Below are positions 1-64,000 of a stretch of DNA of 64,000 nt, piece by piece. The notes under the pieces are model-generated. The model searched no databases. It had not been told where the DNA came from and saw only the letters and a list, made by a program, of their open reading frames with translations. The DNA comes from Euborellia annulipes (taxonomy: Eukaryota > Arthropoda > Insecta > Dermaptera > Anisolabididae), in NCBI GenBank assembly GCA_023213315.1, contig JAKCPI010001635.1:113870-177869 (forward strand), read 5' to 3'. The stretch's first letter is position 1, and the number at the start of each line of letters is the position of its first letter. The translations under genes and the position numbers were made by a program.

Positions 1-258
1 GTAAAAAAAATAAACACGGTTATTATTAGCTGTTGCAAATGTATTATCATTTCAACATTTCAATACATTATAGAAATTTTATAATTATAATCCAAGAATT
101 TAAGCTTATTTAACAATAATAATTTATTTGTTACATTTGTGACTTTTGGTCACCCCCCCCCCTCCCTTGCGGGTAATCCATGGACCTCTAGGGTGCCGCG
201 GCCCACTACTTTAAAAAGCACTGCTCTATTCGAAACAATAAAAAAGAATCGCCTAGAG

Positions 259-415
259 CAGCGGTTACCAACCCGTGGGCCGCGGGCTGATTGGAACTGG
301 GCCGCGGACGTCTAAGAAAAGATAAAAATTATATATATACTGGGTACACAGGGCCTCAGCTTTTTTTTTTTACGGAAAAAGTGGGCCGCACATCAAAAAA
401 GGTTGGGAACCACTG
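259..415. mobile_element. hAT-type MITE, 157 bp, perfect 8-bp TSD
   Basis: The terminal inverted repeats read CAGCGGTTACCAACC on the left and GGTTGGGAACCACTG on the right. They are bounded by an exact 8-bp duplication, gcctagag, at 251-258 and 416-423. An 8-bp duplication with CAG...CTG ends is the hAT hallmark. No coding capacity is visible, so it is a non-autonomous copy. The termini match the larger element at 25241-25944. A GC-rich fragment at about 150-225, ending AAAGCACTG, may be the end of another related element. Confidence 0.85.
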
Positions 416-423
416 GCCTAGAG

Positions 424-1436
424 GGAGAGTAAGTGGATAATTAAAAAAAAAAAAGTATGTATTTATTTTTTAAAATTTTTTATGAGAATTTCAAGATATT
501 TATCTATCTTTTAGATGGAGTTCACTTGTTTTACGGATGTTTATAATATAAATATTTATTTCAAAATTTATATTTGAAAAGTTTTCCATGGGAGAAAAGC
601 TCTTAACATGATAGCACTTCTCATCCCTATTTTACTTGTAATTGTTTTTAGAACCAAACTTTTAGCTGCTGCCTGGCATTATTTCAATTTCTATACTTGT
701 CTCGAGTTTTGAATTAAGAAGTCAGACTAAATAAATGTGAATGCACCGGCTCCACTTGAATATTACGACCAATTTCCCTTAATTTATGATCGTCTTCAGG
801 TTGTTGTTCCCTTCCCCCTTTGCTCCCTTGGTACCCTTGTTCTCTCTCTCTCTACCTGTCTCCCTATTTCTCATGCCATCTTCATTTCCTCCCCATTTCG
901 TGATCTCGATTTCTTCTTCTATCTTTTAACTGTCGCAATGGGACCACCTCCTCTTTCTGTCACCCAAAAAAGGCTCCCCTCTTTTTGATCATATAATAGC
1001 TAAGTGAATATTCGAAAAATGGATTGATCCTAGGAATGGTAGTTTACTCCCCTCTTATTTGGGGTTCTCACCAATAAAAGGGCAAAGTTTTCTATATTAT
1101 AGGCGTCTTCCTGTTGATCGGAAATTATAGTCAAAACCATTGGTATGTTTTTAATTATAATAATTTCACTTCACGCGCCGTTAGCAATCGATTAATAGCT
1201 CCATTTTGGAAATGATTTTTTTTTTTGCTCAGCTACAAAGTATAAATTATATTTTTATTAATTTTTTATAACATCTAAACTAGAACCAAATTTTCTCGCT
1301 CTCTTATGCGTATAATTTTTTTGTTTTTAGAATTCTAATTGATCGAAATATCTAATTTTTATTAACTATAAACAGTGTAGACCATGACCTTCACAATTAT
1401 TTTCCTTTAAAAATTCCAAAAATGTTAATTTTATAA
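424..1436. other. AT-rich stretch with no recognised gene
   Basis: The interval contains poly(A/T) runs and a pyrimidine-rich patch at 800-980 that is open in one frame but of simple composition (Leu/Ser/Pro/Phe). I see no splice signals, repeat family or RNA gene here. Confidence 0.5.
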
Positions 1437-1562
1437 GACAAATCGCCGTGTAATCGAAAATTATATCTTTTATGGTAATCACAAATTTAGAAAATTTGGT
1501 GTCTAATAAAACTAGAAATTAGGGTAAACTTAAAAAATTATTTAAAAAAAAGAATCTTTTTT
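1437..1562 (+). repeat. Left copy of a ~125-bp direct repeat flanking a family A element
   Basis: This stretch (gacaaatcgccgtgtaatcg... to ...aagaatctttttta) recurs with few differences at 2101-2230. The two copies directly bracket a truncated family A element. The length is far above any transposon target duplication. A local tandem duplication followed by insertion of A, or recombination between two A copies that shared this flank, are both possible. Confidence 0.8.
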
Positions 1563-2100
1563 ACTTTCTCTTACCTATGTATATATGTAATATATATATA
1601 GAGAGAAAGTATTGGTTTCATGTCAAAAATTCGATGTCGAGATTTTGATGGATCTTCACGTTTTGAGGTCCCCTGAATCCAAAAAAGTGGTTTTCGCGGC
1701 ATGGTCTGTCTGTGGGTGGGTGGGTGTGTGTTCAATTTTAAGGATGAAGGAATTGAGCGATGAGGCTGAAATTTTATATTTAAGTTAAACACCCCCGGGA
1801 CCGGAAAAATAAGCTTTTAATCAAAATCGGCCAAAGAGTACTAGTACTTTACTGATGCACTTTTTCAGTTTTTTTCGATTTTCTCAAAATTTGCTCCAAC
1901 GATTTTTTTTTAAATTCAAAAATCAATTATTTTTCAGATGCTCTTTCAAATGTATATTCTCATTTTGCAATTGAAATCTTCTGAAGACCACTTTACTCTT
2001 GTATTTCATAGGGAAGATAGGAGAAATGGTTGCCATGGTAACTAAATATAAATATTTTCCCATACTTATAAATTTTACATCTGAATTCATATGTTCTGTA
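1563..2100 (-). mobile_element. Family A element, lacking its left hairpin
   Basis: Read on the minus strand, the copy ends with the family A right hairpin (GGTAAGAGAAAGT, with TATATA inside). It contains the conserved block reading GACATGAAACCAATACTTTC and the CA/GACA tract. The hairpin carrying ATCTGGTGTGAC is missing, and the copy stops near the conserved block TTATAAATTTTACATC. No protein is encoded. Confidence 0.8.
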
Positions 2101-2230
2101 GACAAATCGCGTGGAATCGAAAATATATCTTTTATGGTAATCACAAATTTAGAAAATTTGGTGTCTAATACAAAACTAGAAATTAGGGTAAACTTAAAAA
2201 ATTATTTGAAAAAAAAAGAATCTTTTTTTA
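2101..2230 (+). repeat. Right copy of the ~125-bp direct repeat
   Basis: Partner of 1437-1562, same orientation, with only scattered substitutions and small A-run length changes. The high similarity suggests the duplication is recent compared with the surrounding decayed repeats. Confidence 0.8.
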
Positions 2231-3110
2231 TAGAAGACAGAACTTTATGGATAAAATTCCCTCAGGACATACACTAAATTGAAAATTAGGATTAAAAAAA
2301 AAATAAATTTATTTTTAAAAAAAAAATACGAAATCAATTTATTATTTTTTCCCCCAACCTCCAATTTATCCATAATTCCATTCCAGAGCTCTTTCTTTCA
2401 CGATTCCAAATCCTTTTGTGCACGAAGACACACACTTTTTGTGACCTCCCAGAATTTTACCATATGTGCAATATATTGGTTGCTTTTTTAAATCTCAAAG
2501 GGCTTTTAAATCTCAAAAGGCTTTATTTTAAACATATGACCAATTAATATTATATTGAGTGGCGATTGATCAAAGCATAGAAAAATTTGATTCTACAAAT
2601 AGAGTCCTAATTAGTAAATTAAAAAAAGAGCTTTTGAAATAATAAATATTTGATAGTTGGCGTAGTTTTTGATTTATTTAATGACAGAACTCGTTTGATC
2701 ACAGAAACAATTTTTATAAATCATAGCATAGATTCACGCGAACATATTTCAGTAAATCATTAGAAAAATTTTATCAACTCTTCTATCGTTAAAAATAAAT
2801 CAAAATATTTTATAGGGAAATTTGAAATACAGCAGTGACAAAAAAAAAAGATTGGAAAGAATTTTAATTTTTCTAAATATAAATCAATGAATATTTTCCA
2901 TTAAGATTTGAAGAGAATTCAGATTGAAATTCACCTCAATTTCATTGATGGAATCTTATTGAGAAGGAAATGAGAAATCCTAATAAAAATTAGTTCTAAA
3001 GTAAGGGGAGGGGGTAATGAGGATGACAGCTCCAATAAACGCGTCTTTAATTTTAATTCATGAATGTTTAGAGAAAATAATAGGTAAATAAAAAAAAAAA
3101 TTTTTTTTCG
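2231..3110. other. AT-rich stretch with no recognised feature
   Basis: Low-complexity A/T runs dominate. A pyrimidine-rich patch at 2340-2480 has no open frame of convincing composition. No repeat family seen elsewhere in the window matches it. Confidence 0.5.
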
Positions 3111-3147
3111 GGTGGAAAATATTTTCCACGTAAAGGCGGCTACACAA

Positions 3148-3640
3148 GTAACTGCAAACTTGACAAGCATGCATGTGCAATCTTTTGGTACCAGCATGCA
3201 CAAATTCCCTTCGCCACCACACGGCACAAGCATGCTTGTGCAATCTTTTGGTACCAGCATGCACAAATTCCCTTCGCCATCACACGGCACAAGCATGCTT
3301 GTGCAAGAAATAGCTTATGCCTAAAATTAACCTAAAAATGTCAAATCGGAAGGATATTTATTCGAAGATAACAAGATGATACTCACCTGCTTTAAACAGA
3401 GAACAATAAATATTAATATTTAATTTTAAATTTTAAATGAATTAATAGGCTATATATTAAATAAATATCAAATGTCAAGACGTCTATAAAATGGTTGCGC
3501 AGTTTTGCTTGAGCTACTCGATTAAAATTGAATCGAGCATCAAGCGGCTTGCACAATTAAAATGCTTGCGCAAAATTCTCCTACAGACGCTACAGTTTGC
3601 TTGTACAAACACGTGCATGCTTGGCAAGTTTGCACTAGTC
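3148..3640. mobile_element. Inverted-ended element carrying a 63-bp tandem repeat
   Basis: About 28 bp at the left (gcaaacttgacaagcatgca) recurs inverted at the right (gcatgcttggcaagtttgca, about 3612-3637). Between them lie two copies of a 63-bp unit and several AAGCATGC/GCTTGCGCA words. The arrangement suggests a small foldback-type element with internal satellite expansion. No duplication of the target could be fixed, and other elements with these ends are not visible in the window. Confidence 0.5.
3163..3305 (+). repeat. 63-bp tandem repeat, about 2.2 copies
   Basis: The words caatcttttggtaccagcat at 3178 and again at 3241 set a period of 63 bp, and the beginning of a third unit is visible at 3304. 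The units are nearly identical. 63 is a multiple of three, so both strands stay open and give repetitive peptides. I treat these as a by-product of the repeat and not as genes. Confidence 0.85.
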
Positions 3641-4570
3641 TATTTTAATTATTAATAATTTTCAAGTTCAATTCCCGTTCTGCTCTTTTATTATTGTACG
3701 ATGTAAAAAGACAAAAATTTTATCGATTTTTTCTTCAATAGGCCTACTATATCACCATTGTCCATTTAACAAAGTAAAAAAAAAAAACGCTTATTAAAAT
3801 CAGAATAATTCAAACTTAAATATTTATTCAAAAGCTTCAATGTGAATGAGGATAATAAAAAAAAAAAAAAAAAAAAAAATTGAAAGCATAAACCTTTGGA
3901 ATGTTTAATGAATACGATTTTGAAAAATGTATTTGGCGTATTTGACGAGCACTTAATAACAAGGCCTTTGTTTAATCAATCAGCTGTTTGGCCAATTCAA
4001 TAAATACTCGAAAAATAATAAAGCTAATCCATTAATGGGTTGGTTGGTTGGGGAAATTTTAATGACGAATTCGAAAGCCAAAACGGATCCAAGAAACAAA
4101 TGACTGCTAATTTGTTCATTTGTAATTAAATCTTCAATAATAATAATAAATTGTCTTGAAGTAGGTTTCTCTCTCTTGCGCTGATTTTGGCCCGCGGCTA
4201 AAGAAATGCTTTCCGGACATATTAATCGTAATAATTATCATATCATTTTAAAAATGACATGACGTTTTAAAATTCAAAATGACAAAGTTAAAAAACAATA
4301 TTAAGATTTTAATAAGCTCATTTAAAAAAAGCAAAAAAAAAATCAATCTTGCCAAAGGAAATTAAAACAGGAATCAAAATAATTTCAAATGAAAAGGTAG
4401 CCTATAATATATCATTTTTTTTTATATTAATTTATCTTTCATAAGGTAATGGAAGTAAAGGCGAATATTTAATACGACGTTCATCTAAATAATTAATAAC
4501 ATTTGTGAAGTGACAGCAAAGCTAACATTTCAAAGTAGTAGTATAAGTCAAAACTTAAGCTACTTCTATT
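3641..4570. other. AT-rich stretch with a poly(A) run
   Basis: Contains an A run near 3858-3880 and otherwise unique AT-rich sequence. Nothing gene-like or shared with other parts of the window was seen. Confidence 0.5.
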
Positions 4571-4574
4571 TAAA

Positions 4575-5270
4575 AAATTTGGTGTGACTGGCGCACAGCA
4601 CACAACTTTCTCTTACCCTTCGGTGACACCAGATTTTTTGTGTCGAGATATATTTAGTTTCCCATAGCACCTTAGTTTCAAACTTGACCACACCATTCAT
4701 AGATGGCACTGAGCTACGAATGCTTGCACATCAGTTAAGTGTACTTCAGACAATTTTTACGAAAAATATCACTGATGTACTTTTTAAAGATCATCAAGAA
4801 AATAGTTGATATATGAATTTTAATCAAAATCGTTGAAGCGAATTTCGAGAAAATCGCAAAAAACTGAAAAAGTATATCGGTAAAGTGTACTTCAAAAGAT
4901 TTCCACGAAAAATTTCATTGATATACTTTTTAAAGAGCATGTAAAAAATAATTGATTTATGAATTTTAAACAAAATCGTTGAAGCGAATTTTGAAAAAAT
5001 CGAAAAAAATTAAAAAAGTATATCAGTAAAGTACTAGTACTTTTTGGCCGATTTTGTTTAAAAGCTTGTTTTCAGGGCTTACGAGGAGGTGCCTAACTTA
5101 AATATAAAATTTCAACCTCGTAGCTTATTTTCTTCATGCCTAAAAATGTCTACACACACAGACCAATTTCCGGTACCCACTTTTACTTTTTACTATCTCG
5201 ACATCGAATTTTTGACATGATCGTCATACTTTCTCTATATATTTCATATATAGGGTAAGAGAAAGTAAAA
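4575..5270 (+). mobile_element. Family A element, subtype with shortened left hairpin
   Basis: Starts with GGTGTGACTGGCGCACAGCA and the ACTTTCTCTTACC word, but the second arm of the left hairpin is cut down. It then carries a block (tttcccatagcaccttagtt) that recurs only in the copy near 42780, defining a subtype. The right end has the usual TATATA hairpin and GGTAAGAGAAAGTAAAAA. The central part (about 4740-5050) is internally duplicated: the GTACTT...AAATCGTTGAAGCGAATTT segment appears twice. Confidence 0.8.
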
Positions 5271-5825
5271 ATAAATAAATATAAACTAAAATTATTAATT
5301 TGTTTATGATCGAATTGAATTTATTTATCTAGTGCCCCTCTTATGGCTAGAGTAGTAGATTTTTTTTGTTTATAGTAGTTTTTGGAGAAATTTTGTTTTT
5401 GTTTAAATAAATTTATTAACGACTACCTGATTAGAGGTGTTGTTTCAATAAGTGTAAAGAATGACGACATATTTAAATTCGTCACCAACAAAGACATTTT
5501 AGACGGATATGTAATATTATCCAACACTTAAAAAATGAGGACATTTTAAATATGTTGAGATAACCATATAAGCTGAAAACAACAACTCGCTGCCTAAATA
5601 TTGAATAAGTAATTGTTTAATTGATTGCCTAATATTAATATTATGTTACTTGTTGTTTACCTGCTGTTTATTGCCTATTTATACTAATAATAAAATTCAC
5701 TTATACATGAATTCAACATACAAATAACAAATGAAAAATAAAATTAGCAGGTTTTGAGAAATTGTTATTATATTCCGATTTGAATTAATTATTATAGTGA
5801 TGAGAAAATAAAAAATATCCAAATT

Positions 5826-5990
5826 TCGGCATCGGAGGCCATTAAGACCCAGTTCTTATTATTTTAATTGAAATAAACTTTTGTCGTGCCGAATGGTGGA
5901 AAAAAATTAAATTTTTGTCATAAGAAAGGGTATGCAAACCCCAAGCACGAGAGGCAAAATCTCTACCACTGTGCTATAGCTCTAAGGGTA
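5826..5990 (-). mobile_element. tRNA-derived SINE, degenerate
   Basis: On the minus strand the head contains an A-box-like TAGCACAGTGGTAGAG, and a B-box-like GGGTTTGCATACCC follows about 30 nt later. The body then carries a TTTCAATTAAAAT motif and ends in GGCCTCCGATGCCGAAA, matching the tails of other SINEs here (for example 10549-10710). An RNA polymerase III promoter layout with no intact cloverleaf indicates a SINE and not a tRNA gene. Confidence 0.6.
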
Positions 5991-6221
5991 GTAAGGAATA
6001 AGAAATATTAGTAAGGTATAAGAAATATGACCAACAACCACTTTTGTCTAGTAATTTGTTGAAATTTACAAATTCAAAATAGCATCAGAAGCTGGAAAGG
6101 GAATAAATTAATTTACAACAAACGCCTGTAGATAGGCAACCATTACTTTCTAGTTGTCTATAAAAATGATCAATAAAAAAATATATTGCAAAAGGAAAAA
6201 AAAAAATCAAATCCCTTAATC

Positions 6222-6995
6222 CAGTGTTTTCCAAACTGTAAGGCGCACCTCCCTAGGGAGGCGCGGATTAGTCTAAGGGGAGGCGTGAGTACTACAGTAG
6301 CCATTAGCCACAGAGAGCAATTTTCCAAATTATTGCAAAAGTTTTATAAATAAAATAAAAAATAAGAATAAATAAAAATAAATATTTTTACCAAGTTTGA
6401 AGGGAAAGTGGTGTAGGTTTTAGGTCATAGGTTCTCAACGTGGGCGATAACGCCCCCTTGTGAGCGTTTGAGACTTTCGGAGGGACAGTAGACAGTAGAC
6501 CCAGAGAAAATTAGGGGGCATTGAGATGGCGCAGAAGGGGCGAGGGCAGATTAAAAAATATAGTCTAAAAAAGGCAAAAAAAAAGTAATAAAAATTAATA
6601 TCGTTTAATTTTTGTTATTCTAGGTATTGAATTCATTTTTATCACGTGGATTTAGTACTGTAGCAATGTTGGTAACTAAAATGAGAAATCGGCTTAATAT
6701 TACTGAACGCGGTGACTTTCCGTTGTTTTTTTTTTTAGTAAAATCGAGCCTGATATTAACAAACTCCTTAAAATGCATAAAATTCAACCTTCTCATTAGT
6801 TATGTCTTGAATGTTAATAAATAAATACTCGTCAATATAACTAACTCGATATTTTTTTTTTTTTGTCTTTGTATTATACGGTAGCCTATAATAAATAAAA
6901 AATTTTGTTTGTTGTTTGTATTATTTTAAAAAATGGGAGGGGGGCATCATGGAATTAAATATTTTTAAGAGGTAACGTAAGTTTGGAAACCATTG
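6222..6995. mobile_element. Decayed hAT-type element, 774 bp
   Basis: The ends are CAGTGTTTTCCAAACT and AGTTTGGAAACCATTG, in inverted orientation. The 8-bp flanks ccttaatc (6214-6221) and cactaatc (6996-7003) agree at six of eight positions, fitting an old target duplication. A second unit with hAT-like CATAGGTTCTCAACGTGGGC begins near 6425 and may be nested. No transposase frame survives. Confidence 0.65.
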
Positions 6996-8100
6996 CACTA
7001 ATCACTGATTGGAAGTATACATTTGGAAGATGTTGGTTCGAGTCCAAGACAAGCCCAATTAATAAAATGTTCATCTCGAAAATGTATTATTAAGCTAAGT
7101 AAAATATATTAATTGGCAAATATTATGAAAACTGTGAGAAATAAAATAGCAAAGTTTTCTAAGAACCACTTTTTACTCTAATTTTGTAAATATTTCGACC
7201 TATCTAACTACTGGCCATCCTCATTACAGGGTGACTTCGTCTGGTGCTTTAAATATCTGCATGGATAGGAGGGGGTTTCTCCTATCTAACCAGTTTTATT
7301 GAAGATAAAGCTAATTTCTTCCGATTTCATCATTATTTTCTTTTTGAAAAAGAGGGAAAAGATTGAAATCTCCCCTCAGGCCGATCCCTTTAACAATGTC
7401 ACGACCTATTTATAATAATAAAATATAACCGAGATTAATGTTTTGTGAATCCCTAAAATTTGCCGTATTTTTGGAAAGACTTGTTTGACCATACGCACCC
7501 CTCAAGTATTCCCATGAAGGTTTCTGATCCTCTCTCAGGGGACCAACGTGAGAACTTCAGGTGGGGTCCCCGGGGTCAACTTATCCGTTGCTCAAACCCG
7601 GTTCCTCCCTCTTTGAATTTCTAATTAATTCCCTCCCAATCTTGTCTAAAAAAAAATTGATATTTATTACCATTAAAGTGAGTTCTTTTCAAAATGGACT
7701 TTGAATGAATCAATTAAGTTAAAAGGGAGCTACTTAATTTTTAAATATAGAAACTTTTCTTTGGTGTCCATTTGCTAAAACAATTATTTTCAAGGGATAT
7801 TTTATTTAAGATCTTTCCCAGCATTTGAGACTAATTAGAATCTATTTTGATTGGTATCCAATATAATTTAGAAAAACAGAAAGGGGACCTTTAACCTCCA
7901 GCACAAGAGGCTTGTATTCTAACACTGAGCTACATGAAGGGATAATCGTTCATTATTCATTTATTAAATGCTTTTATTTAACTTGCTTTTTCAAGGTCAT
8001 CAATTTTTAGTCAATTTTCAAGACACTTGCCAATGAGCTAAAGGTCTGAAACTTCGTATTCTGGATAATTTCAATTGTCAACAGATTATTGTGTTTATTA
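6996..8100. other. Mixed stretch with a GC-rich patch and tRNA-like fragment
   Basis: A GC-rich patch at about 7490-7620 (gtggggtccccggggtcaac) has no clear exon structure. A degenerate tRNA-like piece lies at 7885-7935 on the minus strand (listed separately). The segment ctgtaatgaggatggcc...ggtcgaaat, read on the minus strand near 7190-7235, is a weak hammerhead-like match. The rest is unremarkable. Confidence 0.4.
7838..7940 (-). mobile_element. tRNA-like SINE fragment
   Basis: The minus strand reads TGTAGCTCAGTGTTAGAAT, a good A box with D-arm spacing, followed by CCTCTTGTGC and GGAGGTTAAAGGTCC at the B-box position. The B box is damaged (GGTTAAAGG instead of GGTTCGANN), so this is not a working tRNA gene. 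It probably belongs to the tRNA-headed retroposons of the window. Confidence 0.5.
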
Positions 8101-8104
8101 TTGT

Positions 8105-8205
8105 TTTTGGCTTTTGTGGTTTGAATGATTATTAGCTTATTCTGCAGCCGTTATCAAGTACTGTCTTTAAGTCTATAATTAAAAATTCTCCTATAATAAA
8201 AAATA
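8105..8205 (-). mobile_element. Fragment of a hammerhead-bearing retroelement
   Basis: The word ttagcttattctgcagccgttatcaagta is shared, apart from one position, with 46222-46252. The neighbouring gcttttgtggtttgaatg recurs inverted at about 46360-46378. At 46.2 kb the same word carries the full CTTGATAA...CGAAAC layout. Here the GAAAC part is missing, so it is only a relic. Confidence 0.45.
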
Positions 8206-8657
8206 AAAAACAAAATACTTTTCTTTGAATTGAACTAAAAAGATAGAAATAATTTCATTTTTGTTGTTAAAATTGCTGATTATTTATGACTTAAAATAAA
8301 AGCGTGGGGCGCTTAGAGGTTCCTAGGGTCTGAGAATAGACAATTCCTTGAGCTATCAATCAGCACCCCAAGCTTTTATTTAGTCTTAAATATTCAACAA
8401 ATTTAAAAACAAAAAAAAAACTATTTCTCTCTTTTTTAGTTCAATTCAAATAAAAGTATTAGAAAAAAATTCTTATTATATTTTTACTTTTTTTTTTTAA
8501 TATTCAAATGAAATAAATAAATAAAATAAAAAGGAGAGAAATTTCTATACTAAAATTGGTAAACATGGCTGGTAACGTCTTATATTGTACAAACAAGGTA
8601 AATAAGGCTAAAGAGAGAGAGAGTTTTTTTTTTGTGATTAAATGTGTGGGTGATGAG

Positions 8658-8697
8658 TCAAACTCTGATGATGATGATGATGATGATAATGATGAGA
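8658..8697 (+). repeat. (GAT)n microsatellite
   Basis: A run of gatgatgatgatgatgat interrupted once by aat. It gives a poly-Asp or poly-Ser/Ile peptide depending on frame and strand, which explains the short open frames on both strands. Confidence 0.9.
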
Positions 8698-9021
8698 TCA
8701 TCCGTTACGGGGAAGGGGAAGAAAAACCTCGCAAAGGAAAATTTTTTTGTCTTTATTTAAGTTACTCCAAGCGTGTATTTATTTTCAAATAAGTGTATAA
8801 TAAGGGATTTAATTTTAATTTATTAAGATTAAACTACCCTTTTTTTATTATTGAAAAAAAAATAAACGTTTCTTAAAAGTTAATTAATAATGAATAAATT
8901 AAAGGCGGTTGTTTATTAAAGAGGACGAGTGACTCATTTTTTATTTTAATAGTAAAGGCTGTTTCCGCTAAGAAAGAGAAGAAGTTTATATTGTTAAGTA
9001 TATCAATTTTAATAATAAAAA

Positions 9022-9612
9022 TCTGGTGTGACTGGTAGCACAGCAAACAACTTTCTCTTACTTTTGGTAATTAAAAGTTGTGTTCTGTGCTTCTCACACC
9101 ACAATTTTTTTGGGTTAGAATTCACCATTTCTTCTATTTTTCCTATGAAGTACAAGAGTAAAGTGGCATTCATAAGATTTCAATGCCAAAATGAAAATCA
9201 TACATTTTAAAAAGAATCTAAAAAATAATTGATTTATGAATTTTAATCAAAATCGTTGAAGTAAATTTTGAGAAAATCGAAAAAAACTGAAAAAGTGCAT
9301 CAGTAAAGTACTAGTATTTTTTGACTGATGCTGTTCAAAAGTTTCGCGTCACGTCCCATGGGGGTACCAATCTTAAATATAAAATTTCAACCTCATAGCT
9401 CTTTTCGTTCTTGAGATTTTTTGTTCACAGAATTCCCCCCCCAGACAGAGCCATTCGGCGGGACGCACTTTTTTGGACTAAGGGGACCTCAAAACATGTA
9501 TTTCCATCAAAATCCCGACATCGTATTTTTGACATGAAACAAATACTTTCTCTAGATATATATATATTAGCATATATAAATTATATGTGATGTATAGGTA
9601 AGAGAAAGTAAA
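9022..9612 (+). mobile_element. Family A element, nearly complete
   Basis: The left hairpin has arms AATCTGGTGTGACTGG and its complement, with ACTTTCTCTTAC inside. Then follow the TTCCTATGAAGTACAAGAGT block, the AAAGTACTAGTA block, a C-rich replacement of the usual CA tract near 9440, and the right hairpin ending GGTAAGAGAAAGTAAAAA. No target duplication is evident and no protein is encoded. Confidence 0.85.
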
Positions 9613-10050
9613 AATAGTTCTGATTCTGTGTACTATTTTCTATTCAAATCTTGTATTCATAATAAAAATTCAGAATAGTCTCAAAATTCCTCTTTTAATT
9701 TCAATTTGACATTATAATTGCCAATGAATTTTAGAATTAATAGCATAATAAATTTGATTGTCCTCAACACAAGATTTTGATGCATATTCATCGCAAGCCA
9801 TTGATTCCTAAGAGGGAATCGAAAAGCAAATGAACCAAGACTAAGTATAATAAATTCTGATATTTTAAGTGAAAACGACCTTGGGATAGAATAGAAAAAA
9901 AAAAGAATTTTTTATAGAGTAAATCAATGGCCTGAAAAAAAGTTTTCTCTCCTTTTCCTTTCCTGCTACCAGCATCATCTTCATCACTAGGAAAACATGG
10001 AATAATTTTAATTTAAAGATGAAAAAAAGATTGAAGACGAGTTTGAGGTA

Positions 10051-10869
10051 CAGTGAGGGACAATATTAAGTCCCACCCAAAGCGGTCTACCTGGCTTTAG
10101 AGCCCTGCGCGTAGGCAACCATTTACGGAGGCCAGTCTATTGAGTTGCCTCAAAATGGACATTCCCCTGCAATTCTATAAACTTTATTAAAATTAGAAAC
10201 CATAATTTAATTTGGGAAATGGTGAATTGATCGGATTTTAAAAATGAGGCTTTCGTGAAAAATAACAAAATACTTGAAATATCAGTTGCGTCAATAATTA
10301 AAATTAAATATCTGGCTAACAACTCTTTTCTTAATCTTAACTTTTACTTTTATTATTATTTATTCATAGGATCAAAACGTCACTTATTTTTAATATTTAT
10401 TTTTTAGTTTATTAATTTGATTTATTTAAATTGAAAAACTTTGCTAAAGACGCAATTCTTTGTTGACGCAACTGATATCTGAAATATTTTATGTTATTTT
10501 TCACGTTTTTATACCTCAAGAAAGCCACATTTTTAAAATCATTCACTGTTCTAGGGCCTTGGTGTGGAGGTTAGCGTGCTGGTATTATGTGCCAAGGATC
10601 GCGGGTTCGCATCCCGTCTCATGCGACAATTTATTCCAATTTAATTGGCTACCAATAAATTAAAATAAATAGAGACGGGGTGTAAATGGCCTCTGACCTT
10701 AAATAAATTTAAATCATTCACTGCTTTACAAATTAAATTATGGTTTCTTAATAGAATTGCAGAGGAATGTCGATTTTAAGGCATCTCAATAGACTGGCCT
10801 CCGTAAATGGTTGCCTACGCCCAGGGCTCTAAATCCCCTCTGGGTGGGACTTAATATCGTCTCTCACTG
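10051..10869. mobile_element. Tc1/mariner-type MITE with TA target, split by a SINE
   Basis: The ends are CAGTGAGGGACAATATTAAG and the inverse of CAGTGAGAGACGATATTAAG, flanked by TA on both sides (10049-10050 and 10870-10871). The inverted arms extend over roughly 150 bp each (through gtaggcaaccatttacggag and its complement). TA duplication with CAGT ends fits the Tc1/mariner superfamily. The interior holds a SINE with its own duplication, so the SINE is younger. No transposase is visible. Confidence 0.8.
10549..10710 (+). mobile_element. tRNA-derived SINE with 13-bp TSD
   Basis: The head GGCCTTGGTGTGGAGGTTAGC is a pol III A-box region, and GCGGGTTCGCATCCCG is a near-perfect B box. The body has TTTAATTGGCTACCAATAAA and ends ATGGCCTCTGACCTTAAATAAA. 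The flanks repeat aaatcattcactg at 10536-10548 and 10711-10723, the mark of LINE-driven insertion. It sits inside the TA element 10051-10869. Confidence 0.85.
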
Positions 10870-11502
10870 TACAATATTTTTTTTTTATTTAAGTCAAGCA
10901 AAATAATTGTTTAAATTATTTATTATTTGGTCTAATATCCATGAATTTAGAAGTTGTTAAGGAATGATAATGAACTCAAGTGACCCTTCCTAAATGAAAA
11001 TTAACTAAAACGATATCTATATATTTAAGTTGATTGATCTATAAAATATTTCTTTGGGTCAATACATGCGGGTAATCATTATTTTTTAATAAAATCTAAA
11101 TGACGCGAAATAATTAGAACCTTGAACCGCGATTCTATAAAAAATGTTTTTTTCTTTATAAATAATCTTGGTAAATTAATTTTGTTACCAATGCGGGTGC
11201 CTTTCTTAAATTCAGTATAGACTTTTCTGTCTGTTTATAAATATAATTCTGATAAATAATAATACGCGTTTCAGCTGGATCGGAAATGTTTTGGCTTATG
11301 TGTTCAATGGGATTGGCTCTTTTAATATCAATTAATCATGTAAAGAGAAAATAAATAAATTTTTAGGAGGAAAAATGCATCAATCTCTACTATTATGTAT
11401 GCGGGTTGCCTAAGCAAAAGGCTAAGAAAGACAAAAACTAATGTCTTGGAGCGGAATTTCTCAATACTTTTTCTTTACGGTCCAGTACATGTATATATAT
11501 TT

Positions 11503-12116
11503 TTACTTTCTCTTACCTCTATATATATGTTAATATATAGAGAGAGAAGGTATTGGATTCATGTCAAAAATTCGATGTCAAGATTTTGATGAATCTTCAC
11601 GTTTTGAGGTCCCCTGAATCCAAAAAAGTGGTTTTTGCGACATGGTCTGTCTGTGTGTCTGTGTATCTGTCTGTCTGTCTGTGTCTGTTCAATTTTAAAC
11701 ATGAAGGAATTGAGCTATGAGGTTGAAATTTTATATATAAGTTAAACACCCCCCCGGGAGCATGAAAATAAGCTTTTAATCAAAATCGGCCAAAGAGTAC
11801 TAGTACTTTACTGATGTACTTTTTCAGTTTTTTTCGATTTTCTCAAAATTAGCTCTAACGATTTTGATTAAAATTCAAAAATCAATTATACACTTTAGTC
11901 TTGTACTTCATTAAAGATAGGAGAAATGGTGGCCATGGTAACAAAATATAAATATTTTCCCATACTTATAAATTTTACATTTTGAATTTTAATATATCGG
12001 CGGAAACTAAATATATATTGACACGAAAAATCTGGTGTGAAAGCACAGAACACAACCTTCGATTACCGAAGGTAAGAGAAAGTTGTGTGCTGTGCGCCAA
12101 TCACACCAGATTTTTT
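11503..12116 (-). mobile_element. Family A element, nearly complete
   Basis: Read on the minus strand, it starts with the ATCTGGTGTGATTGGCGCAC hairpin. It then has the TTATAAGTATGGGAAAATAT block, a small deletion near 11885, the AAAGTACTAGTACTCTTTGG block and a GACAGACA tract at 11650-11690. It ends in the TATATA hairpin with GGTAAGAGAAAGTAAAAA. It is one of the best copies for defining both ends. Confidence 0.85.
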
Positions 12117-12214
12117 TTTGGATTAGGTTTATTAGTAAAACAAAAGAAATCTTAATGTTTAAAATACTTATATCCATTATTATTCTAACAAAAAAACTTA
12201 CTACTTTTATTTAG

Positions 12215-12300
12215 CAAAATAAAAGCCGACCAAGTTTATTTCTTTATTAAAGAACCCAGAGCGACGTTTTGGTCGACTATGCGACCATCTTCAAGTCAAT
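12215..12300 (-). other. Hammerhead-like core, degenerate
   Basis: The minus strand reads TTGAAGATGGTCGC, a four-base loop, TCGACC and AAAACGTC. Stem II (GGTCG/CGACC) is kept, but the catalytic GAAA has become AAAA and CTGATGA has become TTGAAGA. It is a decayed relative of the stronger cores at 26.3 kb. Confidence 0.4.
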
Positions 12301-12579
12301 AAAAAAACCTCTCAAATTCTTTGACAGACATTTCATAAAATTCATTACGATCTATCAGATATAATGTATTCAGCGCCAAGGTCAATATGTCAATATTGGT
12401 TACTAGTTATTATGATATCTTCAGTTGCATTGGTGTTTTTTTTTTTTTTTTTAGCAAATAGTCGGTTAATAAGCCAATATTATACAATAGCCTATGTATT
12501 AAAATATCAATTCACAAAATACATTGTGTATTTATTTCAATTAGATATTGGCCAATTCATTTGAAATAAATTTTTTCTA

Positions 12580-12705
12580 GGGCATAATGCAAACCCTCGA
12601 TCTCTTGTACAGTACCAGAACCCAAGAAAGGTGAGATATATTGACATTGTCACTAAAGCCTTAGATGCTGAAAAAGACCTTAAACAAAAAATAAATTGAC
12701 AAACT
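12580..12705 (+). mobile_element. SINE-like fragment with AAAGCCTTAGATGCTGAAAA tail
   Basis: The stretch gacattgtcactaaagcctt followed by agatgctgaaaaagaccttaaa recurs at 13897-13975. Upstream, ttgtacagtaccagaaccca has a relative at 12855-12885. The A-rich 3' end suggests a retroposon. The tRNA-like head is too decayed for a firm call. Confidence 0.45.
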
Positions 12706-14660
12706 TAAAAATCAAAGAATGTAGGTTTAGATTTAAATATAGGGCTATAATTAAATATGTCTGAATAATTTCTATAAAAACTAATTAATATTTTAAATAT
12801 CGTGATATTTAATGGCTGGAAATAATCTAGGGAAGGAGCGGAACTGCAGACAGCCACTTGTACAATGCCAGAACCCAAGAAAAATTAAAATGACTCCCAT
12901 GTCATTATACCATTATACTAATAACGAGTTAATGTAAATATAAAGAACCTGCAATGTCGATATGCATCAACAAGTAGCAAAATAAATAAAAATAACCTTT
13001 TCTACGGTGCCTCATACTCTGGACCAGCTTTCACTTGATTTTTCCGCCGTCGATAATATCGAATTGTCATTAATGTATGTATAAATAAATAAATACATAT
13101 GAACTTATTGCCTTTAATCTAACCTATTTTAATGAATGGCAAGGAGAATGATTTGAATCGAGTTCATTCGCCAATATTTCTACTATCTGTACACGTGATC
13201 TTTTTACAGTGAATCCTTAGTTGACCTTTAGTAGTTTTTTTTTTTTTTTGCCTCCAGCATAAAAGCATAAGTTTTAGCAAATGATGAATGATAAAAGCAA
13301 ACCAAACGGCGCCTCGATTTCACCCAATGGCGCCGATGATTAAAGGTGTGGGAGGAAATAAAATTTCTTCTTCCAAATTAATTAGTATTCTTTACAAAAA
13401 TATTTTTTTTTTTTCATTGCATCATTGCTCTAGCTAGTAGGTGAAAAATTTGCCTGCCACCTGTCAACCATTATTTCCATTTTAGCCAATTAAAAACTAT
13501 TGGGTATTTTATATCCTTACCTATTCTGTTCTGTCTCTCTCTCTCTCTCATTGCTGTATTTATTTATTTATCGACTTGTTGGAGAATTATCCAATCGATT
13601 AGAAAGTCAAAAAAAATATATAAATTTTTTTATTTCGAAATAAATTAATCGGACATGATTTTCTAATACAAAATTTATAAACATCTTCAACCTTGAAGTA
13701 AAATTTTAACAAATAAATGTAAAGAAGATGGAACTTTTTTAAATCTCATTACAAGTCTGGGATTTCAGAAATATTTCCTTATTGTGAAGCAGAATGCACT
13801 GAAATTGTTTCGTATTTTAATAAATTTATTGCCAAAAAATGCAACAAATGTTCACAAAAAAAAACTTGTTTGCCCTCTTTCAATGAGTAACCACCGAAAG
13901 GTGAGATCTATTGACATTGTCACTAAAGCCTTAGATGCTGAAAAAGATCTTAAATGAAATAAAAAAAAAATAAATAAATAAAAGTAACCAATGATTAATC
14001 TCATTTTTAAGGTTGAGGATAAAGCAATTCAATTTAAGAATTACTTATTGAATAGCATTTGGGTTTTGCGCTTCTGCTCTATCAGTAGTATAACAGAGCA
14101 ATAATTTATTAGAAACATTGAGATATTGAAAACGAAAAAATTATTGTAATTTCTTTTTCTCGGCTCTGGCACGTCTCTTTCCATTTAAATTTAAATAGCT
14201 ATATGATTTTACATTGTTTGATATTAAATCCTCGCTGTCCAAAACTAGGATTAAGTTGACACATTTTCGAGTGTCTGTATTAAACGACGATTAGCGGTTG
14301 AATTAATTAGCTTATGGAGGATTAAAAAATGAAATACAAGAAAAATATTGAAACCAAGTTCTTTTACACGGATTACGGCAGGGTGAATTGGCAGAAAACG
14401 TCACGTAACAAAAATGCTTTACAGTGCCCGAGCGCTAGCAGAGGAAGAGGAGGCGAGCCGAAGCCTTGGCGAACCTCCCCCCCCTCCCCCCACCAGCTCT
14501 AGAAAATTATCTTTCTCTCTATCTCTTTCTATAGCCTATTAAATTATATATGGAGTTGAAAAAAAGGCGTGAGGAACTTCGTTCCTGGCGGGGATCCCAC
14601 GACCCCATACGTTTGCTTTGTTATTAAAAAAAAAAAAAAAAAAGAATATTTCGAATAAAG
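12706..14660. other. AT-rich stretch with a SINE tail and a GC-rich patch
   Basis: Contains a second copy of the AAAGCCTTAGATGCTGAAAA SINE tail at 13897-13975, a (TC)n run at 13529-13548 and a GC-rich patch at 14420-14505 ending in a C-rich run. The patch follows a tttacag, but no frame with a matching donor was convincing. Confidence 0.45.
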
Positions 14661-14705
14661 TAACATAGAATTTGAAAAAAACAAATAACAAAATAAAAAT
14701 TAAAG

Positions 14706-14757
14706 GCCCCGGGGGGGGGGGGTGGGGGGGGCCCCCGGGGGGGGGGGCCGGGGGGGT

Positions 14758-14799
<42 letters not shown>
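14706..14799 (+). repeat. Poly(G) tract, likely assembly or polishing error
   Basis: Almost pure G for about 94 bases, with short C and T interruptions, ending in a run of more than 35 G, in a region otherwise poor in GC. Such a tract could form G-quadruplexes, but the abrupt edges and lack of any repeat unit look like a consensus failure. The open frame through it encodes only Gly/Pro/Trp runs and is not a gene. Confidence 0.75.
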
Positions 14800-16080
14800 A
14801 AAATTAAAAAGTATAAATTCTAAGTCAGAATTCCCAAGCTTTTACTTCAGTGGAAATCATGATTTACGATTAATTGGAAGTCATTTACTTGATATTTTTG
14901 TCATATATATATATTGCATATTTTGTTGTATATTTTTAATATTTTTACTGAATATTATATGGCATATTAACTGCATAAAAATCCGGGCTTTTGTTATAAC
15001 AAATAGAATAACTGAAGGTAGCTAACTCACTTTTATATTGCATAAATTTTGACAGAACACGATATTAAAAAAAATAATTTTGTTTTTAGGATGACTTTAC
15101 ATTTAAAGTGAAAGAGTTTGTGGGTATTAAAAAATAATTTACAATAGTCAAAATAGAAGAAATGATATCTATTTTAAATAACATTAGCATAATTTATTTA
15201 ATATTTTAAATCGAGGCCGTTTTATTTATTTAAAAAAAAATCAGAATCAATATTTTGAAAAAAAGAATCTGTTAATAAAAAAAAAAAACATCTGTTGACA
15301 GAGTCAGCATGACTGAGTTACTTACTCAGTGCACAAAAAAAAAAATATTAATAAGTAGTTGTCTAAAAATTAATCTCTTCATCTCTCTTTCTCTCTTCTT
15401 TATTTAATGCGGAACTCATATCTTGATCCTTTCAAAATATTACAAGAAGAATATATCTATTGATCAGAGATTCATAAAAAATGAATATTAGGCGGAACTA
15501 GAAAAAAATTTTAATTTAATTTACTTTTTTGGTACTATAATAGCATGTAATTTAAATTTTTTACGGAGGGATTGGAAAATGCTAAATTTCTAAATTAGTA
15601 TTGATAGAGTTATAGAATAGCTAATAGAAATTTCAAATAAAAAAAAAAAAATTGTTTATACATATTTTTGAAATTGATTTCAGTCTTTGGCGTTTAAGCA
15701 AAAAATAAATAACAAAAATTTTAATAAAATCATAAATTTAAATAAATAAAATTCATATTAGGCAAGAGAAAGAATAGAGCATGTCATGACCTCCTCATCC
15801 CCTTGTTTACTTTCTTATGAAAGAGTTTTAAATAAATGATTAATATCCTAGTCATATATAAATTTACCTTTCATTCGCGAATTTAGAATATATAATAAGC
15901 ATAAAAACATAAATTATGTCTTGGCGACCTCTAATTTCGTTTATATTAATATCATTTGATTTGAATAAATTAGTGAAAAAATTTTATTTTGATCTGACGA
16001 TATTTATTAATGAATTTTATTCATTCAAATAAAAATTAACAAACTCGGGGAGTGATATAGCATTTGTTTATTTAGGTTGA
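14800..16080. other. AT-rich stretch with no recognised feature
   Basis: Unique AT-rich sequence with several A runs. No splice pairs, repeats shared with other parts of the window or RNA motifs were found. Confidence 0.5.
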
Positions 16081-16228
16081 AAAAGGAAAGGGGTAAACAT
16101 TTAAATATTGGTGTAAATGGTTGCACAGCGCACAACTTTCTCTTACCAAAGGTAAGTTTTGTGCTTGTCTCACCAGTTTTTTTATGTCGACATATATTTA
16201 GTTTCCGCCCGTATATTAGAATTCAAGA

Positions 16229-16393
16229 TGTATTTTTTTATTTAAGGACTTATCGGCATCGTCCCTATTTATTAAATTGATTAGTAGCAAATTCAATTTA
16301 AATAAATTTTGTAGCCTGGGACGGGATGCGAACCTGCGACTCTTGGTAAAAAAGACCAGCACGCTAACCCCTACAGGAAGGCCCGAAGGCAAT
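16229..16393 (-). mobile_element. tRNA-derived SINE nested in family A
   Basis: On the minus strand it has GGCCTTCCTGTAGGGGTTAGC (A box), then GTCGCAGGTTCGCATCCCGT (B box) and a body with AATTTGCTACTAATCAATTT. The host sequence attcaagatg on one side reappears as attcgagatg on the other, a slightly altered target duplication in a block that is single in other family A copies. Confidence 0.75.
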
Positions 16394-16489
16394 ATTCGAG
16401 ATGTAAAATTTATAAACATGGGAAAATATTTATATTTTGTTACCATTGCAACCATTTCTTTTATCTTTCCTATGAACAAGAGTAAAGTG

Positions 16490-16645
16490 GCCCTCGGGGT
16501 TGGCGGGGCGCGCCCCCAAAGTTGGGGGTTTGGCCCCTTTTTTTTTTTGGTAAAGTGGATAGGGGGATAAGAGTTTGGAATGGGCTTATCTACCTTTTAA
16601 TGTGGGGTTTGAAAAGTGTGAATGTTTTTTTAAAAATAAAAAAAA
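16490..16645 (+). other. Garbled GC/T-rich block, probable damaged SINE or consensus error
   Basis: It begins GCCCTCGGGGTT, the start of the SINE at 25958 and 53810, and ends aaaagtgtgaatgtttttt, close to that SINE's tail. The middle is replaced by runs of G, C and T unlike any SINE copy. Either a SINE has been scrambled in the consensus or it has truly degenerated. Raw reads would decide. Confidence 0.45.
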
Positions 16646-17015
16646 AAAAAAAAGAGCATCTATAAAATAATTGATTTTTGAATTTTAATCAAAATCGTTT
16701 GAGAAAATCGAAAAAAAAAAAAAAAAAAAAAAAAACTGAAAAACTACATCAGTAAAGTACTAGTACTCTTGGGCCGATTTTGTTTAAAAGCTTCGAGTTA
16801 CGTCCCATGGGGATGCCTTACTTAAATATAAAATTTCAACCTTCTTGCTCTTTTCCTTCTTGAGATATTTTGTTCACAGACACACAAACACACAGATCAT
16901 GTTGCAAAAACTACTTTTTTGAACTCAGGGGACCTCATAACGTTTATATCCATCAAAATCTCGACATCAAATTTTTGACATGAAACAAATACTTTCTCTC
17001 TATATATTAACATAT

Positions 17016-17262
17016 CGCCTGCTGAGAATTAAAATGGCGAAAGTCCGAAAATTCAATTTTTGAGTTAAGCCTAGCAAACGTTAAAACGTTTTCTCTTTTG
17101 AGTGCCAAAGTGGCGAAAATATATTTCCACTCTTTGCTATTGATTGTGCCCCATTCATTTGTTGTTGCCCGGCTATTTAAATGTATATGTTTATAAAACT
17201 TTCAAACGCCTTATCTCGAATTGTTGAATTTTGGACTTTCGCCACTAAGATTCTCAGCAGGC
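17016..17262 (+). mobile_element. GCCTGCTGAGAAT-ended MITE, copy 1
   Basis: The inverted ends are CGCCTGCTGAGAAT and ATTCTCAGCAGGC. Subterminal GGCGAAAGTCCGAAAATTCAA is also mirrored at the other side (GAATTTTGGACTTTCGCC). It lies in the TATATA part of the family A right hairpin. The other copy is at 30291-30539. It is non-coding, and the superfamily is unclear. Confidence 0.75.
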
Positions 17263-18074
17263 AATATATAAAGGTAAGAGAAAGTAAAAATAAAATAAAC
17301 CAATTCCTATAACAATATTTAAATCAATTGAATATTGATTAGTTAAAATAAATATGGCAATAATTTCAAATATTCTGGACCGAAATTGTTGAAAACAATC
17401 AAAAAAATTTCTGGGCATCATCAAGAAATCAATAAATAAGATTTCCATTTAAAATAAAATTTTAATGAAGAGCTTCCTATATATCGTATATATAAAGACT
17501 TTTAAAAAAATTAATGTTAACATTTATTATATACCAATATTAATTCACTTTTAATATATTATGTATCAAAATGTAAGCATAGCGTGTGAAAATTTCCAAA
17601 AAGAGGATGGACTAATTTGATTTCCTTTTTATAATATTTTTTTTTTTAGATTAGAAAAGGAAATCAAATCGATTACCATGCTTATAAATTAAAATTTTTT
17701 TTTTTTTTTGAATTAGTGAAATATTAAAATTCCAGTTAAATAATAATGTAATTAGAAAATGAGAACAGCATTTGAAGATGATGCAGCAAGTGTCTAAATA
17801 AGCCTACGTAATAAGTGACCAATAAATAAAATCTTGAAACATCAATATTAAATATTTCATTTTTTCCTTGGGTTCGAACCTTCTCAAAAGAAAAACTTTA
17901 ATTAAGTTTATAGGAGAATTCAAAAGGGTTTAGGTCCTGGATATATTATTTTTCAATTTTGAGAAGAAAAATATCAAATTTAAATGTATTATCCAATGAC
18001 TGGTTTCAAATAGGAAGAGGTATGGGCAGTCGTCGTTTCCCCCCCACTCCTAGCACCGTCACTGCGAGTATGAA

Positions 18075-18712
18075 GGGGGCTCGGGAGCGAAGTGGTTACG
18101 CATGTTTTTCCCGCTAAGATGGCGTAGGTGTGTCATAAAACGTATGCCCAAAAAATCAAGTAATTCAAAAATTTACCAAGAGATGTCAGAATGGTAGTTA
18201 ATAATATTTAATGCATTTGGTTGATTTTCATTGATCTTTTAACAATAAATACTTTATAAATGTTATTATATATTATGTATCTTTATAAAAGCATAAAAAT
18301 ATATAAATATAGGCCAGATATAGGCTAATACTATATCGTCTGTTAGACTAGCCTGCCATCTATTGCAAGAATGGTGAACTAATTTGACAGTTGGTTTTTA
18401 AATAATCATCTAAGCTTATTTTAAAAATTTCTTAATTAATATGTGATTAATAATAACAATTAATTCATTTTTAAATTTAAAAAAAATTAAAGATTATTGG
18501 GACAGATTGTTTTTTTTTTGTATTTGCTTGATAACAAAAAAATTAATTACGATAATTTTTTAATAAGTCATTAAAAAAATTATAGCTCGATGTCCCAATA
18601 ATCTCATATGAATTTAATTCATTTAAAAAAAAAACCGCATTGAAAAATTCCTTATAATAGTCTAGTTTTTTTTTTTTTTTTAAGTACGTTTAGACGTCGC
18701 TCCTGAACCCCC
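18075..18712 (+). mobile_element. Family E DNA element, copy 1
   Basis: Matches 61264-61892 over its full length. The ends are GGGGGCTCGGGAGCGA and the inverse of GGGGGTTCAGGAGCGAC. The right flank is TTAA and the left is TGAA, so a TTAA target with one change is likely. An internal inverted repeat (AGATTATTGGGACA and TGTCCCAATAATCT, about 18490-18605) could form a long stem. No protein is encoded. Confidence 0.8.
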
Positions 18713-18912
18713 TTAAGCTTAGAGGAGTTATGAAAGCTACTTTTCAGAAGACTCAGTAATAGTACTATAGTAATATTACTATTTGTAATAATAAAATGTT
18801 TTCAGACTAAAATAAGGATTATGTGTTTATAAAACACAGAGTTTCCCAACCATTTGAAATTCACGGCATAAAATTAAACACTAGGGGCACCCTTCCTTGA
18901 ATTTAAAAAAAA

Positions 18913-18938
18913 ATATAGGGTAAGAGAAAGTAAAAATA
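18913..18938 (+). repeat. Solo family A right end
   Basis: An isolated tatagggtaagagaaagtaaaaa, the terminal word of family A, without the rest of the element. Confidence 0.6.
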
Positions 18939-19208
18939 TTTAATATGTAAATTAGAAGAAAAATACTTTAAAGTTAGGCTACTTAATTAAAAAAAAAATG
19001 TAAAATTAGTTATTTGAATAATAAAAACAAAACCTAATCGGAGGTTATGTTATTAAAAAAAAATGATGTGATCCTTTAAAATAAACATCTCATAGTTGAG
19101 GAAAAAAGGGGTAATCTTGTTTACCGGATTGTAATTCGTAAACAGGATAAAAGTCAATGCCCTGCGTTGGGTAAATAAACAAGATCAAAATGTTTGTTTG
19201 ACACTCAC

Positions 19209-19234
19209 CTCTTTCTTTCTTTTCACTGGGGGCC
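19209..19234 (-). CDS. Candidate 26-nt microexon, minus strand
   Basis: On the minus strand a pyrimidine-rich acceptor, TTCTTTTGTTGCAG, is followed by a 26-nt stretch (GGCCCCCAGTGAAAAGAAAG plus AAAGAG) and then the consensus donor GTGAGT. If the final single G of the upstream candidate exon at 23691-23790 is added, the codons read Gly-Pro-Pro-Val-Lys-Arg-Lys-Lys-Glu without remainder, a basic peptide that could be part of a nuclear-localisation or DNA-binding flank. The splice signals and phase agreement are seen directly; that it is used is inference. The surrounding 5 kb is AT-rich repeat DNA. I do not recognise the gene, and no downstream exon is visible in the window. A chance match of good splice sites around a purine-rich word is the alternative. 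Confidence 0.4.
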
Positions 19235-19565
19235 CTGCAACAAAAGAACAAAAAACTCACATTAGGCAAATATAACACAACAACAAAAATCGTTTAATTT
19301 ACTTATTAAAAACTTAAAAAATTAGTAAATGATAAAATATTTTTATATATAATTAATATTTAGATTTATGAAACTTTAGTTTTACTGTCATATATATGTG
19401 AGTAGTGCCAGATTAAAAGGGAGGGGGGAGTCATTTCTAGTTGAGGGTCTGAATGACCCTTTATCTATTATTTTGAAATATCTTCTAAATATGTATTTGA
19501 ATTGTTTTTAAATTTTTATCCTAAATGCGGAGGCTCATATCTTACTATAAAATGTCCCTATGATG

Positions 19566-20433
19566 AAAAAATCTGGTGGGACTGGTCGCACAGTACACAA
19601 CTTGGTATTACTTTTGGTAATTGAAAGTTGGGTTCTGTGCTTGTCACACCAGATTTTTTGTCTCGACGTATCTTTAGATTCTGACAGTACGGTATATTTG
19701 AATTCAAGATGTAAAATTTAAATATTTATATTTTGTCACCATGGCAACCATTTCTCCTATCTTCCCTATGGATTATAAGAAAAGTGGTCTTCAAAGGATT
19801 TCAAGGGCAAAATGAGAATATACATTTTAAAGAGAATCTAAAAAATAATTGATTTATGAATTTTAATCAAAATCGTTAGGGAGCATACGTAACGCAATTT
19901 GGGGGGAGGGGGGGTCTCGTAAAACGTTACCATGCGTTACAAGGGAAGGAGGGGGTTGAACAACGCGTTACGTAACTGGTATTTTAGCGACTTTCCGGTA
20001 CTTTGCGCAACATAATTGTGACTTAAATAAAAATGGCTACTTGAGCGTTACGTAACGTCTAGGGGGGGGGTCCAGAAAAATGTTACGGCGCGTTACATGG
20101 GGGGAGGGGGGGTCAAAAATTGTGTTACGTAATACTTGTACGCTCCCTTAGAGCGAATTTTGAGAAAATCGGAAAAAAAAAAACTGAAAAAGTACATTAG
20201 TAAAGTACTAGTTCTCTATGTCCATTTTTGTTCAAAAAAATTTCAACTTCCTAGCTCTTTTCGTTCTTGAGATATTTTGTTCACAGACCAAAGACCATTT
20301 TGCGGGACCCACTTTTTTGGACACAAAGGACCTCAAAATATGTACCAGTATTTCCATTAAAAACTGGACATCAAATTTTTACATACTTTCTCTCTATATA
20401 TATTACATATATAGCTAAGAGAAAGTAAAAAGT
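19566..20433 (+). mobile_element. Family A element split by a PIF/Harbinger-like MITE
   Basis: The left hairpin (ATCTGGTGGGACTGGTCGCA) and right end (TAAGAGAAAGTAAAAA) are present. The sequence AAAATCGTTA|GAGCGAATTTT is opened by the MITE 19879-20147. Part of the CA tract is lost. The undisturbed version of the same junction can be read at 48984. Confidence 0.85.
19879..20147 (+). mobile_element. PIF/Harbinger-like MITE, TTA duplication
   Basis: It starts GGGAGCATACGTAACGCAAT and ends as the inverse of GGGAGCGTACAAGTATTACG, with several internal CGTTACGTAAC words and G-rich blocks. TTA occurs on both sides (19876-19878 and 20148-20150) but only once in empty family A copies such as the one at 48989, so the 3-bp duplication is demonstrated within the window. 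A TTA/TAA duplication with GGG ends fits PIF/Harbinger. Confidence 0.75.
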
Positions 20434-20839
20434 TTCAGAGGTCAAATCATATATTTCAAATCAATAAAAAAATATTATACTGCTAAATTAATACTATTAT
20501 TAAATATGAAAATTATAATTATGTTAAGGAACAAAGAAAGAAAATATTTTTGTTTCAAAAATTTATCTGAGGATTAAGCTTAAATGAGAGGAAAATTAAG
20601 TTACAAACTCGCCTTTATTCCGGCTATTTATTTAATTATTAATGGAGTAATATTGTTTTAAATGATCCGTGAAAATTAATCGTGAGAATTTTCCGCTCAG
20701 TTGAAGATTTAGGTTAAAAAATCAATACGATTGAATTTCTTAATTAAACATCGGAAAATTTTTAATATTTATTATATTAATAATAATAAAATAAAACGCT
20801 GCCGATGATGATAAAAATAAAAAATAAAAAAAAAACAAG

Positions 20840-21048
20840 TGGGTCGTCCGGATGGATAAATCAGCATCAGGATGGTGTGCTTCTGGCTTGGCGCCAGCCC
20901 AAAAAAGGACCCCCCAAAAAGACGGCCAAAAAATAGATATTTATGCCCCCGAGGGGGGTGACTTAATTCGATTAGGGTGGAGAAATGAAGACGGCATTGC
21001 CACCCCCGACATCAGGGCCAGAGAAGAGTCGCCTCCCCCTATCTGAAG
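20840..21048 (-). other. GC-rich island, possible terminal exon
   Basis: A 200-bp GC-rich patch in AT-rich surroundings. On the minus strand it is preceded by a strong acceptor (TTTTTTTTTTCTTCAG, ending at 21047), followed by ATAGGGGGAGGCGACTCTTC. Several frames stay open, and the frame continuing from the candidate exon at 23691-23790 stops after about 22 codons. The plus strand also has a 64-codon frame from 20852 rich in charged residues. Neither peptide is recognisable. It could be a regulatory element, an alternative exon or a relic. Confidence 0.25.
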
Positions 21049-21514
21049 AAAAAAAAAAGTCGATCTGAATAAATCGAGAAGGCCGCTATTAATTAACGGA
21101 CATGTCAAATGAAATTTAAAATAGTCTCTCTCCTTTTCCTCTTTGATGTCAATTGCGGAGTCTCACATCAACTCCTTAGAGCCATTATTCAGATTAATGG
21201 ACTCAAATGTTCTTCGGATAAACATAAATTTTTTTCTCTCTCTTTCGAACTTTTTTTTTTTTTTCTTCTACCCTCCTCTCTCGGAGGAATCCATTTCCGT
21301 TTTTAATATAAATATTTTAAAATAAAAAAAAAATGTTAATTCTTCTCTATTGATTTTATTACCAATCTTTTTTCAAAGAATTAAAATGGAGGCTGAAGTG
21401 TACTATTATATAAAGCCGCCAAGGTGGAAGACCTCAAGTTTGAAATGAAAAAATAGCTACAGTAAAGGAAGATGAGCAGGAGCAGCCGAAATTAAAAAGC
21501 CTCTGATTATTCAC

Positions 21515-21560
21515 AATCAGACGTTTCGGGAAAATTTTATTCTCCCATTATCTAGTCTTT
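21515..21560 (-). ncRNA. Hammerhead-like core, left arm of 21465-22580
   Basis: On the minus strand, CTAGATAATGGGA is followed by a loop, TTTTCCC, GAAA and CGTC. Stem II (GGGA/TCCC) and GAAACGTC are intact. The CTGATGA box is altered to CTAGATAA, so cleavage activity is doubtful. Confidence 0.4.
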
Positions 21561-22444
21561 TAATTTGTGTTTTTCTCGGAGTAGTTCGGATAGTACCCCG
21601 TAAGTCATAATAGAATTTAAATTTTTTCTTTTAATAAAATGAAAAATTTGAATGCATAAATTCATTATTATAATTTAGTCCTGACCTATCATAGTTTATA
21701 ATTGTATTAAGTTAATAATTTAATTACCAAAAATAATAAATGAATGATTTTTGACTCAAGTATTTTTTTGCATAATATAGATCTGGCAACATTACATTTT
21801 CCAGCTGTTTATTTTAAATCTTAAAAGCCTTCAATTTTATTTTATTTAATATATTACAATGATTAATGCATATCAGTTTCAATACAATGGACGATTTGCG
21901 AGAAAAAATATCGTAAAATGGAAAAAAAATGTAACTGACAGCGAGAAATGAGTATTGTTTTATGCGACGTTGCCAGACTGGTCTGAGTCTCGTGACTTCC
22001 TTATTTTTAAATTTGGCCTACTGTCATTTTGGAGAATTTTTTTGGCTTTCTTGTTAAAATATCTTTAAAAGCCTTTGGCAGAAACTTTTGATTTTATGTT
22101 TAACGTATTCCTCGGAAGTGAATTGATAAAATGTAAGTTTTTTTGTTTTTTTACCTATTGTAGGAGTGGCTATATAATTCGATATGTGTGCGTTTCATCG
22201 ACATTCCCCATAGACTACATGTTAAATTTCAATTTTTATAATTAATTACACGATAACCCTGCGTCAGATCTGCTTCAAAATTTTATTTTATACGTATGTG
22301 ATAGTGATTAATAACATATTAAAAAATTAGCTTTTAATATAACAAAGTGCTTTAATGTCCGAACAACCTTAAATGGCCACAATATATTATTATGTATAAT
22401 AATATAATGTATAATAGACAAATGTGCCCATTTGACTACAATTT

Positions 22445-22490
22445 AAAAGACTGATGGGAGAATAAAGTTTTCCAGAAACGTCTCGCTGGA
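22445..22490 (+). ncRNA. Hammerhead-like core, right arm of 21465-22580
   Basis: Reads CTGATGGGAGAA, loop, TTTTCCA, GAAACGTC. Compared with the consensus CTGATGA...GAAA, one position of the first box is changed, while stem II and GAAACGTC are kept. It faces the inverted partner at 21515-21560. Confidence 0.45.
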
Positions 22491-23109
22491 TTGTGAATAA
22501 TCGTAGGCTTTTTAATTTTGGCTGCTTCTGCTATCTTCCTTTACTTAAACCAACAGCCAATGACTTCATTGATTTATCTTAAATAGCTCCAGTATTGAAG
22601 TGGTGAGAGAGAAGATGTGGCTGGTTTTATTCTCGTAATCTTTATAATCTGCGATTCCCAGGCTTTACACCCTTACTGGAGCTACAGTTATATTTAGGAA
22701 CCTATTTATTTAATATATTATCTCATCGATGTGGCTAGGAGCTTACAGGCTTCCAAATACCACCAAGTCAAATGTTTAACAAAAAAATTCAATTGTTTAT
22801 AAATATAAGAGCCCGAGGCAATTAGCTATTGACACTGTATGTTTACGATTAATCTGGACGAAATAATTGTATCTGATTTTTCCATTGGAATAGGCCAAAT
22901 TGTTTCCTATGTACTGTAATAACTTTTTTAATCTAAAATTAAGAATTTTTCATTTCCATTGTTTTATTAATCTCCTTATTTGGAGAGTGGTCCTCTGGGA
23001 CAACATAGTTAGTCAATATCAATTTTAACTTCATAATAATTCTTAACCTGATTATCTTAATTTTAATCTAACACTAAAGATTATAAAGTATGAATAAAAA
23101 ATAAAAATA

Positions 23110-23441
23110 TATCAAGGAATAGTTGCTTAAGCAAAGACTGGCAGCCAAATTTTTTTTCTTTAAATATTTTATAGGGTCGACGTTTCAGTCTCGATAGAGG
23201 CAATCTTCAGGGCCTGTTAAATGTTAAAAAAAGTATATATATTTTGCATATATTTTTGACAAAAAAGCATATAGGCCTATATTTTGCATATACTTTTTTG
23301 ACACTTATTGGAACCTGAAGATGCCACTTAGTAGAGACCGAACTGCCCAAAAAATATTTAAAGAATAAAATTTGGTTGCCAGTCTTTGGTTAAGCAATCC
23401 TTCCTTGATACAACTCAACTATAATATTAATTTTAGAATAA
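23110..23441. mobile_element. Penelope-like palindromic element with two hammerhead-like cores
   Basis: The left arm has GCTTAAGCAAAGACTGGCAG, and the right arm its complement in ggttgccagtctttggttaa, with about 75 bp paired in each. Each arm carries a core: GTCGACGTTTCAGTCTCGAT to CTTCAG on the left, and CTGAAGATGCC...GACCGAAC on the right. A-rich flanks (aaaataaaaata type, near 23096-23109 and 23442-23455) may be the target duplication, but their simple composition makes this uncertain. Confidence 0.55.
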
Positions 23442-23579
23442 TAAAAATAAAAATACTAATAAAAATATAGAAAAAAACTTCGAAAATGAGACACTTAGTT
23501 TTCAATAACTTCTAATAAAGAAAAGTAATCACATTTATGTAGGCGTCTTGAATGTATAATAATTACTCTATTGTAAAGT

Positions 23580-23602
23580 AAATATATATATATATATATA
23601 TT
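23580..23602 (+). repeat. (TA)n microsatellite
   Basis: A run of about ten TA dinucleotides, followed by a T run. Confidence 0.85.
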
Positions 23603-23690
23603 TTTTTTTAAGAAAACAAAAGCCAATATATTTGAAATGAAAATTGTTAATATAAAAAGACATGCGATAAGAAAAGTAAAATGTAGAGAC

Positions 23691-23790
23691 CTGAAGTCGG
23701 TAGGCGGCGGGGGGCGTTGCTGAAAGGGAAGTAGGGTGAGTCGGGCCCAAAGGGCTCACTAGGCGCCGAACTATAGCTGTTGGCATACAC
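23691..23790 (-). CDS. Candidate 100-nt coding exon, minus strand
   Basis: On the minus strand an acceptor with a pyrimidine tract (CCTTTTGCCTGTTTCAG) opens a 100-nt GC-rich stretch that ends ACTTCAG followed by a GTCTCT donor. Read from its first base it encodes 33 residues without a stop, beginning Val-Tyr-Ala-Asn-Ser-Tyr-Ser-Ser and ending ProTyrPheProPheSerAsnAla then ArgArgLeuProThrSer, with one base left over. The peptide is rich in Ser and Pro with aromatic residues, like a disordered segment of a regulatory protein. It is far richer in GC than its flanks, and its phase joins the candidate microexon at 19209-19234. One other frame also stays open. I do not recognise the protein. A conserved non-coding element or a retroposed fragment are alternatives. 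Confidence 0.5.
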
Positions 23791-24361
23791 CTGAAACAGG
23801 CAAAAGGGCACACACACGGATTATTATTTTGTAAAACAGCCAAAATACTAAACAAATATATGATGGAAACAACAAACAACTAGGCAGGCATCTGGTGACC
23901 AATCATTTCTTCGATCAATTTGATAGTGCGTCAAAAAATAAATAAATCAATTGAGACGTGTGGAGAGAAAAATTTAAAAATGATAATCGAGATAAGAGTT
24001 TTTATTTTGATATGTAGTTTTATATTTTAGAAAGCTTTGAATTACAAAAATATAAGAGATAAGTTGTGCAAATGAACAAGTGTTTGAGGGAGAATATAGG
24101 CTCTAATGTATTTGTTGGATTATCTCTAACACTGTCGAAATAATTAGTTGAAATGGATGGTTGATAATCCATTTTACAGCAATCCCTCGATTAGTGCGAT
24201 TAATTGGTTGACCGATATTATGGCTAGTAGAAATCAATTGAATATAACTTAATAATATTAACTTATCAACTCTAAATCAAAATTTCATAGATTATACTAG
24301 CCTAATTAAAATAATTCCATCAGTAGATAAAAAAATAAATACATTTTGGGAGTGTGTCCCC

Positions 24362-24935
24362 TTTTTGTGGCGTTTAGTTTCCGACAGTAGGGTACAATTG
24401 AATTCAAGATGTAAAATTTATAAGTATGGGAAAATATTTATATTTTGATACCATGGCAACCATTTCTCCTATCTTTTCTATGGAGTACAAGAGTAAAGTG
24501 GTCTTCAGAAGATTTCAATCACAAAATGAGAATATACATTTTATAGAGAATCTAAAAAATAATTGATTTTTGAATTTTAAAAAAAATCGTTGGAGCAAAT
24601 TTAGAGAAAATCGAAAAAAACTGAAAAAGTGAATCAGTAAAGTACTAGTACTCTTTGGTCGATTTTGTTCAAAAGCTTCGTGTCACGTCCCATGGGGGTG
24701 CCTAACTTAAATATAAAATTTCAACTTCCTAGCTCTTTTCGTTCTTGAGATATTTTGTTCACAGACACACAGACAGACACACACACAGACACACAGACAG
24801 ACCATGTCGCGAAAACCACTTTTTGGATTCAGGGGACCTCAAAACGTGAAGATCCATCAAAATCTCGACATCGAATTTTTGACATGAACAATACTTCTCT
24901 CTCTATATATTAACATATATATAGAGGAGAAAAAA
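24362..24935 (+). mobile_element. Family A element, left hairpin lost
   Basis: Begins within TTTTTGTGGCGTTTAGTTTC, just after where the left hairpin should end. It then runs with high similarity through the CCATGGCAACCATTTCTCCT block, the CA/GACA tract (24765-24800), CATGTCGCGAAAACCAC and the TATATA hairpin. The last word is altered (gaggagaaaaaaaa instead of GGTAAGAGAAAGTAA). Confidence 0.85.
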
Positions 24936-25469
24936 AAGTGGGCGAATTTTTTTTCCTACTGTAAGCCCACCTATCTTTCTTAGTGGTTGATGGAATTGAT
25001 CTTGTAAAAAGAAAGAAAGAGAGAGAAGGGTTATTTTTAAATAGTCTGGAGTGATAGTGCTAACTATGAACATATATATGGACCCTGTTATGCATTAGTG
25101 TGTCAAGCGCCAAAAAATTAAGCACGGTATATTGTTTCAAATGCTATAATTAATAGTATTTTTTATGAAATATGTCTTAAAAAAATTTATATTTACAGTT
25201 ACTTGCACAATTGACAAAAAAAATTATATATAATCTAATCCAGTGGTTCCCGACCTTTTTGGCCCATCGCCCCTTTCTGGAGGTTGTCTATCACCTATCG
25301 CCCCCCCTTTTCATTTTCATTGCATGATTTAAAATTTTTAACAAAAAAGTACTTTATTTCAAAGTGAATCACTCAAGTTCCTCAGAAAACGTTTTCTTTT
25401 CAAAATGAATACACCTGCAGAAATAGTGACTGAAACGGTGAAATTTTCAAATATGAGTAGGATGGAAGC

Positions 25470-25600
25470 AGGAAAGAAATCAGACAAAAATTTAATCAAT
25501 CTTTATCTAATTTTTAATTTCGATTGCCGACATTTCGGACGCAATCGCATCCTTCCTCAGGATAAAGATTGATTAAATTTTTGTCTGATTTCTTTCCTGG
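25470..25600. ncRNA. Long hairpin with hammerhead-like core in its loop
   Basis: Arms of about 38 bp (25470-25507 and 25561-25599, aggaaagaaatcagacaaaa and complement) pair almost perfectly. The 53-nt loop, read on the minus strand, has CTGAGGA, stem II GGATGC/GCGTCC with a GATT loop, GAAATGTC. Only one base of the CTGATGA box differs. The long arms act as an extended, internally bulged stem I. Confidence 0.5.
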
Positions 25601-25729
25601 CGTAACCTTTTAAAAATCTAATAATAATTTTATTTTTAGTAAGGAAATAACAAAAATGCATCTTTTTTCGGTCAATCTTTATTTAATGAAAAAAAAATGA
25701 CAAAAATTATTAATCAATTCTAGATTGGG

Positions 25730-25775
25730 ACGTTTCAATTCTAGATTGGAATTATCATCAGACTATTTTATTTTT
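25730..25775 (-). ncRNA. Hammerhead-like core inside the hAT element
   Basis: On the minus strand: exact CTGATGA, stem II AATTC/GAATT with a CAATCTA loop, exact GAAACGTC. Stem I is poor. The related copy at 35195-35236 has CTGAAGA and GAAACGTC with the same stem II, showing that the stem is shared between copies. Confidence 0.5.
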
Positions 25776-25957
25776 ATGTCAATATTTTTTTCTCTTTGAT
25801 TTATTCTTTTAAATTTTAGTTAACTCTAATAATTTTTCCCCCTTTGAATACTCACGCCCCCCCAGTCGCCCCCCGCTTATTTATCGCCCCCCTGATATCC
25901 CAAATCGCCCACTTGGGGGCGACGCCCCAGGTTGGGAACCACTGATCTAATCAAAAC

Positions 25958-26211
25958 GCCCTCGGGGTTTGGTGTAGAGGTTAGCGTGATAACCTCGTAT
26001 ATCAAAAGTCGCGAGTTCGGACCCCAGGCAGTTCGATGATTTTATTTAAGCCATTTGGATACCAAATGGCTTAAATAAGAATGCCTGGACCCCTAATATG
26101 TATGTTAATCTCTATAACGGATAAGTAAAAGTCTTAAATGGCCTAAGTTGCCGAAAAGACTGTCTGTATGTGTGTGTGAATGAGAAAAAACTGTGAGTGT
26201 TAAAAAAAAAA
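25958..26211 (+). mobile_element. tRNA-derived SINE (GCCCTCGGGG family) with 13-bp TSD
   Basis: The head GTTTGGTGTAGAGGTTAGCG forms the A-box region, and GCGAGTTCGGACCCCAGGCA the B box. The body has a foldback gccatttggataccaaatgg. The tail includes GCCGAAAAGACTGT, (TG)n and GAGTGTTAAAAAAAAA. The duplication atctaatcaaaac occurs at 25945-25957 and 26212-26224. Other copies are at 53810, 55630 (reverse), and truncated ones at 42053, 51428 and 63615. Confidence 0.9.
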
Positions 26212-26287
26212 ATCTAATCAAAACAAAAAACTTTAATATGAGGATGCGTTACAAGGGCAGCCAAGGCGAAAAATAAAACAAAAATCT

Positions 26288-26340
26288 ATTTTTTGTCGAC
26301 GTTTCGAGTGCCGATCGCACTCTTCATCAGGACAAAAATG
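26288..26340 (-). ncRNA. Hammerhead ribozyme motif, best copy
   Basis: Minus strand: stem I strand ATTTTTGTC (26331-26339), CTGATGA (26324-26330), one extra A, stem II GAGTGC/GCACTC with loop GATCG (26306-26322), GAAA (26302-26305), then the self-complementary ACGU as stem III, C17 at 26298, and stem I partner GACAAAAA (26290-26297). Eight consecutive stem I pairs form. A two-base-pair ACGU stem III without a loop is weak in a single unit but forms well between two copies, as in known dimeric hammerheads. Cleavage is predicted just after the C at 26298. Confidence 0.65.
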
Positions 26341-26478
26341 ATGTCAATTCGTCAGGTTGTTTGACATGGCAGTGTAGCAATATTCATTCGACCTCGAAAT
26401 ACTAGAGTCTTCAAGTAAATGTAAATTGGTTAAAACGTTGCTACACTGCCATGTCAAACAACTTGACGAATTGACATC

Positions 26479-26530
26479 ATTTTTGTCCTGATGAAGAGTG
26501 CGATCGGCACTCGAAACGTCAACAAAAAAT
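26479..26530 (+). ncRNA. Hammerhead ribozyme motif, inverted partner
   Basis: Same design as 26288-26340: ATTTTTGTC (26479-26487), CTGATGA (26488-26494), stem II GAGTGC/GCACTC, GAAA (26513-26516), ACGTC to 26520, then AACAAAAAA. The first pair of stem I is lost (C opposite A), but the remaining pairs hold. Confidence 0.6.
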
Positions 26531-27337
26531 AGATTTTTGTTTTATTTTTCGCCTTGGCTGCCCTTGTAACGCATCCTCATATCATAATATCCAGCCATCA
26601 AGAAACAACTAGCAAAAAACTTTAATGTTAATTTTCTCAAATCTCGGTAGCTGGCGCTTGACACACTAATGCCTAACAGGGTCCATATAATCATTCAAAA
26701 ATTTGATATCTTGCTAGTAAATCTTATAAATTCTTTCGGCCAAATTTTGATTATACTGTATTCTTCAGTTGATAATAAAAAATAAATCATCTCTTTGTTT
26801 ATTTATTGTATTTTGTTGTGTAGAAAGGTACCAAGGAGTCAAAGAGAATAAAAAAAAAAAAAATTATCTCTTTATTTATTGTAATATAAAAATTTGCATT
26901 CATGTGAAGAGACAGTAATATATTTGTTAAAATTTCAGTAATAAATTTTTTGATATCTCAGATATTTCATCAGCTTCCTGGTAAAAATTTCTTCAATAGG
27001 ACAGAATTTTTTATTCTAAACGACTAACTAAAATATTATATTAAACAATAATAGTTAAACGGCAAGAATATTGTTATTAATATAAATTAACATATGACAT
27101 GCATTCAAAAGTTAAAGCCATCGCTCGGGAATTCCCACCCGCTGTGCAAAAGAAGGTTTTTCATAGCTGAATGACTTTCTAAAAAAAATACGGTAAATTT
27201 AAAAATCCCCAACTGCTTTATTGCGCTCGCTTTGAATAAACTAATGACGGCGAGTGAGGAATCGCACTTTTAATTTTTATAATCTTATAATATGGGAATT
27301 TTATTAATGTATGCAAAATATTTGTAGAGGATAATCT

Positions 27338-27382
27338 GAAGATGGGGCAATAAATTTGGTCCGAAACATCTCTAATGAATTA
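27338..27382 (+). other. Solitary hammerhead-like core, degenerate
   Basis: Reads CTGAAGATGGGGC, loop aataaat, TTGGTCCGAAACATC. The layout of box, stem-loop and GAAAC is kept, with CTGAAGA for CTGATGA and ACAUC for ACGUC. No palindromic partner is seen nearby. Confidence 0.35.
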
Positions 27383-27633
27383 ACCATTTGAGTTTTTTTT
27401 TTCTTTTGGATGAAGCACCTTATTTCCTCTCTGTCATAATGATCTATTGGTAAACACAAAATTAAATGGACACGTCGCCTAATTTTCTCAATATAAGCTT
27501 TTTTTTACTAGTATATTATGTAAGTCAAATACTTTATCTAAACTACTATTTTAAAGAGATAATTGCCTCTAGTTTATGAAAAAAATTTTTGATTGAATCA
27601 ACAATCAACACACGAAAAAATGTATTCATTTAA

Positions 27634-28030
27634 GGTGCGCGTCTCGAAAGGCCGTTAGAAAACGATTGACTACCGAGTTACTCTAGGCGGCAAGAGATGG
27701 CGTTAGTTTTTCCCATAGGAATTCAAGGGATTTATTCCATTTCATTTGAAAGTTTCCAGCTAATTAATTAAGGGTAAAAAATTAATTATTTTTTAACACA
27801 ATGATTACTAATTTAATTATCTATAAGTTATAGAGCGAATTTTTTAAAAATAACTTTTATTTAATGCGATTAATCTAAAAAAAAAATTTATTTTTTCGAA
27901 AATCAAAAAAAAAGGCTTCTATAAGTTGTAGACATTTTAAATAGCTTTTATTTAAAAAATATTTGAGGTCGATAACTTCAAAATTGTGGCCGCTGGAAAC
28001 TCCCAAAATTAGCACCTTGAGACGCGCACC
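27634..28030 (+). mobile_element. Family B TTAA element, copy 1
   Basis: The ends are GGTGCGCGTCTCGAAAGGCC and GAGACGCGCACC, with TTAA at the left flank (27630-27633). The right flank is altered where a SINE begins. The body matches 29065-29464 (opposite orientation) and 31571-31967. No open frame of interest. Confidence 0.85.
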
Positions 28031-28200
28031 CTTGGCTCAGAGATAGAGCATTGGTTTCTGATACCAAAGGTCAAGGGTTCGGATCCCGTCCCAGGCGACA
28101 AAATTTATTTCAATTAAATTGTATACCAATCAATTGAAATAAATAGAAACGGGGTCTAAATGACCTCCAAAGCCGAAAAAGACTTTAAAACGAATTAAAA
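28031..28200 (+). mobile_element. tRNA-derived SINE abutting family B
   Basis: The head TTGGCTCAGAGATAGAGCAT (A box) and CAAGGGTTCGGATCCCGTCC (B box) form one of the best pol III promoters in the window. The body has TTTCAATTAAATTGTATACC and the tail is GACTTTAAAACGAATTAAAA. It starts exactly at the end of the family B element and removes the expected TTAA there. Confidence 0.8.
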
Positions 28201-29064
28201 AAAAAATTAATTAAGAATTTAATGTGAATACGAAACTTTTTAAAAATGTGTAATTAATTACTTTGATTAGTTGAGGATAATATTTATTTCCCTTATTAAT
28301 ACCGGTTTATTTTCAATATGGAGTGTATAAAATAAAATTTATTATTCGTACTATTTTTTAATTAGCGTTATTATTATTATAACTTTGGAACATTTGAAAT
28401 CAAATTTGTTAAAATACATATCCACTGAATTTTAGATGATAAAAAATTGCTGATCTAAGAAACAGGACTATCAGTAAGCTAATATTAATTAAAAATTTAT
28501 ATTAATAAAAAATTTAATCGGTTTTTCTATTTATACAGGTAGTAATTTGAATAATAAACTACTTTGCAGATATTAATTTTATTAGTTATTTTAGTTAATT
28601 TAAAAACAATAAAAATCAAGTTCTGAATTTCTATAAACCATTGTAGAGCTAATAAAATAGAGTAATCAATTTTTTTTTTTTTATTTAAAGTCTTTTTAAA
28701 AGTTTTTCGCCTTTGGGGAGAATAAGTGGATTGTATTTATCCGTGGGGATAAGACAAGATTTCCGAGACTTGTAGAGCAATAAAACGTAATAGGATTTAA
28801 ATCCTATGGCTTAAGGTTGATTTGAGAGATACACATTTAAATTAATCACTGGGTAGTTTAGAAATGGACCTCAATCTAGATTGAGTCGATGTCGAAAAGG
28901 AGCCGACCGGCCGGAGGCGCACTATACTGCAGACACACGGAGATACGACGCCAACGAGCCAAATTAATAAATTATCACACAAGAATATTCTTGCCAATTG
29001 TTTTTTTTTTTTATCTCAAAATCACTAAATTATTGATTTTTTTAGTGTAATTTCTTTCCTTTAA

Positions 29065-29464
29065 GGTGCGCGTCTCGGGGTGCTAATTTTGGGACTTTCC
29101 AGCGGCCACAATTTTGAAGCTATCGACCTCAAATTTTTTTTAAATTAAAGCTATTTAAAATATCTACAACTTATAGAAGCCCTTTTTTTGATTTTCGAAA
29201 AAATAAATTTTTTTTTCAGATTAATCGCATTAAATAAAAGATATTTTTAAAAAATCCGCTCTATATCTTATAGATAATTAAATTAGTACCTAATCATTGT
29301 GTTAAAAAATAATTAATTTTCTACCCTTAATTAATTAGCTGGAAACTTTAAAATGAAATGGAATAAATCCCTTGTATTCCTATGGGAAAAACTAACGCCA
29401 TCTCTTGCCGCTTCGAGTAACTCGATAGTCAATCGTGTTATAACTGCTTTTCGAGACGCTCACC
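29065..29464 (-). mobile_element. Family B TTAA element, copy 2
   Basis: Flanked by TTAA on both sides (29061-29064 and 29465-29468), with ends GGTGCGCGTCTCG and GAGACGCTCACC. It is oriented opposite to copies 1 and 3. A TTAA target with short inverted ends fits the piggyBac group, but no transposase supports it. Confidence 0.85.
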
Positions 29465-29756
29465 TTAAGAGGATGAAAAACGCGCTATTTTTAAATACTG
29501 TATAGCCGGAGGGCCTGTCAACGGAAACAGTCACCACAATCGTTACGTTTAAGTGATGCCAAGCGTTGAAAAGCTCCCGATCACAGCGTGTGGAACGTCC
29601 CCCGGTAGACATCAATACTCTGTATTTTCAATTTTATAAATAAATTAATCACCCCTAAATAACCTCTGTACCCGAAGAAGAGTTTAAAAAAATACAGTAT
29701 ATTCAAATAGAGATATGAGTGAAGATTATTTTACCATATTAAAACTTTTCTGAAAA

Positions 29757-30560
29757 TTCCGGTGTGATGATCAAACGATCGAAAATTGAAAATTGTTTTG
29801 GGCACACAGGATTTTTGAATCGACATATAGGCGATATTTAGTTTTTCTTCATCTTAAAATTCAAGATGTACAGTAAAATGGACAAGAAAAATACTTATAT
29901 TTGTTATCATTTCTCTTATATTTTCTATCAAGTACAAGTGTAAAGTGTGTGCTTCAACCATTTTTGAAGGGAATACGCATTTTAAAGAACATCTAAAAAA
30001 TAATTGATTTATGAATTTATAATCAAAATCGTTAAAGAGAATTTTAGAAAATCGAAAAAAAATCAAACAAACTGAAAAAGTACATTAGTATAGTAGTAGT
30101 AGGCCTACTCTTTGGTCGATTTTAGTAGCTTTTCCAGGAAGATATCTAACTTAAAAATTGAATTTAAACCTTGTAGCTCTTTTCCATCTTGAGATGATTT
30201 TGTTCTCAAACAAATAGACCATTTGATCCTCAAAACCTGTATTTCCATCAAAATCTCGACATCGAATTTTTGACATGAATATTAATAAATCGCCTGCTGA
30301 GAATGCTGAGTGGTGAAAGTCCGAAATTCAACAATTCGAGAAAATGCGTTTGAAAGTTTTATAAACATAAAGGCCTACAATTAAATAGCCGGGCAACAAA
30401 TGAATGGGCCAGAAACAATAGGAAAGAATGAAAATATATTTCCTCCACTTTGGCACTCAAAAGAGAAGACGTTTTAGCAATGTTTGGTAGGCCTAACTCA
30501 AAAATTGCATTTTCGGACTTTGGCCACTATCAGCAGGCGATATTTAGGTAAGAGAAAATA
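29757..30560 (+). mobile_element. Family A element, divergent, with nested MITE
   Basis: The left part is weakly preserved (ggtgtgatgatcaaacgatc). The TTGATTTATGAATTTATAAT, CTCTTTGGTCGATTTTAGT and AAAATCTCGACATCGAATTT blocks are clear. The right hairpin is interrupted by the MITE 30291-30539 and then resumes as atatttaggtaagagaaaat. Confidence 0.75.
30291..30539 (-). mobile_element. GCCTGCTGAGAAT-ended MITE, copy 2
   Basis: The ends are CGCCTGCTGAGAATGCTGAG and TATCAGCAGGCG. The interior is inverted relative to the copy at 17016-17262, and it occupies the same TATATA position of another family A element. Confidence 0.75.
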
Positions 30561-30799
30561 AAAATTTATTAGATAATTATTGTTAGAAAATCTCTATTTA
30601 TTAAGCTATATTTCTTTGCTGGTATAATGAGATACATTAATCCTCTGGTCAAAAAATACTTGTTAATTAAGAGAATATCACTGTATGAATGTTGAATTTT
30701 TTTTTATTTTAGCGTGTTCATAAACATGTTCCTGTAATTGGTGCATTTATTATATTATTAGTTGTGAATGTAATTTTGATGGTGATCATCAATCAGCCA

Positions 30800-31060
30800 T
30801 TAATGTTCTCCCTGTGTCTATTGGCGGGGGTCGAGAGAGATTGTCCCTCGTCATCGGCATGCATTCGGCATCCGACAAGGCCAGAGAGTCAGTTCAGACT
30901 CTTCTTCGATGTCGAATGTCGATGTCGATGTCTTCGGTGGTGTCTAATTACGCGGCTGGCATTCAGACCATATATCAATGTCATTTCCCCTCCTACTCCC
31001 TTACCATAGACAGGCACATCATGTCCCGTTTACGGGTCTCATTTCGAAAATAATGAGCTT
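30800..31060. other. GC-richer patch with TCGATG repeats
   Basis: Contains gatgtcgatgtcgatgtctt and several open frames on the plus strand, but no paired splice sites or recognisable peptide. It may be a conserved non-coding element or a decayed exon. Confidence 0.25.
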
Positions 31061-31340
31061 TTACCAAGAAATTGCTCCTCAATTAGACATTTGTTATTTT
31101 AAAGCTGAATATCAAATGTTTTTCCGTGTTGTTGTTGTTGTTGTTTGCGAGAGGAAAAAAAAATATTCAAAACTTTTTAAAACAAAGAAGGATATTTATG
31201 TCAACGGAAACATTTCTTATTCTAAGATTCTAAGATACAATTTATTTTAATTTAAGAATAAAAACATGGGAAAAAAATTTATTTAAATTCAATAATCATT
31301 GATCTCCTCTCCATGTTATTATTGTATTTATACTAGAATA

Positions 31341-31450
31341 AGTTTTTTTTTATTTCATTTAAGGTCTTTTGTATCGAAGGCCATTAAGATTGGTAGCCAA
31401 TCCAATTGAAATTATCGCATGTACGGGATGCGAACCCTTGACCTTTCGTC
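31341..31450 (-). mobile_element. tRNA-derived SINE, 5' part missing
   Basis: The minus strand has AAGGGTTCGCATCCCGTACA (B box), then TTTCAATTGGATTGGCTACC and the tail CTTAATGGCCTTCGATACAA with a poly(A) end. The A-box half is missing. Confidence 0.65.
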
Positions 31451-31570
31451 TTTCATTTTATTTAATTTCTATCTATCATTTAATTAAATAGAGAAAAATT
31501 AAACACAAATAAATAATTTTTCCATGTTACTGAGGAATTATCACCCTAAATTAAAAAAAAAATTATTTAA

Positions 31571-31967
31571 GGTGCGCGTCTCGAAAAGCCGTTAGAAGAC
31601 GATTCACTACCGAGTTACTCGAGGCGGCAAGAGATGGCGTTAGTTTTTCCCATAGGAATACAAGGGATTTATTCCATTTCATTTTAGAGATTCCAGCTAA
31701 TTAATTAAGGGTAGAAAATTAATTGTTTTTTAACACAATGATTACTAATTTAATTATCTATAAGATGTAGAGCGAATTTTTTAAAAATATCTTTTATTTA
31801 ATGCGATTAATCTAAAAAAAAAAAATTATTTTTTCGAAAATCAAAAAAAGGGCTTCTATAAGTTGTAGATATTTTAAATAGCTTTAATTTAAAAAAAATT
31901 TGAGGTCGATAGCTTCAAAATTGTGGCCGCTGGAATCTCCCAAAATTAACTCCCCGAGATGCGCACC
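31571..31967 (+). mobile_element. Family B TTAA element, copy 3
   Basis: TTAA flanks at 31567-31570 and 31968-31971 with ends GGTGCGCGTCTCG and GAGATGCGCACC. Nearly identical in body to copy 1. A reverse SINE begins immediately after the right TTAA. Confidence 0.85.
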
Positions 31968-31972
31968 TTAAG

Positions 31973-32125
31973 GTTTTTTTTTGGCATCTGTGGCCATTTA
32001 GATCGCTTTAAATTGATTGGTATCCAATTCAATTGAAATAAATTTCTCGCCTGGGACGGGATGCAAACCCTTGACCTTTGGCACCAGAAGCTAATGCTCT
32101 ACCTCCGAGCCATAGGTCAAGGGCA
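31973..32125 (-). mobile_element. tRNA-derived SINE abutting family B copy 3
   Basis: Minus strand: ATGGCTCGGAGGTAGAGCAT (A box), CAAGGGTTTGCATCCCGTCC (B box with one change), TTTCAATTGAATTGGATACC, and a tail ending in a T/A run against the family B terminus. Related to the SINE at 28031. Confidence 0.75.
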
Positions 32126-32510
32126 TCACTCCTAAATGAGCAGAAAAGTTTAAAAAAAATCTGACCTATTTTAGGTTGATAAACATAAACACCTATCAAA
32201 ACAAGATATTAAAAAAAATTCCATTTGCTAAATCAATTGCCTACATCCTCTAGTTAATTATTGATTATACATTATCTAGTATGCATTTTATTTCAATAAT
32301 TAGAGCTTTAGTGTACGATATACAATAATATTGGTATAATTTATAGCCTATTTTACAAGATAATTAAAAAAAAAAAAAATAGTTGAGTCTGTACTAATAA
32401 GGATTAATGTTATAACTAGCCGCACCGCCCACCTTTGGCCAAAGGCTCCGTCCTCCTGTACCCTCCTTCTTTAATCACGCAAATTTTCAGACAAACTAGC
32501 CGCGGTGCCT

Positions 32511-32699
32511 GCCTTCGGCACACCGATTGAGCAAAACGCTCAATGGCAAAACATTTTGTTCAATGATGTCGAATCATGCTCAATTGTGTTTTGCCTCCTA
32601 ATGGTTGACCCTTTGAAAAGCATTGAAAAAAAAACAGTTTTAAGCACGGAAAAACGTTTTATCCAAGAGCGATTTTGCTCAATTGGTGTGCGTTCAGCC
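32511..32699. mobile_element. MITE with GCACACC...GGTGTGC ends
   Basis: Inverted ends, cggcacaccgattgagcaaa and ttttgctcaattggtgtgcg, enclose AAAACGCTCAATGGCAAAAC-type words mirrored at both sides. The duplicated flank is not clear, so the superfamily is not assigned. Confidence 0.55.
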
Positions 32700-32711
32700 T
32701 AACAAGGAATG

Positions 32712-33308
32712 TCACCCAAAGGTGAATCGCTGATTCTTTTGAAACTTGGTGCATTTAAAGAACTCATCTAAAGATTAATTTAGATGAAAAAAGTTTCAGG
32801 GATGGGCATACAGAAATATTTTTTTTTAATTAAAAAGAATTTTGTGAGGAAGATCTGATCGCGTTATACTTTTCAATTTAAATATCAACTTATATCAGAG
32901 AAATAATATACTAATTTTGCAATCGTTAGCACACAATCAGCTCTCTTCACCAAGATATATTAATCTATTTAAATACTCGTGGTTTGCATCGGGTTATTCT
33001 CAAAGCCATCCTAGTCATTTCGATAATCCTGTTGAATTGTGTTTCAACAATGAAAATAACTTATGTTATAAAGACGAATCATGTGATTTTTCTTTTATAA
33101 AATGCAGTTATTGTAAGAATGAGATTTGTTTTAAGCATTTTTTCATTGAATTTCACTATTGTACTGATTTTATAGATTAAGTTAAAAATACTAAAAAAAA
33201 ATATTTCTGTATGCCCACCCCTGAAACTTTTTTCATCTAAATTAATCTTTAGATGAGTTCTTTAAATGCACCAAGTTTAAAAAAATCGGCGATTCACCTT
33301 TGGGGTAA
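32712..33308. mobile_element. DNA transposon remnant with ~115-bp inverted ends
   Basis: The left arm (about 32714-32830) and right arm (about 33200-33306) are inverted copies, sharing ACCCAAAGGTGAATCGC, TTGGTGCATTTAAAGAACTC and GGGCATACAGAAATATTTTT. Between them is a single open frame (32848-33180) encoding a zinc-binding tail. It looks like an internally deleted element that kept its last coding exon. The flanks do not give a clean target duplication. Confidence 0.7.
32848..33180 (+). pseudogene. Transposase-like C-terminal fragment with Cys/His zinc motif
   Basis: An open frame of about 110 codons with no ATG at its start. It contains a Leu-Phe-Lys-Tyr-Ser-Trp-Phe-Ala-Ser-Gly-Tyr segment followed by a Cys-rich tail with the spacing C-x2-C-x4-C-x2-H-x5-H-x-C (residues about 93-110), which could bind zinc. 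Such tails end several DNA-transposon transposases; the exact superfamily is not clear to me. It ends in TAA just before the right inverted arm. With no catalytic region, it is a leftover last exon. A splice acceptor upstream would be needed for expression. Its survival inside a short element suggests either recent deletion of the rest or selection for a DNA-binding tail. Confidence 0.55.
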
Positions 33309-33309
33309 A

Positions 33310-34890
33310 TTTTAAGAGTGCAAAATTTTATTTCAAATTAGACTTTCAAAAGGAAGTTTACTCGAAGTAAGGTTAAGGTGGAGAGTATTTATAAGTTTTA
33401 TTTTTAAAACCTGAACTTTATTCTCAATTTAACATAAATTTCAAAGCTAAACAAGTTCCTTATTTCATATAACACTTAAATATTTAAGAATCTAATTTCG
33501 TGTTATACTGAGGTTATTTGTATTTAATAATTTCTAATGGAAAATTGTAAGTGAAACTTTTTTTTTTACATAAATGCAATTTTAATGTAGATAATTAAAG
33601 TTATGAGCCTATTTGTTGAATTTGGTTGATATTAATATATTCCACTTCTCTATCCCCCATTCATAAGGAAATCCCACACACACACACGCCTATCGTATCT
33701 CATTAGAAGTAATTATTAATTTGTGCGACTGTATATAATACATTTATATTAAATGAACCTTTTTTCCATCTCTTTTAAAATCGTTCCATTCTATGCTAAT
33801 CAAATGTTAAAAAAATACTTCATTCAGTATAGAATTAGCAGATGTCTCTTTATTTTAATAAATTCAAAACAAGCGCAAAAAATTAATAAATTTACATTTT
33901 TTTTTTATATAAATATTTAATTAAATAATCTTAAAATTAAAACATCGTAACAATGGCTATCAAGGTAATTTCCTAAAAAGGAAAAAAAGAGAAGAAAAAA
34001 GGGCATTTTTAATTTAAGACAATCGTAACTAAGTGGATAAGCTACTGGCTTGGAAAAATAAAAGAACGTCTTCGTAGAAAATGTTTGTTCAGAGAGGGAA
34101 AAGACAAAAAGTCCTGAAAATAAAATAAAAAAAATGGTCAAGGGTCAAGCGAAAAGGACGGAGAGGGTGCCAAGGGCCAAGAGGCCATGAAGCCCAAGAG
34201 ATAGATAGAAACAAAGAGCGGTCGAGTGGTCGGCGGCTGAAGACAAGCACAGGTCGTTTCGATGGCAAAAGACGACATCGTCAGGGACATTAACCGGAGG
34301 GTGGATGGAAGCTGGGATTAACCGGGCCAGTGGGGGCGGGGGCGGGGGGTGGAGACCGATGGCCAACAAGTGAAACCAAGAGCGCCATTCGGAACCAACT
34401 ATTTTATGATTATCGTTGGCAAAAAGAGGAAAACAAAAAAAAAAAGAAAAAGAACAATTACGACGCACCTCCCCCTTTTTTTTCTTCCGTTCTTAACTAA
34501 AATGGCGGGATGCATTTAAGAAATGAAAATGGCACGGAATTTAGAATATTAAAAAGAATAGGAAAACACTACGGAAATTAAATAATTAGGTATCCACATA
34601 ATGGAGTTGAAGAAGGAAAAAATAAAAATAATGTCGTCCGGACGCCATCTTGAACATTAAATTCCCCTTCTATAATCAATAATTTAAATTTATATAAAAT
34701 TCAAATTAAATGGTGAGTACATATGTAAATGTCAAACTTTTCCCTCTAAAAGTTTATATTTTTATTTTCATAATACTGTAGACTTTTTTTTTAAATGTAG
34801 TTTTTGTATAAAGAAATGAAAAGACCATCAGCCACGGATAAAATCTAATCAGGAAAATTTTGTAATAATAATGTTTATTGTTAAATTCAG
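33310..34890. other. AT-rich stretch with a GC-rich patch at 34140-34480
   Basis: Most is unique AT-rich sequence with a short CA run at 33677. The patch at 34140-34480 is open on the minus strand for 107 codons, but the peptide is Phe/Ser-rich then Pro/Leu-rich, and no splice pair was convincing. It may be a regulatory or untranslated region. Confidence 0.35.
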
Positions 34891-34900
34891 GGGCGTCATT

Positions 34901-35064
34901 CATGGGCGTAACTATGGAATTTGGCTGAGGGGGGGGTAGCATGGGACCAGCCATCTTCCGGGAAGGCCTCAAAGGGCCCATATTGACTCAATTTTTCTGG
35001 GGGCGGGGAGCCCTCTGGGAGCCTTCTGCCCCCCCCCCCAGGAACCCCCCTAGTTACGCCCATG
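34901..35064. mobile_element. MITE with CATGGGCGTAACTA ends
   Basis: Perfect inverted ends CATGGGCGTAACTA and TAGTTACGCCCATG enclose G-rich and C-rich blocks. The 8-bp flanks gcgtcatt and gcgtattt agree at six positions, so an hAT-like origin is possible. Confidence 0.6.
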
Positions 35065-35083
35065 GCGTATTTTCAACTTTTTT

Positions 35084-35457
35084 CTTCTAAATATTGCTTC
35101 CCAAACTTCTAAAAATTTAAAAATAATTTTATTTTTATAAAGAAAATAACAAAAATGGATCTTTTTCGTTGAATCTTTATTTAATGAAAACAAAAGTGAC
35201 GTTTCGATTCTAGATTGGAATTATCTTCAGACTATGTTATTTTTTTTATGAAAATATTTTGTCCTCTTCTATTCTGACCAACCTGTAAATAGGAGATTTT
35301 TCTCTTTGATTTTTGTTCTTTTAAATTTTAGTAAACTAATAGTTTTTCTCCATTTGAATACTCATCGTCCCCGAATCGCCCCCTGCTTATTTATTGCCGC
35401 CCTGAAAACCCAAATCGCCCACTTTGGGGGCAATCGCCCCCAGGTTGGGAATCACTG
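35084..35457 (+). mobile_element. Right half of the hAT element seen at 25241
   Basis: Aligns with 25608-25944: ataacaaaaatggatctttt, gacgtttcgattctagattg, ctcatcgtccccgaatcgcc, and the terminus AGGTTGGGAATCACTG. The left half is missing or was replaced by the MITE at 34901. It includes a hammerhead-like core at 35195-35236 (CTGAAGA, ATTC/GAAT stem, GAAACGTC on the minus strand). Confidence 0.75.
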
Positions 35458-35459
35458 AT

Positions 35460-36488
35460 ATAGGTAATCAATTTTCATCCCTTTATTTGACAACTTGGAG
35501 GTAGAAATGTGTAAATAATATTTTTTTTTTTTATAAAAATTTATTGAAGCAAATTATGTTTGTTATAATTTAATAAAAAAAATATAAATACGAATGAATT
35601 CGTAAAATAAATAAATAAAAAGAGAAATAGACACCTCAGAGAGATTTTTTTAATTTACTGAAGTCAACGTCTATTTTCACTTTCATTTCATAAATCAATA
35701 CCCACTAATACACACACCCACTAATTTGTTTAGAAAAAAATTTCACTAAAATTCCTTATATAGAATATAATCTACAATGTTAATCCTTTAATAATTAGAT
35801 ATTATTTCATTAAAGTAATTTGAAAACAATTTTGAAGAGTGTTAGAAATCTTGTATACAAGATAGATAATTCATAATTAACGATTTAAAAAAAAAATGTT
35901 AGAGGGCTTATAATAGAGAGCAAATCAAATTAGAATCTAGATCAAATACTGGAGCTAAAAGGAGAAGAGTAAAAAAAAATAATAATATAATAAATAAACA
36001 CGAAACGAGTGAAAAAACACTGATAATATAATAATATAATATGTTTGAGTTGTTAAGAGTCCGGTTGGTTATTAGAAGGTACAGTTAGTAAAGAGAGAGA
36101 GAGAGAGAGAGAGAGTGTGGAAAGGAGAGGAGAGGGGAGAGAGAATGTCGCCCTGAGGAACATCAAAACCCGACACCTGATCATCTCTCCTTCCAAATAA
36201 TAAAATCCAATTCGAGAAAACAAGCCAAGTAATTAACTCTTTTTGTTTTATGAAAGGCGACTTTAATAAAAACTAATTAAATAAATAAAAATTAAAAAAA
36301 TAAAAAAACTTTAAATTACAAATCATCAATTTGTTTTTGTTGTTGTTGTTGTTGTTGTTTTTTTAATGGAATGAAGTTCTTTTTTTATTGCCATCTGACC
36401 AAAGGCCATTAGGCTTAACATCATTACGTTCAAATAATCTCTTAACAAAAAAAATACAAGTCTATATATTTTATATAAATTTTTTGGG
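35460..36488. other. AT-rich stretch with (AG)n and (GTT)n runs
   Basis: A (GA)n run at 36091-36114 is followed by a purine-rich tract, and (GTT)n lies at 36338-36359. No gene-like or repeat-family sequence was recognised. Confidence 0.5.
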
Positions 36489-36840
36489 CTTTCTCTTACC
36501 TAGGCCTATAGGTCATATGCTAAATATATAAAGTATTCAAAAATTCGATGTCGGGATTTTGATGGAAATAGATGTTTTGAGGTTCCCTTAGTCCAAAAAG
36601 TGGGTCTGTCTGTGTTTCTGTGAACAAAATATTTCAAGAAAGAAAAGAACTAGGAATTTTATATTTAATTTTGGTACCCCCCCTGAGACGTAACAGGAAG
36701 TTTTTGAACAAAATCGGCCAATAGTACTTTATTGAAATACTTTTTTTTTTTTCGATTTTCTCAAATTCGTCTCTAAAGATTTTGATTAAATATTAAATTC
36801 ATAAATCATTTGTTTTTTTTTAGATATTCTTTAAAATGTA

Positions 36841-37100
36841 CACCATCTATTGCAATAGTATGAGATGAGACTAAAGCCCGGTAGTTAGGCAGCCCATAGG
36901 GACACAAGAACACTAAAGCTTTCTTATCTGTGTGAGAAATATCTTTTTCAAAGCACACAATAGGTCGAACGACCCTTTTTAACAAAAAAAAAGGCTTTGA
37001 AAAAGGTATTTCTCACACAGACAAGAAAGCTTTAGAGTGCATGTGTCATTTGGGTTGCATAACTACCGGGCTTTAGTCTCAATACTATTGCAATAGATGG
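36841..37100. mobile_element. TA-flanked MITE nested in family A
   Basis: The ends CCATCTATTGCAATAGTA and its complement are mirrored, with a longer inverted region through TGAGACTAAAGCCCGGTAGT and GAAAGCTTT...TTTGAAAAAG. TA lies on both sides (36839-36840 and 37101-37102), and the host word AAAATGTATATTCTCATT is rejoined on removal. Tc1/mariner-type from the target. Confidence 0.75.
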
Positions 37101-37196
37101 TATATTCCCATTTTGCCCTTGAAATCCCAGGAAGCACTTTATTCTTGAACTCCATAGAAAAGGAGAAATGGTTGCCTTGGTAACAAAATATAAATG

Positions 37197-37434
37197 AATT
37201 AATCGATTTTAATCTGGAAGTTTACTCGTAGATCCTGTAGGTCTTATTCAGGAGTATCAAAACAAATGATTGTTTTAAATTTTATAATTTAATGCAAAAA
37301 TGAACTCCGAAACTGTTAATTACTGTACAGAATTCAGTCTTAGCAATAAATTTTAGAATTTAAAACAATCATTTGTTTTGATACACCTGAATAAGACCTG
37401 CAGGATCAAAATACAAATCCAGTTCTCTTTTAAT
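37197..37434. mobile_element. Palindromic element, 238 bp, 12-bp TSD
   Basis: Arms of about 57 bp (37231-37287 and 37349-37407) share GATCCTGTAGGTCTTATTCA and its complement. The host word aaaatataaatg is duplicated exactly at 37185-37196 and 37435-37446. A 34-nt unpaired tail precedes the left arm. The loop holds CCGAAACTGT but no clear CTGATGA box. The layout resembles the ribozyme-bearing palindromes at 26238 and 39289. Confidence 0.6.
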
Positions 37435-37850
37435 AAAATATAAATGTTTTTCTAAGTTTATAAATTTTAGATCTTGAATTCTACTGTAACCTACTGTAGG
37501 AAAACTGAAACTAAATGTGACACAAGCACAGGAACACAACTTTTCATTACCAAATAAAAGAGAAAGTTGCGTGTGGAGACTAGTCACACCAGATGTTTTG
37601 GTTAAAAATGTAAAATTTGTAATTACTTTTAACATAAATAAAAACTCTCTTTCATAGTGTAAAATCTTTCTAGATGGGGTATTAGACCCTCATTTGTAAA
37701 GGGAATGTCATAATTAGAAAAGAGAACATAAATAACCTTTGAAAAGGAATATTCCTTAACGTCCCTTCATAGTTGCTTTTGATAAAAACACGCTAGCCTA
37801 GTCAGAATTTCTTCTTGGAGGGGTGGGAGAAATAGCTTGAGGAACATATA

Positions 37851-38106
37851 TGGACCCTGTTATGCAATGGTTGTGTCAAAGACCAAAAAATTAAAAATTG
37901 AGTTAAGCACGGAATATTGTTTCAAATGTCTTTAATTAATATTATTTTTTATGAAATATGTCCTAAAAAAATTTATATTTAATGTTACTTGCACAATTGA
38001 CAAAAAAAAATTATATATAATCCAATGTAAATCAAAAAACTTTAATGTTGATTTTCTCAAAACTCGATGTTTGGTCTTTGACACACCATTGCATAACGAG
38101 GGTCCA
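37851..38106. mobile_element. Family D TA element, uninterrupted copy
   Basis: The ends TGGACCCTGTTATGCAATGG and GCATAACGAGGGTCCA are flanked by TA, and the inner GTGTCAAAGACC is mirrored as GGTCTTTGACAC. It is the intact reference for the split copy at 25079-26685. Confidence 0.85.
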
Positions 38107-39273
38107 TATATCCCTTACCATCATAATTTTTTTAAACGCAAATAGATAAAAATTTTTAACATTAGAATTATAAGCTCTAAGAGAGGAGAGTTTCGGCCTC
38201 CTTCTATTTTATTGTAAAATTTTTTAGATTTTTTTGAATTTCTTAATTTGCCTCATAATAAATAAATAACTTGCTTTCATATTTTAAAAGAATTTTGTTT
38301 ATATAAAGAAGAAAAATTCAGCGAGAGAGAAAAAAAAGAATATCTTGGAACAAACAAGTTTTCAACGCTCTCTTATAATTTTAAGTCTCAACTAAACTTT
38401 TTTTCTCTTTCTCGCTCACTCTCTTATAAATATATAGGGAATAATATAGGGAAGTTTTTGTCCTTCTCGCACCCACTCGGGAACATTATATGGCGCTCAT
38501 TGTTCTCGACGTTGTCTTGTTTTAAAATTCTCCTTTTTTTTTTTGGAAGGGCTAGAGGAGGAGGGTCCGTAATAGCCCTGCTTCCAAACAAAACAAATAA
38601 AACAGCCGACGATCCAGCGTCGTCGTAAACCCGGGGGCAAATTAATAGCAAAAGAGAAAACCCGAGGGACTTGAAACGCGGGGAGGATGGTTGGCTGCCC
38701 AATCGAATGACCACTTCGAAAAATCACCCCCCCCCCCCTTTCTTTCGACTTTAAATCAAAAGGGAAAACTCCCTTTCGATGCTTTTTTTTCTATAATCAT
38801 TCTAAGATGAAGATTAAAAGTCCTATAGGGGAAAGGGACGTTTTTGAGAGCCACGCCAGTTTATTAATTATCCAATCGGAAGATATATTAAATCATAAAA
38901 ATAAATTATCATCAATATTGTTTAAGCTTAAGAGTTTTGAGACAACCAAATTTCATTTTTTTTAGCAAATTTTGCGATTATAATTCCGACATCTAAGTAA
39001 GCATTTTGGTTGCCTAAGCTCAAGGCTCAAATCTCGCACTGGCGGTTGATAGCCGGCTCAGACAGCTAGTCAGTTCCCGATCCAACAAAATTGGTTCGCC
39101 AACAGACTCAGGAACGTGACGTAGCTCCGTTCAACTAAGTAACGGCGGCAGTGTGTGCACCTCCATAGTAATACACAGGCTGGGTTCGCCACCGTCAACT
39201 CAAGTCAAGTCAGGTCCCGGTGTGATCGTGCCTTAATAGAAGGCTCACCGATTTTCTTAATTTTCAAGATTTT
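38107..39273. other. Stretch with GC-rich patches, no clear gene
   Basis: GC-richer patches lie at 38470-38730 and 39040-39240. The first has overlapping minus-strand frames without recognisable peptide. The second includes cgccaccgtcaactcaagtc and ggttcgccaacagactcagg, which look partly inverted, so a decayed MITE is possible. Confidence 0.35.
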
Positions 39274-39288
39274 ATTAAAATAATTTTT

Positions 39289-39582
39289 ATTGAAAAATGG
39301 CGTAGTCCTGATTATTATAATTCGATTGTTTTAAAAAGGGAGGTATTTTAAGGACAAAGAAACCTTGTTGAAATTGGTTTTATAAAATCACAAAATGTGA
39401 AATAAGAAGAATTATATTATATATATTTTTTAGTGCTCTGAAGATGGTATTGGCCGAAAGGTAATAAATTTATGCCTCAGCACAAAAACGAACTCTTCTT
39501 ATTTCACATTTTGTGATTTTATAAAACCAATTTCAACAAGGTTTCTTTGTTCTTAAAATACCTCCCTTTTTAAAACAATCGA
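39289..39582. mobile_element. Penelope-like palindromic element, 15-bp TSD, hammerhead-like loop
   Basis: Arms of about 91 bp (39321-39411 and 39493-39582) pair nearly perfectly (ttcgattgttttaaaaaggg and complement). A 32-nt unpaired tail (39289-39320) precedes the left arm. The duplication attaaaataattttt is exact at 39274-39288 and 39583-39597. The loop contains CTGAAGATGG...GGCCGAAAGG. The tail resembles the inverted tail of 26238-26612 (ATGGC and GATTATTAT-type words in both). Confidence 0.65.
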
Positions 39583-39620
39583 ATTAAAATAATTTTTGGA
39601 AGGAGAGCAGCCACATGACT

Positions 39621-39920
39621 AATATGAGATACAGCCGAGAGAACCTAAAAAGCCTTGGTTCGACAGTGTTAGGATGTTTAAAAGACTGACTACCACCATC
39701 ACAAGATTGAGATTAGGACACAATCCAACACCATCAAACTTGTATCGGATTGGAGTGAAGAGATTCTCCCTATTGTGAATGTGATCATGAAACAGTGGGC
39801 GATATCAATCATGTCTTTCTTAATTGTATACTTCATAAACAGATTTTAGAAGATTTTTATTTTAATAGTAACAATAGTTTCCCTACAACAGCAAGTCAAC
39901 AGAATCCACTGGAATTATAG
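39621..39920 (+). pseudogene. Non-LTR retrotransposon ORF2 C-terminal relic
   Basis: Two frames joined by a frameshift near 39768 encode first a basic helical segment (Trp-Phe-Asp-Ser-Val, then Thr-Arg-Leu-Arg-Leu-Gly-His-Asn) and then a Cys-x-Cys...His...Cys zinc-knuckle-like part (Tyr-Cys-Glu-Cys-Asp-His, then Asn-His-Val-Phe-Leu-Asn-Cys). This order is typical of the end of reverse transcriptases of non-LTR elements with an apurinic-type endonuclease. The coding ends with TAG at 39918-39920, and a 3' tail with (AAT)n follows at 40019-40036. The 5' side is cut, as usual for LINE copies, and abuts the palindrome 39289-39582. The frameshift shows it is dead. Confidence 0.65.
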
Positions 39921-40036
39921 TCCAGCATATATTAAGGATTTGTAATAAATTGTAGTTTTTTTTTTTTTTTTATTTCTTGCTAGCAAATGGTGCGAACGCT
40001 CGTGGCCATTGCTCCAAAATAATAATAATAATAACA
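39921..40036 (+). mobile_element. 3' end of the LINE relic with (AAT)n tail
   Basis: A T run, then ggtgcgaacgctcgtggcca and attgctccaaaataataata. A short tandem trinucleotide at the 3' end is common in some non-LTR clades. Confidence 0.5.
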
Positions 40037-41536
40037 TTTTATTGTAGTCTTAAAGACATTTTTTTTATAAAATTGCATTATTCATCTCCAGGGGCAAATT
40101 TATTTTATCTTAATGGATAATTAAGAGAGATAGACATATCGAACTCCCAGCCTTTAATTTATTCTAAACAAATAATAATAATACATGGAGTTTTATTTGG
40201 ATCTTTATATAGGATACAACATTTTCAACAATTTGTTTTAGTTATATACTTTTTCTTTTGTCCCGATTTCGAACTTGGTTTGGTTCCTTGATGATTTATG
40301 GATGACATTTTTTGACATTTTTGAAAAACGCTTGTATTCGAAAGCTAAAATAAAATTTAAATTGAGTGCTTAGATTATTATTTTTTTTTTACAAAAGTAT
40401 AAAAATATGTGTAAATTTATAATATCATAAAGTGTAATCAAGGAAAGATTTGACAAATCATTCAAAATATTATTATAGGTTTACTAAATAATTAATCGGA
40501 TTAAAATTACGATTATAGAAGTATAAGAATCAATAAATAAAGAAACCAGGATGATTGTTAAATTAAGTTATTTGCTATAAAAATAATAAATCAGAAAATT
40601 CGAATTATAATTTCGGTCTTAATTTCCAATTAGCTCTAAACTGTTGTTTATGAATAAGTTACCAGTGATTTTATTTAAATTTTGAACTAGAATTAATCAA
40701 AGACATAAATTAGGATTAGATAAGGAGATTATTCAAGAGAGAAAATTAAGTCATTATATTCTAAAATGTCTTAAAAAGAAATTATGGACATATTATTAAA
40801 TTATACTTTATGATTAAATCTGCATTTTAGTCGACTTTCTCTTAAAAGAAAAAAAAAATATGATGGTTAAAAAAAAGAAAACTAGAGGGAAGGAAGATCA
40901 AGGATGACTTAATTTAGACGAAGTTTTAAGGATTTTTCTTTATAAAGATTTTTAAACGAGAGCGAAGGAAATCGTAGAGTTCGACACACAACACTGGATG
41001 ATGGATCGTGTAAACAAAGTAGGGTCGACATGTAAACATCTTCAGTACAAGAAACGGGGCATGTCGCCTGGTATTTACTTGATTTTGAAGGTCAGAGAAA
41101 AAAAAATTTCGAATAAGCCTAGAGCATTTGAGGTGAGCATCCATCAAATTTAGAATGAACATAAATATATTCATTCTTTAAGCTCCTTTATTAAAAAAAA
41201 AATAATAATAATAATAAAGGTGTGGTCAGCATTCGAGCTTCTTGAACAGTGAGTGATGTCAGATACATTTTAGTTGATAAATAAATAAATAAAATCCTCT
41301 TTAGGGAACAATTATCAAGGAGTCAGTTTGTTATTTATGTTGTGGAATTGGAGGTTAAGACGCAACTCGCATTCTAATGACATCTCCCAAAAGTAGAACC
41401 ATTTATAAAAATAATTTGCTTGGCCAACTCCTCTCCGATGGGGCACGAGCATAAAATAATAATACAAATTCCCAATGCACTAGTATTTAAAGAAAAATAT
41501 TTTTTTTTACCTATAAGTACCCTATAAAGTTTTTAC
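40037..41536. other. AT-rich stretch with no clear gene
   Basis: Includes an (AAT)n run at 41201-41217 and a minus-strand frame at 40926-41174 of ordinary random composition. No family seen elsewhere matches. Confidence 0.45.
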
Positions 41537-42052
41537 TTTCTCTTATCCTATATATGAAATATTAAAGAGAAAGTATTGCGATTATGTCAAAAATTCGATT
41601 TTGATGGACATGTTTTGAGGTCCAAAAATTGATCTGTCTGTCTGTATGTAACGATTTTATTCATAAAGGAATTGAGCTACTGGATTGAAATTTTATATTT
41701 AAGCTAAGTACCCTCCCGGTCACTCAAAATAAGCTTTTGAACAAAATCGGCCAAAAAGTACTAGTATTTTACTGATGTACTTTTTCAGTATTTTTCGATT
41801 TTCTCAAAATTCGCTGCAACGATTTTGATTAAAATTCAATTATTTTTTAGATGCTCTTTAAAATGTATATTCTCATTTTACCCTTGAAATCTTATGAAGC
41901 ACACTTTACTCTTATAACATAAGAGAAATGGTTGCCATGGTCTCTTAAAAACCAATATGGACCGTTTATTTTGAAAGTGGTGTAAGTCCATTTTCTATTG
42001 TTTCGAGAAAATGAAAGGTTAACATATCTGTTTATTAAAAAAAAATCTAATT

Positions 42053-42456
42053 AAATAAAACTGCCTGGACCCCCAATTGATATATTAAACATACTGAGTA
42101 TCGTTAAAAGTCTTAAATGGCCTCAGTTGCCGAAAAGAGTGGGTAGTGAGCTAACTCGCGCCGGGGCATAATCCTTTTTAGCGCCCCCCCATTCGAAAAC
42201 CGTATAATATAATATGTAAAATATACTCGCAAAATAATAAATAAATAAAGTAAAATAAATAAAGTCATCGGATCAAGCTAGACTAAATTTGAGAAAAAAT
42301 TATCCAGTAATTTTTTGTTTTCGGACCATTTGGCGCTCCTTTTTGAGTAGCGCCGGGACATGATGACCCCCCCTTGCTCCCCCCTCGCTACGCCACTGCT
42401 GAAAAGACTGTGTGAATGTGAGTGTGGATGAGAAAAAAGTGTGAATGTTTAAAAAA
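42053..42456 (+). mobile_element. 5'-truncated SINE split by a hAT-like element
   Basis: Starts at ACTGCCTGGACCCCCAATTG, the middle of the GCCCTCGGGG SINE, so the tRNA head is missing. It continues to GCCGAAAAG and, after the insert, resumes with GAAAAGACTGTGTGAATGTG and an A tail. Confidence 0.75.
42138..42398. mobile_element. hAT-like MITE inside the SINE
   Basis: The ends are AGTGGGTAGTGAGC and the inverse of CAGTGGCGTAGCGAGG. The flanks ccgaaaag (42130-42137) and ctgaaaag (42399-42406) match at seven of eight positions. It is the third nested level at this locus (A, F, SINE, hAT). Confidence 0.65.
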
Positions 42457-43687
42457 AAAAAAAATTTATTTACCGACCAATTTTCAATTGTACAAAACAT
42501 GGGAATTTTTTAAGAAACTTACCACTAGCTAGTTTTATACATAGAAAATTTACATTAATTTAATCATAAATTTTGTGATATCTCATTTTTTAAAAAACAC
42601 CACTTTCAAAATAAACGGTCCATATATGAAATATAAATATAAATGTTTAATTAAAATCCATAAACCAACTATTTTTTACATGCTCTTTAAAAAGTGAATC
42701 AATAAAATTTGTCTTGAAAATTGTTTGAAGTACACTTTACTGATGTATTTTTACTTATGAAATGCAAGTGGTCAAGTTTGGAACTAAGGTGCTATGGGAA
42801 ACTAAATATATCTCCGCACAAAATGGTGTGACAAGGACTAAAGGGTAAGAGAAAGTTGTGTGCTGTGCTACCAATCACCCCAGATCTTTTATATCTACCT
42901 TCTTTCAGTTATTCTGGTCCAGAAATTTTTATAATGACGAAATGATTTTATTTGTAAATTGAATTAATAAAATTTTTATTAAATAATTAAAAGGTAACAA
43001 ACATTTATGATATGATTATAGAAAATTTAAAAAAAAACTGGAATTTTGTTGTATGAATAAATCAGTTAAACAGGTTATCTATCCTCGAGAGTAAAATTAA
43101 TATAATTATTGTTACTATTTGGAAAAGTCCTTAATGATTTCTAAATTTTTTGGTGGCAGGTGTTTGATTTGACGCATTAATAAAATAAAATTACGAATAG
43201 AAATCACTAGTAAAAAATCTGTTTATTAACAAAATAGATAAAATGAATTTTTTTTTTTTTGGCAAAAGCTAATTTTGATTTATATATAGAACAGTCAGAT
43301 GTAATAAAACATTTTATTTTATTTGGTATTATAGTAATAATAAGCTTATTATTTTATAGTTTTGGACAACGGTTTTCAACTTTTTACCCGTTAACAGAAC
43401 CAACCAATTTGTTGAATATTGTGAAAAATGTTGCTGAGCTTCATCTAATTTAATTTGTTAGTTAAAAATCTAAGTAGGTCTCTATTATTTAAATAATATA
43501 ATTGCACGGATTGAAGTATTGTCCGAGTCTGGTTGACACATGTTTAGATTTCATTGAGTAAAGAAACTCCTAAATTACCCAAAAGGAGCCTTGAACAAAC
43601 AATTATTAGGCAACCTGCTCTACAGGCAAACAACTCTGGTCATTTTCTTTGAAATTTAGACGTTTTTTTTTCTCGTTTAACATTTTT

Positions 43688-43799
43688 ACTTTCTCGTATA
43701 GAGAAAGTTATGTAATCGTAAAAAAATTCGACTTCGAGATTTTGATGTTTCTCCACGTTTTAGACCTCCCTGAGTCCAAAAAAACCATTTTTGGCATTA

Positions 43800-43843
<44 letters not shown>

Positions 43844-44586
43844 CACGATTGCTTAAAAACCAAAGCAGTTAGATCGATGAGATTTGGTATATGCTCCTTA
43901 CACTAAAATTGTAGATTTCTATCAACTTTTGGAGTAAATAAGTCACTTGGAAGTAGTACTTTACTTAAAAAGTTTTTTCAAATATTTTGAAATTTTCAAT
44001 TTTTTTGTTATATTATGATAAAATACTCTATTTTAAAAGGTTTTTATTCTTTGACATTTTTTTCGAAAACTGAATAGTTTTTGAAATAATCAAAGAAGAA
44101 ATAGAAAATATTCGTTAATTTTGATAAAAAATCAAAACACAATCATACAGGTGTCAATAAAAAAAGGGTAAATATAAACAAATGAATTTGTGAAACAAAT
44201 GCATTTGTTTATATTTGCCCTTTTTTATTGACACCTGTATGATTGTGTTTTGATTTTTTATCAAAATTAACGAATATTTTCTATTTCTTCTTTGATTATT
44301 TCAAAAACTATTCAGTTTTCGAAAAAATGTCAAAGAATAAAAACCTTTTAAAATAGAGTATTTTATCATAATATAACAAAAAAAATTGAAAATTTCAAAA
44401 TATTTGAAAAAACTTTTTAAGTAAAGTACTACTTCCAAGTGACTTATTTACTCCAAAAGTTGATAGAAATCTACAATTTTAGTGTAAGGAGCATATACCA
44501 AATCTCATCGATCTAACTGCTTTGGTTTTTAAGCAATCGTGTTTACACACACCCAGACGTAATTCCAAAAGAATATACGAGAAAGT
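43688..44586. mobile_element. Foldback element with ~335-bp arms, relative of family A
   Basis: The ends are ACTTTCTCGTAT and ATACGAGAAAGT. Arms at about 43840-44177 and 44206-44545 are nearly perfect inverted copies (for example gtaaacacgattgcttaaaa and complement, caggtgtcaataaaaaaagg and complement). The left outer part (ttcgacttcgagattttgat, ctccctgagtccaaaaaaac) matches the right portion of family A, but the interior is different. No protein is encoded. Confidence 0.75.
43804..43840 (+). repeat. (GT)n microsatellite
   Basis: About 18 GT units at the place where family A has its CA/GACA tract. Confidence 0.95.
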
Positions 44587-44663
44587 CTCGGGGAAGTCAT
44601 TCCCCATATTTTAAATTGTGATTGTATTGTTATTGTATTTTTACTGCATTGTTATTGAATATT

Positions 44664-44905
44664 TGGACCGTTTATTTCGAAAGTGGTGTAAGTTCATTTT
44701 TTTTTTAATGAAATATCACATAATTTATGCTTAAATTAACGTAAATTTTCTATGTATAACTAGCTAAAAAAAACTAGTTAAAAAAATCCGTTTTGTACAA
44801 TTGAAAATTGGTCTGTAAATAGATTTTTTAATAAACAGATATGTTAACCTTTCATTTTTTCGAAACAATAGAAAATTGACTTACACTTTCAAAATAAAAG
44901 GTCCA
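44664..44905. mobile_element. Family F TA element, intact copy
   Basis: The ends TGGACCGTTTATTTCGAAAG and CTTTCAAAATAAAAGGTCCA. The body matches 41958-42622 without the SINE, in inverted orientation (ctatgtataactagct and complement). Confidence 0.8.
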
Positions 44906-44939
44906 TTTATTGCTTTAATATTGTATATTCATATTGCTT

Positions 44940-45100
44940 TATTTTCTTGTTTGCGTTTGTTAGAATATTATTTTGATTTTTTGTTACTATTGTATTCATA
45001 TTGTTTTGTTTATAATAATTTTTGTATAGTTATTGTATGAATTTGTAAACAGTTTTACCCCAACGGTCTACGGCTAAAGGGTAAATAAATGAAAAAAAAA
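44940..45100 (+). mobile_element. Possible LINE 3' end
   Basis: A T/G-rich leader (attgtattcatattgttttg) is followed by CCCCAACGGTCTACGGCTAAAG and GGTAAATAAATGAAAAAAAA. This resembles 3' termini of some non-LTR elements, but no coding is present. Confidence 0.3.
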
Positions 45101-45152
45101 TTAATTTAAAGGTGAATTTGTATTATTGGGGGAATTTTTAATTATAATATTA

Positions 45153-46135
45153 GAGGTAAAGGTGGTAATATGAGCCCTGTAGGTATTATGAGCCCCCATT
45201 ATATCTCGTCATAGAGTTCACACAATCTAATGGGGATTGATGGAAACACTGTGTTCCGTTCTTTTTTAGGCCTCTAGAGAGCTTTGGTTCAGTTGTTAAT
45301 GATAGATGGTGGATAAATCAGGTGTTTGTGTTTTCTTCTACTAAAAAACTTTGAAAGGTACCTATTTAGCCCTTAATTATGATTATTATTCGATTACATT
45401 TACTTTAATAGGCTACGCAATCTAATAGAGTAGGTTTTAAGCTTTGATTTAATGTAGGTGATAATTAATTTAGACAGTAACAAAGATAGAATATGCTTTG
45501 AGGAAATTCAATATGGCTATGTCGGTAATGTGAGCCCCCCTTCTGTGCCTGGTATATGAGCCCCAATTTTTGATGGTCCGTCAATACCGGAGAGTCCGTT
45601 TTGGAAATGTCAGTGGGAGTTGATAATCCCGGAGATGAGCATACTCCCTGTAAGTTTTATGTAGGACTTTACTCTGCCAATCATCAAGGAGAACTGTGGA
45701 TATAGTGCCTGATGTGTGAAATGTGGGCGCACAATGACTGTGCTGGGACTGAAAAAGATGTTTATATTTGTGACTTTTGTAGATCATAAAATATTTTCTG
45801 TTTTCCAACTTATTTACACTAATATAGTTTTGTAATTAACAAAATACAATTTTCATAAAGGATATTTGTATGACTAACCTCTTTTTAACACTCTTTTTCA
45901 TGTATTTACTCTAGGGGCTCATAATACCAGCACAGAAAATTTTTTCAACAAAACGAACTTTTTTGATTTTTTGTTATTATTTCACTTTCTGTGTATTTAA
46001 TCGACAGCATACTTTTTAAATATATTCATCAATTGTTATAGTTGAAGTTCAACACAAATAATTTAGCAAAAATTATTTAAAAAAATTTATTATAACAAAA
46101 AAGAAACTAGGGGCTCATAATACCACCTTTACCTC
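45153..46135 (+). mobile_element. pogo-like DNA transposon remnant, TA target
   Basis: The ends GAGGTAAAGGTGGTAATATG and the inverse of GAGGTAAAGGTGGTATTATG are flanked by TA (45151-45152 and 46136-46137). The interior is 983 bp, too short for a full transposase, but retains a PHD-like zinc finger (45607-45789). TA duplication plus such a finger fits the pogo/DDE_1 branch of Tc1/mariner. Confidence 0.75.
45607..45789 (+). pseudogene. PHD-like zinc-finger end of a pogo-type transposase, one internal stop
   Basis: From an ATG the frame runs 61 codons with one in-frame TAG (45703-45705). The residues follow a Cys...(Tyr-Ser-Ala)...Leu-Trp-Ile-stop-Cys-x2-Cys...Trp-Ala-His-Asn-Asp-Cys-Ala-Gly...Tyr-Ile-Cys-x2-Cys order, the Cys4-His-Cys3 layout of PHD fingers. 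This finger is known at the C-terminus of pogo-type transposases in arthropods and other animals. It ends with TAA, as expected for the last domain. The DDE catalytic part is missing. A PHD gene fragment captured by a transposon is the alternative, but position and TA-flanked ends favour an original transposase domain. Confidence 0.65.
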
Positions 46136-46199
46136 TATGTATTAATTATTTAAATTTTAAACTCACAGCTTTGTTAGATATTAATTATTTATTAAAAAT

Positions 46200-46258
46200 A
46201 TAAATACTGTACAACGTTTCGACAGCTTATTCTGCAGCCGTTATCAAGTATTGTGCAC
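46200..46258 (-). other. Hammerhead-like core, moderately preserved
   Basis: On the minus strand: CTTGATAA, a stem CGGCTGC/GCTGTCG with one mismatch and AGAATAA loop, then GAAACGT. It resembles the core at 26.3 kb with two changes in the first box. The word is shared with 8132-8162. Confidence 0.4.
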
Positions 46259-46419
46259 TTGGTCCGACTCAAGTGAAACTAACCGTCACGACCGTTACGT
46301 CCCTTTTTAAATAATTCATACAAAATGTGGTCTATAATTAAAGATTCCCCGAATAATAACAATTCAAACCACAAAAGCTTTAAAAAACACATTCGTGAAT
46401 TTGTATTTTAGCTAAAATA

Positions 46420-48480
46420 AGAAATATGTCAAAAAATATTTGTGGATAAGAGAATTCTTCTTATTTTTTCCCCTTGAAAATTTCCTCTGAATTTAGATTT
46501 ATATTCAATTGTAACCAGGACAGCAGACAGACTTGACGGGTCCCGGTGCTACATAATAATACGGGCTCCCCACCTATAATTTTAAGATTTGAGCTTAAAG
46601 GGCTCGGGCTCCCTTAATAAAAAATTTCATGAAAATTATTTTTTTAATCGAATTTTATGGTGATCAAAGGCCCGGGGCCGGGGTATACAGCCCTGAGGGC
46701 CTGATTGTAACAAATATTTGGAAGTTACTTGGTATTGCCAGGTTCTTGTTAAAAATTTATAAATCATGAATAAACCGAGTGGTGAAGTTGACCTCCTTTA
46801 TTTTTAGAAAATTTTCAAAAATTCGTTGACAACATTTTAAGAAAGCTCAAATTAATTTAATTTTTTAACGATAGGTTGTTAATTGGGATAATCTCAAAAT
46901 TGTTAGTTTTTTTTTTTTTGTTTGTTTATTTAAAAAGCAGTTGTTTCACCTAGAACCTATAATTTATAACATTTTCAAAATCCTTGGTCATATAATAGAG
47001 AACCTTATAATAATTATTTAAAGACTCAGGGAGGAAATAATTTTACAGAGATTTTGGTAACTTTTAAAAAAAGCCGAAACGCAATTAAATCCATTTAATT
47101 ATCAAGAAAAATTTAGAAAAAAAAGTCTACACTAATTAAATCAATTATTTTTTAAAGGTTATCATTATTTACTATATTTGGTCATTTCTATCTATCTAAA
47201 GGATATTTTTTAATTTACTATGAGATTTTTTACTATAGCATCTATTAAATAATAAAAAAAAATTTTATACCAATTATAAATTTAAAAATTTCTAGATATT
47301 TCAGGCAAAAGTGAAAGAAAAAAAAAATCTTAACGCATGTTTAAAAGTGATGAAATTTTTTTCCCTTAGTTTTATTTATATCCTGGAGCATTATGTTAAT
47401 TCAATTCTTTTCCACAAAAGGCTCATCATAATTAGGCTACTCTAAATTGGCCCTAGTTTGTACTTTGTATTTTTGTTTCTCAATTGAAGCGGAAAAATTT
47501 AATTGAAATTGTAAAAAAAAAAAAAATTAAAATACCTGGCCTCTCTCCTTTACATTTTATTATTATTATTATTATTATTATTAAATGGAAAATTTAATCA
47601 AAGGTGTGTGTCTTCGTGCACGAAAGCACCTCGGGTAAATAAACGAGGATCCTGGTAAGGTTTTCAAATAATAATAATAATAATTTAATCAAATTTGCAA
47701 TAAAGTAAATCCATTTTAAGATAATAGAAAACGTTTTTTGATATTTATCTGATCCAAACTCGTAATGTTTAATTTAAATAACGAATTCAATTATAAATTA
47801 TCATCTTGGGGGTATTTGTATTTAGAAATTTGATACTGTATCATAATCTATCAATAGTAAAGAGGCCATTTTAATTTGAATATAGCTCCTAAAACACAAT
47901 AAAAAAATTTTAATAAAATTAATATGGAGTAACCCTTGTTCATCGTGTGTGTTATTCTACAATACCAACAGATATTTTAATAGTAATAATAATAACAGAA
48001 ATGTAACAGATTCAAAAGGTAGATAATATAGCCCTATTAATATTATAACTAGAGCTCGGATTTTTATGCAGCGAAAATTCCTAAATATGCCATATAATAT
48101 GCAGTAAAACTATTCAAATATGAAATATTTATTTATGACAAAAAAATAGTTTCCAATTAAAGGTAAATCATGATTTCTACTGATGGATAATTTATCGTGT
48201 TTTATTTTTTGGAAGGAAATAGTGTAAAAACAAAATTTGGTCTCGCAATAAAAACTAAATTTAATGTACCCGTAAAAAAAAACAGTAATATAATAAGTAA
48301 AGTAAAATTTGTTAATTTATTATAAAAAGTATTAAAAAAAAAAAAAAAAAAACAAAAAAAAACGAAATATTTCCAGTAGTGGCTGATCGTATAATTAACA
48401 ATGAAGAGAATAAGACAGCCGAAAGCAATTGAAGAAAATATATTGAAGAAAATATATTTCTTTTTCGCTTTTTTTAATAC
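46420..48480. other. AT-rich stretch with GC-rich patch and (TTA)n/(AAT)n runs
   Basis: A GC-rich patch at 46530-46710 (gggtcccggtgctac, ggcccggggccggggtatac) may be a decayed hAT-like MITE. (TTA)n at 47561-47583 and (AAT)n at 47672-47687 bracket a short GC-richer segment with gcacctcgggtaaataaacg. A poly(A) tract lies at 48332-48361. No gene seen. Confidence 0.4.
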
Positions 48481-48532
48481 AATTGTTGACGTTTCAGCAG
48501 ATTTTTCCGACCTTCATCAAGACAAATGTTAA
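48478..48532 (-). other. Hammerhead-like core with bulged stem II
   Basis: Minus strand: ATTTGTC, TTGATGA, stem II with CGGA/TCTG and AAAA loop plus outer AG/CT, GAAACGTC, AACAATTG. A partial stem I (TTGT with ACAA) can form. The first box has one change. Confidence 0.45.
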
Positions 48533-48665
48533 GTTTGCCTCGAACTTAGAGGGGCTCTTGGCAACTCCTGAGATATTGTTGGTGCGAACATTCCTCAGAT
48601 AGCATGCATGACTTCTGGTTCAAGAGAAACTTTAAATAAAAAACTTTTACCGAAATATGTTAAAA

Positions 48666-49176
48666 AATCTGGTGTGACTGGCGCACAGCACACAACTTTC
48701 TCTTACCTTCGGTAATCGAAAGTTGTGTTCTGTGCTTGTCACACCAGATTTTTCGTGTCGACATGTATTTAGTTTCCGACAGTAGGGTACAATTGAATTC
48801 AAGATGTAAAATGTATAAGTATGGGAAAATATTTATATTTTGTTACCATGGCAACCATTTCTCCTATCTTCCCTATGAAATACAAGAGTAAAGTGGTCTT
48901 CAAACAATTTTGAGAGCAAAATCAGAATATACATTTGAAAGAGCACCTAAAAAATAAATGATTTTTGAATTTTAATCAAAATCGTTAGAGCGAATTTTGG
49001 GAAAATCGAAAAAAACTGAAAAAAGTACATCAGTAAAGTACTAGTAGACCTCTACTCTTTAGTCGATTTTGATTAAAAGCTTATTTTCACGCCCTAGGAG
49101 AGTGCCTAACTTAAATATAAAATTTCAGCCTCCTAGCTCAATTCCTTCATGCTTAAAATTGAACACACACAGACAG

Positions 49177-49207
<31 letters not shown>

Positions 49208-49351
49208 GACCATGTCGCGAAAACCACTTTTTTGGATTCAGGGGACCTCAAAACGTGAAGATCCATCAAAATCTCGACATCGAATTTTTGACATGAAACC
49301 AATACTTTCTCTCTCTATATATTAATATATATATAGAGGTAAGAGAAAGTA
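48666..49351 (+). mobile_element. Family A element, reference-quality copy
   Basis: The left hairpin is complete (AATCTGGTGTGACTGGCGCA, ACTTTCTCTTACC, CGGTAATCGAAAGTTGTGTT, CTTGTCACACCAGATTTTT). All internal blocks are present in order, with an extended CA tract (49164-49202) and the right hairpin tatattaatatatatagagg followed by TAAGAGAAAGTAAA. It is the best copy for building a consensus. A second copy follows in inverted orientation from 49507. Confidence 0.9.
49165..49210 (+). repeat. (CA)n tract inside family A
   Basis: cacacacacacacacacac flanked by GACAGAC words. Corresponding tracts in other copies vary in length, indicating microsatellite growth from a repeat-borne seed. Confidence 0.9.
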
Positions 49352-49506
49352 AAGGTGCAAAAAGGTTTTCAAATATGCAACTTTCACTAAATATGCAAAT
49401 ATATGCAATTAAAATTAGTGTCAAGGGGGCATGATTCGGGAAAATTGATTTTCCGGTAAAATATGTAATTGCATAGGAATCCTTGCTTTAATTATAACAA
49501 TAATTT

Positions 49507-50612
49507 TAATTTCTCTTACCTCTATATATCGTTATATATATAATTCTTCTGTTTGTGTTTTTGTGACTGAACTCCTTTTTACTGACGTGAATTAATTGGG
49601 AGGAATTTTTTTTTTTTTTTTTTTTTGAGGCCAGGTTGGGTTTTTTTTTTTAAAAAAAATAAATTAATTAATAATTAATTAAATAAAAAAAAAAAAAAAA
49701 ATTAAAAATAAGGATAATTTGTTTCCAAATAAAAAAATAATAATTATTTACCATTTTTTATATTTTTTTATTTTTTTTTAATTTTAAAATTTTAAAATTT
49801 ATTTTTTATTTTTTGGGTGTGTCCCGGGAGAGTCCTGGAAAAGAAAAAATTTTAAAAAAATCATAAATTAAATAATAAATAAACTTTAAAATAAAAAATA
49901 TAAAAAAAAAAAAAAAAAAAGGGGGAAAGGGGGGGCCGGGGGGGCGGGCCGCACTGCCCCGCCGGGGCCGGGGGTGGGGGGCGTCTAGTATTATATAGAG
50001 AGAGAAAGTATTGGATTCATGTCAAAAATTCGATGTCGAGATTTGAGGTTTTGAGGTCCCATGAATCCAAAAAAGTGTTTTTTGAGACATGGTCTGTCTG
50101 TGTGTGTGTGTCTGTGAACAAAATATCTCAAGGACGAAAAGAGCTAGGAGGTTGAAATTTTTATTATTTAAGTTAGACACCCCCATGGGACGTGACACGA
50201 AGCTTTTGAACAAAATCGGCCCAAAAGTACTAGTACTTTACTGATGTAGTTTTTCAGTTTTTTTTAATTTTCTCAAAATTTGCTCCAACGATTTTTTTTT
50301 AAATTCAAAAACAATTATTTTTTAGATTCTCTTTAAAATGTATATACTCATTTCGTCATTGAAATCTTATGAAGACATTTTACTCTTGTACTTCATAGAA
50401 AAGATAGGAGAAATGGTTGCCATGGTAACAAAATATAAATATTTTCCCATACTTATAAATTTTACATCTTGAAAATCGAATGTACCGTACTGTCGGAAAC
50501 TAAATACATGTTGACACAAAAAATCTGGTGTGACAAGCACAGTACATAACTTTCGATTACCGAAGGTAAGAGAAAGTTGTGTGCTGTGTGACCAGTCACA
50601 CCAGATTTTTTA
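49507..50612 (-). mobile_element. Family A element with low-complexity insertion in its right hairpin
   Basis: Minus strand: the left hairpin (ATCTGGTGTGACTGGTCACA) near 50612 and the usual blocks down to TACTTTCTCTCTATATAATA at about 49985. A block at 49545-49990 then intervenes before TATATAGAGGTAAGAGAAAT at 49507. Confidence 0.8.
49545..49990. other. Low-complexity A/T and G block, likely consensus error
   Basis: Long T, A and mixed A/T runs followed by a G/C-only tract (gggggccgggggggcgggcc). It lies within an AT hairpin that is difficult to sequence, and has no repeat unit or relation to other sequence. Confidence 0.55.
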
Positions 50613-51427
50613 TAATAATAATCCATATTCTTTTGATAAGGGTTTTAATAGTGATATATACTGTATATTTGCTCTTTAATGCTTTTTTTATTGGATTTTC
50701 CATTTTATTCATAATAATTTCTTTGACATAGTTATGAGGAAAAGTATAATATTCATTTTGTGAAATATAAGCTTGTATTTTTAAAAATTTATTTTCTGAT
50801 AATATCGCAGCTAAATTATATTTGTTCGACTTGAAAATTTCTAAAAATGCTAAATTAAAAGAGAACGAACCTGGATAAATTAATTAATCTTAATTTATTC
50901 ACTGAGGATTAATATTTATTTAAATAATATTTATTGATTGCTCTATAACACGTAAATATAATTAATTATATTTGCATGCTTTGAGCCCATTAATAATTAA
51001 AACAACGCCATGCACTGAGAAAGAACTTCCTTATTAAGTTAAATCATTTTAAGGGGGTCAAAAACGCTCTTTTGTGGATTAAACTTAAATTAAAAGCTGA
51101 TATACAGGACTATTCTCTAAGCAAAAACGCTAAGTTTTAATTTCTGAAATAAGCGTTTATTCATTTTAACGCCTCCTTGTCTAAAATTTCTATTCTGAAA
51201 GCAAAAACTTTAAAGCCAAAGCGTTAACATTTAGCCAATAGTGTTACAAATTAATGTATTGTCTAGAAGAGGCCTTTTAATATTTTAACGACGAGTTTGA
51301 TGAATTAAAATGGCGTTAACGAAAAAGTAAGATTATGATTTTGACAGCTTTGTGATAAAGAAACATGTTGCCGTCGCCGTTAAAACTTGGTTTAGAGAAT
51401 AGCATTTTTGTGACTACCTTCTATACT
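50613..51427. other. AT-rich stretch with no recognised feature
   Basis: Contains repeated TTTTAACG/CGTTAAAAT-like words around 51100-51400 but no inverted ends or gene structure I can support. Confidence 0.4.
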
Positions 51428-51600
51428 CAACGTCAGTTCGGACCCCAGGCACTCCGATGATTCTATTTAAGCCATTTGGATACCAAAAACGGTTATCGTA
51501 TTAAGTCTTATATAGGGCTAAGTCGCCGAAAAGACTGTGTGAATGTGTGTGTGAGTATGAGTGTGAATGGGAAAAAAGTGTGTTTTTTTATAAAAAAAAA
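51428..51600 (+). mobile_element. 5'-truncated SINE, GCCCTCGGGG family
   Basis: Begins in the B box (CAGTTCGGACCCCAGGCAC), keeps ATTTAAGCCATTTGGATACC and GCCGAAAAGACTGTGTGAAT, and ends in (TG)n and a T/A run. The A-box half is absent. Confidence 0.75.
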
Positions 51601-52339
51601 TATAGCATTTTTTTAACGCTGATGTTATTACTTTACTTGTGAACACCCAATTTATGATGTCAAATTTTAACGTCTGTTTTAAGAGAATAGACCTGAATAT
51701 CACCCTTGATTTAAACTATAATATATAGACAATACAAAATTTCGGAAGTTTCCTTCAAAATTTCAGAATAAAAAAAATAATTTTGCTGGCTTGCATACTT
51801 AATTAATTTTAATTTCCAAACGCATGTTTTTATACATAGAAGTATAATTATTATTCTTAACTTAAGAATACTAATGAATAAAAAATCTTTTTGAATACTA
51901 ATTTCATATGTCAAAATAATTTAATTTATACCTACAATATCCATAAATAAACGGTAATTATTTGTTGTTTTATTTGTTTAATAAGCAATTAAGAAAATTA
52001 AATATTGGCAATTCTTGTTAAAATTTGTATGATATGTTATAAAGTAAATAAATCTCAAGTGTTATTTTTGCTTAGGAAAAAAAGGTGTCTGAAGCTATGA
52101 GAGAGTAAAATACATCTTCGCCAAGAGAAGGGCGGATATCATAAATAATTAAATGGTAAGAATGGGCGGCAAGAGCAAGGACACCGTAGAAAAGAAAATA
52201 AGAGTAAGGAATAAAAATAATAAAGTTAGCTGGAGGTAATAAATAACGCAAGGCAAGGCGGCAGAGAAAATGACAAAACAAACCCAAACAGCCAAGAGCA
52301 AGTAAGAAGAAGAGTTGGAAGCCATCTTTTGGATGGGGG

Positions 52340-52640
52340 ATGGGATAAAGAGAGAGAAGGGGGGACAACCAACTCGGATGGGTTAAGATGCGATGGAATG
52401 GGATGAGAGAGAGAGACCAACTAAAAAATTAATGTGTTGTAACTTGCGAGATGGAATGAGGGGCTGATGACGTCAAAAGGCATTAACGGGGGGGACCTCC
52501 GGGGACCCGTTGGTGCCATTAGAATGCACCGCGGCAATTTAACTAGATCAATTAATTAAAGCACCAATATGGCCCCGAGAGGAAAAACAAGAGTTTCTTG
52601 AATGCCAACGGGAGTGGGGGATGATGATCATAGTACATGC
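52340..52640. promoter_or_regulatory. GC-richer patch with a CRE-like palindrome
   Basis: It contains TGACGTCA at 52468-52475, the full cAMP-response-type palindrome, in a patch (gggggggacctccggggacc, gcaccgcggcaatttaacta) richer in GC than its surroundings. There are purine-rich tracts upstream. No exon is evident. A conserved regulatory element is possible but unproven. Confidence 0.25.
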
Positions 52641-53809
52641 TCCAAAATGAAATTACCATCGTATGAAACAAAAAAAAAAATAAAAACTAAATTAAATGGA
52701 TAGGGCCTATTATAATATAAACATTTTTCAGAAGTAAATATTTATACTAATTCTAATTAACTAGTTACTTGTTTGTTAGTCAACCACGTCTCAAAAAACT
52801 AAATAATGAGAAATGGCTGGCTATTCGAAAAACATCGGTCTGTAAGGTTAATGAGGAGAATGAGTCTGTGATTAGCATATAACTATTACTTAAATAAGTT
52901 TCTGTAGCATTTTAGATAGGTTAGTGCTACAAGGTAAAAAATGAATTGAATTTTAAATTATTCTATTTAAAGAGAGATTTTGTTTTTTTTAATAAGCCGA
53001 ACAGCGCTTCTTAAAAAAGGCGATGTTCCATAAATAAATAAATGAATAAATGCATTAACAACTTGTTTAGAGGCACAACACCTCGGTGGCTAGGTCCAAA
53101 CAAACATAAATATAAATTTATAATAGCACTATTGCGTTCACAAAGCAATACAGTTAAATCTATATACGGTAATTTCAAAACAATAATTATTTAGTTTCAA
53201 AGTGAAAAACTAAAAATTTCACGCATTACAATTGAAAATAAAAGTATTTAGATAATCCAACAAATGATGATTTGATAACAACTTTAAATCTCGGTACAGG
53301 CACATGGCCAGGAGAGGGGCTCAACACAACTCCCCCCCTCCCTCCTTCGAAATGGATTCATTTCCAAAATTATATATGGGTATTATTTGAACTCTATCCA
53401 TTAGTAAGGTGTTACCTCAAAGTTGTTGACTCTTTATATGAATGTCATTAAAATTATAATAACCCACCATTTTTCAAAAATTTTTTGCCTCCATTTTTAT
53501 AAATTAAAAAAAAAAACAAAATGAAAACAATAAAAAGTGATATGCATGTATTTGATAATAATTTTTCTTGGTATATTTATGTTGTATATTGTGTTTTTCT
53601 GATAGGCATGTATTTGATAATAATGTTTCTTTATATGTATATTTTTTATATGTTTTTTTATATATTTATGTAAAATGGGATGGCCAAGAAGCCAAATAAA
53701 AAAAAGGCCAACAGCCAATAAAAAAAAAAAAAAAAAACAATAAAACAATAGTTTGGATGTATCAGCTATGTTTTAGTCGTTTTATGTCAAACTAATAACT
53801 TTTAAAAGC
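52641..53809. other. AT-rich stretch with no recognised feature
   Basis: Short A runs and a near-direct repeat ttgataataattttcttg/ttgataataatgtttctt near 53551 and 53616. No gene or mobile element was recognised. Confidence 0.4.
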
Positions 53810-54061
53810 CCTCGGGGCTTGGTGTAGGGGTTAGCTTGCTAACCTAGTATACCAAAAGTCGCGGGTTCGGACCCCAGGCAGTCCGATGATTTTATTTAAG
53901 CCATTTGGATAACAAATGGCTTAAATAGAAATGCCTGGGCCCCAATAGATATATTTAAACATATGGGTATCGTTAAAAGTCTTAAATGGCCTAAGTTGCC
54001 GAAAAGACTGTGTGAATGTGAGTGTGAATGAGAAAAAAAGTGTGAATGTTAAAAAAAAAAA
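53810..54061 (+). mobile_element. Full-length tRNA-derived SINE, GCCCTCGGGG family
   Basis: The head GGCTTGGTGTAGGGGTTAGC and the B box GCGGGTTCGGACCCCAGGCA are intact. The foldback gccatttggataacaaatgg, GCCGAAAAGACTGTGTGAAT and the A tail follow. The flanks share ttaaaagcc, a likely target duplication. Confidence 0.85.
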
Positions 54062-55629
54062 TCTTAAAAGCCAAAAGAGTTGTCGAATTTATTAAATATT
54101 TAATAGGTGTTTTGAAATTTGTATTTATTAAATTGGTAATCTATAGTTAAGACAATAACCTCGTTAAATTTGACCGGTTAATGTATATATGGTAGTAAAG
54201 AAAGAAATTTAAATTTCTACCGTTTTTGGCAAAGATCCAAAAGCATATGCCTGGGGCGCCGCATCTTAAGGAGCGCCAATTTATTAAATCAATTTATTAA
54301 TAATCTATTATTCCATTGCATATATGGAGCAAGGAGAAATATTTATCTATGTATATTTAGAGAGATATAGAGATATTTTTATTTTATTTAAATTCCTAAA
54401 GGCAAACAAATCACCAAGAAAGAAAGTTGTGATATTAAATTTACATTTTATATACTACTTTTTTTTTTAATAGGAAGAAAGAGCCCAAAGCAAAATAAAC
54501 GAAAAGCATTTTGTACACGAAAGCGCATAGTTTAACACCGCATACCATTCCTTAATATAAAAGATTGTAAAATACAACAATTAACACTAATAAAGCTTCA
54601 GTATTGAATAGAGACGTTGCGTGGAAAGTGCTCACTTTCAAGCCCTGTTCGCAAAATTATCATAATTAATACAATCTGATAGGAAGTAAATTTTTTAAAT
54701 TTACTGTAAGAAGGGGAGTGAGAAATTCTAAGCGTTTTAGTGCCAGAATGCAAATCCGCCTTCAGCGAGCAATTGTAAAATTTTGGAGTTTTAAATTTCC
54801 CTCTCTAATTCCGCCCATCTCTAACTGTGGCAAATCAAAGATAGAGTTGTCACAGCTGACATACACCGGAAATGAATTCCTAGTGCTTTATATACAGTAA
54901 TGAAATATAAAAGAGGGATGATATTTGGTCTTATCTATTTTTCCTTTTTATATAAAATAAAAATTTTTATTAAAAAAATAATTAAGATTAGATCTAATCT
55001 AGAAATTTAGTATATTTCCTCCGTTTGATAGTCTAATAATATCGTTTACTATTGGATGAATTTATTAATATTATTAATCAAATAGAAGAGATTTCGCAGC
55101 TTGATAAAAAAAAAAATGACAGCTGAATATAAAAGTTAATTTGTCTGTTTGGAGTGATTGATAAAAATCATTCAAAGATTATTTGAAAAACGATAAATGA
55201 ATGTGATATGGGAACAGTCACAGAGATTATAATTGAAAAAATAAATAAATAAATCCTTACTTATTCAATATTTTATATTACAATATATTGCTTCAAAAAA
55301 TATTCATTGTACTGTAGAGACCAGGGAGGAGATTTTTCGAAATGATGAAAAGCGCCGAGTCAAAAAACAAATTCTAGTTTTAACCTCAGAAGCCTCAATT
55401 CCTTTGATGTTTTATTTGCCGCTCAGAAAGTAATTCTACTTTAACACTCTAAACCCTTATTGAAGACTCTGAGGTTTAAATATGAATTACCGATTGATTT
55501 GAAATCCCAACTATAACCTCGAAACTCTCATTTTGAGGTTTTGAGGTTCAAACCAGTACAGTATAGAATAATTTCTATATGGATTTGAAGTTTTTGAGGG
55601 CCAATTGTAGATTCTGCAGTTCTGATTTT
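54062..55629. other. AT-rich stretch with no clear gene
   Basis: Ordinary AT-rich sequence. From about 55380 a loose repetition of CCTC(A/G)A...TTGAGGTTT phrases occurs and continues to about 56000 outside the SINE. No coding signal was found. Confidence 0.4.
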
Positions 55630-55859
55630 ATTATTATTTTTTTTTTTAAACATTCACACTTTTTTCTCATTCACACTCACACACACATTCACACAGTCTT
55701 TTCGGCAACTCCCATTTAAGACTTTAGACGATAACTGTTGTAATTAATATATATATTTGGGGTTCAGGCATCTGGTACCCAAATGGCTTAAATAAAATGA
55801 TCGGACTGCCTGAGTACGAACCCGCGACGTTTGGTATAGGAGGTTAGCACGCTACCTAC
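55630..55859 (-). mobile_element. tRNA-derived SINE with 12-bp TSD
   Basis: Minus strand: GAGGT-less A-box region ...CTAACCTCCTATACCAAACG, B box CGCGGGTTCGTACTCAGGCA, then ATTTAAGCCATTTGGGTACC and the CGAAAAGACTGTGTGAATGT tail. The duplication cagttctgattt is at 55618-55629 and 55860-55871. Confidence 0.85.
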
Positions 55860-56134
55860 CAGTTCTGATTTAAATCTCAAAGTTGTAAAACGGTCCGTAG
55901 GTAGGATTTTGAGGTACAAACTGGGATTACTTTCTATGTTGAATCCAACCTCCAAAAAATTAAACTGACCCTTGAAAACCTCACTGAAGATTTTAAGGTT
56001 TAAATAGAAATTTATCTTTGGACTCGGGGCTCCTTGAAGTTAATAATTACAAAATAACCACAATTTCATTTCGAAATTCCAATCCTGTACAAAGGCACAA
56101 AGAGAGCTTGACAGACAGATAGAAGAGGTTTAGC

Positions 56135-56328
56135 CAGGGCCGGAACTAGGAGATTTTTTAGGGGGGGGCAAAATTTAATTGGCCGCCCCTTTCTTAAAAT
56201 TTGCTATACAAAATTCATATCATTTTACCTTTTTTTTTTTAGTAAATCTTTCTTTAATTGCCGCCCCCCTGATATCTGCCGCCCGGGGCAAACGCACCCA
56301 CTGCCCCCCCCCCCTAGATCCGGCCCTG
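56135..56328. mobile_element. hAT-type MITE, 194 bp, perfect 8-bp TSD
   Basis: The ends CAGGGCCGGAACTAGG and CCTAGATCCGGCCCTG are near-perfect mirrors. The duplication ggtttagc is exact at 56127-56134 and 56329-56336. The interior has mirrored GGGGGGC/GCCGCCCC blocks. Confidence 0.85.
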
Positions 56329-56939
56329 GGTTTAGCTATAGTATGTATGACTGGTTTATTTTCTCCATAGCCTTAGTTATAGAAATCTTATAACGAATTT
56401 TATAACGAAAATAATTTCCCTGAAATATTTATGTATAGGAGATATACAAATTTTTATTGAAATAGATTAGTTAGGTTTTTTTTTATTTAAGAAAGTAAAA
56501 ATTATAATAAAAAGATTGAAGAGGAAATAAAGCAGTTAAGCTTAATTTATACATAATTTTATAAAAGAATGTTTTGATGTTTTATTGTATTTATGACTGA
56601 AAATAAAAGCTTGAATGCCCCTAAAATTTTTGCTCCTATGCTGTATTTATTACAGATTGGATAGATAATTTAAGAACAAAATATCCTCCTCGTTAGAGGA
56701 TAATCAAAATCGAAATTCACACCTTCTGGTCCATCGGTCGTAATTACGTAAAAATATGCTAGTTTTATTATATGTATATCTGCGGGTTTTCTTTTTTTTT
56801 ACAACAGGCAGATGTTTAAAAAATATCAAATATCACCCTTCGATTCGAAATCTAGATTAGATTATTAATTAATATTAGAATTAATTTTTCCAAAGCGAAA
56901 GAGCACAAATTTAATATATTAACTAGATAATATCGGCAT

Positions 56940-57220
56940 TTCTTGTTACAGCTTAAAGGGTCTCATTTACATGGCCACGGGGCAAATGGCGTCTGCAGAT
57001 TTACGGCGTTGGAAATCACGGCTGGCTGCGCGTGGCGTGTATCTATGTCTGTGTATAGTGATATTTGACCATGTGTGAGTGTGTGAGATGCAGGTGGGCT
57101 CCGCCCTTGTCTTAAGGCCCCTTTCTTTTCGGCATCCGGGTCAACCGGGTCTCGAACCGAGACACCCGTTTCAATCAGCCTTAAGAATTCATCTTACTGC
57201 TTCCATTTCCGGGGTGGTCC
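56940..57220. other. GC-rich island, possible exon or regulatory element
   Basis: A run of clearly higher GC after a good acceptor (GGCATTTCTTGTTACAG, ending at 56952) on the plus strand, with two open frames of about 38-44 codons and a gatgcag|gtgggc donor-like word near 57094. Neither frame spans acceptor to donor without a stop. The later part contains ggtcaaccgggtctcgaacc. I do not recognise a product. Confidence 0.25.
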
Positions 57221-59985
57221 ACACACATAATTAAAATAAATATTTGAAAAACCATATTAAGATCATGATAAATGATCGTGACAGATTGAAAAAAAATTTC
57301 AAATATTTGATCAAGTTTCGTTGTCATCGTTGCAGTAGCACGTGAAAGCATCCTGAACTAAAAGAATTTAATAAATTATTGTAGGAAATCTTGAAGTTCA
57401 AAGCCGGACGCAGGTTAAGGTATTTAATAATATTTTTTTATCATTTTATCTTTTTGGATTTTAGACTGTTTTACTTTAATAAATTTTCTATTGAATATTA
57501 TTTTTTCATATTTTTGACAAGAAAATTTTAAATTCAGGGACGTGGGACAAAAAAGTTAACTGATTTTAAGATATAAAAAGGGGGTATAGTTATTACAATA
57601 TTAGCTGGTTATAGAAAGGCAAAATTTATAGTGGCCACTTTCAAAATTCCAGAGGAGATGGATAGCATGGTGACAAACTTTTGGTCTTTATTGGAACCTA
57701 AAATTATCCAAAAATATACCGACTATTGTTTGATAATGTAGTTTCCTATCTTCCAATAATATACGTATCTTGTACAGTGATGTTTTTAAATTTACATTTT
57801 TTTTAAATAATAATTTAAAAAAAAAGAAAATTCAAGTTTTACTGCTCAGAGACATTAATGGAGGATAATATCTATATGTACTGTATGTTGAAAGTACGTA
57901 CAGTGAGCGGTACAATTATCAAATCTCCCACCCGTGGTTATGCCTATGTGGTATAGTATATGATATATAGTGAATTAATAAAATTAATGACCAAAAAAGT
58001 AATGTATTGCGCACAGAATTTAGGCAACCCAAATAGCACACGGCTGTATTGGCCAGAACCTTGTCAAAACAGACAATGTGGACCTTTTTCACAAAATTTC
58101 ATAATTTTTTTTTTAATATTCTATTTTCAAATTATTTCAAGATAAAAATTATCCCCAAGTCTTATCAGAAAAAAAATAACTTAATTTCGTTTTCGAATGA
58201 AATTCGTAGGATTGCTTAATACAGGCGTGCCATTTTGGTTGCCTAAATCCTCTGCGTTAGTCTCAATAAATATGCCAAAGATGGTACATATGGATAAGAG
58301 ACGAATAAAAAATAGTTTGGTATTATTATTATCTCTAATATTAAAAAAAAAAAAAAAATACTTCTGTATAAAATATTTTCTTAAAAAAAAAAAAAAAAAA
58401 AACTAGGGAACTCATTCCTAATAAAGGATCGTATTTAAATAACTTCTAGATCCCACCCATTTCGTCAAAAAATTTATTTACTAAATTTCAAAATGGACTT
58501 CTTTTTTCTCATACGAATGTGTAAAATAAATAAATAAAAGCGTGATCAATGGTCATGAGATATAAGTGTCAGAATAGTTATTACTCCTCGTATATTAAGA
58601 TATATTGAGAGTGAAGCTCGCATATTTAATTTGCTACATTGTATTCCTCATAGCTACATTGGTTCATGAACCTACATCAATAAAATTTTAGTTAGATTAA
58701 TAAATACTAGCTCTATAAAATATAAATTGAAATGCTAAATTATTCCGGAGTTTATTTTATGACATAATCATTCGAATCCCCTACAGGTAGTAAATAATGT
58801 CTAGAAAATATATAGGTTGGTTGGAAATCTCCCACAGGGCGTGTGGGAAATATGCAACCGATTCACTCACACTCGTTCAAATAGAGATCTCCAGTATAAA
58901 TAATCCGGCGGCTTTTCTTGAGTGATTATTCTAATTGAGGGACCCCCGTAGGGGCTTCGGCCCCTTCTTGTAACAACATCACCTAGTCATCAGTTAATGG
59001 AGCAGTTAACTTGCAATTCTCCCTCTGGTTATCAAAAAGCGAATTTTTAATAACTTCGCTTCTACCTTAATTAGCAAAATGAGTAGAACTACTTAAGAAA
59101 TAATTACATTAAAAGCAAAGAAGATTTTTTAAAAAGGGCAAGTGAGACTATTTAATGATTTAAAAGTGTTTTTTATTTATTTATTTATTGAATACATTTC
59201 AATTTCTTTTACGTTATAATAAATAAATTAAGATAGAGTAGTAATAAAATATTAGAATATTTATAAATATAGCTATCTAAATTATCTATTAAAACATATA
59301 TATAATGAATTGAAGAAATAATAAAATATAACCAAAATGATAACGAAATTATTAAAAAATTTTATATTTTCTAAACAGTTAGAGAACAGATAAGACTTAA
59401 CTATTTTTATTATAACCTGCGAAAACTGTCAGCTATTTATTCAATTCATTTTTTCGAAATCGAGATTTCATTAGATTTTTGTTCTAAAAGAGCAGAGTCT
59501 ATTTTCTTGAGAAGGAAGTGAAACCTGCCTTAGTATAATATTTAAAAAAGCCTCCCCTTCCCTGAAGGCAAAATGAGTGCAGAGAATCAATCAATTTTTT
59601 GATTAATTATACCAGAGGAGATTAAATTAATACTGGCAACCGTAGGCACTACCGTAGTTGAAACATAGTAATATAGGGAATTTAAATTACACACTAGGCT
59701 CAGTCTTGTATAAACTTCTTAAGAGGACACACCTAGTGTCGAAATACGTATAAAGTTAATAAAAAAATTTGAAACAACCAACCTAGTGAATAATTTAAAT
59801 TCACTATATGTACCAGAGATGTTTTATAATTGGAGGGGTTGGGCGCAAAGAGTGCTAACTAACAGATATATAGTTGTGAGATATTTCAATTTTAAACTTT
59901 GGAAACAAACAAAACACCAATAGGAAGTTTGTTTGCTTCTGTCAGAGCACTCTAATAGCAATATCAGGCTGAGAAACAAATTGTA
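57221..59985. other. AT-rich stretch, few landmarks
   Basis: Poly(A) tracts at 58343-58359 and 58384-58402. A stable GGGGCTTCGGCCCC hairpin lies at 58952-58965, inside a slightly GC-richer region (58800-59000). No gene or shared repeat was recognised. Confidence 0.4.
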
Positions 59986-60194
59986 CAGTGAGGGACAAAA
60001 TTAAGTCCCACCCATGCGTTTTCTACTTGTGATTGTTTCATTGTTTTTTAAAAAAATATTAGATATTTTTTAATGGTAACTTTCATGGTTCAAACCTAGA
60101 ATATTTCCAATAAAAATTTTCATTTTTTTATAAAAACAATGAAATAATGACAAGAAGAAAACGCATGGGTGGGACTTAATATTGTCCCTCACTG
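59986..60194. mobile_element. CAGTGAGGG-ended TA MITE, full palindrome
   Basis: The element is 209 bp and nearly a complete palindrome: CAGTGAGGGACAAAATTAAG, GTCCCACCCATGCGTTTTCT, ACTTGTGATTGTTTCATTGT and their complements. TA lies on both sides (59984-59985 and 60195-60196). Tc1/mariner-type from target and CAGT ends. Copies are at 10051, 63291 and 63564. Confidence 0.85.
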
Positions 60195-60196
60195 TA

Positions 60197-61259
60197 CAAC
60201 TCGTACAGACCTTTGCTCAATTGATTGTGCTGAAAAGTCGGGTTTGTCAATTGTGGGTAGCACTATCTGCAGCCGACCTCTTCAATTAATCGAAAATTCC
60301 ATTAGTTAAGGGGATTTAGAATCCATATTTATCAAAATACTGTATGTTGGATAGCATATGCAATTTAAATAAATTTCAAAAATTAGGACATCTATTGAGC
60401 CTTAAAACGCTTAGAAGTCAGACTTCTATCTCAGCATCAAGAGACAGACAGAAAGCACAACCCTGGTAGATGATTTGAGAATTGGAATAACATTTTTTAA
60501 TTAAAGATAATATTTTTGTATGGATACCGTAAGAAAATAAATTAAGATGTTTAGATTTTTCGGATCATTTGAGTCATTTCCAAAACTTAAATTACTAGCC
60601 GCTATCGAAAGTTTCGTCATTCTTGTCACCTTATTTATTTAGAAATTTAAAAATGAGATAACCATAATTTTGAAATAATCTGTTCGTAAATTTCTTCAAG
60701 AGACCCAGTTAGTTGGCTTATCTTATTGTCATCAGCAGCCAGCTGAAAGATTATTATAATTATTCAAAGAGAATTTTGTCTCCGTCTGGGTTCATGAATT
60801 TTGTCATCAACACTTGCTATTGAAAAGCTATCATTATTTATTCTAATAAAAAATTACCCGTTATGTGTCGAAGAAAAAATTAAAATAATAGTAGAACAAC
60901 TAATACCGGTATGTAGTTATTTAAATGTTCTTTTGTTTCTTTAGAATTTTATATCAGCTTGACATAAATTCACAAATCCAATCTGGCTGCTTTCATACTT
61001 AATTCTTAGTCGAATTACAAATACATTCAATATAAGATTATGAAATTGGAGTAATTAATTAAAATAAATTGTAAAGGACAAAATCTTACACTAGTTAACG
61101 AGCAATGTACGATTGTTTGTTTAAACGTAAGCACATCAGTTCTCGAAAACGGCTCTTACGATTTTTTTTTTTTTTTTTAAATTTTAAATAGTCTACTATT
61201 TTCGGTTCGAACAATTTAATTTTTTTTTTGAACATCGTTCTTAAGTTCAGAAAATTTTA
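60197..61259. other. AT-rich stretch with no recognised feature
   Basis: No open frame, splice pair or repeat family was recognised. Confidence 0.5.
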
Positions 61260-61263
61260 TTAA

Positions 61264-61892
61264 GGGGGAACGGGAGCGAAGTGGTTACGCATGTTTTTCC
61301 CGATAAGAGGGCGTTGTGTATCATAAAAAGTATGCCCAAAATATCAAGTAATTCAAAAATTTGCCAAGAGATGTCAGAATGGTAGCTAATAATATTTAAT
61401 GCATTTGGTTGATTTTCATTGATCTTTTAACAATAAATACTTTATAAATGTTATTATATATTATGTATCTTTTATAAAAGCATAAAAATATATAAATATA
61501 CGCTATATATCGTCTGTTAGACTAGCCTGCCATCTATTGCAAGAATGCTGAACTAATTTGACAGTTGGTTTTTTAAATAAATCATCTAAGTTTATTTTAA
61601 AAATTTCTTAATTAATATGTGATTAATAATAACAATAAATTCATTTTTAAATTTAAAAAAAAATTAAAGATTATTGGGACTGATTGTTTTTTTGTATTTG
61701 CTTGATAACAAAAAAAATTAATTACGATAATTTTTTAATAAGTCATGAAAAAAATTATAGCTCGATATCCCAATAATCTTTTATGAATTTAATTCATTTA
61801 AAAAAAAACCGCATTGAAAAATTCCTTATAATAGTCTAGTTTTTTTTTTTTTTTTTTTTTTAAGTACGTTTAGACGTCGCTCCTGAACCCCC
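61264..61892 (+). mobile_element. Family E DNA element, copy 2
   Basis: Flanked by exact TTAA (61260-61263 and 61893-61896). The ends are GGGGGAACGGGAGCGA and TCGCTCCTGAACCCCC. High similarity to 18075-18712 throughout, with differences mostly in A/T run lengths, suggests recent spread. Confidence 0.85.
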
Positions 61893-62404
61893 TTAATAAA
61901 TAATTCTTTCATCAATAAATATAAAAATTTAACTGTTAATATGAAAATTTAGTAATCAAAAGACAGGGAAACGACATGTCGCTACATCTCCATTACAAGT
62001 GAATTTGAATAATATTTTATTAGGCAGAATTGTTTACTAAGATGATGATTATACTTGTATACATGTTTTAAACCATAAACAAAAAAAGATTTTATCAGTT
62101 TAAAAAAAGATTTTCTAATTTTTTGCTAGTGAATGGATTTGTTCATGACTTTCAGTCAGTGAGTGATGAGTCAAATAATGATGAAACAAGTCGAGAATTT
62201 AAATATGTGTTTTAACAAAAAAATAAATTTCTCTGTCTTACATTCATAAATACGCTAAAAGACTTGTCAGATAAAATTAAAAAAAAAAAAGTAAAAGTCA
62301 TAATTTTGAAAGTGTTTTTTTCAATAGGGCTGATTAAGCTGACGTTTTAGCCGGGCTTAAGTTAAGAGAGAAATGAAAAAGTAATTATTAAAAGATTTAA
62401 AAAA

Positions 62405-62452
62405 TTTTTTAATGACGTTTTGAAAGAGATTCTATCTTCATCAGGCTTTTAT
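62405..62452 (-). other. Hammerhead-like core, partly decayed
   Basis: Minus strand: exact CTGATGA, a weak AGA/TCT stem, then CAAAACGTC in place of GAAACGTC. The box is intact but the catalytic GAAA is not. Confidence 0.4.
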
Positions 62453-62639
62453 CTCAACAATTGTAAAAATATTTCAATTAAATATGTCTAATTCTGTTTG
62501 AAGTTTTTCTTTTATAACAGGAGAGGTAATGTTTACCAGTCTAGATGAGAAATAAATAAATATTTATTTTAGATCGGTTATCTTAAGTCAAATTGATGTT
62601 AATAAATTTATTAGGCAATTTTATCTCCGAACATTTCTA

Positions 62640-62905
62640 TTGTAATTAAGTCAGAAATTTGTCGGTGGGTGTGTTGAAGGTGGGGGTGTGTCTGGTATGG
62701 GTAGACCCAATGCTTCTGGTGACCGAGATTCGTAGCTTTAATAAACCACATGTAAAATTATGCATTTGGTTCGCACCATGTTCATGTTGAACCAGTGGTG
62801 TTCAAACGCTCCAATCGGCATTTCCCACGAACTCTACTTCAGGGGGTGGTGCTGCTAGTTGATGGGAGGCTCGATGTGGAGGTGGAGGCGGTTGCAGATC
62901 GGATA
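62640..62905. other. GC-rich island, unassigned
   Basis: Contains ggtgtgttgaaggtgggggt and gtggaggtggaggcggttgc. Open frames exist on the minus strand (a Pro-rich one of about 32 codons ending in TGA), but no supporting splice pair is seen. Confidence 0.25.
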
Positions 62906-63290
62906 TTTAAAAAAAAAAAATGCAATTGCAGGCATTAGCCCAATCATATAAATCAAATGAAAATATAGAACATGTGAAATATGGGCATAATTTCAACTTA
63001 ATGATTATTTTAATTTAAAATTGAATGTTTTATTATTATTACAAAATCGGTAAATAAGAGTGGAAGAATATAAAAGGTGGAATAAGGAATTAAAAATTAA
63101 AACAAGGAAAATCAATAAGGGCCAAACACAACCTCTTGGCAGAAAGTAATAAAATAAAAGTTGAATTTGACATATAAAATAATAAGAGCCTAATTTCTCT
63201 AGAATATGGGATTCCCACAATCTTCCCTCTTGGGAAAGGAGAGTATGATATTCTCATTACTTTCTGTTCTTTAATGTAATTCTCAATGTA

Positions 63291-63454
63291 CGGTGAGGGC
63301 CAATATTAAGTCCATGCGTTTTCTAGTTGTGATTATTTCATTGTTTTTACAATAGAAAATGAAAATCTTTATTGGAAATTTTCTAGGTTTGACCCATGAA
63401 AGATTCCTTTAAAAAATATATAATAATTTTTTGAATACAATGAAATAATCACTG
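63291..63454. mobile_element. CAGTGAGGG-type TA MITE, right arm shortened
   Basis: Starts CGGTGAGGGCCAATATTAAG and keeps CATGCGTTTTCTAGTTGTGA. The right side is reduced to caatgaaataatcactg, losing the GTGGGACTTAAT part. Confidence 0.7.
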
Positions 63455-63460
63455 TACATG

Positions 63461-63555
63461 TTTTTGTGGTCCGCTGAGTCCAAAAACGTGGTTTTTGCAA
63501 AATATTCTGTCTGTGAACAAAATATCTTAAGAACGAAAAGAACTCTTTTTAGCTG
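63461..63555 (-). repeat. Family A fragment
   Basis: tttttgtggtccgctgagtc, aaaaacgtggtttttgcaaa and ctgtctgtgaacaaaatatc match the right-hand third of family A read in reverse. Confidence 0.65.
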
Positions 63556-63563
63556 TCACTGTA

Positions 63564-63942
63564 CAGTGAGGGACAAATTAAGTCCCACCCATGGGTTTTC
63601 TACTTGTGATTATTGTTTTTTTTTCTCATTCACACTCAAATTCACAGTCTTTTCGGCAACTTAGGCCATTTAAGACTTTTAACGATACTCGTCTGTTTAA
63701 TATATCAATTGGTTTTCCCCCCCCCCCCCCCCCCGTCATTTGGTATCCAAATACCTTAAATAAAATCATCGGACTGCCTGGGGGTTTTCATTGTTTTTGA
63801 AAAAATATATATTTTTTAATGAAAACTTTCATGGTTTTAACCTAGAAAATTTCCAATAAAGATTTTCATTTTCTTTTATAAAAACAATGAAATAATCACA
63901 AAGTAGAAAACGCATGGGTGGGACTTAATGTGTCCCTCACTG
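63564..63942. mobile_element. CAGTGAGGG-ended TA MITE opened by a SINE
   Basis: The ends are CAGTGAGGGACAAATTAAGT and the inverse of CAGTGAGGGACACATTAAGT, flanked by TA. The palindrome is interrupted at 63615-63784 by a reverse SINE. Confidence 0.8.
63615..63784 (-). mobile_element. 5'-truncated SINE with a poly(C) expansion
   Basis: Minus strand: CAGGCAGTCCGATGATTTTA, a G run (C16 on the plus strand at about 63717-63734) and the GCCGAAAAGACTGTGAATTT tail. The tRNA head is missing. The C run may be genuine or a consensus error. Confidence 0.75.
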
Positions 63943-64000
63943 TACGAAGTACTAAGGGAGAGAGCTTATGCAGAGATTCCGGTGTCCATCTGTCCGTAAG

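Follow-up and report, generated by a model that had tools for sequence, protein, structure and literature searches.

A gene-less palindromic retroposon with Penelope-like ends and hammerhead motifs in Euborellia annulipes, probably written by reverse transcription from both target strands

The element described here bears on how Penelope-like elements insert, why they carry tails and inverted ends, and why they have kept a hammerhead ribozyme (HHR). PMC11167929 reports that the enzyme of the Anolis element PAc cuts and extends both strands from two start sites inside its RNA, and that the interval between these sites equals the known tail. In PAc the HHR cut lies 26 bp and the start 111-118 bp into the ORF, i.e., by arithmetic from the same figures, 85-92 nt apart, and HHR mutants still insert. 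Pen2a of Adineta vaga, as described in PMC3846280, has inverted pLTRs, one of which carries a 31-bp tail, and is flanked by a 9-bp duplication.

The window analysed here, a stretch of 64,000 nt from Euborellia annulipes, contains an element of 375 bp in which two inverted arms of 145 nt each (26236-26380 and 26438-26582; 99% complementary) are separated by 57 nt, the two outermost arm bases falling inside the left target duplication. An earlier note on this DNA had described the palindrome arms, the HHR cores, the 14-bp target duplication and the 32-nt one-sided tail, all of which were confirmed on re-analysis:

26224..26237, no strand: left target-site duplication CAAAAAACTTTAAT, exact 14-bp direct repeat
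26238..26380, minus strand: left inverted unit copy, 5'-truncated (unit position about 58), stopping at putative start site 1, tailless
26257..26264, minus strand: conserved TTGGCTGC box of the left copy
26298..26330, minus strand: HHR core of the left copy, stems I and II intact, predicted cut after C26298; covariation across families
26381..26612, plus strand: right copy, the complete ~231-nt unit, whose inferred RNA 5' end is at about 26382 and which stops at putative start site 2
26488..26520, plus strand: HHR core in the right copy, with A26521 disrupting the first stem I pair; cleavage predicted after C26520
26554..26561, plus strand: conserved TTGGCTGC box in the right copy, where it would form the 5' strand of the stem
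26581..26612, plus strand: one-sided tail of 32 nt, delimited by putative start sites 1 (26580) and 2 (26612)
26592..26597, plus strand: CAGCCA, predicted partner of UGGCUG, within the tail
26613..26626, no strand: right target-site duplication CAAAAAACTTTAAT, exact 14-bp direct repeat

The outer end of the left copy lies 60 nt beyond the HHR cut position, while the right copy matches six single-unit insertions that have their own target duplications. The tail of the window family reads AATATCCAGCCATCAAGAAACAACTAG, and the 5' end region of the unit holds a 12-nt palindrome, TTCGACCTCGAA. No coding sequence, and thus no ORF for reverse transcriptase (RT) plus GIY-YIG, was found in the 375-bp element; because such an ORF is expected only of autonomous members, our claim is restricted to a non-autonomous Penelope-like element. 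The earlier reading of a short non-coding retroposon with Penelope-like ends holds up for the HHR, the inverted arms, the one-sided tail and the variable-length target duplication, and is now backed by 40 scored places, by single units, by further families built in this way and by Penelope-like ORFs elsewhere in the assembly.

Compared with the described systems, the element resembles Pen2a (PMC3846280) in its head-to-head inverted arms, one-sided tail, variable duplication and palindrome at the pLTR 5' end, and PAc (PMC11167929) in a minimal HHR, two internal starts with the tail between them, a start at a distance of 85-92 nt from the HHR cut and extension of both strands, the starts and the extension being deduced here from the copies. 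Penelope-like tails measure 30-40 bp on one side, compared with 32 nt in the window and 24-31 nt in three other families. Unlike Penelope-like elements with pLTRs, however, this is a pLTR-like unit alone, without an ORF, of about 375 bp rather than kilobases, and its motif occurs in thousands of copies. Metazoan non-LTR retrozymes (PMC7229834) are likewise small and non-coding, with a type I HHR and a probable dependence on Penelope-like elements, but they are arranged as tandem repeats rather than as palindromes and single units, and differ from the present unit in its helix III, which is ACGU. The short nonautonomous Penelope elements of heliconiine butterflies are also short derivatives multiplying in an insect; the word 'hammerhead' is absent from the text of PMC6685494, and its available passages contain no palindrome or start-site signal. 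We regard the window element as a non-autonomous Penelope-like mini-element that was probably made by two-sided target-primed reverse transcription. In L1 twin priming, too, two primers on two cut strands give an inverted insertion, as proposed here, but one of the L1 primers anneals at a random place within the RNA, whereas both ends of the window family are fixed sites.

The earlier note had claimed two complete hammerheads. In the left arm both stems are indeed intact, stem II with 6 bp and stem I with 8 bp, but the right arm has lost its first stem I pair through an A at 26521, a position occupied by G in the left arm and in most relatives. Helix III after GAAACGTC, read from the sequence, consists of just the self-complementary ACGU, in agreement with what had been noted. 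The HHR pattern has three matches in the window, the third at 25729-25761 on the minus strand, and none in 100 shuffles. A covariance search, proposed earlier as a check on the hammerhead assignment, turned out against it: over 26150-26700 the stock Rfam hammerhead families stay below threshold, with no match even at E ≤ 10. This miss would be explained by the published existence of minimal Penelope HHRs without a proper helix III (PMC7761336 and PMC6155905). The covariation in stems I and II that had been demanded of homologous copies is present in 15 sequences, which amount to about ten families because some rows are related (L207m and L207p are arms of one element; L046, L195 and L202 are kin, as are L194 and L223, and W25761 and W35230). 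These sequences were chosen by HHR core, not by stems, and the set of 15 was restricted to those with a 17-nt stem-loop II for easy alignment. Stem positions were paired in 81.4% of cells compared with 58.3% after shuffling (0 of 500 shuffles as high), pairing dropped to 27-45% when the register was slid, and all 14 pairs had changed on both sides; a smaller set of eight sequences gave 70.1% versus 50.9%. An HHR-only scan of fetched DNA from the same genome found 12 distinct cores with both stems, and none in 10 shuffles. By this covariation the hammerhead motif is real, and ribozyme cleavage is predicted only. Pattern matches in bacterial and viral contigs (26 stretches and at least 119 listed) were taken as mostly chance, and Rfam microRNA and sRNA matches in the window as spurious, driven by the palindrome; apart from these, the sole window match at the Rfam gathering cut-off is a tRNA at 28033-28089.

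The two HHRs sit on opposite strands. An RNA covering the entire element would therefore contain a single sense HHR, its second one being antisense, and a cutting dimer is possible only between molecules. The proposed dimer cleavage within one element is thus not supported. Neither is the description of the element as ribozyme-driven, given that units run through the uncut site, that the HHRs lie on opposite strands, that the stock Rfam hammerhead models give no match and that no inner end falls near the cut. Specifically, the HHR cut is at unit position 140, and in none of 30 independent palindromes does an inner end come closer to it than position 106, in a copy sample that was ranked by likeness to the window copy and therefore disfavours short arms. 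The HHR lies within the copied RNA, so that an RNA which yielded a full unit must have been uncut.

We searched the window's own assembly (903 Mb, 25,949 contigs) and scored 40 family places, the best-ranked of 1802 first-look candidates, which comprise 34 palindromes and six single units. Four of the palindromes (L017, L028, L031 and L041) repeat insertions already counted, leaving 30 independent ones. The six single units are 224-233 nt long, begin near ATTCATTCGACC, finish at the tail, and all have target duplications of their own, of 9-16 bp. Among the independent palindromes, 25 of 30 share an end word of at least 9 bp, compared with 27 of 870 mismatched flank pairs; the other five share none of that length. 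Their outer ends are constant: the tailed side ends 88-96 nt past the HHR cut in all 25 readable palindromes of the 30, the untailed side 52-63 nt past it in 26 of 27 readable ones (the exception, L039, at 145), and the two ends differ in every readable palindrome. From these outer ends we infer two preferred start points of reverse transcription. The centre junctions, by comparison with the constant outer ends, differ in nearly all 30. In 22 of them the tailed copy extends to the RNA 5' end (unit position ≤14), with an internal gap in L019 and L029, and the untailed copy does so in five of 30 (L021 unclear), the remaining 25 untailed inner ends being scattered over unit positions 22 to 106.

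Arm identity averages 0.919 within and 0.885 between elements (0 of 10,000 permutations as high), but only 9 of 34 elements have an arm that matches its own partner better than any other arm. Because arm identity was a weak test of common origin, diagnostic sites were used instead: at informative sites in 23 elements the two arms of one element agree 61 times out of 66, where 31.8 are expected. Taken together, constant ends, variable centres and the agreement between arms argue that each palindrome was assembled separately at insertion, from one kind of RNA. Some centres changed after insertion, since L010 and L017 (G000:C5079 and C3222) represent one insertion site, 94% identical over 1393 bp, with the spacer in opposite orientations, probably through recombination between the arms. 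Pfam searches of ten frames near copies gave host-type matches only, e.g., a CDK5 activator beside one copy, whose best named relatives are insect (Periplaneta 65%, Anabrus 61%). An early-ATG open frame in L044 (4217-4597, minus strand) spans the HHR and TTGGCTGC region without a Pfam match and recalls Penelope ORFs that begin in the HHR. L046 (9005-9545) contains two neighbouring insertions ~45 bp apart, one a single unit of the window family and the other a palindrome belonging to a second HHR family, and both are flanked by separate target duplications.

The same design is found well outside this family. The pattern CTGATGAWN{8,30}GAAACGTC has 12,836 matches genome-wide (6443 + 6393), compared with 0 + 1 for the reversed-pattern control, and the first 100 listed places contain 16 divergent pairs within 1 kb and no convergent or same-strand pairs. 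Six divergent pairs were covered by a first examination, and four were clear, namely the window element, L042, L014 and L046, with tails of 32, 31, 28 and 24 nt and duplications of 14, 12, 12 and 12 bp respectively; L047 and the window pair 22475/23186 gave nothing clear, and L042 is misplaced in the first alignment (A1). Of the 16 listed divergent pairs 15 were examined in addition, the sixteenth being L026 of the window family, to which L209 and L232 among the 15 also belong. Six of them were clear, ending 63/92, 93/70, 69/103, 59/91, 92/53 and 59/91 nt past the cut with duplications of 12-17 bp, three were weaker (77/59, 70/60 and 60/76) and six were not interpretable. The end geometry of the window palindrome thus recurs in families with different HHR stems.

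These families also tend to share a downstream box. GAAACGTC followed by TTGGCTGC (pattern GAAACGTCN{24,50}TTGGCTGC) occurs 13,312 times in the genome (6668 + 6644), compared with 15 times (7 + 8) in the control, and among the first 100 listed places all pairs less than 1 kb apart, 15 in number, are divergent. T[GA]GCTG is present in 18 of 31 HHR-downstream clusters and absent from 13. Nine of these 18 have an exact 6-nt complement 12-55 nt downstream, compared with a mean of 0.4 and at most 2 in 200 shuffles, and the other nine have none; the clustering was greedy, and among the nine stem clusters fam1/L208 and L195/L224 look related. In L203, UAGCUG faces CAGCUA, a compensatory change. Start site 1 would fall in the predicted loop and start site 2 in an A/C-rich stretch beyond the stem. 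The order HHR, 24-50 nt, UGGCUG, loop, CAGCCA and A/C-rich stretch is therefore a predicted docking and start signal. In the literature, chiefly what is freely readable and with the motif itself not used as a query, we did not find palindromic mini-elements or a TTGGCTGC/CAGCCA signal described.

Penelope-like enzymes are encoded in the same genome. In a GIY-YIG profile search all of the best 150 of 710 candidates, those that were scored, exceeded the cut-off, and several of the frames are 800-850 aa long. Neighbouring GIY-YIG places less than 6 kb apart are divergent in 13 cases, on the same strand in three and convergent in none, and because they are mostly divergent, the large elements too are often head to head. 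One locus, L235, has RVT_1 and GIY-YIG in a single intact frame of 852 aa (Pfam), and its ATG is preceded, at a distance of 18 nt, by an HHR-like core. Counted from the cut, GCTGG and CCAGC follow at +36 and +71 in L235, compared with +35/+72 for the box pair in the window. The L235 protein has seven relatives at E ≤ 1e-20, six of them with RVT_1. L236 has RVT_1 just below the cut-off and a weak HHR-like match, L237 has RVT_1 and no HHR, and neither gave GIY-YIG in a whole-frame Pfam scan, so that one of the three fetched Penelope-like frames (L235) has a convincing HHR and stem. The enzyme donor of the window family was not found among the Penelope-like frames examined, and NCBIfam and PDB searches added nothing useful. 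At the left end of L237 (1-387), near the start of its ORF, there is a 378-nt inverted repeat (89%).

The neighbourhood of the palindrome contains further repeats. Window positions 25233-25952 have the ends CAGTGGTTCCC and GGGAACCACTG at 25241 and 25944, framed by an exact 8-bp flanking repeat, ATCTAATC (25233-25240 and 25945-25952), and look like a short hAT-type DNA element. This putative element encloses two HHR-like matches, 25529-25560 and 25729-25761; the former, on the minus strand with a 6-bp stem II, sits between perfect 39-bp inverted repeats (25469-25507 and 25561-25599), an arrangement opposite to that of the head-to-head palindromes. A tRNA-like repeat at 25961-26030 adjoins the palindromic element, and several sequences related to 25601-26238 recur at other window positions, which suggests a tRNA-derived SINE.

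The account that we favour, and consider likely, is that a Penelope-type RT/endonuclease acting in trans copied the ~231-nt RNA of this gene-less retroposon once per cut strand, giving head-to-head inverted copies. Specifically, the enzyme would cut both strands of an AT-rich target, at positions offset by some 9-17 bp. Reverse transcription would begin at site 2, about 92 nt beyond the HHR cut position, on one target strand and leave the tail there; on the opposite strand it would begin at site 1, about 60 nt beyond that position, and leave none. Both cDNAs would extend toward the RNA 5' end, one usually completely and the other cut short, and joining of the two cDNA ends would then form the palindrome centre; a one-sided version of the same reaction would give the single-unit copies. 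The copies, their ends and duplications, the varied junctions, the motif counts, the covariation and the intact Penelope-like frame can all be read directly, and from them we infer the enzyme and the order of events, together with the predicted RNA fold and any cleavage. One point against the model is that PAc is reported to show no difference in start sites between the strands (PMC11167929), whereas the two ends of the window family do differ.

An RNA or cDNA copy could also make a palindrome by itself. If a single cDNA or antisense RNA folded back at the palindrome of its 5' end and copied itself, the resulting hairpin could be inserted, as has been proposed for Adineta vaga Penelope palindromes (PMC3846280). 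The 12-nt palindrome near the unit 5' end would allow this, the agreement between the arms of one element also fits, and the centres of some copies look the part, being an exact snap-back in L015 and carrying a flipped TTCGAGGTCGAA in L012 and L019. However, such copies should have the tail, and then the flank, on both sides, while in the observed elements one arm ends at a constant site, about 32 nt before the other, with the target duplication directly after it, and L026 joins two complete 5' ends without a fold-back loop. We therefore find self-priming unlikely as the general route, and possible for some copies such as L015. Rather less probable is replication of the whole palindrome, as a fold-back master that is copied entire and whose centres were later scrambled by palindrome instability: 34 of the 40 scored places are palindromic and the spacer does invert between L010 and L017, but single-unit insertions with their own duplications exist, and the centres differ in nearly all of the 30 insertions while the outer ends are fixed.

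Still a little harder to uphold is a retrozyme cycle, in which a tandem-repeat transcript would be cut by the HHR, circularised and reverse-transcribed, with the ribozyme driving the cycle. A type I HHR in a non-coding, low-GC unit of ~230 nt fits the size class of PMC7229834, but the fetched stretches of the 40 family places contain no head-to-tail copy, the 100 listed places per pattern gave 16 and 15 divergent and no same-strand pairs, the unit ends do not coincide with the HHR cut, and helix III is just ACGU, in place of the usable helix III of a canonical HHR. Finally, long terminal inverted repeats with flanking duplications would suit a fold-back DNA transposon or MITE, an origin that we give almost no weight against the variable duplication length, the asymmetric ends and the existence of single units and 5'-truncated copies.

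Beyond two-sided target-primed reverse transcription of this one family, we put forward, tentatively and with some doubt, that dozens of ribozyme-marked, SINE-like families of this genome share one RNA docking signal, which would be the HHR followed by the UGGCUG:CAGCCA stem-loop, with one start in the loop and one past it. A dimeric Penelope-type enzyme might then couple two starts, one per target strand, which would make palindromes the normal product and the HHR a landmark of the folded, uncut template rather than a cutter. Such tiny elements reduce the insertion problem to an RNA of ~231 nt with thousands of natural insertion records, in which the outer ends would report the two start sites and the centres where cDNA synthesis stopped, and their common stem-loop points to a testable candidate for the binding signal. 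If the two halves were indeed written separately, the palindromes would record the mode of insertion of a poorly understood class of jumping genes.
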